Source of the DNA: an uncultured Acidobacteriota bacterium
Lineage (GTDB): Bacteria; Acidobacteriota; Terriglobia; Terriglobales; Acidobacteriaceae
Direction: 5' to 3'
DNA: 36,177 bases
Assembly (NCBI GenBank): GCA_903851035.1
Contig: CAINND010000067.1
Span: forward strand, 1-36,177
Positions 1-36,177 of this stretch are shown in pieces; position 1 is the stretch's first letter, and every line of letters begins with the position of its first letter. The notes below the pieces were generated by a model. That model had not been told where the DNA came from. It did no database searches and saw only the letters and a list, made by a program, of their open reading frames with translations. A program made the position numbers and the translations under genes.

Positions 1-2
1 GT

Positions 3-161
3 GCGATTTTGAAGCGGCTGGCCAGCGACAAAAAGACCCTCGACGGCCTGGTGCATTTTGTGTTGCCGCGCGCCATTGGACGCGTGGACGTGGCCACCGA
101 CGTGCCTGAAAAGGCCGTGCTCAAGGCCGTGGAAGAGTTGCGCTCGGCCTCACAGGCCTAG
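3..161 (+). CDS. aroB: 3-dehydroquinate synthase, C-terminal end (partial)
   Basis: Only the last 52 codons and the TAG stop lie in the window; the gene begins upstream. The frame reads AILKRLASDKKTLDGLVHF, then a FVLPRAIG-type stretch and an acidic helix ending SASQA. This matches the C-terminus of 3-dehydroquinate synthase, where a 'DKK...G.LRFVLPR.IG' segment closes the metal-binding C-terminal domain. The family converts DAHP to 3-dehydroquinate in the shikimate pathway, in the cytoplasm, using NAD and a divalent metal. The stop is 21 bases before menG on the same strand, so co-transcription is likely. The call rests on about 50 residues and could be refined only with the upstream sequence. 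Confidence 0.8.
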   Translation, partial: AILKRLASDKKTLDGLVHFVLPRAIGRVDVATDVPEKAVLKAVEELRSASQA

Positions 162-182
162 GCGAAGAGAGTAGAAGGACGA

Positions 183-962
183 ATGGAACCGACCCAGTTG
201 GAAGATCGCAACTCGCAAGACCCGGCCACAACCGTGGGCGCGCGCGTGGACTCCGCGCAGGACCAGAAGGCCGCCGCCAATGCCGTGCAGCAGATGTTCA
301 GCAACATCGCTCCGCGCTATGACCTGCTGAATCACGTGCTCAGCCTGAACGTGGACCGCTACTGGTGGTGGCGCACGGCACGCCGCTTCCGCGCTATCGT
401 CCGCAATCCTCAGGCCAGCGTGCTGGACCTTTGCTGCGGCACCGGCGACATGACGCTGGCGCTCTATCGCCAGGGCGGGGCCAATGGCGCGGCCATCACC
501 GGCGCTGACTTCGCTCACCCCATGCTGATGCGCGCCATGGAAAAGAGCAAAGGCCTGCCCCTGCAATGGGTGGAGGCCGACGCCCTGCAAATGCCCTTTG
601 CCGATGGCAAGTTCAACCTGGTCACTTCGGCCTTCGGCTTCCGCAACCTGGCCAACTACGACGCCGGTCTGCAGGAGATTAATCGCGTGCTGGCCTCCGA
701 TGGTGAAGTCGCCATCCTCGACTTTGGCGAGCCCAAAGGATTGCTCGGCAAGCTCTATCGCTTCTACTTTCGCCGCGTGCTGCCCGCCATCGGCTCCATC
801 ATCAGCGGGACGAAGGGTCCCTACGCCTATCTGCCCGCCAGCGTGGCGCGCTTTCCGCAGCCGCCGGAGATGCTGGAGCGCATGAAGGGCGCCGGATTCC
901 GCCAGGCCAACTACACGCCCTACACCTTCGGCGTGGCCGGCGTGTACTGGGGTAAAAAGTAG
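183..962 (+). CDS. menG: Demethylmenaquinone/ubiquinone C-methyltransferase (UbiE/MenG)
   Basis: The protein has 259 residues, normal for UbiE/COQ5 methyltransferases plus a roughly 25-residue N-terminal extension. The SAM-binding motif I, VLDLCCGTGDM, is at residues 80-90. The family region FAFGFRN-like (SAFGFRNLANY) and the C-terminal signature with YRFYFRRVLPAIG, YAYLPASV and FP are present, and the protein ends in GVAGVYWGKK. The family adds the C-methyl group to demethylmenaquinone in the last step of menaquinone synthesis. Menaquinone is the usual acidobacterial quinone, so menG is a better name than ubiE here, although the sequence alone does not separate the two. The ATG at 183 follows a purine-rich GTAGAAGGACG stretch. 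The gene follows aroB closely and ends just before a perfect hairpin. Confidence 0.93.
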   Translation: MEPTQLEDRNSQDPATTVGARVDSAQDQKAAANAVQQMFSNIAPRYDLLNHVLSLNVDRYWWWRTARRFRAIVRNPQASVLDLCCGTGDMTLALYRQGGANGAAITGADFAHPMLMRAMEKSKGLPLQWVEADALQMPFADGKFNLVTSAFGFRNLANYDAGLQEINRVLASDGEVAILDFGEPKGLLGKLYRFYFRRVLPAIGSIISGTKGPYAYLPASVARFPQPPEMLERMKGAGFRQANYTPYTFGVAGVYWGKK

Positions 963-985
963 CTCAAAGGTTTCCGTACACAGCA

Positions 986-1010
986 ACGCCCCGCAGCACG
1001 CGGGGCGTTT
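986..1010. terminator. Rho-independent terminator after menG
   Basis: A perfect 9-bp stem (ACGCCCCGC, 986-994, with GCGGGGCGT, 1000-1008) encloses a 5-base loop and ends in TTT. It lies between the convergent menG and epimerase genes and may serve both. The T tract is short. Confidence 0.7.
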
Positions 1011-1029
1011 GCCTTGCATCCAACATTTA

Positions 1030-2127
1030 CTAAGCAGTGGTGGTACTTCCGCCCGCCGCCCGCTCCTCGTGGAAGCTGTCCTCCAGCGCCGCCTCGGTCG
1101 AATACTGGATGACCTTCGCGTAGTCCTCTCCCAGCACCTCTTGCAGCTTTGCCGTAGTCATGGTGTAGCTGCCGCACATGTAGGGAAAGGCATCCGGCGG
1201 CACCGAACTGATGCCGCGATCCCACAGGAATTGCAGAACCCAGGCGCAGAGCCAGCGCCCGGGCAGGCGCATGACTCTCGCATGGGCAATCTCCGCGCAG
1301 CGCTTCAGCGTCAGTGGAGCGCCCGAGCCGGCCACGTTCATCACCAGCAACTCGCTGGGAGTCTCATCCGGCGGCGTGCGATGCAGCAGCCAGTTGAAGA
1401 GCCGCGCCATGTCGTCCACATGCACAAACTGAAAGAGTTTTTCCGGATACTGTTTGCCGAAGGGCAGCAGCAGCGGCAGCCGCAAATTCTTCTTGCGCAT
1501 CCACTCCGCCATCTTGCCGTTGCCAAAGGCGCGGCCGCGGATGGCGTTGACCAGGTAGTTTTCCACCGAAGCTCCGGCAAAGATGTGTGGCCGCAGGATG
1601 TACACGCTGCAGGCTCCCATGCCGGCGGCGCGGAAGCGCACCACGGCATCGGCTTCTGCTTTTTGCACAGCGTAGTTCAGGGTGTGCGCGTTGTGCGGCG
1701 CATCTTCGTCCACAAAAGGAGGCGTCTCCGGCCCGTACACCGCGACGCTGCTGGGGTACAGGAAGCGGCGCACATGGCCGCCGTGACGGTTGACCTCGGC
1801 AATGGCTTCCATAACGCGAGCCGTGCCCGCCACATTGATCTGCCACATCAGGTCGCGGTCGGTCACCCCGGTCAGTAGCGGATCGATCACAAAGGCCAGG
1901 TGCACCACGGCCTCGGCGTGGCTCTCGCGCAGCAGCCGCACCAGCTCGTCGCAGGAGCTCTCCTGCCCAAGGTTGATGGGATGCACCGTGATCTCCGGAT
2001 GTCCCGGCACCGGCACGCGGTCCACGCCAACTACGTTGAAGTCGCCGAGAAAGGGCAGCAGGCGGCGTCCCAGGTTGCCGCTGACGCCGGTGACAAGAAT
2101 CGTGGGCTTTTGGCTTTGTTCGCTCAA
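1030..2127 (-). CDS. NAD-dependent epimerase/dehydratase (extended SDR)
   Basis: This is an extended short-chain dehydrogenase with a Rossmann NAD(P) site TGVSGNLG near residues 15-22. The Ser-Tyr-Lys set is present: SSVAVYG near 128-134 and YAVQK with Tyr154/Lys158, counted from the TTG at 2133. The family acts on nucleotide sugars or related substrates in the cytoplasm, and the substrate cannot be read here. No ATG is available. The frame opens at TTG 2133, but GAGG lies one base from it and seven bases from the TTG at 2127, so 2127 is the better start. The C-terminal third (WLCAWVLQFLWDRG) resembles acidobacterial and actinobacterial 'NAD-dependent epimerase' proteins more than GalE. The gene is convergent with menG and divergent from the CDF transporter. 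Confidence 0.8.
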   Translation of the reverse strand: MSEQSQKPTILVTGVSGNLGRRLLPFLGDFNVVGVDRVPVPGHPEITVHPINLGQESSCDELVRLLRESHAEAVVHLAFVIDPLLTGVTDRDLMWQINVAGTARVMEAIAEVNRHGGHVRRFLYPSSVAVYGPETPPFVDEDAPHNAHTLNYAVQKAEADAVVRFRAAGMGACSVYILRPHIFAGASVENYLVNAIRGRAFGNGKMAEWMRKKNLRLPLLLPFGKQYPEKLFQFVHVDDMARLFNWLLHRTPPDETPSELLVMNVAGSGAPLTLKRCAEIAHARVMRLPGRWLCAWVLQFLWDRGISSVPPDAFPYMCGSYTMTTAKLQEVLGEDYAKVIQYSTEAALEDSFHEERAAGGSTTTA

Positions 2128-2287
2128 GTGCAAACCTCAATGGCGCCGCAATGTATGGGTACGTCCCACAGATTGGCAGCGCGGCGGTGGAGTGTGAAGG
2201 GCGATGTTAGCACATTGCAGGAGCCACTTTATTCCGCAAAATGTGCATTGCCGGGCAGCTTGCGGGGCACGCCGCCCCCGGCGCCTT

Positions 2288-2293
2288 TATAAT
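2288..2293 (+). promoter_or_regulatory. -10 box of the CDF transporter gene, near-leaderless
   Basis: A perfect TATAAT ends nine bases before the ATG at 2303. A transcription start six to seven bases beyond the box would leave a leader of about three bases. No good -35 element lies at normal spacing and no Shine-Dalgarno precedes the ATG. Confidence 0.55.
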
Positions 2294-2302
2294 GGACTTC
2301 CC

Positions 2303-3727
2303 ATGGCAGCCACCGCTACCAATCCGGATGTGATGCGCGAGGAAAAGCAGCGCGTTGCGCGCAACAGCGTGGTGGTGGCCATTTTTATCACGTTGTTTAA
2401 GTTTGTCATTGGCTTTGCCAGCGGCAGCCTGGGAATCCTCTCCGAGGCCCTGCACTCTTCGCTTGATCTCGTCGCCTCCGTGGTCACGTTCTTTTCCGTG
2501 CGCGTCAGTGACAAGCCAGCCGATGCCGACCATACCTACGGTCACGGCAAAATCGAAAACTTCTCCGCCTTTGTGGAAACAGCTCTGCTGCTGGGCACCT
2601 GCGTCTGGATCGTTTACGAAGCCATCGAGCGTCTCTTCTTCCACACCGTGGAGATTGAGCCCAGCGTCTGGGCCGTGGTCGTCATGGGCTCATCCATCGT
2701 GCTCGACTACGGGCGCTCAAGGGCGCTCAAGCGCGTGGCGGACAAATACAACAGCCAGGCTTTGCAGGCCGATGCCTTGCATTTCGCCACGGACATCTGG
2801 TCCAGCTCGGTGGTCATCGCCGGATTGTTCTTCGTCTGGGCAGGGCGGCATTATCACGTCGCCTGGCTGGCCAAGGCCGATCCCATCTCTGCCCTCTGCG
2901 TGGCCGCAATCGTGGTGTGGATCAGCTGGCGCATGGCGCGGCAAACCCTGGACGCGCTGCTGGACGCCGCACCCAGCGGCATTCGCAATGAGATTATCGC
3001 GCAGATCGGCCACGTCTCCGGCGTGCTGCAAGTCGAGCGCGTGCGCATCCGCAAGGCGGGCAGCCGCTACTTTGTGGATGTCAGTATTGGCCTTGACCGC
3101 AACGTCACCTTCCAGGCCAGTGACCGCGTTGTGGGCGACGTACGCCAGCGCATCCACCTGCTGCTGGGCGACGCCGATGTGATGGTGAACGCCGTGCCGC
3201 GCGAGACGCTGAAGGAGAGCACCTTCGACCGCATCCGGGCGGCCGCCCTGCGCAACAACCTCATGGTGCACGACATCAGCGTGCAGGATATCGACGGCCA
3301 GATTCACGTCGAGCTGCATGTCGAACTCGACGAAAACATGCTGCTCATCGCCGCTCATGATCGCGTCACCGCCCTCGAGGCCGACATCCGCGACCATGTG
3401 CCGGAGATCGCCAGCATCCTGACGCACATCGAAAGCGAGCCCGCCACGGTGGAGACCAGCGACGCCATCCTGCGCGACGCGGCACTGGAAGCGCGCATCA
3501 AGGCCATCGGCGAAAGTTTTCCCGACGTGGTGGACGTGCACGAGATCATCCTCAAGCGCGTGCGCGAGCATCTCTTCCTCTCCTGCCACGTCACCATGCA
3601 GGACCACCTGCCGCTCAGCCGCGTGCATGATGTGCAGACGGCCATTGAGATGAAGCTGCAGCGCGAGGCTCCCCAGCTCTTCCGTGTGCTCATCCACCCC
3701 GAGCCGCAAACCGACAACCGTCGCTAA
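2303..3727 (+). CDS. Cation diffusion facilitator with three tandem C-terminal domains
   Basis: The protein is a 474-residue CDF-family efflux transporter, longer than the usual 300 residues. The membrane domain (about 20-215) carries the two metal-binding halves, HSSLD (His51, Asp55) in TM2 and HFATD (His160, Asp164) in TM5. The family exports Zn2+, Fe2+, Co2+ or similar ions in exchange for protons. After the membrane part come three copies of a ZT_dimer-like cytoplasmic unit (about 240-300, 320-380, 408-468). The last two end in HIESEP and IHPEP, and CDF proteins usually have one such domain. The ATG at 2303 follows a TATAAT closely. The upstream in-frame ATG at 2204 lies before that box and is rejected. 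The OsmC gene starts ten bases after the stop. Metal specificity is not determined. Confidence 0.9.
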   Translation: MAATATNPDVMREEKQRVARNSVVVAIFITLFKFVIGFASGSLGILSEALHSSLDLVASVVTFFSVRVSDKPADADHTYGHGKIENFSAFVETALLLGTCVWIVYEAIERLFFHTVEIEPSVWAVVVMGSSIVLDYGRSRALKRVADKYNSQALQADALHFATDIWSSSVVIAGLFFVWAGRHYHVAWLAKADPISALCVAAIVVWISWRMARQTLDALLDAAPSGIRNEIIAQIGHVSGVLQVERVRIRKAGSRYFVDVSIGLDRNVTFQASDRVVGDVRQRIHLLLGDADVMVNAVPRETLKESTFDRIRAAALRNNLMVHDISVQDIDGQIHVELHVELDENMLLIAAHDRVTALEADIRDHVPEIASILTHIESEPATVETSDAILRDAALEARIKAIGESFPDVVDVHEIILKRVREHLFLSCHVTMQDHLPLSRVHDVQTAIEMKLQREAPQLFRVLIHPEPQTDNRR

Positions 3728-3737
3728 GGAGGACACC

Positions 3738-4136
3738 ATGCTAGCCAGTGCAACCTGGATTCAAGACGATCGCTTTCTGGGCGCAGCCACCAGCGGACAC
3801 GCCATCGTTACCGATGCCAGCGAGGAGAAGCTCGCTCCCAGTCCCATCGAACTCGTGCTCATCGGCCTGTGCGGCTGCACCGCCAGCGATGTGACCACCA
3901 TCCTGCGCAAAAAGCGCGAGAGCTTCACTCTGTTGGAGGTTCGCGCCCTGGCCGAGCGTGCCGTCGACGTGCCGCGAGTCTTTACCTCCATCAAGCTGCT
4001 CTATCGCGTCAGTGACACGGTGAGCCGGAAGGCGATGGAAGATGCTGTGCGCCTGTCGAAAGAGAAGTACTGCTCGGTCTCGCAGATGCTCGTCAAGGCC
4101 GTGCCCATCAGCTATGAAATTGAGTACGTGCAGTGA
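3738..4136 (+). CDS. OsmC/YhfA-like peroxiredoxin-type protein
   Basis: The protein is a 132-residue single-domain OsmC-family member. The two conserved redox cysteines are in GCTASDV (Cys47) and YCSVSQ (Cys112), with a further Cys45. Classic OsmC/Ohr proteins reduce organic hydroperoxides. The GCTA.DV form is closer to the YhfA branch, whose substrate is less clear. The ATG at 3738 has a strong AAGGAGGA five bases upstream that overlaps the CDF stop region, which makes the further-upstream ATG at 3684, inside the CDF gene, unnecessary. The next gene starts at a GTG overlapping this stop as GTGA, so the CDF, OsmC and permease genes probably form one transcript. Confidence 0.88.
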   Translation: MLASATWIQDDRFLGAATSGHAIVTDASEEKLAPSPIELVLIGLCGCTASDVTTILRKKRESFTLLEVRALAERAVDVPRVFTSIKLLYRVSDTVSRKAMEDAVRLSKEKYCSVSQMLVKAVPISYEIEYVQ

Positions 4137-5149
4137 GCGCTGCGGCCCAGGGCGCGCCGCGGGGCTTCCGGCCTTCGGCCTTGCGCGGCTATCTTTTCAT
4201 CGGCGCGGCAGCCCTTTGCTGGGCAGTCTCGGCTACACTGGGGCGCGCGGTATTTACTGGAAAGCTGCATCTCTTCGGCGGAGCCATCCCTCTTGTGCCA
4301 CCGCTTATGCTGGCGCAGAGCCGCAGCACCTTCGCCGTAATTTTGCTGTTGCCCCTGCTGCTTGCCACGCGCGGCGCTCGCAGCCTGCGGCTTGCGCCAA
4401 GGGATGTTCGCGACGCCATTCTCTTCGGCACCCTCGGCATCGCCGCCTCCAACTTCTTTTACTATCTCGCCATCCAGCGCACCAGCGTGGCCACGGCCAT
4501 CATCCTGCAATATCTTGCCCCGGTCTTTGTTCTGCTGTGGATGCTCGGCCGTGGATTGCAGCGTGCCACCTTCTCTCGCATCAGTGGCGTCGTGGTGGCC
4601 GTCGTCGGTTCGGTGCTCGCCATCGGAGTGGTCAGCCGCGCCGTCAGCTTCCCATGGCTTGCCATCGCTCCCGGCAGCGTGCGTTTCGATCTCATCGGCG
4701 TCATCGCGGCCCTGGTCGCCGCCGTGGCCTTCGCCTTCTATAACGTCTTTGGACGCCACTTGGTCGAGCGCCATGACCGCTGGACCGTGCAGCTATGGGC
4801 CTTGGGCGGAGCCGCCGTCGGCTGGCTCTTCGTCAATCCGCCATGGAAGATTATCGCCGCGCACTACACGCCGCCGCAGTGGGGATTCATGGCCATCTTC
4901 GCCGTCACCAGCACCCTGCTGCCGTTTTCGTTTTATTTTGCGGGGCTGCATCATCTGGATGCCACGCGCGCCATCGTCACCAGTTGCCTGGAGCCGGTCT
5001 TCTCCATTCTCGTCGCGGCCATCGCGCTGGGCGAACTGGTCGGCCCCATTCAAATTGCGGGCATGGTGCTGGTCTTGGCCTCTACCGTGCTGGTGCAGTT
5101 GGAGACGCAGAAGAGTGCCACGCCCCCGCCTTACGATCTGATGGAGTAG
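4133..5149 (+). CDS. EamA/DMT-family permease
   Basis: The protein has 338 residues with about ten hydrophobic segments in two EamA repeats, beginning at 'GYLFIGAAALCWAVSATLG' and 'LIGVIAALVAAVAFAFYNVF'. The end of repeat two has the typical 'SCLEPVFSILVAAIALGE' segment. The drug/metabolite transporter superfamily exports or imports small metabolites across the inner membrane, and the substrate cannot be inferred. The GTG start overlaps the OsmC stop in the sequence GTGA, a classic coupling arrangement. The stop is six bases from the ribF stop on the other strand, with no clear terminator between them. Confidence 0.88.
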   Translation: MSAAAQGAPRGFRPSALRGYLFIGAAALCWAVSATLGRAVFTGKLHLFGGAIPLVPPLMLAQSRSTFAVILLLPLLLATRGARSLRLAPRDVRDAILFGTLGIAASNFFYYLAIQRTSVATAIILQYLAPVFVLLWMLGRGLQRATFSRISGVVVAVVGSVLAIGVVSRAVSFPWLAIAPGSVRFDLIGVIAALVAAVAFAFYNVFGRHLVERHDRWTVQLWALGGAAVGWLFVNPPWKIIAAHYTPPQWGFMAIFAVTSTLLPFSFYFAGLHHLDATRAIVTSCLEPVFSILVAAIALGELVGPIQIAGMVLVLASTVLVQLETQKSATPPPYDLME

Positions 5150-5155
5150 CTCGAC

Positions 5156-6112
5156 TTACTTCTTGTATTCGCGCAGCTTGTCGCGCAGTCGGAAGTAGCG
5201 TGTGGCGCGCGCGGCATCGCGGCCAATCTGTTCCTTCAGCGCTTCAATGCTGGGGAATTTAACCTCTCCGCGCAGGCGATGCAGAAAGCTCAGCCGGATC
5301 GGCGTCTCCGCCGTCAGCTCAATCGGATGGAAGTTCAGGATGTAGCTCTCAATGGCGAAGCTGTCGTTGCCAAACGTCGGACGATTGCCCACGTTGGTCA
5401 CCGACTCAAACTCCTCGCCGTTGATGCGAATGTCGGTGACGTAAACGCCGAAGCCCGGTGTCAGCTCGTCGTAGCGCGCCAGGTTCACCGTGGGCACCGT
5501 GTACTTTGTGCCGTAGCCCCGTCCGCGGCCCGGCGTGCTGTCCAGCCAGAAGGTGCGTCCCAGCAGGTGCCGAGCCGCCTCCACGCGCCCGCCCAGCACA
5601 GCGGCCCGCACGTTGCTGCTGCTGATGACCAACTCGCCCCACTGCATGGGCGGATGCGTCACTACCTTGAAGCCCACGCGCGCGCCGAACTCGGCCAGCC
5701 GCTCCACGCTGCCTTCCGCGCGATGACCGAAGCGGAAGTTGAAGCCCTCGTGCACTTCGATGGCGCCCAGGCGAGTGCCCAAAATTTCCTCTGCAAATTC
5801 AAACGGCGGCATGGTGGAAAGATCGCGCGAGAAGGGAAGCACCACTACCGCGTCCAGCCCGCACTCCTCCAGAACCTCCAGCTTCGTCGCCATCGGCGTC
5901 AGCAGCGGCGGGCCTCCATGCGGCTTCAGGATGCGTGCCGGGTGCGGATCGAAGGTCAGCAGCACGCTGCGCGCGTTCAGTTCGCGGGCGCGTTCGCACA
6001 CCGCGCGAATCAGTTCGCGGTGCGCGCGGTGGATGCCGTCGTAGTTGCCAACGGTCACCACCGAGGGGCCAAAGCCTTCGGGGATATCTTCCAGTGACTG
6101 GTACAGTTGCAA
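5156..6112 (-). CDS. ribF: Bifunctional riboflavin kinase/FMN adenylyltransferase
   Basis: The protein has 318 residues, the normal length for RibF. The N-terminal FAD synthetase domain has GNYDGIHRAH at 22-31, where the family consensus is GxFDGxHxGH, so the Gly of HxGH is Ala here. It also has LTFDPHP and ISSSNVR, where the usual form is ISSTxIR. The C-terminal flavokinase domain has the GYGTKYTVPTVNL segment, GFGVYV and TNVGNRPTFG. RibF phosphorylates riboflavin to FMN and adenylates it to FAD in the cytoplasm. The ATG lies three bases after the stop of the upstream hydrolase gene, so it is the last gene of a tight operon. The motif changes look conservative, but activity of the adenylyltransferase half is not proven by sequence. 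Confidence 0.92.
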   Translation of the reverse strand: MQLYQSLEDIPEGFGPSVVTVGNYDGIHRAHRELIRAVCERARELNARSVLLTFDPHPARILKPHGGPPLLTPMATKLEVLEECGLDAVVVLPFSRDLSTMPPFEFAEEILGTRLGAIEVHEGFNFRFGHRAEGSVERLAEFGARVGFKVVTHPPMQWGELVISSSNVRAAVLGGRVEAARHLLGRTFWLDSTPGRGRGYGTKYTVPTVNLARYDELTPGFGVYVTDIRINGEEFESVTNVGNRPTFGNDSFAIESYILNFHPIELTAETPIRLSFLHRLRGEVKFPSIEALKEQIGRDAARATRYFRLRDKLREYKK

Positions 6113-6115
6113 GGC

Positions 6116-6904
6116 TCAGCTCTCCAGGTTGATCGTGACGCGCAATCCGTCGTGCGCCAGTTGCACGCCCGGAGGCAGCATTTTGTTGGTGGCCGCGTGT
6201 CCCAGGTCGTGGCAGATGTGCGTGAAGTACGTCTGTTCGGCTCCGATGATGCCGGCCAGCCGCAGCGAGTTCGCCACCGTCGAGTGCGTGGGGTGCGGCT
6301 CGTGCCGCAGTGCGTCCAGAAAAATAACCTCCACGCCCTTCAGCATTGCCATCGAGCTCTCCGGAATATCGCTGAAGTCCGTGAGATACGCAAAGCGCCC
6401 CACTCGATAGCCAATGATCTCCGTGTCGCCATGCATCACAGGAATGGGTGTAATGGTCAGCCCATGCACATCGAAGGGCCCGTGAATCTCATGCAACTGC
6501 ACCTTGGCGATGCCGCCGTACTTGTAGTCGTCGTCAAAGACGTACTTGAACACCGAGCGGATGATGCGTGCCGTCTCCGGCCTCGCGTACAACGGTACGC
6601 GCTTGCCAGCGGTCACTCGCGGATACGTCAGCGGCCGCAGGTCGTCGAGTCCAAGAATGTGGTCGGCGTGTCCGTGCGTGTAAATCACGGCGTCCAGGCG
6701 GTTGATCTTCTCGCGTATGGCCTGCTCACGGAAGTCCGGGCCGCTGTCGATCATGATGCGGCGGTCGTCCCACTCAATCATGACGGAGGGGCGGGTGCGG
6801 CGGTCGTGCGGGTCTGTGCTCCGGCACACCTCGCACTCGCAACCAATCGTCGGAACCCCCATCGAGGTACCGCTGCCCAGCACCGTCACCGTGCCCGTCT
6901 TCAT
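6116..6904 (-). CDS. MBL-fold metallohydrolase, PhnP-like
   Basis: The protein is a 262-residue metallo-beta-lactamase-fold protein. The metal site THGHADH is at residues 76-82 and further ligands lie in VMHGD, LTDFSD and FTHICHDLGH. Near the N-terminus GSGTSMGVPTIGC is followed by the cysteine set Cys22, Cys24 and Cys27, as in PhnP-type phosphodiesterases, which carry a structural zinc there. PhnP opens 5-phosphoribosyl 1,2-cyclic phosphate, but related proteins act on other cyclic phosphodiesters. There is no phn operon nearby, so a general phosphodiesterase role is as likely. Its ATG overlaps the stop of the DUF1844 gene (ATGA) and ribF follows after three bases. Confidence 0.85.
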   Translation of the reverse strand: MKTGTVTVLGSGTSMGVPTIGCECEVCRSTDPHDRRTRPSVMIEWDDRRIMIDSGPDFREQAIREKINRLDAVIYTHGHADHILGLDDLRPLTYPRVTAGKRVPLYARPETARIIRSVFKYVFDDDYKYGGIAKVQLHEIHGPFDVHGLTITPIPVMHGDTEIIGYRVGRFAYLTDFSDIPESSMAMLKGVEVIFLDALRHEPHPTHSTVANSLRLAGIIGAEQTYFTHICHDLGHAATNKMLPPGVQLAHDGLRVTINLES

Positions 6905-7470
6905 TTAATCTTTGTACCCGGCGCGCCCGGCGCGTTCTTCATCGCCTGCTTGCCAATCATGTTGACGATTTCCATGTAGGTCATCCGAAGTTGGAAGACC
7001 GTGTTCGTCAGGATTTCCTTCTCCTGCTCGCTCAGGTTGCCCTTGGTCTTCTCCTCAAGCACGCCGATCAGGTCGATCATCTGGCGCAGGCCCACAATGT
7101 CCACGCGCCGCTCGGTGCCCGTGTCCAGAGCCCCGGCGTACATCATCGCCGTCTGCACCAGCATATCCAGCAGGTGGATGAACTCCATCTTCTGCCCGCC
7201 GAACTGGGTGCGCTCGTGGTCGCCGTTGTAGCCGCTCTCCGGCAGAGTTTCTGCCGCGGGCTTCGCCGCTTCTTTTGCCACAGGCTCTGCCGCCACGGGT
7301 TTCGGAACTGCTTTCACCGGCTCAGGTGCGGCGACAGGCGCGGGTTTCGCGGCCTCCGGCACGGCAGCTTCCGTCTTGGGAGCGTCGGGCCGAGCCTCGC
7401 CGTCCATGTTGAACTTGCGCTTATCGGTCACTACAAATTCGGGCTTCTTCTCTTTGTCCATCGTTCCCAT
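6901..7470 (-). CDS. DUF1844 protein with Ala/Pro-rich linker
   Basis: The protein has 189 residues. A short charged N-terminus is followed by an Ala/Pro/Val-rich low-complexity stretch (about residues 30-80). A helical C-terminal domain contains QMEFIHLLDMLVQTA-like and LRQMIDLIGVLEEKTKGNL segments typical of DUF1844. The function of the family is unknown. It is frequent in acidobacteria and deltaproteobacteria and often sits beside housekeeping genes. Two ATGs are possible (7470 and 7461). The second has a GGGATGGGAAC purine stretch upstream and is a reasonable alternative. The gene is the second of the leftward operon and overlaps the hydrolase gene by four bases. Confidence 0.85.
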   Translation of the reverse strand: MGTMDKEKKPEFVVTDKRKFNMDGEARPDAPKTEAAVPEAAKPAPVAAPEPVKAVPKPVAAEPVAKEAAKPAAETLPESGYNGDHERTQFGGQKMEFIHLLDMLVQTAMMYAGALDTGTERRVDIVGLRQMIDLIGVLEEKTKGNLSEQEKEILTNTVFQLRMTYMEIVNMIGKQAMKNAPGAPGTKIK

Positions 7471-7498
7471 CCCAAAATATTTCTATACAAATGAATTC

Positions 7499-8575
7499 TT
7501 ACAGCGCAAATGGCAGAGTCACAACCTGCGCCGTAACTCCGGCAACGTTCATCTCCACCGCCGGCTTCACAAACTCCTGCCGCACGTAGGCCAGTGCCAG
7601 GTTGTGCTTCACTCCGTTTATTTCAATTTCAGCGCCGCAGGCCAGCTCTCCGGCTTCTTTTGCCTCCGCGCCCGTGCCGATCATTAACTTCGTCCCCGCC
7701 TCAGGAGCCGTTCCATTCAGCACCAGCCCCATCAGCCTGCGATGCACCTGCCCACGGGCGTGAATGCGCTCGACGATCTCCTGTCCGATGTAGCAGCCCT
7801 TGGCATAGTGCAGCGCGTAATCCTGTCCTGTCTCCGGCGGAAGCACCTTGCCGCCCATCTCGCTCATGCGTGGCAGCCCCAGCAGAATCCTCTGCCACTC
7901 CAGCGCCGTGGCTCCCGCGGGTGCCGCACCGGACGCCAGCAATGCCTGCCACACGCGCTCCACATTTTCCGGAGCCAGCCACAGCTCATACCAGCCGCGC
8001 TGCTCGACTGCGTCCTTTACCAGTGTGTAGCCGGAGCTATTCCACGCGCCGTCGGCCAACTGGCCCGGGGCCATGGAACCCAGCGTCACGCCCCTTGGCA
8101 CCAGTCCGGCGCGCGACAAAACCTCTTCGGCCTTCGGTCCGCCGACGCCCAGGCTCACCAGCCTTGTGCTGATGTCACCCAACTCCACGTCGTCCATGAT
8201 GATGTAGCGCTCGAAGAACTCCCGCAGAACTGGAATCAGCGCCGCCTCGCTCTCCAGCAGGTAGAAGTCGCCGCGCTGGTAGGCCACCAGGTCCGACTGG
8301 ATGCGTCCCTGCGCGTTCAGCACAAAGTTATAGTTGCCGTGGTCCTGCCCGAGGTCGCGAGTATTGTTGCTGACCATGCCATTCAGCCAGCGCACGCGGT
8401 CTTCTCCGCTCACCACCAGTTTGCCTCGCCAGCCCAGGTCAAAGGCCGCGCAGCCCGTCCGCAGCGCTTCCAACTCGGCGGCGGGATGGCCAAAGTGCAG
8501 CACGGTCTCTGCCCCGGCGTAAGTGCCGGGGGTGGCCGTGGGACTGAATGAAAAAGCTGGGTGATTTGTCTGCAT
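7499..8575 (-). CDS. ygfZ: YgfZ/GcvT-domain folate-binding protein
   Basis: The protein has 358 residues from the ATG at 8575. It has the folate-binding GcvT-like fold and the signature KGCYIGQE of the YgfZ/CAF17 branch, which lacks aminomethyltransferase chemistry. This branch supports assembly or repair of certain Fe-S enzymes in a folate-dependent way. The frame can be extended to an ATG at 8632, but a TATAAT on this strand (8601-8606) would start transcription near 8594, inside that extension, so 8575 is preferred. The N-terminus MQTNHPAFSF looks ordinary. The gene is 28 bases before the DUF1844 gene and likely heads the operon ending in ribF. Confidence 0.87.
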   Translation of the reverse strand: MQTNHPAFSFSPTATPGTYAGAETVLHFGHPAAELEALRTGCAAFDLGWRGKLVVSGEDRVRWLNGMVSNNTRDLGQDHGNYNFVLNAQGRIQSDLVAYQRGDFYLLESEAALIPVLREFFERYIIMDDVELGDISTRLVSLGVGGPKAEEVLSRAGLVPRGVTLGSMAPGQLADGAWNSSGYTLVKDAVEQRGWYELWLAPENVERVWQALLASGAAPAGATALEWQRILLGLPRMSEMGGKVLPPETGQDYALHYAKGCYIGQEIVERIHARGQVHRRLMGLVLNGTAPEAGTKLMIGTGAEAKEAGELACGAEIEINGVKHNLALAYVRQEFVKPAVEMNVAGVTAQVVTLPFAL

Positions 8576-8600
8576 CGTCTTTATGTCCAACAACCTATTG

Positions 8601-8606
8601 ATTATA
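8601..8606 (-). promoter_or_regulatory. -10 box of the ygfZ operon
   Basis: On the minus strand a perfect TATAAT lies at 8606-8601. TTGGCA (8632-8627) lies upstream at a long 20-bp spacing and may be the -35. The predicted start near 8594 gives a leader of about 19 bases to the ATG at 8575. Confidence 0.55.
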
Positions 8607-8650
8607 GCGGACGCCTTATGGATGCATGCCAACCCGGCCGCCTCCCGCGT

Positions 8651-8656
8651 TATAAT
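8651..8656 (+). promoter_or_regulatory. -10 box of the GT2 gene, leaderless
   Basis: A perfect TATAAT is followed by exactly six bases (AGATTC) and then the GTG at 8663, so the expected +1 is the first base of the start codon. No Shine-Dalgarno and no convincing -35 are visible. Confidence 0.6.
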
Positions 8657-8662
8657 AGATTC

Positions 8663-9646
8663 GTGCCCAAGTACTCAATTGTCGTTCCATTTCATAACGA
8701 GCAGGAGAGCGTCACCGAGCTCTACGACCGCCTGAAGGCCGTCATGGAGCAGGTAGGCGAGAGCTTTGAGCTGGTCTTTATCGACGATGGCTCGCGCGAC
8801 GCCACCTTCACCCTGCTGAGCCAGATCGCCGCCGTGGATAGCCGCGTGGTGGTCGTCAAACTGCGCCGTAATTTCGGCCAAACCTCGGCTCTTGCCGCCG
8901 GCTTCGACCACTCCCAGGGCGAATTCATCATCGCCATGGATGGCGACCTCCAGCACGATCCGGCCGAGATCCCGAAGTTCGTCGCCAAGCTCAACGAAGG
9001 CTATGACATCGTTAGCGGCTGGCGCGAAAAGCGCATCGACAACCTCTGGATGCGCCGCATCCCCTCGCGCTGTGCCAACTGGCTCATGGCCAAGCTCAGC
9101 GGCGTCGACCTGCATGACTTCGGCACCACCTACAAGGCCTACACCCGCGAGCTGATCGAGGAAATCCCTCTCTACGGCGAAGGTCTGCACCGCTTCATCC
9201 CGGCCCTGGCCAGTTGGTACGGTGCCAAGGTCTGCGAAGTGCCCATCGTCAACATTGACCGTGAGGGCGGCACCTCGCACTACGGCATCTCACGCACCAT
9301 CCGCGTGTTTTTCGACCTCATCACCATCCGCTTCCTGCTCAAGTACATGATGCGGCCGCTGCACTTCTTCGGCGGCATCGGGATGGGCGGCATCATCGGC
9401 GGCTCGCTGGTCGCGCTTTGGATGATCTACCTTAAGCTGGCGCACAACGCCAACGTCATGGACGCTCACGGTCCCATGCTCGTCTTTGGCGCCGTGCTGC
9501 TTGTCGCCGGCGTGCAGATGCTTGCGATCGGCCTGCTCGGCGAGCTCCAGGTGCGCCACTTCCACGAGCCGCACTCCGGCCAGCCTTATCGCGTCGCCAA
9601 GGTTCTCCGCACTGAGACCGGCGAGGAGAGCGAGATTCACGGCTAA
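8663..9646 (+). CDS. GT2 glycosyltransferase with two C-terminal membrane helices
   Basis: The protein has 327 residues. The GT-A catalytic domain has the start motif YSIVVPFHNEQESV, DDGS at 41-44, and the DxD motif in DGDLQHD (Asp93, Asp95). Two C-terminal membrane helices (around 230-260 and 275-300) place it with the GtrB/ArnC/CsbB-type polyprenyl-phosphate glycosyltransferases. These charge a lipid carrier with a sugar on the cytoplasmic face of the inner membrane. The sugar cannot be predicted. The GTG at 8663 matches where family members begin, and a -10 box lies six bases upstream. In-frame ATGs further upstream (8561, 8618) lie before this box and were rejected. A terminator follows the gene. 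Confidence 0.88.
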   Translation: MPKYSIVVPFHNEQESVTELYDRLKAVMEQVGESFELVFIDDGSRDATFTLLSQIAAVDSRVVVVKLRRNFGQTSALAAGFDHSQGEFIIAMDGDLQHDPAEIPKFVAKLNEGYDIVSGWREKRIDNLWMRRIPSRCANWLMAKLSGVDLHDFGTTYKAYTRELIEEIPLYGEGLHRFIPALASWYGAKVCEVPIVNIDREGGTSHYGISRTIRVFFDLITIRFLLKYMMRPLHFFGGIGMGGIIGGSLVALWMIYLKLAHNANVMDAHGPMLVFGAVLLVAGVQMLAIGLLGELQVRHFHEPHSGQPYRVAKVLRTETGEESEIHG

Positions 9647-9676
9647 CCAATACGCGCCCGTACCTTTTTGCACAAC

Positions 9677-9704
9677 AGCCCGCCATTTCCGGCGGGCTTT
9701 TTCT
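9677..9704 (+). terminator. Rho-independent terminator after the GT2 gene
   Basis: A perfect 8-bp stem AGCCCGCC (9677-9684) / GGCGGGCT (9691-9698) with a 6-base loop is followed by a T-rich tail (TTTTTCTTT). Confidence 0.88.
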
Positions 9705-9822
9705 TTGCGAGGGGGTGGTATGCGGCGTGTTACCGGGATAGAATACCCCGTTTGGCCGAAGGTGAATCCATGCCTTTCGCCAACGGCTGGTGCGGCCCTT
9801 TATGCCGCCCGCGGAGTCCCTT

Positions 9823-11016
9823 ATGAGCAAAGCACTGCAATCAGAACTGCGTCTGGCCCAGCGCATGTCGCGCCTGGGTACGGAAACCGCATTCGAAGTC
9901 CTGGCCAAGGCGCGCGCCCTGGAGGCGCAGGGCCGCGACATCGTTCACCTGGAAATCGGCGAGCCCGACTTTGACACCCCGGCCAATGTCGTCGATGCCG
10001 CCGTGGACGCCCTGCACGCCGGCTTCACCCACTACGGCCCCAGCGCCGGAATGCCCGAGCTGCGCCAGGCCATAGCCAACGATGTGGCCGCCAGCCGCCA
10101 CACCACGGTCTCGCCCGATGAGGTCGTCGTCGTTCCCGGTGGCAAGCCCATCATCTTCTTCACCATGCTCGCCCTGGTGCAGGAAGGCGATGAAGTCATC
10201 TATCCCAATCCCGGCTTCCCCATCTACGAGTCGATGATTCAGTTCCTCGGCGGCACGGCCGTTCCCATCCCGCTGCATGAGGAGCGCGAGTTCCGCCTGG
10301 ACACGAAAGAGCTGGCCGCGCTCATCACTCCGCGCACCAAGCTCATCATTCTCAACTCGCCGCAGAACCCAACCGGCGGCGTCATGACCAAGCAGGATGT
10401 AGCCGAGCTGGCCGCCATCCTCGCCGACCGCGACATCATGGTGCTCAGCGATGAGATTTACTCGCGCCTCATCTTTGAAGGCGAACACCACTCGCTCTTC
10501 AGCTACGATGATCTGCGCGACCGCGTCATCCTGCTGGACGGCTTCAGCAAGACCTACGCCATGACCGGCTGGCGCATGGGCTACGGCGTCATGCGCGCCG
10601 ACCTGGCCACCCAGATCGCGCGCCTCATGACCAACTCCAACTCTTGCACCGCCAGCTTTACGCAAAAGGCCGGTGTGGAAGCCATCTGCGGCCCGCAGGC
10701 CTCGGTGGTTGCCATGTGCGAGGAGTTCAAGCGCCGCCGCGATTACTTCGCCGAGCGCATCAATAAAATCCGCGGCTTCCGCTGCGTGGTACCCAAGGGA
10801 GCGTTCTACATGTTCCCCAACATCACCGGCACCGGCTGGCAGAGCAAGCCGCTGGCCGACGCGCTGCTCAACGACGCCGGCGTGGCCGTGCTCAGCGGAA
10901 CTTCCTTTGGAGCCCACGGCGAAGGCTACCTGCGCTTCTCCATCGCCAACTCCATGGAGAACATTCGCAAAGCCCTCGACCGCGTCGAGGAGTGGGCGAA
11001 GAAAAACGTCCGGTAG
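9823..11016 (+). CDS. Class I/II PLP aminotransferase
   Basis: The protein has 397 residues, the normal length for fold-type I aminotransferases of the aspartate group. It has IHLEIGEPDFDTP-like residues (VHLEIGEPDFDTP), the NSPQNPTGG motif, the YSRL loop, and the PLP lysine Lys243 in GFSKTYAMTGWRMGY. The family transfers amino groups between amino acids and 2-oxo acids in the cytoplasm. It resembles AspC/PatA-type enzymes of broad specificity, and the exact substrate is open. The ATG at 9823 has GGAG six bases upstream. The in-frame ATGs at 9790 and 9802 lack such a site. A TAGAAT at 9739-9744 is a possible -10. The gene stands alone between a terminator and the dehydrogenase gene. Confidence 0.88.
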   Translation: MSKALQSELRLAQRMSRLGTETAFEVLAKARALEAQGRDIVHLEIGEPDFDTPANVVDAAVDALHAGFTHYGPSAGMPELRQAIANDVAASRHTTVSPDEVVVVPGGKPIIFFTMLALVQEGDEVIYPNPGFPIYESMIQFLGGTAVPIPLHEEREFRLDTKELAALITPRTKLIILNSPQNPTGGVMTKQDVAELAAILADRDIMVLSDEIYSRLIFEGEHHSLFSYDDLRDRVILLDGFSKTYAMTGWRMGYGVMRADLATQIARLMTNSNSCTASFTQKAGVEAICGPQASVVAMCEEFKRRRDYFAERINKIRGFRCVVPKGAFYMFPNITGTGWQSKPLADALLNDAGVAVLSGTSFGAHGEGYLRFSIANSMENIRKALDRVEEWAKKNVR

Positions 11017-11119
11017 TGAGGGAGTTCATTTTAGTTGCGGTGCGAGATGGTTAAGAAGAAACTAGCCTGCCTTGCACCGCATCTCTATGTTTAAAGGCGA
11101 GTAAGAATAAACGCGAGAG

Positions 11120-11125
11120 TATAAC
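11120..11125 (+). promoter_or_regulatory. -10 box of the dehydrogenase gene, leaderless
   Basis: TATAAC is followed by exactly six bases (AATCAC) and the ATG at 11132, with no Shine-Dalgarno. This is the same geometry as the GT2 promoter at 8651. A weak hairpin (GCGGTGC 11037-11043 / GCACCGC 11074-11080) lies upstream. Confidence 0.5.
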
Positions 11126-11131
11126 AATCAC

Positions 11132-12379
11132 ATGACGAAGCAAGCGAAAATCTGCCCCGAATGCGGTAAAGAATTTCTACATGGTTGGGATGGCATTGAT
11201 GCGCACTGGCGGTCTATTCATAACGATCTTATGCGATATGAGGATGCCTGGCCGTTGCTTTCATCTGGTACTTATATAAAAAGAAAAAACTTCCGCGTTT
11301 TTGCCACCTGTGACATCGGCCCCGCGCTCGACATTCTCCGCCAGCGTGGCTACCAGTTGGAGGTCTATCCCGAGCCCGCCGCGCCACCGCGCGAACTGCT
11401 GCTGGAAAAAGTTCGCAACGGCGTGGACGGCCTCATCACCAGCCTCCGCGACAAGGTGGACGAAGAGCTGTTCGCCGCCGGGGAGGGAACTCTCAAGGCC
11501 GTCGCTCAGTTCGCCGTTGGCTTTGACAACATCGATCGTGCGGCCGCCAACCGCCATCACATTCCGTTTACCAACACAGCCGAGGTTCTCACCGAGGCCA
11601 CCGCCGAATTCGCCTTCTCCATCCTGTTAGCCGTCAGCCGCAAGCTCTGGCCCAGTGAGCGCCTGGTGCGTGAAAATCGCTGGCAGTACTGGCATCCCTC
11701 GCTGCCGTTTCTCGGCGATGAGGTCACTGGCAAAACTATCGCCGTCATCGGCACCGGACGCATCGGCCTGGCCATGATCAACAAGTGCGCCGGCTTTGAT
11801 ATGGACGTGCTCTGCTACGACGCCGAATATCAGAACGAAAAGTTTATCGCCGGAATGCAGCAGGCGATGGACCTGCGCCACCAGCTCGGACTCTCGCGCC
11901 GCCACGCCCACATCCTTTACGCCGCGCTCGACGAGTGCCTCGCCCAGGCCGATTACGTCAGCCTGCACGTGCCGCTTTTGCGCGAGGGCGAATCCAAGGT
12001 GCCCACCTATCATCTGCTGAACGAGCAGCGCCTGCGCCAGATGAAACCCTCGGCCTACCTCATCAACACCGCGCGCGGCCCCGTGGTGGATGAAGCCGCC
12101 CTGGCCCGCGCCCTGCGCGAACACTGGATCGCCGGTGCTGCCCTCGACGTATTTGAGAAGGAACCGCTGCCCGCCGACAGTCCCTTGCGCGATCCTGCCA
12201 TCGAGGACCGTTGCCGCCTCTACCATCACTTCAGCAGTGGAGGTGCGGCCACCCGCCTCTCACCCGATCCCAACATCGGCATGGCGGGCCGCTGCGTGCA
12301 GGGCCTCATCGACATGCTGGAAGGCCACGACCACGCGAAGATGCCGTACCTTGTAAACCGCGAGGCCTTCCAGAAATAG
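11132..12379 (+). CDS. D-isomer 2-hydroxyacid dehydrogenase with N-terminal C2H2-like zinc finger
   Basis: The protein has 415 residues in one uninterrupted frame. Residues about 50-415 are a D-2-hydroxyacid dehydrogenase: NAD site GTGRIG, catalytic Arg in NTARGPVVDE, the Glu region VFEKEPLP, and a His in the YHHFSSGG segment that replaces the usual PHxxS. A helical insertion (QQAMDLRHQLGLSRRHAH) interrupts the NAD domain. Residues 1-47 are unrelated: Cys8, Cys11, His25 and His30 form a C-x2-C-x13-H-x4-H finger, followed by MRYEDAWPLLSSGTY. This part and its 5' flank are visibly more AT-rich than the dehydrogenase part. No start codon lies near the expected dehydrogenase N-terminus (KNFRVFATCD), so translation must begin within or before the finger. 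The substrate (lactate, glyoxylate or another) is unknown. Confidence 0.87.
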   Translation: MTKQAKICPECGKEFLHGWDGIDAHWRSIHNDLMRYEDAWPLLSSGTYIKRKNFRVFATCDIGPALDILRQRGYQLEVYPEPAAPPRELLLEKVRNGVDGLITSLRDKVDEELFAAGEGTLKAVAQFAVGFDNIDRAAANRHHIPFTNTAEVLTEATAEFAFSILLAVSRKLWPSERLVRENRWQYWHPSLPFLGDEVTGKTIAVIGTGRIGLAMINKCAGFDMDVLCYDAEYQNEKFIAGMQQAMDLRHQLGLSRRHAHILYAALDECLAQADYVSLHVPLLREGESKVPTYHLLNEQRLRQMKPSAYLINTARGPVVDEAALARALREHWIAGAALDVFEKEPLPADSPLRDPAIEDRCRLYHHFSSGGAATRLSPDPNIGMAGRCVQGLIDMLEGHDHAKMPYLVNREAFQK

Positions 12380-12445
12380 AGCCACGATGAGCCAAGCGGC
12401 GAGGTTTTGCTGTGCCCGTGTTTGATGACAAAGTTGCATGAATGG

Positions 12446-12572
12446 AAATGTCATTGCGACCGAAGCGCCGCAGGCGCGTAGTGGAGCGACCTTTTGTTAT
12501 GCTCTCACTAAGAAACAAAGGGTGGTTCGACTTCGCGCCCTAACATCGGGCGCTGCGCTCACCATGACATTT
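12446..12572. repeat. Imperfect palindromic intergenic element, REPIN-like
   Basis: A 127-bp element is bounded by a perfect 9-bp inverted repeat (AAATGTCAT 12446-12454 / ATGACATTT 12564-12572). A central near-palindrome contains CTTTTGTT (12491-12498) and AACAAAG (12514-12520). Its arms contain GCGACCGAAGCG and GGTTCGACTTCGCG blocks, the kind of sequence seen in dispersed intergenic repeats of acidobacteria. It fills most of the 355-base gap after the dehydrogenase gene. No gene is seen in the gap. Confidence 0.65.
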
Positions 12573-12734
12573 CTTAAGTTGAGATGTCCCCAGGTTTATC
12601 AGCAGTCTGAATGGCGGAGCCGTGGCTCCGCTATTTTCTTTCCACCAACGGTTACTCTCGTTCGGCCAATCCGGTGCACGCCCGCCAGAATTCCTTCCAT
12701 CTGGGCTAGAATCATCCCCATACCGGAGGCCTGC

Positions 12735-13328
12735 ATGAAGCGCACCGTCGTCGCCGTAACTCTGCTCGCCGCACTCCTGCTTGCAGTACTTTCGTCGGCA
12801 GCGCCTGCCGTGTTGGCGCAATCGCAGGGCACGCCCTCCCTGGCGGACGTGGCTCGCCAGCAGCGCACCGACCCCGAGCGTCCTCACGCATCGCACGTCA
12901 TCACCAACGATGACATTGCTGGCGGCGCGGTGGCCGTGCCGCGCGCGAATTCCGCCGGGCAGCCTGCGGGCGGCAGCCCTGGGCAACCATCATCCACTGC
13001 GCCGCGCCCCACCGCCGGCTCTGCCCGCCCCGCGACGCAGTCCAATGCCAGCCAGCTCAGCAACGCCGAGCGAGCGCAACTGCAAAAGCGCGCCAGCGAT
13101 CTCAATCGCCAGATGCAGTCGCTGCAGGCGGAGATTAACGATCTGGAAAAGAAGCGCGCCGACCTCCGCCAGGGCAACATTTACGGCGACCCCAACCGCA
13201 TTCAGAAGAACGAGGAGATTCGCCAGCTCTCCGACCAGATTGACGCCCGTAAGGCGCAGTTTGCCGCCCTCCGCGCCGAAATGGCGGAGATTGCCGAGCG
13301 CAACGCCCGCACCAGCATCCTGCAGTAA
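12735..13328 (+). CDS. Secreted coiled-coil protein of unknown function
   Basis: The protein has 197 residues. A signal peptide runs from MKRTVVAVTLLAALLLA to a likely cleavage after VLA (about residue 28). A Ser/Pro/Ala/Gly-rich linker (about 70-110) follows, then a strongly heptad-like helical region (about 115-190: LQKRASDLNRQMQSLQAEI, LEKKRADL, IRQLSDQIDARKAQFAALR). It is likely periplasmic. I do not recognise a named family. The ATG at 12735 has GGAGG six bases upstream, and a TAGAAT (12707-12712) is a plausible -10. The longer in-frame opening at 12438 reads through the palindromic repeat and is not believed. A hairpin follows the stop. Confidence 0.78.
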   Translation: MKRTVVAVTLLAALLLAVLSSAAPAVLAQSQGTPSLADVARQQRTDPERPHASHVITNDDIAGGAVAVPRANSAGQPAGGSPGQPSSTAPRPTAGSARPATQSNASQLSNAERAQLQKRASDLNRQMQSLQAEINDLEKKRADLRQGNIYGDPNRIQKNEEIRQLSDQIDARKAQFAALRAEMAEIAERNARTSILQ

Positions 13329-13340
13329 TTGTTGATTAGC

Positions 13341-13370
13341 AAAAAGAAGAGGCCGGTAGTCACCGGCCTC
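13341..13370 (-). terminator. Terminator of the purQ-ykgJ operon
   Basis: A perfect 9-bp stem (GAGGCCGGT 13349-13357 / ACCGGCCTC 13362-13370) with a 4-base loop is followed, on the minus strand, by TTCTTTTT. It may also stop the convergent coiled-coil gene, but the plus-strand tail is not T-rich. Confidence 0.8.
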
Positions 13371-13390
13371 ACTCATCTCTGTAAAAATAT

Positions 13391-14047
13391 TTAAGCGCCA
13401 AGCAGCGCGAAGGCCACAATCGTCCGTCCCTTGCCGCCGCTGCGTTCCAGGCAAGCGTTCAGCGCGTCTTCCTTCTCGCCGCCTTCCAGCGGAACTTCGG
13501 CAGCCGCAATCTGTTCGGGTGTCGCCGTGGTAAAGCACAATTCGCAGGTTCCCAACCCATCTTCGTTGCGCACCACCGGACCAAACACTCTGCACGTCAT
13601 GGGACGATGCGCGTACAGGTCGCAGGTCTTCGTCTCCGGGTCCAGCGCCGGGCAGGGCTCGTCGTTGGCATACTCTTCGAATATCTCTTCGGCCTCCGGC
13701 GTCTCATGCAGCACTCCGGTTTCCATGTCGCCGGGGAAGAAGTCCACGTTGCGCTCCAGCCAATCGGCGGAGCGCTGCACTACGCGCTGGGCGCGTTCCA
13801 GGTCGTGGTCGGCCAGCTCGTTCAGTCCGCGTTGCAGGCGCTGCGCGTCCAGCCGGTTGATGGCGAACGCCCCATAGCAGCACTGGGTGCAGCCCTTGTG
13901 GCAGGCAATCTGATCGCCGCCCGCGCGGTTGGCTTTCTCCAGCCAGTTGTCCACCACATGCAGCAGCTCATTGTCGCGCCGTAGAATCTCGTTATCGTTG
14001 ATTCCGCGTTTGGCGCCCATCGTGTTGTGAAATGACATGGTCGGCAT
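13391..14047 (-). CDS. YkgJ-family cysteine-cluster protein
   Basis: The protein has 218 residues. The YkgJ cysteine cluster C-x3-C-x2-CC is at Cys49, Cys53, Cys56 and Cys57 (CHKGCTQCC). A second set lies in the PCPALDP, KTCDLY and MTCRVFGP region, and there is a further C-x2-C near TCELC. The family is predicted to bind zinc or iron or an Fe-S cluster, and no reaction is established. The ATG at 14047 is chosen because GAGG, inside the end of purQ, lies eight bases upstream; ATG 14038 is the alternative. The start lies two bases after the purQ stop, so the two genes are probably co-translated. Confidence 0.85.
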   Translation of the reverse strand: MPTMSFHNTMGAKRGINDNEILRRDNELLHVVDNWLEKANRAGGDQIACHKGCTQCCYGAFAINRLDAQRLQRGLNELADHDLERAQRVVQRSADWLERNVDFFPGDMETGVLHETPEAEEIFEEYANDEPCPALDPETKTCDLYAHRPMTCRVFGPVVRNEDGLGTCELCFTTATPEQIAAAEVPLEGGEKEDALNACLERSGGKGRTIVAFALLGA

Positions 14048-14049
14048 GG

Positions 14050-14748
<699 letters not shown>

Positions 14749-14932
14749 GTGTACACCCTGACGATACGGCTGGGATTTGTCTAGTTTATCACCGCTTTGC
14801 CATCCCAGAGCCTACTCTGCACTCGCGTTTTTCTCCCATATGGGCAGTTGTCTTCGGAGAAAAACTTTCTCTCCTCCCGTCACTGTGACCTTTGTTCTTG
14901 CCGCGCAACCCGCATCACTTTAAGCTGAGTTC

Positions 14933-15145
14933 ATGCTGCGTAAGCCCGCTCAACCCGCCGCAGAGGACGCTCGCGCCCTCCGAGCTCGCCTGCGAAGCCA
15001 GCATCGCCTCCCCTGCGGAGTCCCCGAGTGCGTGCAATGCCACAAGGGTTGCGGCGTGGCCATGTCGGCCTATCTCGGCGGCCTTGAGGACAACGAAATC
15101 GCGCAGCCCACGGCGAAGCGCAAACCCACTCCTCCCGCCGTATAA
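14933..15145 (+). CDS. Possible small Cys-rich protein, 70 residues
   Basis: This is a short frame of 70 residues with a basic, Ala-rich N-terminus and a cluster of four cysteines (Cys28, Cys33, Cys36, Cys40 in CGVPECVQCHKGCG) that could bind a metal. The tail is Pro/Lys-rich. I do not recognise it. Third codon positions are mostly G or C, as in the neighbours. The frame occupies an otherwise empty gap upstream of purQ and ends before the glnA terminator. No Shine-Dalgarno is visible. TAAGCT followed by six bases and the ATG resembles the leaderless arrangement seen elsewhere in the window, but the box is weak. The opposite strand is also open here, so coding is not certain. Confidence 0.4.
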   Translation: MLRKPAQPAAEDARALRARLRSQHRLPCGVPECVQCHKGCGVAMSAYLGGLEDNEIAQPTAKRKPTPPAV

Positions 15146-15157
15146 ACTTTGCCCGCG

Positions 15158-15189
15158 CAATAAGAAAGGCCCCGGCGTAAACCGGGGCC
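15158..15189 (-). terminator. Terminator of glnA
   Basis: A perfect 8-bp stem GGCCCCGG (15168-15175) / CCGGGGCC (15182-15189) with a 6-base loop is followed on the minus strand by TTTCTTATT. Confidence 0.82.
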
Positions 15190-15212
15190 AAACTGTTTCC
15201 ACAGCCGGTTCG

Positions 15213-16643
15213 TTAGAACTCGTTCCAGAGCTGCTGGTTGTAAACCTCGTGGTGGAACTGCACCTCGGAGCCTTTGACGATCGTGCCCAGCGCGCGCGGG
15301 CAGCGGTCGGCGGAAGCCTGCTTCAGCTCCGCGTAGCGCTCCTTCACGTCGGCGCCAAACAGCTTCGTCGTCCACTCGCTGGCACGGTACAGCTCCAGTG
15401 CCGAATAGATGTTGTCCGGCAGGTAGCGCTGTGCCTGGCGCAGGTTTTCAATCTTCGCAATCGTGCCGTCCAGGCCCGTCTTAAAGACCGTGTACAGCAC
15501 CGCGTACGGATTCGCGTCCGGACCCACCGAGCGGACTTCCACGCGTGCGCTGCGCTCGTTGCCAATCGGGATGCGGATCATCGAGCCGCGGTCAATGGCC
15601 GAGGCCTTGATCTGGTTCGGAGCCTCAAAGTGCGGGTCCAGGCGGCGATAAGCGTTCACGCTGGCATTCAGCAGCAGGCAAATGTCGTTGCCGTGCGACA
15701 GAATGCGGTCCACGAACTCCCACGCGGAGGTGCTCACCTTCTCCAGGCCCTTCGGATCCCAGAACTGGTTCTTGCCGCCCTTGCTCACCGAAACGTTGGT
15801 GTGCATGCCGCTGCCGTTCACGCCCACTACCGGCTTGGGCAGGTAGCTGGCCGTGTAGCCCATGTTGTTGGCAACCTGGCGGGTCAACAGCTTGTAAAGC
15901 TGGATCTGATCCGCCGCCGCCACCACGTCGCCGTAGCCGTAGTTGATCTCGAACTGCGAGGGCGCTACTTCCGGGTGGTCCTTCTCGTTCTGGAAGCCCA
16001 TGGCGCGCTGCACTTCGGCAGACGTGTCAATGAACTTGCGCAGCGGGTCGCCGGGCAGCGAGTGATAGTAGCCGCCGCCATCCACGTACTCGAACTTCAG
16101 CGTCTTGGCATACTGCTTCTCGGCGTCGGTACCGGCAAACAGGAAGCCTTCAATCTCATTGGCCGCGTTCAGCGTCAGGCCTTCCTTGGCGAACTTCTCC
16201 TCGGCAAAGCTCTTCAGCACGCCGCGCAGGTCGCCCTCGTAAGGCTTGCCTTCCTTGTTGATCACTTCGCCGAAGACCATCACCTTGCCGCTGCCGAAGA
16301 TGTCGGCCGGCACCCAGTAGAAGGCCGCCCAGTCCAAACGCAGGCGCAGGTCGCTCTCCTTCTGCGCCGTAAAGCCGCGGATCGAGCTGCCGTCAAAGGT
16401 CAGGTTGTCGTGGCTGCCCAGCAGGAACTTCTTGTCATAATCCAGCAGATGCAGGCGGCCTTCCAGATCGCTGAAGAGCACCGTAACGGCCTTGATGCGC
16501 TTTTCTTCCTTCAGGTACTTCAGGCGCTCTTCCTGCAATACCTCGTAGGCTACATGCTGCTTGCGCTGTTCCTTGGCTTTCAGGTTCAGTTCTTCCAGCT
16601 CGTCATAAGACAGGGTCAAAAAGTTGCGCAGTTCCGTTGACAT
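15213..16643 (-). CDS. glnA: Glutamine synthetase, type I
   Basis: The protein has 476 residues. The beta-grasp part has FDGSSIRGF, the catalytic domain has the metal-binding NEIEGFLF and EVAPSQFEINYG segments, the ATP-site region GSGMHTNVS, and EVRSVGPDANPYAVLY near the end. The enzyme makes glutamine from glutamate, ammonia and ATP in the cytoplasm. An N-terminal helical stretch of about 45 residues (ELEELNLKAKEQRKQ) precedes the fold. The NLYxLP adenylylation motif of enterobacterial GlnA is not seen, so regulation by GlnE is doubtful. The ATG at 16643 has GAGGAGA seven bases upstream. A terminator follows. No sigma-54 promoter was recognised upstream. Confidence 0.93.
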   Translation of the reverse strand: MSTELRNFLTLSYDELEELNLKAKEQRKQHVAYEVLQEERLKYLKEEKRIKAVTVLFSDLEGRLHLLDYDKKFLLGSHDNLTFDGSSIRGFTAQKESDLRLRLDWAAFYWVPADIFGSGKVMVFGEVINKEGKPYEGDLRGVLKSFAEEKFAKEGLTLNAANEIEGFLFAGTDAEKQYAKTLKFEYVDGGGYYHSLPGDPLRKFIDTSAEVQRAMGFQNEKDHPEVAPSQFEINYGYGDVVAAADQIQLYKLLTRQVANNMGYTASYLPKPVVGVNGSGMHTNVSVSKGGKNQFWDPKGLEKVSTSAWEFVDRILSHGNDICLLLNASVNAYRRLDPHFEAPNQIKASAIDRGSMIRIPIGNERSARVEVRSVGPDANPYAVLYTVFKTGLDGTIAKIENLRQAQRYLPDNIYSALELYRASEWTTKLFGADVKERYAELKQASADRCPRALGTIVKGSEVQFHHEVYNQQLWNEF

Positions 16644-17025
16644 GAATCTCCTCGATGAAGGGATGGGCGAGGCCTGAATTTCTGTGGTTCTGAAGTAAGG
16701 TTAAAGCCATGCAACAGTGGGGACAATTCAAAAGCGCGGCATTTTGATTGAAAGTTTTGATGGGCTCCATAACGGAAATGATAGGTGAGTCTCAAAATGA
16801 GATGAGCCCGTGGCCGCAAGCGTACATCGCCACATTAAAACGCAGAACTCCTCCGGGACTCTACCCCAGAGATTCGCTTGCAGGTCTATGCGGCAATAGG
16901 GGATAGCGCCTGTACTTTCTTTACTGCTTTGCAACAAATCGCAACAGTTATCGTCTAATCGGTGCGGTACAAAGGTACGGGAATACTTTTTGTTAGTGGC
17001 TCATCCTTCCCGCAGGGAGAGGTTT
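16644..17025. other. Divergent intergenic region glnA / DUF5666 gene
   Basis: This 382-base stretch has no believable gene. It contains the glnA Shine-Dalgarno at its left end, an AT-richer middle, and GGGAGAGG (17015-17022) for the gene at 17026. A weak TTGCAA (16929-16934) with TCTAAT (16954-16959) at 19-bp spacing is the best rightward promoter guess. Confidence 0.4.
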
Positions 17026-18279
17026 ATGAAGATCAATTCTGCGCGGTTTTTGCTCGCAATCATCGCAATCACCGCTCTGGGCGCAGTCTGCATGGCACAG
17101 GCCCCGGCCAACACCCCGGCCGTCAAGCAGATCGGCGCACTCAAGCAGATCAGCGGCTCGCAGCTCACGCTGGTCACGGATCAGGGTGCCAGTGTTGCGG
17201 TCAGCGTGCAGCCTGCGGCGAAAATTCTTCGCATCACTCCCGGCCAGACCGACCTGAAGTCCGCAGCGCCTTTGCAGCTCAGTGACTTGCAGACCGGGGA
17301 CCGCGTGATGGCCCGTGGCCGCCTGGCCGCCGATGGTGCAACTCTGGAAGCCACGGTGCTGACCGTGATGAAGGCCACCGACATTGCCATGATGAAACAA
17401 AAGGAGTTGCAGGACTGGCAGCGTCGCGGCGTCGGTGGCGTGGTCAAGCAAGTGGATGCCGCAACCGGGGCGATCACGCTCACTGTGGCCGGCAAGCCGG
17501 TAACAGTAACCGTCACGCCGAAAACGACTTACAAGCGCTACGCGGCAAATTCCGTGCGCTGGGAAGACGCTACGGCCAGCACTCTGGCCGACATTCATGC
17601 GGGCGATCAACTGCGCGCCAAGGGTGACAAAACTGCTGATGGCTCGGCACTTACGGCCGAGGAAGTGGTGGTGGGAACCTTCCGCAATCTCAGCGGCCGC
17701 CTTACGGCGGTTGACACCGCGCAGAACACATTGACATTGCAGGATTTAACGACGAAAAAGACGGTCACCGTCGCGGTCACCGAAGATTCTCAGATGAAGA
17801 AGCTGCCGCAGATGCTGGCCTACGGGCTGGCGGCGCGCATGAAGGGGCTGACACCGGGCGCGGGGGCCGCGCAGGGAGCCAATAACGGCCCACAGGCCGG
17901 TACAAAGCCCGGGGCAGGAGTAACCCCTCCGGCGGGTGCGGCGGGTGCCAGTGGAGCCGCTGGCGGACCTCCCATGGGGATGCCCGGCGCTGCTCCGAAT
18001 GGCGCTCCTGGATCACCCCCGAACGGCCAGGGGCGCGGCAATGGCGATCTGAATGCCATGCTGGGCCGCTTGCCCGCAGCCACGCTGGCCGAGCTGCAAA
18101 AGGGCGATGCGGTGATGATTCTATGCACCCAGGGCAGTGAGACGCTGAAGCCTGCGGTGATTACCTTGCTGGGCGGCGTGGAGCCGATCTTGACGGCCTC
18201 GCCGACGGGCACCGCTTCGCAGAGCTTCCTGACGCCGTGGTCGCTGGCCGGCGGCAACGCGCCGGGCGCGGATCAGTAG
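17026..18279 (+). CDS. Exported DUF5666-repeat protein
   Basis: The protein has 417 residues. A signal peptide (MKINSARFLLAIIAITALG, cleavage probably after CMAQA) is followed by three repeats of a small beta-rich unit of the DUF5666 kind: about 30-110, 140-210 and 215-260. Each has 'tlt....g...tV.v...T' and a GD-x-[VL] turn (QTGDRV, HAGDQL). A Gly/Pro/Ala-rich low-complexity stretch (about 275-340) separates them from a final unit containing LQKGDAVMIL. DUF5666 has no settled function. The protein is likely periplasmic. The ATG at 17026 has GGGAGAGG upstream; the ATG at 16990 lacks a site. The TonB-dependent receptor gene starts seven bases after the stop, so the two are probably one transcript. 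Confidence 0.8.
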   Translation: MKINSARFLLAIIAITALGAVCMAQAPANTPAVKQIGALKQISGSQLTLVTDQGASVAVSVQPAAKILRITPGQTDLKSAAPLQLSDLQTGDRVMARGRLAADGATLEATVLTVMKATDIAMMKQKELQDWQRRGVGGVVKQVDAATGAITLTVAGKPVTVTVTPKTTYKRYAANSVRWEDATASTLADIHAGDQLRAKGDKTADGSALTAEEVVVGTFRNLSGRLTAVDTAQNTLTLQDLTTKKTVTVAVTEDSQMKKLPQMLAYGLAARMKGLTPGAGAAQGANNGPQAGTKPGAGVTPPAGAAGASGAAGGPPMGMPGAAPNGAPGSPPNGQGRGNGDLNAMLGRLPAATLAELQKGDAVMILCTQGSETLKPAVITLLGGVEPILTASPTGTASQSFLTPWSLAGGNAPGADQ

Positions 18280-18285
18280 GCGGCA

Positions 18286-21225
18286 ATGACAGCAATGAAG
18301 CAGAACAGAAAATGGGTAGGGAGCCTTAATTTAGTGACTTACAAAAAAAGTCTCATCTTTTGCATGATGTTGTTGCTGGCCATGACGCCGCTTTTTGCGC
18401 AGGCCGTTAAGACGGGCGTTCTGCGCGGCCAGGCCACGGATCCTTCCGGCGCCGTTGTGGTTGGAGCCACCATCAAGGTGAAGGCCGCCGATGGCAGCCA
18501 GCAGCAGACGACGAGCGACAAGCAGGGCAACTACATCTTCAAAAGCCTGCCGGCGGGCAATGCCAACCTCACTGCCACGGCCGCGGGCTTCAGCCAGTTG
18601 ACCATGCAGGCTGTGATTGTGCCTGTGGGCGGCAGCCAGCAACTGGACCTGAGCTTTAACGTGGCCACCAAGAGCGAGCAGGTAACGGTGGAGGCGGAGA
18701 ACGCGCGGGTGGACGTGAACCCGGAAAACAACGCCAGCGCCACCGTCCTGAAGGACAAAGACCTGGAAGCCCTGAGCGACGATCCCGACGAGCTGGAGCA
18801 GGATCTGCTGGCCCTGGCTGGTCCGGCTGCGGGGCCGAATGGCGGTCAGATTTACATTGACGGCTTCAGCGGCGGCACCTTGCCGCCCAAGAGCTCGATC
18901 CGCGAAGTGCGCATCAACCAGAATCCGCTATCGGCGCAGTACGACCGTCCGGGTTTTGGCCGGGTGGAGGTTTTCACCAAGCCGGGCACCGACACCTGGC
19001 ACGGGCAGGTCATGTTCAACGAGAGCGACAAGGCGTTGAACACGCGCAACCCGTACCTGACGGACACGGAGATTCCCAGCTACCACACGGAGCGTTACAG
19101 CGGAAACATCAGCGGCGCGCTGACCAAGAAGAGCTCAATCTTTTTGAACTTTGAGCGGCGCGACATCAACGAGCTATCGGCGATCAACGCCATCATCTCG
19201 GAGACCGAGACTCAGCCGTATTCGCTGGCCGTGCTGTCGCCGGAAAACCGCACCAACTTCAGTCCGCGGCTGGACTGGCAGCTTGGCAACAACAACACGC
19301 TGACCGCGCGTTACCAGTACATGGACAACAACGAGTACAACCAGGGCATTGGCGGCTTTACGCTGGCACAGCGCGCCTATGGGTTACACGAGCATCAGCA
19401 GACTTTGCAGGTGAGCGACACGCATTTGTTCGGCACGCACCTGGTGAACGAGACGCGCTTTCAGTACATGCATGACGTGAACACGCAACTGCCTGTCACG
19501 CCGGGCTACGCCACCATCAACGTGGCCAGCGAGTTCAACAACGGCAGCTACAACGGCGGAATTTACAGCGACACCAGCAACTATTACGAGCTGCAGAATT
19601 ACACCAGTTGGAGCCATGGCAAGCACTTTGTGAAGTTCGGCGGCCGCATGCGCGTGACCGAGGACAACAACATGTCCTACGCGAACTTTAACGGCACCAT
19701 CACTTATGCGGAAAACGGCGCGCTGAATCCGTTGCAGGCCTGGCTGGCGGGCACGCCGGCGCAGGCTTCACTGGTGAGCGGCTCGCCGCTGGCCAGCGTG
19801 AGTTACGCCGATGTGGGCCTGTACGCCGAGGATGACTGGAAGCTGCGTCCGAACCTTACGCTGAGCTACGGCCTGCGCTTTGAGTCGCAGTCCACCATTC
19901 ACGACAAGAGTGATTGGGCGCCGCGCATCGGCCTTAGCTGGGGACTGGGCAGCAGCAAGAGCGCGCCCAAGACGGTGGTGCGGCTTGGCTACGGACTCTT
20001 CTACGACCGGCTGGGCTCGACCTCCATACTCAACGCGAACCGGCTGAACGGCGTCACCGAGCAGGAGACGATCTACACGGGCGGAGTTTGTCCTGCGGGC
20101 AGCTATGACGTGAACGGACTGCCGGTGGCTTACAGCCTGAGCCAGTGCACGCTGCCCACGGGCAGCACGGCCACGCCGACCATCTACCAGATTAGCCCGA
20201 ACCTGCACGCGCCTTACATGATGCAGTTTGCCACCAGCCTGGAGCAGCAGTTGGGCAAGATTGGCACCGTCAGCGTGACGTATCTGAATTCGCTCGGACG
20301 CCACCAGTTCGACACCATCAACGCCAACGCGCCCACGACGCCGGGCGATTTGACTACGCGTCCCTATGGCAACCAGAACATCTACCGCTACTACAGCGAG
20401 GGCGAGTACCGCCAGAACCAGATCATCACCAACGTGCAGTTGAGGGTCTCGCAGAAGTTTTCGCTGATGGGCTTTTACGCGCTGGGCTGGGCAAACAGCA
20501 ACGTGGGCAGCCTGGGCAGCAATCCCACGAACGCCACGCTGGCCAACGACTATCACCTTGGCGACGACTGGGGACGCTCCGGGTACGACATCCGCAGCCG
20601 TGTGTTTTTGAGCGGCACGGCGAACCTGGCGCACTACATCCGCATCAGTCCCTTCGTCATCATGAACAGCGGCGCGCCATTCAACATCACCACCGGTACG
20701 GACCTGAACGGCGACTCGTTCTACAACGACCGCCCGGCGTTCTGCTCCGCCACATCGACGCAGATTAAGCATACGGCTTATGGCTGCTTCGACCTGGCGC
20801 CGAGCGCGGGTGAAAAGCGCATCCCCATCAACTATGGGCGCGGGCCGGCCAACGTACAGGTGAACCTGCGCATCAGCAAGACGTGGGGATTCGGCAAGGA
20901 CTTGAAGAAAGACAACTCCGGAAGCAACCAGGGCGGCCCGGGAGGGCCTCCGGGTGGCGGCCCCGGACGCGGCGGGCCGGGTGGGCCTCCGGGCGGCGGA
21001 CCGCGCGGCATGGGCAACGTCTTTGGCTCATCCAGCACATCGCGCAAGTACAACCTTACGGTGGCGGCCATGGCACGCAACATCTTCAACACTTGGAACC
21101 CGGGTTCGCCGGTGGGCAACCTGAGCTCGACGGACTTCGGCAAGTCGAACGGACTGGCCGGCGGACCGTTCAGCTCCGGCACGGCGAACCGCCGCGTGGA
21201 CCTGTCCGCAACGTTCACGTTCTAA
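18286..21225 (+). CDS. Oar-like TonB-dependent receptor with carboxypeptidase-regulatory-like domain
   Basis: The protein has 979 residues. After a signal peptide (hydrophobic SLIFCMMLLLAMTPLFAQA, about 21-38) comes a carboxypeptidase-regulatory-like domain (about 42-130: GVLRGQATDPSGAVVVGA, GNYIFKSLPAG). A plug-like region with SIREVRINQNPLSAQY and GFGRVEVFTKPGTD follows, then a long beta-barrel ending in the terminal Phe expected for BAM-dependent insertion. This is the Oar-like type abundant in acidobacteria, thought to take up oligosaccharides or other large substrates across the outer membrane. Residues 883-908 are a Gly/Pro-rich insertion made of two 13-residue repeats. The ATG at 18286 or 18295 may be used. 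It follows the DUF5666 gene and is followed by a terminator. Confidence 0.9.
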   Translation: MTAMKQNRKWVGSLNLVTYKKSLIFCMMLLLAMTPLFAQAVKTGVLRGQATDPSGAVVVGATIKVKAADGSQQQTTSDKQGNYIFKSLPAGNANLTATAAGFSQLTMQAVIVPVGGSQQLDLSFNVATKSEQVTVEAENARVDVNPENNASATVLKDKDLEALSDDPDELEQDLLALAGPAAGPNGGQIYIDGFSGGTLPPKSSIREVRINQNPLSAQYDRPGFGRVEVFTKPGTDTWHGQVMFNESDKALNTRNPYLTDTEIPSYHTERYSGNISGALTKKSSIFLNFERRDINELSAINAIISETETQPYSLAVLSPENRTNFSPRLDWQLGNNNTLTARYQYMDNNEYNQGIGGFTLAQRAYGLHEHQQTLQVSDTHLFGTHLVNETRFQYMHDVNTQLPVTPGYATINVASEFNNGSYNGGIYSDTSNYYELQNYTSWSHGKHFVKFGGRMRVTEDNNMSYANFNGTITYAENGALNPLQAWLAGTPAQASLVSGSPLASVSYADVGLYAEDDWKLRPNLTLSYGLRFESQSTIHDKSDWAPRIGLSWGLGSSKSAPKTVVRLGYGLFYDRLGSTSILNANRLNGVTEQETIYTGGVCPAGSYDVNGLPVAYSLSQCTLPTGSTATPTIYQISPNLHAPYMMQFATSLEQQLGKIGTVSVTYLNSLGRHQFDTINANAPTTPGDLTTRPYGNQNIYRYYSEGEYRQNQIITNVQLRVSQKFSLMGFYALGWANSNVGSLGSNPTNATLANDYHLGDDWGRSGYDIRSRVFLSGTANLAHYIRISPFVIMNSGAPFNITTGTDLNGDSFYNDRPAFCSATSTQIKHTAYGCFDLAPSAGEKRIPINYGRGPANVQVNLRISKTWGFGKDLKKDNSGSNQGGPGGPPGGGPGRGGPGGPPGGGPRGMGNVFGSSSTSRKYNLTVAAMARNIFNTWNPGSPVGNLSSTDFGKSNGLAGGPFSSGTANRRVDLSATFTF

Positions 21226-21243
21226 CCAACCCCTCCCCGGGTA

Positions 21244-21283
21244 GCAGTAGGAAAGGGCGGCCTCGGCCGTCCTTTTCTGCTGC
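21244..21283 (+). terminator. Terminator after the TonB-dependent receptor gene
   Basis: A long imperfect hairpin has core AAAGGGCGGCC (21252-21262) and GGCCGTCCTTTT (21265-21276), with outer GCAG pairing. The T-run lies inside the descending arm. Confidence 0.65.
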
Positions 21284-21313
21284 GCGGTGGTTTATGCTGG
21301 TGCGCATGGGAAT

Positions 21314-21368
21314 AGGCCAATGAGATGGGCCAATGAAACTGGGTCAATGAGACTGGGTCAATGAGAGA
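21314..21368 (+). repeat. 14-bp tandem repeats over a start codon
   Basis: Four units are seen: AGGCCAATGAGAT (21314-21326, 13 bp), GGGCCAATGAAACT (21327-21340), GGGTCAATGAGACT (21341-21354) and GGGTCAATGAGAGA (21355-21368). Every unit carries CAATGA. The last one holds the start codon of the next gene at 21361. Confidence 0.85.
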
Positions 21369-21663
21369 CGAAGCGAAGAAGTTTTGGTTGCGGGGCGTGG
21401 CCATTGTGCTGGGCGCGGCGCTGCTGCTTTACGTTATGGACAGCGCGGCCTTCCAACTGCGCCGCGCGCGCGGCGGCGGCTTGCAAGCGGTGGCGGTGGA
21501 TGAGTTCCTGAGTACACCACTGAAGGGCAGCGCGACGGAGTACGACTATCTGGGAGCAACCACGCGCAACTGTGCACAGGCGCTGTTTCCGCAGTATGCG
21601 AATGGCACGTGGAACCCTCCGTGCTGGTACCTGACCAAGCACACGGATCAGTGGAAGAAGTAG
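21361..21663 (+). CDS. Small single-pass membrane protein, unknown
   Basis: The protein has 100 residues. One N-terminal membrane helix (about 10-26, LRGVAIVLGAALLLYV) is followed by an Arg-rich stretch and a polar domain of about 65 residues with two cysteines (RNCAQAL, PPCWYL) that could form a disulfide outside the cytoplasm. I do not recognise the family. The C-terminal half (DEFLSTPLKGSATEYDYLG, WNPPCWYL) looks like a conserved small domain rather than random sequence. No Shine-Dalgarno precedes the ATG; instead it lies in the last of four 14-bp repeats. The terminator of the upstream receptor gene separates it from that operon. Confidence 0.65.
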   Translation: MRDEAKKFWLRGVAIVLGAALLLYVMDSAAFQLRRARGGGLQAVAVDEFLSTPLKGSATEYDYLGATTRNCAQALFPQYANGTWNPPCWYLTKHTDQWKK

Positions 21664-21666
21664 GGG

Positions 21667-21731
21667 GCAGGTTTCGGAGGAAACAGGAGCAAGGTGTCGG
21701 AGGTTTCGAAGGTTTCAAAGTTTCAGAGGTT
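21667..21731 (+). repeat. GGTTTC-type simple repeat, left arm of island
   Basis: Low-complexity sequence begins three bases after the stop with GGCAGGTTTC (21667-21676) and continues as GGTTTCGAAGGTTTCAAAG (21702-21720). The same family appears inverted at 22869-22918 beyond the island. Confidence 0.7.
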
Positions 21732-21764
21732 GAGAGCAAAGGCAAAAGCAAGAGCAATTGCCCT

Positions 21765-22517
21765 CTAGCAACAAAGGTTAGGATGGGGCGCCCGGCTGTT
21801 GAACCTCACATACTCATATAGTCATATCCAATCCGCATGACAATTAAATGAGGGTCACATACATTGAGAGGAATGCCATTCTTTGTAAATTTGATTTCCA
21901 AAGTATATGTTTTCTTCGATTGCCCCTTAAAATAAGCTACATACTTAAGTATGTAATCATTGAGAAAGATAGATGTACTTTTAGTTAGCAGCTTATCTCC
22001 ATGTGCGACTATCTCATCATCTTCTCCTCGAACAGCCCATTCTGCCTGCAGGAGAGGTTCTCCTGCACAGCGGTAAGTATGGTCACGAGGATAGTCAATG
22101 GCAATGCCAAGTTTGCAACACAATTCGTCGAACGATATCCGCTTGGCCACTTGAACAATTACAGCATACTCACCTTTTTTCTTGAGCTGGAAGGTGGCCG
22201 TATAAGTGCTACCGGCTGCAAGAGATATAGGAATATCCATCTCCGGTTTGCGCCATGTATGGAATTCACGCTGCGTTCTTCCAGATAATGGTGTAAGCAT
22301 CATCGCGATGATTACAAGCAAACGGACAACCATGTGACAATGATGGCTAATGACTGCCGCAGTAGTTATTTGTTCTTTGGTTTCTCTCATATGCGACCCC
22401 TGAATCGTGTAATTGTATTCCAATTACCCAGGCAGGTGGCCCAGAGTCGGGTGACCTAGGCAAATCTTCCCAGCAGTAACAACCCTGAGGGTGCCCCATT
22501 CTAGCCGTTGTTGCTAG
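21765..22517. mobile_element. Putative 753-bp inverted-repeat cassette with one cargo gene
   Basis: A 29-base sequence at 21765-21793 (beginning CTAGCAACAAAGG, ending GGGGCGCCC) is repeated in inverted orientation at 22489-22517 with 25 of 29 positions identical. Between the two copies lies one gene (21806-22390, minus strand) that is clearly more AT-rich than the rest of the window. No transposase is present and no convincing target duplication was found, so if mobile it would be non-autonomous. The same GAATGGGGCACCC core occurs again at 22837-22849, so the arms could instead be copies of a common dispersed repeat. Confidence 0.45.
21806..22390 (-). CDS. Exported protein of unknown function, AT-rich, probably acquired
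   Basis: The protein has 194 residues from the ATG at 22390, which has AGGGG six bases upstream; a TTG at 22423 would add 11 residues. A hydrophobic segment (about 20-38, MVVRLLVIIAMMLTPLSG) looks like a signal peptide or anchor. The rest reads as alternating beta-strands (STYTATFQLKKKGEYAVIVQ, KKTYTLEIKFTKNG, NVCDPHLIVMRIGYD), consistent with a beta-sandwich, and holds four cysteines. No family is recognised. A TACAAT (22412-22417, minus strand) could be its -10. Base composition differs strongly from the neighbours and the gene sits between inverted repeats, which suggests transfer. Confidence 0.6.
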   Translation of the reverse strand: MRETKEQITTAAVISHHCHMVVRLLVIIAMMLTPLSGRTQREFHTWRKPEMDIPISLAAGSTYTATFQLKKKGEYAVIVQVAKRISFDELCCKLGIAIDYPRDHTYRCAGEPLLQAEWAVRGEDDEIVAHGDKLLTKSTSIFLNDYILKYVAYFKGQSKKTYTLEIKFTKNGIPLNVCDPHLIVMRIGYDYMSM

Positions 22518-22556
22518 GGTGTGGTAGTTGGTCTTGATCCTGTTCTTGTTTTTAAG

Positions 22557-22714
22557 TGTCATCCTGAGCGAAGCGGGCGCGTCAGCGCCTGCGCAGTCGA
22601 AGGACCCCTATCCATTCTGTTTCGCAGCATCCACGCAAGTTCACCTACACGGGCACGGGGCTCACTCTCATAGTAGGGTTCCTTCGACTCCGCTGCGCTC
22701 CGCTCAGGATGACA
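22557..22714. repeat. Palindromic CATCCTGAGCG element, REPIN-like
   Basis: A 158-bp element has perfect 14-bp inverted ends (TGTCATCCTGAGCG 22557-22570 / CGCTCAGGATGACA 22701-22714) and an internal perfect pair GTCGAAGGA (22596-22604) / TCCTTCGAC (22680-22688). Such paired motifs are common as dispersed intergenic repeats in acidobacteria and several other phyla. Confidence 0.75.
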
Positions 22715-22811
22715 GCGTGAATCAAAATCAAAATCAAAAGCCCCACCCTCCGCCAACAGAAGGCGGAAGGGTAGGGCACCCTCAGGGTGATGATTGAATG
22801 CAGAATAACTA

Positions 22812-22844
22812 CCCCACTCAAGCCAAAAGATGGCTTGAATGGGG
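22812..22844. repeat. Hairpin repeat CCCCACTCAAGCCA
   Basis: A 14-bp stem with one mismatch (CCCCACTCAAGCCA 22812-22825 / TGGCTTGAATGGGG 22831-22844) and a 5-base loop is followed by CACCC. It has no T-run and is more likely a dispersed repeat than a terminator. Confidence 0.6.
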
Positions 22845-22868
22845 CACCCGTCGTCAAACGGGATACGC

Positions 22869-22918
22869 AACCTCCGAAACTTTCGAAACCTTGAAACCTT
22901 GAAACTTTGAAACCTGCC
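22869..22918 (-). repeat. GGTTTC-type simple repeat, right arm of island
   Basis: Read on the minus strand, GGCAGGTTTC follows the stop of the outer-membrane factor gene directly. It continues as GTTTCAAGGTTTCAAGG and ends in TTCGGAGG, mirroring the left arm at 21667-21731. Confidence 0.7.
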
Positions 22919-24534
22919 TACGGCTTCGCTGTATCGGCCACCGGCGCGCTCGGTGTCGCGCTGTCTGCGGGCTTCGCGTCTGCCGCGGGCTTCTGCGTGA
23001 CCTGCTTGTCGGTTGGTAGCTGAGTACGCTGCCAGCCTCCGCCGAGGGCCTGAATGAGTTGCACGCTGGCCGTGGCGCGCTGCACCTCGATCTGCGCCAT
23101 TGTCTCCTGTGCACTCAACAGCGTGTTCTGCTCGGTGACGACGTTGATGTAGGGATCGAGTCCCTCCTGGTAGCGGATCAGTTCGAGGTCGAGGGCGCGG
23201 CGCGAGGCCTCGACGGCCCTCTGCTGTTGCTGCACCTGCTCGCTGAGGATGCGCAGAGTGGAGAGCGCGTCTTCCACCTGCTGGAATGCCGTGAGCACCG
23301 TCTGGCGGTAAGCGGCGAGGTCGGCGCGGTAGGTGGCTTCGTACTGCTGCACCTGGGCGCGACGCAGTCCGGCGTCAAAGACCGTTTCACTGGCCGAGGG
23401 GCCGATGCTCCACACGCGGCTGGGCCATTCCAGCAGATGCTTCCATGTGGAGCTGTTGAGGCCTCCGGTGGCCGTGAGCGACAGCGACGGATAGTAGGCG
23501 GCCTTGCCGATGCCGATCTGCGCGTTGGCGGCGGCCAATGTGCGCTCGGCGGCGGCTACGTCCGGGCGGCGCTCCAGCAACTGCGAGGGCAGGCCGACGG
23601 GAATGGCAGGCGGCGTGATGAGCAACGGGCGCTCGGGGAGCGAGAACTCCGCCGCCGGCTTGCCGATGAGCGTGGCGATGGCGTGCTCGTACTGCGAGCG
23701 CGCGACGCCGAGATTGATGAGCGTGGATTGTGCGGTTTCCACCGTGGCCTGGGCCTGGACGACGGTGAGTTCGGCGCCGATGCCGGTTTCGTACTGCGCG
23801 CGGTTGTATTCCAGCGACTTCTGGTCGGCCTGCACGGCCTCGGTCAGTATCTGGCGGAGAGCGTCCTGCCCACGCAACTCGAAATAGTACTGGGCGAGGC
23901 TGGCCTGGGCGGAGAGGCGCGCATTGACCAGCGTAGCGGCACTGACCTGCGCGTTGGCCTGTGACTGACGCACGCTGTTGCGCACCTTGCCCCAGAGATC
24001 GGGCTCCCAACTGATGCCGCTGGTGAGATCGAGCGCGGTGTAAGTGGCTCCGCTGGAGCCAGCAGTGTTGCTGGAGCTGCGGTTGCGCGAGCCTCCGGCA
24101 CCGATGGTGGCCGTGGGGAAGAAGGCGGTGCGGGCCTGGCGCACGGTGGCGCGGGCGGCCATGAAGTTCTCGTACGCCTGCTGGATGTTCTGGTTGTTGA
24201 TGTCGAGCTGCGCTTCCAGGGCGTTCAGCTCGGGCTCGTTGTAGATCTCCCACCAGTTGCCGCGCAGGGTGGCATCACTGGGCGCGGCCACCTGCCACTG
24301 GCCCAGGCCGTTGAGGGTGGGATCGGGCTGCCCGGCGGCGGGCGAGGGGATGGTGGGGGCGGCCGTGGCCTCTTTGAACTCCGGCGGAGCCACGGGCGCG
24401 GGCGCGTGATATTTGGGCCCAACGGTGCAGGAGGCCAGCAGAAGAGCGGCGAGCACGGGCAGGGCAGCCATGGATAGAGTCAGGTGCGAGAGCCTGGCAT
24501 TCGGAATTCGGCGCATTGAAAGTTTCATGATCAT
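22918..24534 (-). CDS. RND efflux outer-membrane factor lipoprotein (NodT/OprM family)
   Basis: The protein has 538 residues. The signal peptide ends in a lipobox LLAS-Cys (about residue 36), giving a lipoprotein. CTVGPKYHAP, the typical first residues of NodT/OprM mature proteins, follow. Two OEP repeats with long helices (ELNALEAQLDINNQNIQQAYENF and the later FQQVEDALSTLRILSEQVQQQQ regions) form the trimeric channel. The C-terminus has a Pro/Ala/Lys-rich tail of about 35 residues, perhaps unstructured. The ATG at 24534 has GGGAG eight bases upstream. The gene is last in the efflux operon, 15 bases after the pump gene, and would complete the tripartite pump from inner membrane to outside. 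Confidence 0.92.
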   Translation of the reverse strand: MIMKLSMRRIPNARLSHLTLSMAALPVLAALLLASCTVGPKYHAPAPVAPPEFKEATAAPTIPSPAAGQPDPTLNGLGQWQVAAPSDATLRGNWWEIYNEPELNALEAQLDINNQNIQQAYENFMAARATVRQARTAFFPTATIGAGGSRNRSSSNTAGSSGATYTALDLTSGISWEPDLWGKVRNSVRQSQANAQVSAATLVNARLSAQASLAQYYFELRGQDALRQILTEAVQADQKSLEYNRAQYETGIGAELTVVQAQATVETAQSTLINLGVARSQYEHAIATLIGKPAAEFSLPERPLLITPPAIPVGLPSQLLERRPDVAAAERTLAAANAQIGIGKAAYYPSLSLTATGGLNSSTWKHLLEWPSRVWSIGPSASETVFDAGLRRAQVQQYEATYRADLAAYRQTVLTAFQQVEDALSTLRILSEQVQQQQRAVEASRRALDLELIRYQEGLDPYINVVTEQNTLLSAQETMAQIEVQRATASVQLIQALGGGWQRTQLPTDKQVTQKPAADAKPADSATPSAPVADTAKP

Positions 24535-24549
24535 CAAGATGACTCCCGG

Positions 24550-27500
24550 CTAAAGGGCTCCTTCGGTGGCCGTACCACCGGCGGGCGGCAGCGCGGCATG
24601 CTTGCGGGCCTGAAAGCGCAGGCGCAGGCGATCCATCGCCAGGTAAACGACCGGCGTGGTGTAAAGGGTGAGCAACTGGCTCATGATGAGCCCGCCGACG
24701 ATGGTGATGCCCAGGGGGCGACGCAGCTCGCTGCCGATGCCGTGGCCAAAGGCGAGCGGCAGGGCGCCGAAGATGGCGGCCATGGTGGTCATCAGGATGG
24801 GGCGGAAGCGCAGCATGCAGGCTTCGAAGATGGCATCGTGGGTATTCTTGCCCTCGTTGCGCTCGGCCACCAGCGCGAAGTCAATCATCATGATGGCGTT
24901 TTTCTTGACGATGCCGATGAGCAGCACGATGCCGATGATGCTGATGACGTTGAGGTCGATGTGGAAGAGCAGCAGGGCGAGCATGGCTCCGACGCCGGCC
25001 GAGGGCAGGGTGCTGATGATGGTGATGGGGTGGATCAGGCTCTCATACAGAATGCCCAGCACGATATAGACGGCGAAGATGGCGATGATGAGCAGCCATA
25101 TTTCTGATTTGAGCGAATCCTGGTACACCGAGAAAATGCCGCTGTAGAAGCCGCGCACGGTTTGCGGCATGTTGAGCCTGGCCTGCATCAGGGCTACGGA
25201 CTTGGTGGCGTCGCTGAGGGCCACGCCGGGCGCAAGGTTGAAGTTGACGGTGACGGAAGGGAAGAGTCCGGTGTGGTTGACCGAGAGCGGAATGTTGCGC
25301 GTTGCCCCGTTGGTGATGGTGCGGAGCGGAACGTTACCGCTGCCGCTGGGGTTGAGATACATGTACTTGAGCCCATCGGGATTATCGAGGAACTGGGGCG
25401 CGGCCTCCAGCACGACGTAATACTGATTGAGCTGTGAGTAGATGATGGAAACTTCCTGCTGACCGAAGGCGCCGTAGAGCGCGCTGTCAAAGTTCTGCGT
25501 GGTGATGCCGAGGCGCGCGGCCGTATTGCGGTCGAAGTTCAGGTAGTGGTCGAGCCCGCCGTTCTGCTGGTCACTGTTGACATCCTGAAAGCCGGGGAGC
25601 TTGCGCATTTCCGCCAGCAGCTTGGGTCCCCAGACGGAGAGATCCTGCACACTGTCGGACTGAATCGTGTACTGGTATAGCGCGCCGCCGCCGCGGCCGC
25701 CGAAGCGGAGATCCTGTGCCGGCTGCAAATAGGCCGATGCCACGGGCAAGGCGGCCATCTTGGGACGCATGCGGTTCAGAATCTGCATGGCGCTAACCTT
25801 GCGCTCATTGAGCGGCTTGAGCGACATGAAGATGAATCCGCCATTCGTGCTGCCCTGGCCACCGGAGAAAGCAACCACGTTGTTCACGCCGGGATCGCTT
25901 TTGATGACGCCAACGAGTTTCTGAACGGAATCCTTCATCAGCGGGAAGCTGGCATCCTGCGGACCCTGCACCATGCCCATCATGATGCCGGTGTCCTGCT
26001 GCGGGAAGAAGCCGCTGGGGATGACCTTGATGATGGCCACGTTGAGGATGATGACCAGCCCTAGCACGGTGAGCGTGAGCGCCGGGTTATCCAACACCCA
26101 GGAGAGCGAACGGCGATAACCGCGCAGCATGCCATCAAAAAATTTATCGCTCTGGCGGTAGAGCCAGCCATGCTGCGGCTTATGCGCCTTGAGCAGGTGG
26201 GCGCACATGCAGGGCGTGGTGGTGAGCGAGATGACCATGCTGACCAGGATGGCCGTGCTGAGCGTGATGGCAAACTCGCGGAAGAGACGTCCCACCAGGC
26301 CGCCCATCAGCAAAATGGGGATGAAGACGGCGATGAGCGACATGCTGATGCTGAAGACGGTGAAGCCGATCTCCTGCGCGCCTTTGAGCGCCGCCTCGTA
26401 TGGCTCCATGCCGTTTTCAATGTAGCGCGAGATGTTTTCCATCACCACGATGGCGTCGTCCACGACGAAGCCGGTGGAGATGGTGAGGGCCATCAGCGAG
26501 AGGTTATCCAGGCTGAAGCCGAGCATGTACATGACGGCGAAGGTGCCCACCAGCGAGACTGGCACGGCCACGGCCGGAATGAGCGTGGCGCGCCCGTTGC
26601 GCAGGAAGATGAAGACGACCAGCACCACCAGGCAGATGGAGAGGAAGAGGGTGCGCTCCACGTCGTTGACGCTGGCCTGGATGGTGGTGGTGCGGTCGAG
26701 AACGATGGTTGTCTGTATGTCTCGCGAGATGCTGGCCTTGACGGAAGGCAGTTCGCGCCGGATGTTGGCAACGGTGTCAATGATGTTGGCGCCGGGCTGG
26801 CGGTAGATGAGAACGATGACGCCGGGCTTGCCGTTGACGTATCCGGCCGAGCGCACATTCTGCACCGAATCGGTAATCGTCGCCACGTCTTGCAACCGGA
26901 TGGCCGCGCCCTTGTGATAGCCGACGATGAGTGGCTTGTAGTCCTCGGCGTAGCGGATCTGATCATTGGTGATGATGTCCGCCGTCTCATTGGCGTTGGA
27001 GAACTGTCCGCGTGCCTGATGGGCGTTTTGCAGGCTGAGCATGGACTGCACGCTGCTGAGGGTAAGTCCGTACTGATTGAGCTGCGTGGGATTGGCGTCC
27101 ACGCGGACGCTGGGCAGCGCGCCGCCGCCGACCTGCACCTGGCCGACACCCTGAATCTGCGAGAGCTTTTGCTGCATGATGGTGCTGGCTTCGTCGTAGA
27201 TGTGGCCGCGGTCGTAGATATCCGAGGTGAGGCCGATGACCATGATGGGCGAGTCGGCGGGGTTCACCTTGCGATAGGTGGGGTTGGAGGGCAAGTTGGC
27301 GGGCAGATAGGTGCGGGCGGCGTTGATGGCCGCCTCCACGTCGCGCGCCGCGCCGTCAATGTTGCGGCTGAGGTCGAACTGTATGGTGATGGAGGTGTTG
27401 CCCAGCGAGCTGCTGGAGGTCATCTCCGTGACGCCGGCGATGTGGCCGAGCTGGCGCTCAAGGGGCGTGGCCACCGAGGCTGCCATGATCTCCGCGCTGG

Positions 27501-27660
27501 CGCCGGGCAGGGCCGCGCCCACCGTGATGTAGGGCGAATCGATCTGTGGCAGCGGGCTGACGGGCAGCACGCGATAGGCGATCATGCCGGCCAGGGCGAT
27601 GGCCGCCGTCAGCAGCGTGGTGGCCACCGGACGGTTGATGAACAGGCGAGACGGGTTCAT
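24550..27660 (-). CDS. RND efflux pump, MdtC-like
   Basis: The protein has 1036 residues, the normal length for HAE1-type RND pumps. The N-terminus FINRPVATTLLTAAI, the TM4 proton-relay pair Asp401-Asp402 in GFVVDDAIV, GIVKKNAIMM near TM10 and the two large periplasmic loops are all present. The pump uses the proton gradient to drive substrates from periplasm or inner membrane into the outer-membrane channel. It lies directly after a second, different pump, as in mdtABC, where MdtB and MdtC form mixed trimers. Its ATG overlaps the upstream pump's stop (ATGA). The DC hairpin between YLNP and VPLRTI is short here, unlike in its partner. Confidence 0.94.
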   Translation of the reverse strand: MNPSRLFINRPVATTLLTAAIALAGMIAYRVLPVSPLPQIDSPYITVGAALPGASAEIMAASVATPLERQLGHIAGVTEMTSSSSLGNTSITIQFDLSRNIDGAARDVEAAINAARTYLPANLPSNPTYRKVNPADSPIMVIGLTSDIYDRGHIYDEASTIMQQKLSQIQGVGQVQVGGGALPSVRVDANPTQLNQYGLTLSSVQSMLSLQNAHQARGQFSNANETADIITNDQIRYAEDYKPLIVGYHKGAAIRLQDVATITDSVQNVRSAGYVNGKPGVIVLIYRQPGANIIDTVANIRRELPSVKASISRDIQTTIVLDRTTTIQASVNDVERTLFLSICLVVLVVFIFLRNGRATLIPAVAVPVSLVGTFAVMYMLGFSLDNLSLMALTISTGFVVDDAIVVMENISRYIENGMEPYEAALKGAQEIGFTVFSISMSLIAVFIPILLMGGLVGRLFREFAITLSTAILVSMVISLTTTPCMCAHLLKAHKPQHGWLYRQSDKFFDGMLRGYRRSLSWVLDNPALTLTVLGLVIILNVAIIKVIPSGFFPQQDTGIMMGMVQGPQDASFPLMKDSVQKLVGVIKSDPGVNNVVAFSGGQGSTNGGFIFMSLKPLNERKVSAMQILNRMRPKMAALPVASAYLQPAQDLRFGGRGGGALYQYTIQSDSVQDLSVWGPKLLAEMRKLPGFQDVNSDQQNGGLDHYLNFDRNTAARLGITTQNFDSALYGAFGQQEVSIIYSQLNQYYVVLEAAPQFLDNPDGLKYMYLNPSGSGNVPLRTITNGATRNIPLSVNHTGLFPSVTVNFNLAPGVALSDATKSVALMQARLNMPQTVRGFYSGIFSVYQDSLKSEIWLLIIAIFAVYIVLGILYESLIHPITIISTLPSAGVGAMLALLLFHIDLNVISIIGIVLLIGIVKKNAIMMIDFALVAERNEGKNTHDAIFEACMLRFRPILMTTMAAIFGALPLAFGHGIGSELRRPLGITIVGGLIMSQLLTLYTTPVVYLAMDRLRLRFQARKHAALPPAGGTATEGAL

Positions 27661-30600
27661 GCCTGGTTCGCCTGCCCTTCCGGCGAGGCCTCGCCCACGG
27701 GGCGCTCTTTGCCGCCGAAGCGCTGCGCCAGGTTATCAAAGAAGATGTAGATGACCGGCGTGGTGTAGAGCGTGAGCACCTGGCTGAGGAGCAATCCGCC
27801 AACCATGCAAATGCCGAGCGGGCGGCGCAACTCGCTGCCGATGCCGGTGCCCATGGCCAGCGGAATGCCGGCGAGCAGGGCGGCCATGGTGGTCATCATG
27901 ATGGGGCGGAAGCGCAGCAGGCTGGCCTCGTAAATGGCGTCTGTGGCCGTCTTGCCGTGCTGTCGCTCACCCTCCAAGGCGAAATCCACCATCATAATGC
28001 CGTTTTTCTTGACGATGCCGATGAGCAGGATGATGCCGATGATGGCCACCACGCTGAGGTCCTGATGAAATAGGCGTAGGGCCAGCAACGCTCCCACGCC
28101 GGCCGAGGGCAGGGTGGAGAGAATCGTGATGGGGTGGATAAAGCTCTCATACAAGACGCCGAGCACGATATAGACCGTGACCAGCGCAGCCAGGATGAGC
28201 AGGGCTTCGTTCGACAGCGAGTTCTTGAAGCTGGCGGCCGTGCCCTGGAAGTCGGCCTGTACGCTGGCCGGCATGCCTTCGGCACGGAGCTTCTTCTCCA
28301 CCTTGTCAATGGAAGTGATGGCGTCGCCTAGCGAGGTGCGCGATGTCAGATTGAAGCTGACGGTGACCGCGGGGAACTGTCCCTGATGATTGATGGAGAG
28401 CGGCGAGTTGATGCGCTGTATCTGGGTGAAGGCCGAAAGCGGCACCGCCCCGGCGACCGTGGTGGCCGTGGTGGAGGTGGACTTACTGCCGATGGCATTG
28501 GCGAGCGGACTGAAGACGCCAGAGCTGGCCGTATAAGCCGCCGACGAAGTTGTGGCACTGGAGCCCGCCGAGGCCGAGGCCGAAGACGAATACGAAGTGC
28601 TGGCCGAGGCTCCGCTGCCGCCGCTGCTGGCACTGGACTGAATGTACAGCTTGGAAAGGTTCGCCGGGTCCTGACGGAACTCTGGCGAGGTCTCCAGAAT
28701 GACGTGGTACTGGTTGAGCTGCGTGTACATGGTGCTGATCTGGCGCTGGCCGTAAGCGTCGTAGAGGGTGTTATCCACCGTGTAGGGGGCAATGCCCAGG
28801 CGCGAGGCTGTGATGCGGTCGATCATCAGCGAGACGGCCAGGCCGCCGGTCTGCTGGTCGGTGGCGACGTCTTCCATCTCCGGCAGCTTCTTGATCTCCT
28901 CGATGAAGCGGCTGGTCCAGTGGTTCAGCTCGGCGGTGTCGGGATCTTCCAGCGTGTACTGATACTGGGTGCGGCTGACGCGGTCATCCACCGTGATGTT
29001 CTGTACCGGCTGCATGAAGAGCTGGATGCCCTGCACCTGGCCGAGCTTGCCCTGCAGGCGGCGGATGACATCGCTGGCGTTGAGGTCGCGCTGCTCCAGT
29101 GGCTTGAGGTTGATGGAGAAGCGTCCGCTGTTGAGCGTGGTGTTGGTGCCATCGGCGCCTATGAAGCTGGTCAGGCTCTCCACGTCCGGATCGGCCAGGA
29201 TGAGCTTGGCGAGCTCCTGATGCTTGGCGGCCATGGCCGGGAAGCTGATGGTCTCCGGGGCCTGCGAGATGCCCTGAATGACGCCGGTATCCTGCACGGG
29301 GAAGAAGCCCTTGGGCGCTTCAATGTACAGGAAGATGGTCAGCACCAGGGTGCCGAGCGCGACCAGCAGGGTGATGGGCTGGAAGCGCAGCACATATTTC
29401 AGGGTGCGGCCGTAAAAGGCGATCATGCCGTCGAACATATGCTCGCTCCACTGGGCAAAGCGGGAGGGCTTTTGATCGGCGGTGCTGCGCAGGATACGGG
29501 CGCACATCATCGGCGTCAGGGTGAGCGAGACGACGGCGGAGATAATGATCGTCACGGCCAGGGTGACGGCAAACTCGCGGAAGAGGCGGCCGACGACATC
29601 GCCCATGAAGAGCAGGGGGATGAGCACGGCAATCAGCGAGATGGTGAGCGACATGATGGTGAAGCCGATCTGCTCGGCTCCCTTGAGCGCCGCTTCCATG
29701 GGCGGCACGCCCTCTTCGATGTAGCGGCTGATGTTCTCAATCATCACGATGGCGTCGTCCACCACAAAGCCGGTGGCGATGGTCAGAGCCATCATGGAGA
29801 GGTTATCCAGGCTGTAACCGAGGATGTACATCACGCCCAGGGTGCCGACCAGCGAGATGGGCACGGCCACGGCGGGAATGATGGTGGCGCGCAACGAACG
29901 CAGGAAGACGAAGATGACCAGGATCACCAGCACGACGGTGAGGACGAGTTCCCACTTCACGTCAGTCACCGAGGCATTGATGGGCACGGTGAGATCGGTC
30001 ATCTGCGTGATCTTGATGGTGGCCGGGAGGTTGGCCTCCAGTTGCGGCAGGATGGCCTTGATCGCCTTGACAACGTCGATGGTGTTGGCGCCGGGCTGGC
30101 GCTGGATGTTGAGAATCACCGCCGGGGTGTGGTTCATCCACGCCGCCTGGTTATCGTTCTCCACGCCATCCACGACCTTCGCCACGTTCTTCAGCAGGAT
30201 GGGCGCGCCGTTGCGGTAGGCGATGACGATGTTCTTGTAATCGGCGCTGCGCTCAATCTGATCGTTGGCGTCAATCTGGAAGTCCTGGCGGGGGCCGTCG
30301 AAGTTGCCCTTGGCGGCGTTGACGCTGGTTTGCAGCAGGGCGGTGCGCACCTGCTCCAGGGTGAGTCCGTAGGCGGCGAGCGCCGAGGGGTTAGCCTGGA
30401 TGCGCACGGCGGGCTTCTGTCCGCCGCTGATGCTGACCAGTCCGACGCCGGCGAGCTGGCTGAGCTTGGGAGCCAGGCGCGTGTCAATCAGATCCTCTAC
30501 CTGGCTGAGCGGCATGGAGTCGCTGGTGATGGCCAGGGTGAGGATGGGCGCATCCGCCGGATTGGTTTTGCTGTATGTGGGCGGCGCGGGCAACACGCTG

Positions 30601-30959
30601 GGCAGATAGCTTTGCGCGGCGTTGATGGCCGACTGCACCTCCTGCTCGGCCACGTCAATGTTCATGCTGAGGTTGAACTGCATGACGATGACCGAAGCCG
30701 TGCCGGAGCTGGTCGAGGTCATCTGGCTGAGGCCCTGGAGCTGGCCGAACTGGCGCTCCAGCGGGGCGGTGACCGTTGTGGCCACCACGTCAGGACTGGC
30801 GCCGGGATAGAAGGTCAGCACCTGGATGGTGGGGTAATCCACCTGCGGCAGCGCCGAGACGGGCAACTGCGTGTAGGCGACGATGCCCGTCAGCAGGATG
30901 GCCACCATCAACAGCGAGGTGGCAACCGGACGAAGAATGAATGGGCGCGACGGGCTCAC
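27657..30959 (-). CDS. RND efflux pump, MdtB-like, with Ser/Ala-rich insertion
   Basis: The protein has 1100 residues, about 60 longer than usual. It has the normal RND features: FILRPVATSLLMVAI start, Asp401-Asp402 in GFVVDDAIV, GIVKKNGIMM, and two periplasmic porter regions. Residues about 775-838 are a Ser/Ala/Thr/Gly-rich low-complexity insertion between YIQ and VPLSAF, where the neighbouring pump has only about six residues. By alignment with AcrB this is in the DC docking region. The GTG start overlaps the adaptor gene's stop (GTGA) and the 3' end overlaps the next pump (ATGA), so adaptor and both pumps are translationally coupled. It probably forms a mixed trimer with its neighbour, by analogy to MdtBC. 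Confidence 0.93.
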   Translation of the reverse strand: MSPSRPFILRPVATSLLMVAILLTGIVAYTQLPVSALPQVDYPTIQVLTFYPGASPDVVATTVTAPLERQFGQLQGLSQMTSTSSGTASVIVMQFNLSMNIDVAEQEVQSAINAAQSYLPSVLPAPPTYSKTNPADAPILTLAITSDSMPLSQVEDLIDTRLAPKLSQLAGVGLVSISGGQKPAVRIQANPSALAAYGLTLEQVRTALLQTSVNAAKGNFDGPRQDFQIDANDQIERSADYKNIVIAYRNGAPILLKNVAKVVDGVENDNQAAWMNHTPAVILNIQRQPGANTIDVVKAIKAILPQLEANLPATIKITQMTDLTVPINASVTDVKWELVLTVVLVILVIFVFLRSLRATIIPAVAVPISLVGTLGVMYILGYSLDNLSMMALTIATGFVVDDAIVMIENISRYIEEGVPPMEAALKGAEQIGFTIMSLTISLIAVLIPLLFMGDVVGRLFREFAVTLAVTIIISAVVSLTLTPMMCARILRSTADQKPSRFAQWSEHMFDGMIAFYGRTLKYVLRFQPITLLVALGTLVLTIFLYIEAPKGFFPVQDTGVIQGISQAPETISFPAMAAKHQELAKLILADPDVESLTSFIGADGTNTTLNSGRFSINLKPLEQRDLNASDVIRRLQGKLGQVQGIQLFMQPVQNITVDDRVSRTQYQYTLEDPDTAELNHWTSRFIEEIKKLPEMEDVATDQQTGGLAVSLMIDRITASRLGIAPYTVDNTLYDAYGQRQISTMYTQLNQYHVILETSPEFRQDPANLSKLYIQSSASSGGSGASASTSYSSSASASAGSSATTSSAAYTASSGVFSPLANAIGSKSTSTTATTVAGAVPLSAFTQIQRINSPLSINHQGQFPAVTVSFNLTSRTSLGDAITSIDKVEKKLRAEGMPASVQADFQGTAASFKNSLSNEALLILAALVTVYIVLGVLYESFIHPITILSTLPSAGVGALLALRLFHQDLSVVAIIGIILLIGIVKKNGIMMVDFALEGERQHGKTATDAIYEASLLRFRPIMMTTMAALLAGIPLAMGTGIGSELRRPLGICMVGGLLLSQVLTLYTTPVIYIFFDNLAQRFGGKERPVGEASPEGQANQA

Positions 30960-32176
30960 TGGCCTTGCGTCCTCCCGCTACCGGTGTTGGGTTGACTGAT
31001 GCTGACCGGCGCGTTGGGCTGGAGCTTTTCAAAGCTGCTGTTGGCGATGACATCGCCGGGCTGAATGCCCTCGACGGCCGTCATGCCGTTATCACTGGAG
31101 CCGGTCTTGATCGTGGTCATCACGGCCTTGCCGTCCTTAATCACATAGACGAAGGCGACGGGGCCGTTGTGCTGTATGGCCGAGGTCGGGATGAGCGTCT
31201 GATCCTTGAGGGTTTTGACCAGCAGGCGCGCGTTGACGAACTGGTTGGGGAAGAGCGCTCCATCTTTGTTGTCGAAGATGGCGCGCAGCTTGACCGTGCC
31301 GGTGGTGGTGTCAATCTGATTGTCCACGGTGAGCAGCTTGCCGCTGGCGATTTGCTTGCGCGCGGTGCGGTCAAAGGCGAAGACCGGCAACTGCTGGCCC
31401 TTGTGAGCTTCGGCGCGAACCTCGCCGATGACATCCTCGGCAATGGTGAAGATGACGGTGATGGGCTGCTCCTGGGTAACCACCGCCAGCGCCGTGGTGC
31501 TGTTGGCCTGCACGGCGTTGCCGGGGTCCACCAGACGCAGTCCAATGCGGCCATTGAAGGGCGCGGTGATGTGGCAGTAGCCAACCTGCACCTTGTCGTA
31601 ATCCACCAGCCCCTGGTCGGCCGCAACCGTGCCGCGATCCTGCGCAACTATTTTTTCCTGGTCGTCCACGATCTGCTTGGCGATGGCGTTGCGGGCGAGC
31701 GCGGCCTTGTAGCGGTCGAGGTCCATGGCAGCCTGCGCGAGAATCTGCTTGTCTTTTTCCAGCGTGCCCTGGGCTTGGGCAAGTTGCGCCTGGAAGGGGC
31801 GCGGATCAATCTCAATCAGCGCGTCGCCCTTGTGCACCGGCTGGCCCTCCTTGAAGGGCACGGCCACCACCAGTCCCGTGACCTGGCTGGTGATGTTGCT
31901 GGTGTAGAGCGGCGTGACGGTGCCGATGGCCTCCTGGTAAACGCCAATGTCGCCCTTGACGGCCGTGACCGGCGTAACGGTGACGGTGCCGAACATGCCC
32001 TTCTTAGCCTGCTGGGTCGCGGCATTGGGCGCGGCTTGCATGCGGTACACCAGGTAGAAGAGCCCGGCAAAGGCCGCCAGCACCACGATCCAGATGAGCA
32101 GGTGTTTGCCCTGCGAGGAACGCGGAGCGGAATGAGAATCGGAGGCGGCGGGGGCGTGGGAAGGCGTCTCTGGCAT
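30956..32176 (-). CDS. RND efflux periplasmic adaptor (MdtA-like)
   Basis: The protein has 406 residues. It is anchored by one N-terminal membrane helix (about 25-45, LLIWIVVLAAFAGLFYLVY) rather than by lipidation. Barrel-sandwich halves lie around TSNITSQVTGLV and ITAPFNGRIGLRLVDPG, with a coiled-coil hairpin of modest length between them (LAQAQGTLEKDKQILAQAAMD), then beta-barrel and membrane-proximal domains (LIPTSAIQHNG). The adaptor links the pump to the outer-membrane factor. It is first in the operon, whose order adaptor-pump-pump matches mdtABC. The ATG at 32176 has AAGGAAT upstream. It diverges from the two-component system across a 342-base intergenic region. Confidence 0.92.
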   Translation of the reverse strand: MPETPSHAPAASDSHSAPRSSQGKHLLIWIVVLAAFAGLFYLVYRMQAAPNAATQQAKKGMFGTVTVTPVTAVKGDIGVYQEAIGTVTPLYTSNITSQVTGLVVAVPFKEGQPVHKGDALIEIDPRPFQAQLAQAQGTLEKDKQILAQAAMDLDRYKAALARNAIAKQIVDDQEKIVAQDRGTVAADQGLVDYDKVQVGYCHITAPFNGRIGLRLVDPGNAVQANSTTALAVVTQEQPITVIFTIAEDVIGEVRAEAHKGQQLPVFAFDRTARKQIASGKLLTVDNQIDTTTGTVKLRAIFDNKDGALFPNQFVNARLLVKTLKDQTLIPTSAIQHNGPVAFVYVIKDGKAVMTTIKTGSSDNGMTAVEGIQPGDVIANSSFEKLQPNAPVSISQPNTGSGRTQGQ

Positions 32177-32518
32177 CGCAATAATTCCTTGTGTTGTTGC
32201 CTAATCAATTCTGCTACAGGGCAGCGGGGCGGAACGACACTGGCTGTTCCGCAAGTCCGGTATATCAGCACCCATTAGCTTAATGCCGTACCCGGCGAAA
32301 GTCATCTGCCGGAGGCGGTGAGCACGGTGGGATAGAACCCCGGGCTTCGCCGCATTCCGCACATATATGACCCTACGCCTGCCAGGAGATTGGCAGGGTA
32401 AAAAAGTGTTAAGGTCAGGGGCCAGCGTCCCTGCCGATGCAAGGTAAACTTTTGTGAACCGTTCTGGTCAATTCGTAACAGTTATTCACAGCTGTTTATG
32501 GGCTTGGAGTAGACAATA
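32177..32518. promoter_or_regulatory. Divergent regulatory region between efflux operon and two-component genes
   Basis: The 342 bases hold no gene. The clearest element is a direct repeat GTAAAC-TTTT-GTGAAC (32445-32460), close to the GTAAA-N5-GTAAA box bound by CpxR-type regulators, about 60 bases upstream of the regulator start. A 7-bp hairpin CCTGCCA/TGGCAGG lies at 32378-32397 and GGAAC/GTTCC pairs near 32232-32252. GGAG (32506-32509) serves the regulator gene. No confident -35/-10 pair was found. Confidence 0.45.
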
Positions 32519-33232
32519 GTGAGCATGAGCCGCGTACTCATCATCGATGACGATCAGGGACTGGTCAGCCTGTTGCAGCGCTATCTGCGCAACGATGGTT
32601 TTGAGGTGACGGCTGTCTATGATCACCGCACCGGCCTGGAAGCCGCGCTGCGCAATGAGCACGACGTGATCATCCTGGACGTGATGCTGCCCGGCGGCAG
32701 CGGCTTTGAGCTGCTGAAGAGCCTGCGGCTGCAATCGCGCGTGCCGGTCATCCTGCTGACCGCGCGCGGCGAGGCCGTGGACCGCATCCTGGGCCTGGAA
32801 ATCGGCGCGGACGACTACGTTCCCAAGCCATTCGACCCGCGCGAACTGGCGGCGCGCATCCGTGCCGTGCTGCGGCGCTCGCAGGAAAATCACAACGAAA
32901 GCGCCACGGAAGAGACGCTGGTGGTGGACGACCTTACGCTCTCTCTGCTGGCGCGCAGCGTGCATTGCGCCGGGCAGGCGGTTGAATTGACGGGCGCGGA
33001 GTTCAATATGCTTGTGCTGCTGGTGCGCCGCGCCGGAGCCGTGGTGACGCGCGAGGAATTGGCACAGGCCGCACTCGGCCGTCCGCTTTCGGCCTTTGAC
33101 CGCAGCGTCGATGTCCACGTCAGCCGGCTGCGCAAAAAGCTTGGCTACACAGCAACGGGCGAAGAGCGCATCCGCCCGGTGCGTGGGATTGGCTACTTTT
33201 ACGCCGTGATGGCCAAGTCGGTGCAGCCATGA
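32519..33232 (+). CDS. OmpR/CpxR-like response regulator
   Basis: The protein has 237 residues. The receiver domain has acidic IIDDDQ, the phospho-acceptor Asp54 in ILDVMLPGG, Thr in LLTARG and Lys in PKPFDP. The C-terminal winged helix (about 138-230) has LTGAEFNMLVLLV, the recognition helix region RSVDVHVSRLRKKLG and IRPVRGIGYFY. The domain order and the 'RSVDVHVSRLRKKL' wording are closest to CpxR. The GTG at 32519 has GGAG nine bases upstream; ATG 32525 is the alternative. The stop overlaps the kinase start (ATGA). Its position divergent from the efflux operon suggests it controls that operon; this is inference from context. Confidence 0.92.
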   Translation: MSMSRVLIIDDDQGLVSLLQRYLRNDGFEVTAVYDHRTGLEAALRNEHDVIILDVMLPGGSGFELLKSLRLQSRVPVILLTARGEAVDRILGLEIGADDYVPKPFDPRELAARIRAVLRRSQENHNESATEETLVVDDLTLSLLARSVHCAGQAVELTGAEFNMLVLLVRRAGAVVTREELAQAALGRPLSAFDRSVDVHVSRLRKKLGYTATGEERIRPVRGIGYFYAVMAKSVQP

Positions 33233-34590
33233 AAAGCCGCATCTTCTGGAAGATCTTCCTGCCGTTCTGGGTTTTGCAGACGATCATCATGCTGTTTCTG
33301 GCGTATCGAGTGCATGAGAGCTTCGGGCCGGAGCGTCCGTGGTGGCTGCAGCCGGAGCGCCGCGCCATTCCCGTGCTGGCGCGTACCGCCACCTGGCGTT
33401 ACGACACGCGCGGACAGGAGGGGTTGCGCGAGCTGCTGAAGAGCATCGAGCTGCCGCGCCGCGCCGCCTACTGGCTGTTTGATGAAAACTGGCACGAGCT
33501 GAGCGGCTTTTGGCTGGCTCCGGATGCCGTGGAGGGCGCGCAAAAGGCGCTGAAGCATGATGGCCTGGCCATGACTCGGCATGGCGCCTTCCTGGTGGAG
33601 AAGCTGACGCCGCCCAGCGGGCACACCTATATCTTCGTCGGCGAGTTCTTTCATCCGCCGCTGCTGCACTCGCTGCCGGTCAGCGTTTTCATCGTCATCC
33701 TTTTCAGTTCGCTGCTGACATCGCTGCTGTGCGCGATTCTTGCGCAATACCTTACCCGTCCCATTGTGCGTTTGCGCGACGCCGCCGCGGCCATCGCCCG
33801 CGGCAATCTGGACGCCCGAGCCGGGGTGGGACCCAGCGATCGTCGCGACGAGATCGCCGACCTTGTGCGCGACTTTGACGTTATGGCGGGCGAGATCAGC
33901 GACCTGGTGCAGAGCAATAAACGCATGTTGATGGGCGTCTCACACGATTTGCGCTCGCCGATTGCGCGCATTCGCGTGGCGCTCTCACTGGCCTCCAACG
34001 CGCCGGAAGAAGAACGCTCCGAATTGCTGGAGCGCATCGAACTGGAACTGCTGCGGCTGAATGGAATGATCGAGCAGGTGCTGACCGTGGCTCGACTGGA
34101 GAGCGGCCAGATGGAGACGCCGAAGGTCGCCGTCTCGCTCAACCAGGTGCTGGAAGAGGCTTTGGAAGACGCGCGCTTTGAGGCCAGCCAGACCAATGCG
34201 GAAATCGTAGGCGGCCAGGACTGGCCGCAACTCAGCGTGTTGGGCGATGAGAATATGCTGCGCAGCGCCTTTGAAAACGTGTTGCGTAACGCCATCTTCT
34301 ACTCCGGCGACGGCGGACGCATCAGCGTGAATGTGGGGCTGGCCGGTGGGATGGCGCGCATCAGTGTGGGAGACAACGGCCCCGGAGTGCCGGAAGACGC
34401 GCTGCCGCGGCTGTTTAAGCCCTTCTATCGCGTGGACGACGCGCGCAACACCAGCACGGGCGGCAGTGGGCTGGGTCTTTCGCTGGTGAGCGCGGCCGTC
34501 AAGTTTCACGGTGGCAAGGTCAGCGCGCGCAATCTGCAACCCAAGGGTTTGGAGATTACGATTGAGATTCCCGCGACGCTGGTAAAGTAA
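33229..34590 (+). CDS. CpxA-like sensor histidine kinase
   Basis: The protein has 453 residues. TM1 (about 8-27) and TM2 (about 150-173) frame a periplasmic sensor of about 120 residues. A HAMP domain follows (YLTRPIVRLRDAAAAIARG). The HisKA box GVSHDLRSPIARIRVAL has His239 as phosphorylation site, and the ATPase domain has N box ENVLRNAIFYS, G1 DNGPGVPED, F box FKPFYR and G2 GGSGLGLSLV. The SHDLRSPIARIR form is typical of CpxA/AdeS-like kinases. It is translated coupled to the response regulator through an ATGA overlap. The stimulus is unknown, and envelope stress or efflux substrates are likely candidates by analogy. A strong terminator follows. Confidence 0.93.
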   Translation: MKSRIFWKIFLPFWVLQTIIMLFLAYRVHESFGPERPWWLQPERRAIPVLARTATWRYDTRGQEGLRELLKSIELPRRAAYWLFDENWHELSGFWLAPDAVEGAQKALKHDGLAMTRHGAFLVEKLTPPSGHTYIFVGEFFHPPLLHSLPVSVFIVILFSSLLTSLLCAILAQYLTRPIVRLRDAAAAIARGNLDARAGVGPSDRRDEIADLVRDFDVMAGEISDLVQSNKRMLMGVSHDLRSPIARIRVALSLASNAPEEERSELLERIELELLRLNGMIEQVLTVARLESGQMETPKVAVSLNQVLEEALEDARFEASQTNAEIVGGQDWPQLSVLGDENMLRSAFENVLRNAIFYSGDGGRISVNVGLAGGMARISVGDNGPGVPEDALPRLFKPFYRVDDARNTSTGGSGLGLSLVSAAVKFHGGKVSARNLQPKGLEITIEIPATLVK

Positions 34591-34634
34591 GCCGCTGGCG
34601 AAATGGCCGGCAGGCGAAAATTGAAAGGGAATTG

Positions 34635-34664
34635 AAAGGCCGCGCTGTTTGCGCGGCCTTTTTG
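34635..34664. terminator. Bidirectional Rho-independent terminator
   Basis: An 11-bp perfect stem AAAGGCCGCGC (34635-34645) / GCGCGGCCTTT (34651-34661) with a 5-base loop is followed by further Ts. The A-rich 5' arm makes it usable from both strands. It lies between the convergent kinase and methyltransferase genes. Confidence 0.9.
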
Positions 34665-34687
34665 TTGCTACGACGCGATTGAATAAC

Positions 34688-36177
34688 CTAGCGCTCGCCC
34701 AGGGCCTCGATCACATCCACGGCGGCGGCGAACTTGCCGAGCGGTGCGCTGACCTGCACGCCCTGCACCATACCGCGCGCTTCCAGCAGCATCTCGCGGG
34801 CGATGAGGACACCTTCGGCGCGAGCGTGTTCGCTGCTTTCGCTGGCGGCGGACATGCGGGCGATGATTTCATCCGGCACGCTGACGCGCAGCTCGTTGCG
34901 CATGAACTCCGCATTGCGCACACTGGTCAGCGGCCAGATGCCGGCCAGAATGGGCAGCTTGCAGTGCTCCACGCGGCGCAGAAACTGCTCCAGCAAACGC
35001 ATGTCGAAGACCGGCTGGGTGACGGCGTAGTGGGCTCCGGCCTCGCACTTGTACTCAAAGCGGCGGACTTCTTCGTCGAGGTCGCTGATGCCGGGATTGG
35101 CGCCGACGCCGATGACGAAGGCCGTGGCCGAGCCAATGGGGTTGGCGCCGATATCCACGCCGAGGTTGAGGTTGCGCACGATGTTGACCAGGCCGATGGC
35201 GTCCACGTCGAAGACGGCGGTTGCGTCCGGATAATTGCCCAGCTTGGGCGGGTCGCCGGTGATGCAGATCAAGTTGTGCAGGCCGAGCGCGCTGGCGCCG
35301 AGCAGGTCGCTCTGAATGCTGAGCACGTTGCGGTCGCGGCAGGTGTAGTGCAGCACGGTCTCAATGCCGCAGTCACGCTCGATGAGCGTACACAGCGCCT
35401 GGTTGCCCATGCGGGCGCTGGCCCGAGGGCTGTCGGGAATATTGACGGCATCGATGCCGACGCCGCGCAGGTAGCGTGCGGCATCAACTTCCTTGGTTGG
35501 GGTGCAGCCTTTCGGCGGCACAATCTCCACCATGGTGACGAACTCGCCTGCGGCCAGTTTGCGGCCCAGATTGCTGCGCTCTTCCAGGGGCTTCACTTCC
35601 GGCTGCTGTGCAGGACGGGCCACCGTTACCTGGAAGGATGAACTGCGGGCCTCACCCACGCGCAAGGCGTTCTTCATGGCCTTGATGTGCTCCGGCGTGG
35701 TGCCGCAGCAGCCGCCGATGAGAGAGACTCCGGCGGCGACGAATTTGCGCGCGTAGCTGGCCATGTACTCCGGCGAGCAGAGATAGATGTTGCGGCCCTC
35801 GACGCTGCGCGGCATGCCGGCATTGGGCTGCGCGGCCAGCGGCAGGGCGGTAACGCGGCGCAGGCGCTCGATGGTATCCAGCATGGCGGCTGGGCCGACG
35901 GAACAGTTGCAGCCAATGACGTCGGCTCCGAAGTTGGTGAGGCGAGTGCCAAAGGTCTCGGGCTCGGCTCCGTCCAGTGCGTTACCTTCTTCGTCGATAG
36001 TTACCTCGGCGACGATGGGCAGGCCGGGTGCGGCTTCGCGCGCGGCCAGGATGGCCTGGTGCAGTTCGTCCAGGTAGCCGAAGGTTTCCAGCAGAATGAG
36101 GTCCACGCCCTCGTCGGCCAGAACCTCGATCTGGGCGCGGAAGGCGGCGCGGGCTTCTTCGCGGGCGATCTTGCCGA
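34688..36177 (-). CDS. Bifunctional homocysteine S-methyltransferase/methylenetetrahydrofolate reductase (partial)
   Basis: The reading frame runs off the right edge, so the N-terminus is missing; within the window about 495 codons are seen. The N-terminal homocysteine methyltransferase part shows GVDLILLETF (read across 36106), the first Cys region GCNCS and the second zinc-ligand motif GGCCGTTPEH. After a linker, the methylenetetrahydrofolate reductase (TIM barrel) begins at EFVTMVEIVPPKGC and contains NIPDSPRASARM, LICITGDPPK and YAVTQPVFD. The same fusion is known from Bacillus YitJ. It would supply 5-methyltetrahydrofolate and methylate homocysteine. An internal GTG at 36106 is not the true start, because the homologous sequence continues upstream of it. 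Confidence 0.9.
   Translation of the reverse strand, partial: GKIAREEARAAFRAQIEVLADEGVDLILLETFGYLDELHQAILAAREAAPGLPIVAEVTIDEEGNALDGAEPETFGTRLTNFGADVIGCNCSVGPAAMLDTIERLRRVTALPLAAQPNAGMPRSVEGRNIYLCSPEYMASYARKFVAAGVSLIGGCCGTTPEHIKAMKNALRVGEARSSSFQVTVARPAQQPEVKPLEERSNLGRKLAAGEFVTMVEIVPPKGCTPTKEVDAARYLRGVGIDAVNIPDSPRASARMGNQALCTLIERDCGIETVLHYTCRDRNVLSIQSDLLGASALGLHNLICITGDPPKLGNYPDATAVFDVDAIGLVNIVRNLNLGVDIGANPIGSATAFVIGVGANPGISDLDEEVRRFEYKCEAGAHYAVTQPVFDMRLLEQFLRRVEHCKLPILAGIWPLTSVRNAEFMRNELRVSVPDEIIARMSAASESSEHARAEGVLIAREMLLEARGMVQGVQVSAPLGKFAAAVDVIEALGER

Follow-up and report, generated by a model that had tools for sequence, protein, structure and literature searches.

The window, by which we mean the whole stretch of 36,177 nucleotides that was analyzed from an uncultured member of the Acidobacteriaceae, contains a single 415-codon frame (11132-12379, + strand) that begins with ATG, is free of stops throughout when its open reading frame is followed, and joins a small zinc-finger module to a D-2-hydroxyacid dehydrogenase (Table 1). 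Translation of this frame recovered the finger residues C8, C11, H25, and H30, the YEDAWPLLSSGTY segment, and the in-frame connection to a 2-hydroxyacid dehydrogenase, all of which had been claimed in an earlier reading of the same DNA (hereafter the original prediction). The FRVFATCD stretch of the dehydrogenase part begins at residue 54. The joint contains AAAAAGAAAAAA and A runs of 5 and 6, and an ATA codon at 11276 (residue 49) occupies the aligned position of most orthologue starts. It had also been claimed that the joint has no start codon: this holds for the joint itself, as ATG, GTG, and TTG are absent from codons 43-53, but an in-frame ATG (codon 34) and an in-frame TTG (codon 42) lie close upstream. 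Its sequence marks the frame as a fusion of two genes, known from a single assembly.

Table 1. Features of the fused gene and its upstream neighborhood (positions in the window; G439, a same-family genome; G001, a same-genus genome).
Feature	Position	Strand	Remarks
Class I/II aminotransferase, upstream neighbor	9790-11016	+	
5' flank, AT-rich, between aminotransferase and fused gene	11017-11131	+	No homologue found
Zinc-finger module, residues 1-48	11132-11275	+	C8/C11/H25/H30 finger plus predicted second helix (36-45)
Possible internal start, in-frame TTG codon 42	11255-11257	+	GAGGA 10 nt upstream
Joint	11269-11290	+	Matches the small gene of G439 in DNA as far as 11268 and the G001 dehydrogenase from 11285 on
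D-2-hydroxyacid dehydrogenase, glyoxylate-reductase-like, residues 54-415	11291-12376	+	Stop at 12377-12379

Two Pfam dehydrogenase domains (residues 65-228 and 163-354) scored well over their cut-offs (PF00389: 72 bits vs 24.6; PF02826: 159.8 bits vs 25.1), and R315, E344, and H366, which we take to be the catalytic Arg-Glu-His of the D-2-hydroxyacid dehydrogenase family, are invariant in 27/27 rows of our alignment A3. The best NCBIfam match, glyoxylate reductase NF009714, reached 256.4 bits against a cut-off of 455, too little for a substrate to be assigned; among solved structures, archaeal glyoxylate reductases come closest. Residues 1-53 reached no Pfam or NCBIfam cut-off, and their PHROG matches were weak (best E 0.047). 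A defence role of the fusion was considered and rejected, as the fusion protein (P0001) has no PADLOC match.

The finger has the spacing CxxC-x13-H-x4-H and belongs to a module of the pattern CPEC..F..GWDGIDAHW..H....YE.AW, whose two cysteines and two histidines are invariant in 12/12 rows of both of our module alignments (A4 and A5; these leave out two of the three copies from the genome G1174, in which tyrosine replaces the first histidine). It looks C2H2-like, yet we do not assign it to a Pfam family: the window finger scored 14.7 bits against zf-C2H2_4 (cut-off 27) and fell below every Pfam cut-off, and 10/12 module members matched zf-C2H2_4 at E <=1, the best at 0.0014. An AlphaFold2 model of the finger from 12 rows (mean pLDDT 79.9) predicted two short strands and helices at 19-30 and 36-45, in the strand-strand-helix order. 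A Foldseek search with this model gave no significant match (best E 2.1); among the matches listed, 17/26 titles name zinc fingers, none of them significant. In a full-length model, made from an alignment that held no finger homologues, 250/415 residues had a pLDDT of at least 90, with a mean of about 46-59 in the finger and values below 50 at residues 33-49. Our search of the open-access literature found no description of the finger module or of the fusion, which is no proof of absence, and nothing on "mREase_II" or the string GIDAHW.

We then compared the dehydrogenase with its counterparts in relatives. Among 61 genomes searched, the window's own included, the dehydrogenase was found at E <=1e-60 in 28 and was absent from 33; exclusion of a contig-end fragment that has no N-terminus (L029) from the 27 relatives left 26 orthologues. 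None of these carries the finger on the dehydrogenase, and the Cys-Cys-His-His pattern was found in none of 27 unfused loci (the 26 and that of G439) in any forward frame over about 500 bp upstream. Comparison with relatives had been proposed along with the original prediction, and its outcome (26/26 orthologues and G439 finger-free) supports a fusion. When the nearest ATG was taken as the start, or GTG/TTG where there was no ATG, 20 of the 26 orthologues began at aligned positions 48-50 and the remaining six at 39, 40, 47, 47, 52, and 54. An aminotransferase lies upstream of the dehydrogenase in 15/26 orthologue loci (about 1.5 kb upstream covered, less in L011), suggesting that these two neighbors share a pathway. 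At E <=1e-30 the dehydrogenase was present in 2/4 genomes of the genus, fused in the window's and unfused in that of G001, and no other fused dehydrogenase was found among the genomes searched.

Alignment of G001 with the window revealed 12 blocks in one order (window 3608-24439). One block, covering the aminotransferase, extends to 11006, and the next, from 11285 on, covers the dehydrogenase; the unaligned 11007-11284 corresponds to the last aminotransferase bases, the flank, and the finger, and in its place G001 carries 233 bp in which no similarity to the window was detectable. Because this is 1 of 11 stretches that do not align with G001, the ten others being up to 1.8 kb long, the gap by itself is no proof of insertion. 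The orthology of both neighbors in G001 argues against a chimeric contig. A sequencing or assembly error could hide a stop or a frame change in the A-rich joint, in which case the locus would hold two genes: an indel error at the joint, taken from an assembly without its reads, is possible because of the runs of 5 and 6 A, the AAAAAGAAAAAA sequence is known from a single assembly, and the free-standing finger gene of G439 has its stop seven codons past the tyrosine aligned with Y48. Against such an artefact, which we consider improbable, stand the quality of the source genome (98.93% complete, 2.6% contaminated), the alignment of the neighbors on both sides with G001, and the lack of the three start codons from codons 43-53. 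The join is very probably real in the organism.

Because homologues of the finger were present in a plasmid record (tblastn E 3e-13) and in a same-family genome (nucleotide E 3.9e-16), the finger is more than a chance resemblance. A search of 398 family genomes with a 12-row profile found the module in five, namely the window's own, G439, G1078, G455, and G474. Two of these contain an intact free-standing finger frame, of 54 residues from ATG or 104 from an upstream GTG in G439, and of 91 residues in G1078, where 27/48 residues are identical to the window finger; free-standing small homologues, named along with the original prediction as support for a fusion, thus exist. The G439 gene is 74% identical in DNA to the window over 127 bp (11142-11268), in the coding part only, and the G439 dehydrogenase is unfused, lies on another contig, and begins MSKKFRVFATCD. 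Comparison of the window finger with the G439 gene revealed 14/42 codons that differ silently and 10 that change the residue, with 24/36 base differences in third positions (raw codon counts are given instead of dN/dS, as silent sites were not estimable in most pairs). G474 has a finger gene fragment with stops, and the G455 copy, which by its coordinates lies on the contig of L038 (JASHPJ010000139.1, an Acidobacteriaceae record), is interrupted by an insert with inverted-repeat ends. We also observed that this insert in a free-standing finger gene (L038:1053-1183) is MITE-like, with ends that form a perfect inverted repeat over 15 nt (84% over 25 nt), and that, by eye, the intact relative in G1078 lies behind apparently the same upstream gene as in L038.

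The module is sparse in wider samples as well, with the window's own genome included in each count: it was found in 2/297 phylum genomes (single-sequence query), 5/399 class genomes, and 6/200 order genomes, two of the latter (L047 and L048) being spurious and rejected as finger copies, as their matches lie in frames without a finger. Among 398 genomes of the phylum to which a Methyloprofundus record belongs, three had the module (the genome of that record being one of them), and 1/72,556 plasmid records matched. These genome samples overlap and cover only part of the known species. Two diverged finger copies lie within one 174-residue frame in G124 (L030, G124:C35), and G1174 has three short finger frames of 68, 100, and 112 residues (L071, L073, and L074). 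Six records of about 109 residues, of which five are titled Methylococcales or like and one "bacterium", carry the module at their C-terminal end or close to it, as do frames of G607, G823, G482, G1243, G1091, and G1225 that are 85-338 residues long. Four proteins of 213-338 residues [L069:1039-1677 (+); L070:1486-2256 (-); L072:335-1348 (+); L054:314-1090 (+)], for which no partner domain was named, have the finger at their end and suggest a promiscuous add-on module. Scans against Pfam, PADLOC, and NCBIfam gave no named partner domain for the proteins of G482, G1243, G1091, and G1225, nor did a Pfam scan for that of G823. The G482 and G1225 proteins (L054 and L072) match one another (73 bits, 25% of 255), with the finger contributing much of the match, and may be related. 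On Paracoccus aestuarii plasmid p60130, a 223-residue protein annotated as hypothetical (L042:3467-4138) has the finger at its C-terminus and matches DUF6998 (E 2.2e-8) and the PADLOC model for a type II methyl-directed restriction enzyme (E 7.5e-33), a predicted function. Among the frames read, the module stands in front of an enzyme in the window only. The finger is a member of a sparse bacterial module that elsewhere occurs alone or near the C-terminus of other proteins.

Base composition also sets the finger apart. As originally predicted, the finger and its 115-bp 5' flank are more AT-rich than the dehydrogenase (GC 0.465 and 0.435 vs 0.634; upstream aminotransferase, 0.638), and third-position GC was 0.44 in the finger vs 0.80 in the dehydrogenase and 0.85 in the aminotransferase. 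Within 11 chosen long frames, all 1071 windows of 144 bp exceeded the finger in GC (lowest 0.472); counted across all 36 kb, 70/3003 such windows were as low, 16 of which start in 10993-11173 and the others mainly in AT-rich stretches at 16.6-16.9 and 21.7-22.3 kb. As a control, the 115 bp before the dehydrogenase gene in 27 unfused relatives had a mean GC of 0.564 vs 0.600 in the gene body, and the largest flank-to-body drop among them was 0.11, vs 0.20 at the fused gene. Elsewhere in the window, the DNA is AT-rich over a long distance at 21709-22452, where most 144-bp windows have a GC of 0.465 or less; G001 does not share this stretch (window 21229-23073 unaligned).

The sparse distribution and the low GC fit an acquired gene, and we infer that the finger gene is foreign. 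In the original prediction this was a capture of a small foreign gene together with its promoter. Capture of the promoter along with the gene is not supported by our results: no sigma-70-like site was found in 10900-11400 (0 found, 0.2 expected in shuffles), the G439 match is confined to coding sequence, and the flank, searched within a 281-base query against 150 family genomes at E <=0.001, returned nothing beyond the G439 coding match. Our searches found no donor of the finger gene. Transposon ends were rejected, since only short imperfect repeats are present: of the three inverted pairs that 10950-11420 contains, the longest (17 nt at 76%) falls within the end of the aminotransferase and the second longest (14 nt at 86%) within the flank. 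Also rejected were tRNA-linked integration, as a tRNA is absent from L066 and from the window, and a phage origin, as 0/50,697 phage records match the window finger or the G1078 protein. The single IMG/VR match (L039) covers residues 6-25 only.

Which start codon is used bears on the product. The ribosome-site match of the first ATG is weak (-3.4 kcal/mol) compared with that of TTG codon 42 (-5.6 kcal/mol), which ranks below the best tenth but within the best quarter of 300 random positions (mean -2.8, sd 2.1, tenth percentile -5.9, twenty-fifth percentile -3.7 kcal/mol), and a start at codon 42 would leave 12 residues before FRVF, where 20/26 orthologues have 4-6. The frames could thus be joined in the DNA while the dehydrogenase is made mostly from an internal start (TTG 42 or ATG 34), the fused form perhaps being minor. 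We regard this as a somewhat unlikely course: TTG is generally a weaker start codon than ATG, and since the GAGG stretch codes for conserved finger residues and has a counterpart in the unfused G439 gene, it is a by-product of the finger coding sequence and no new adaptation. A fused and a near-normal product are both possible, with TTG codon 42 leaving room for an unfused one, and the product is probably mainly fused.

The joined frame, the unfused relatives, the finger-free locus of G001, and the free-standing homologues are what we observe; the order of events, the acquisition, the illegitimate joining, and a single zinc-bound chain are what we infer from them. We propose, with a probability of roughly 0.7, that in this lineage a free-standing small gene for the finger arrived between the genes of the aminotransferase and the dehydrogenase. 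Illegitimate joining within the A-rich 11269-11290 would then have deleted the stop and the final codons of the small gene and placed the finger in frame with the dehydrogenase, at the start codon of the latter or close by, with ATA codon 49 as a possible remnant of a lost ATG. In this reading, translation runs mainly from ATG 11132 and yields a single chain of 415 residues. The chain would carry a zinc-bound finger on a flexible linker ahead of an otherwise normal dehydrogenase; the product is most likely a predicted active dehydrogenase with a tethered finger, the enzyme working as before and the finger serving as a passenger or weak tether.

A larger role, in which the finger would convert the dehydrogenase into a CtBP-like regulator that senses NADH or is tethered to nucleic acid, appears very unlikely. 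The PDB sequence matches do include CtBP1 (E ~6e-24), the finger model is strand-strand-helix, zinc fingers are named in 17/26 listed Foldseek titles (none significant), and the module also sits on the predicted restriction enzyme of Paracoccus. However, CtBP is far from the closest among the best 60 of 160 matched PDB sequences, a single zinc finger rarely binds DNA with specificity, and the fusion is known from a single genome. Equally improbable is any new regulatory role of the fusion, including a bacterial counterpart of CtBP in which a promiscuous finger module would have made the dehydrogenase an NAD(H)-sensing regulator tethered to DNA or RNA. The locus is a natural gene fusion with both unfused parts visible in relatives, so that its history and effect are testable. 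It is also a pointer to a sparse C2H2-like module whose window copy lies under all Pfam and NCBIfam cut-offs and which recurs on several bacterial proteins, mostly near the C-terminus. Provided that the fused chain is stable and that its finger has a binding partner, this would be an unusual way to place a metabolic enzyme in the cell.

Among known systems, the Ros/MucR regulators also have a small bacterial Cys2His2 finger; the Ros finger, which contains three histidines, has nine residues between Cys and His (PMC9779718), unlike the window finger with its spacer of 13, and on this ground we rejected a Ros/MucR identity. Likewise, a Ros/MucR model was absent from the Pfam matches at E <=1. 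The finger resembles Pfam zf-C2H2_4 and zf-C2H2 in its Cys and His spacing and predicted strand-strand-helix fold, but differs from Pfam C2H2 fingers in the conserved GWDGIDAHW and in the second helix with YExAW. On the enzyme side, the closest likeness is to Pyrococcus horikoshii PH0597 (2dbq), the first Foldseek match (38% identity), with which fusion residues 56-347 align (E 3.2e-58); unlike 2dbq, the fusion protein has 53 added N-terminal residues and about 18 extra residues within 237-256, the latter stretch being present in its orthologues too. The eukaryotic corepressor CtBP, which we cite as an analogy only, belongs to the same dehydrogenase superfamily, but CtBP is recruited by zinc-finger factors that are separate proteins.
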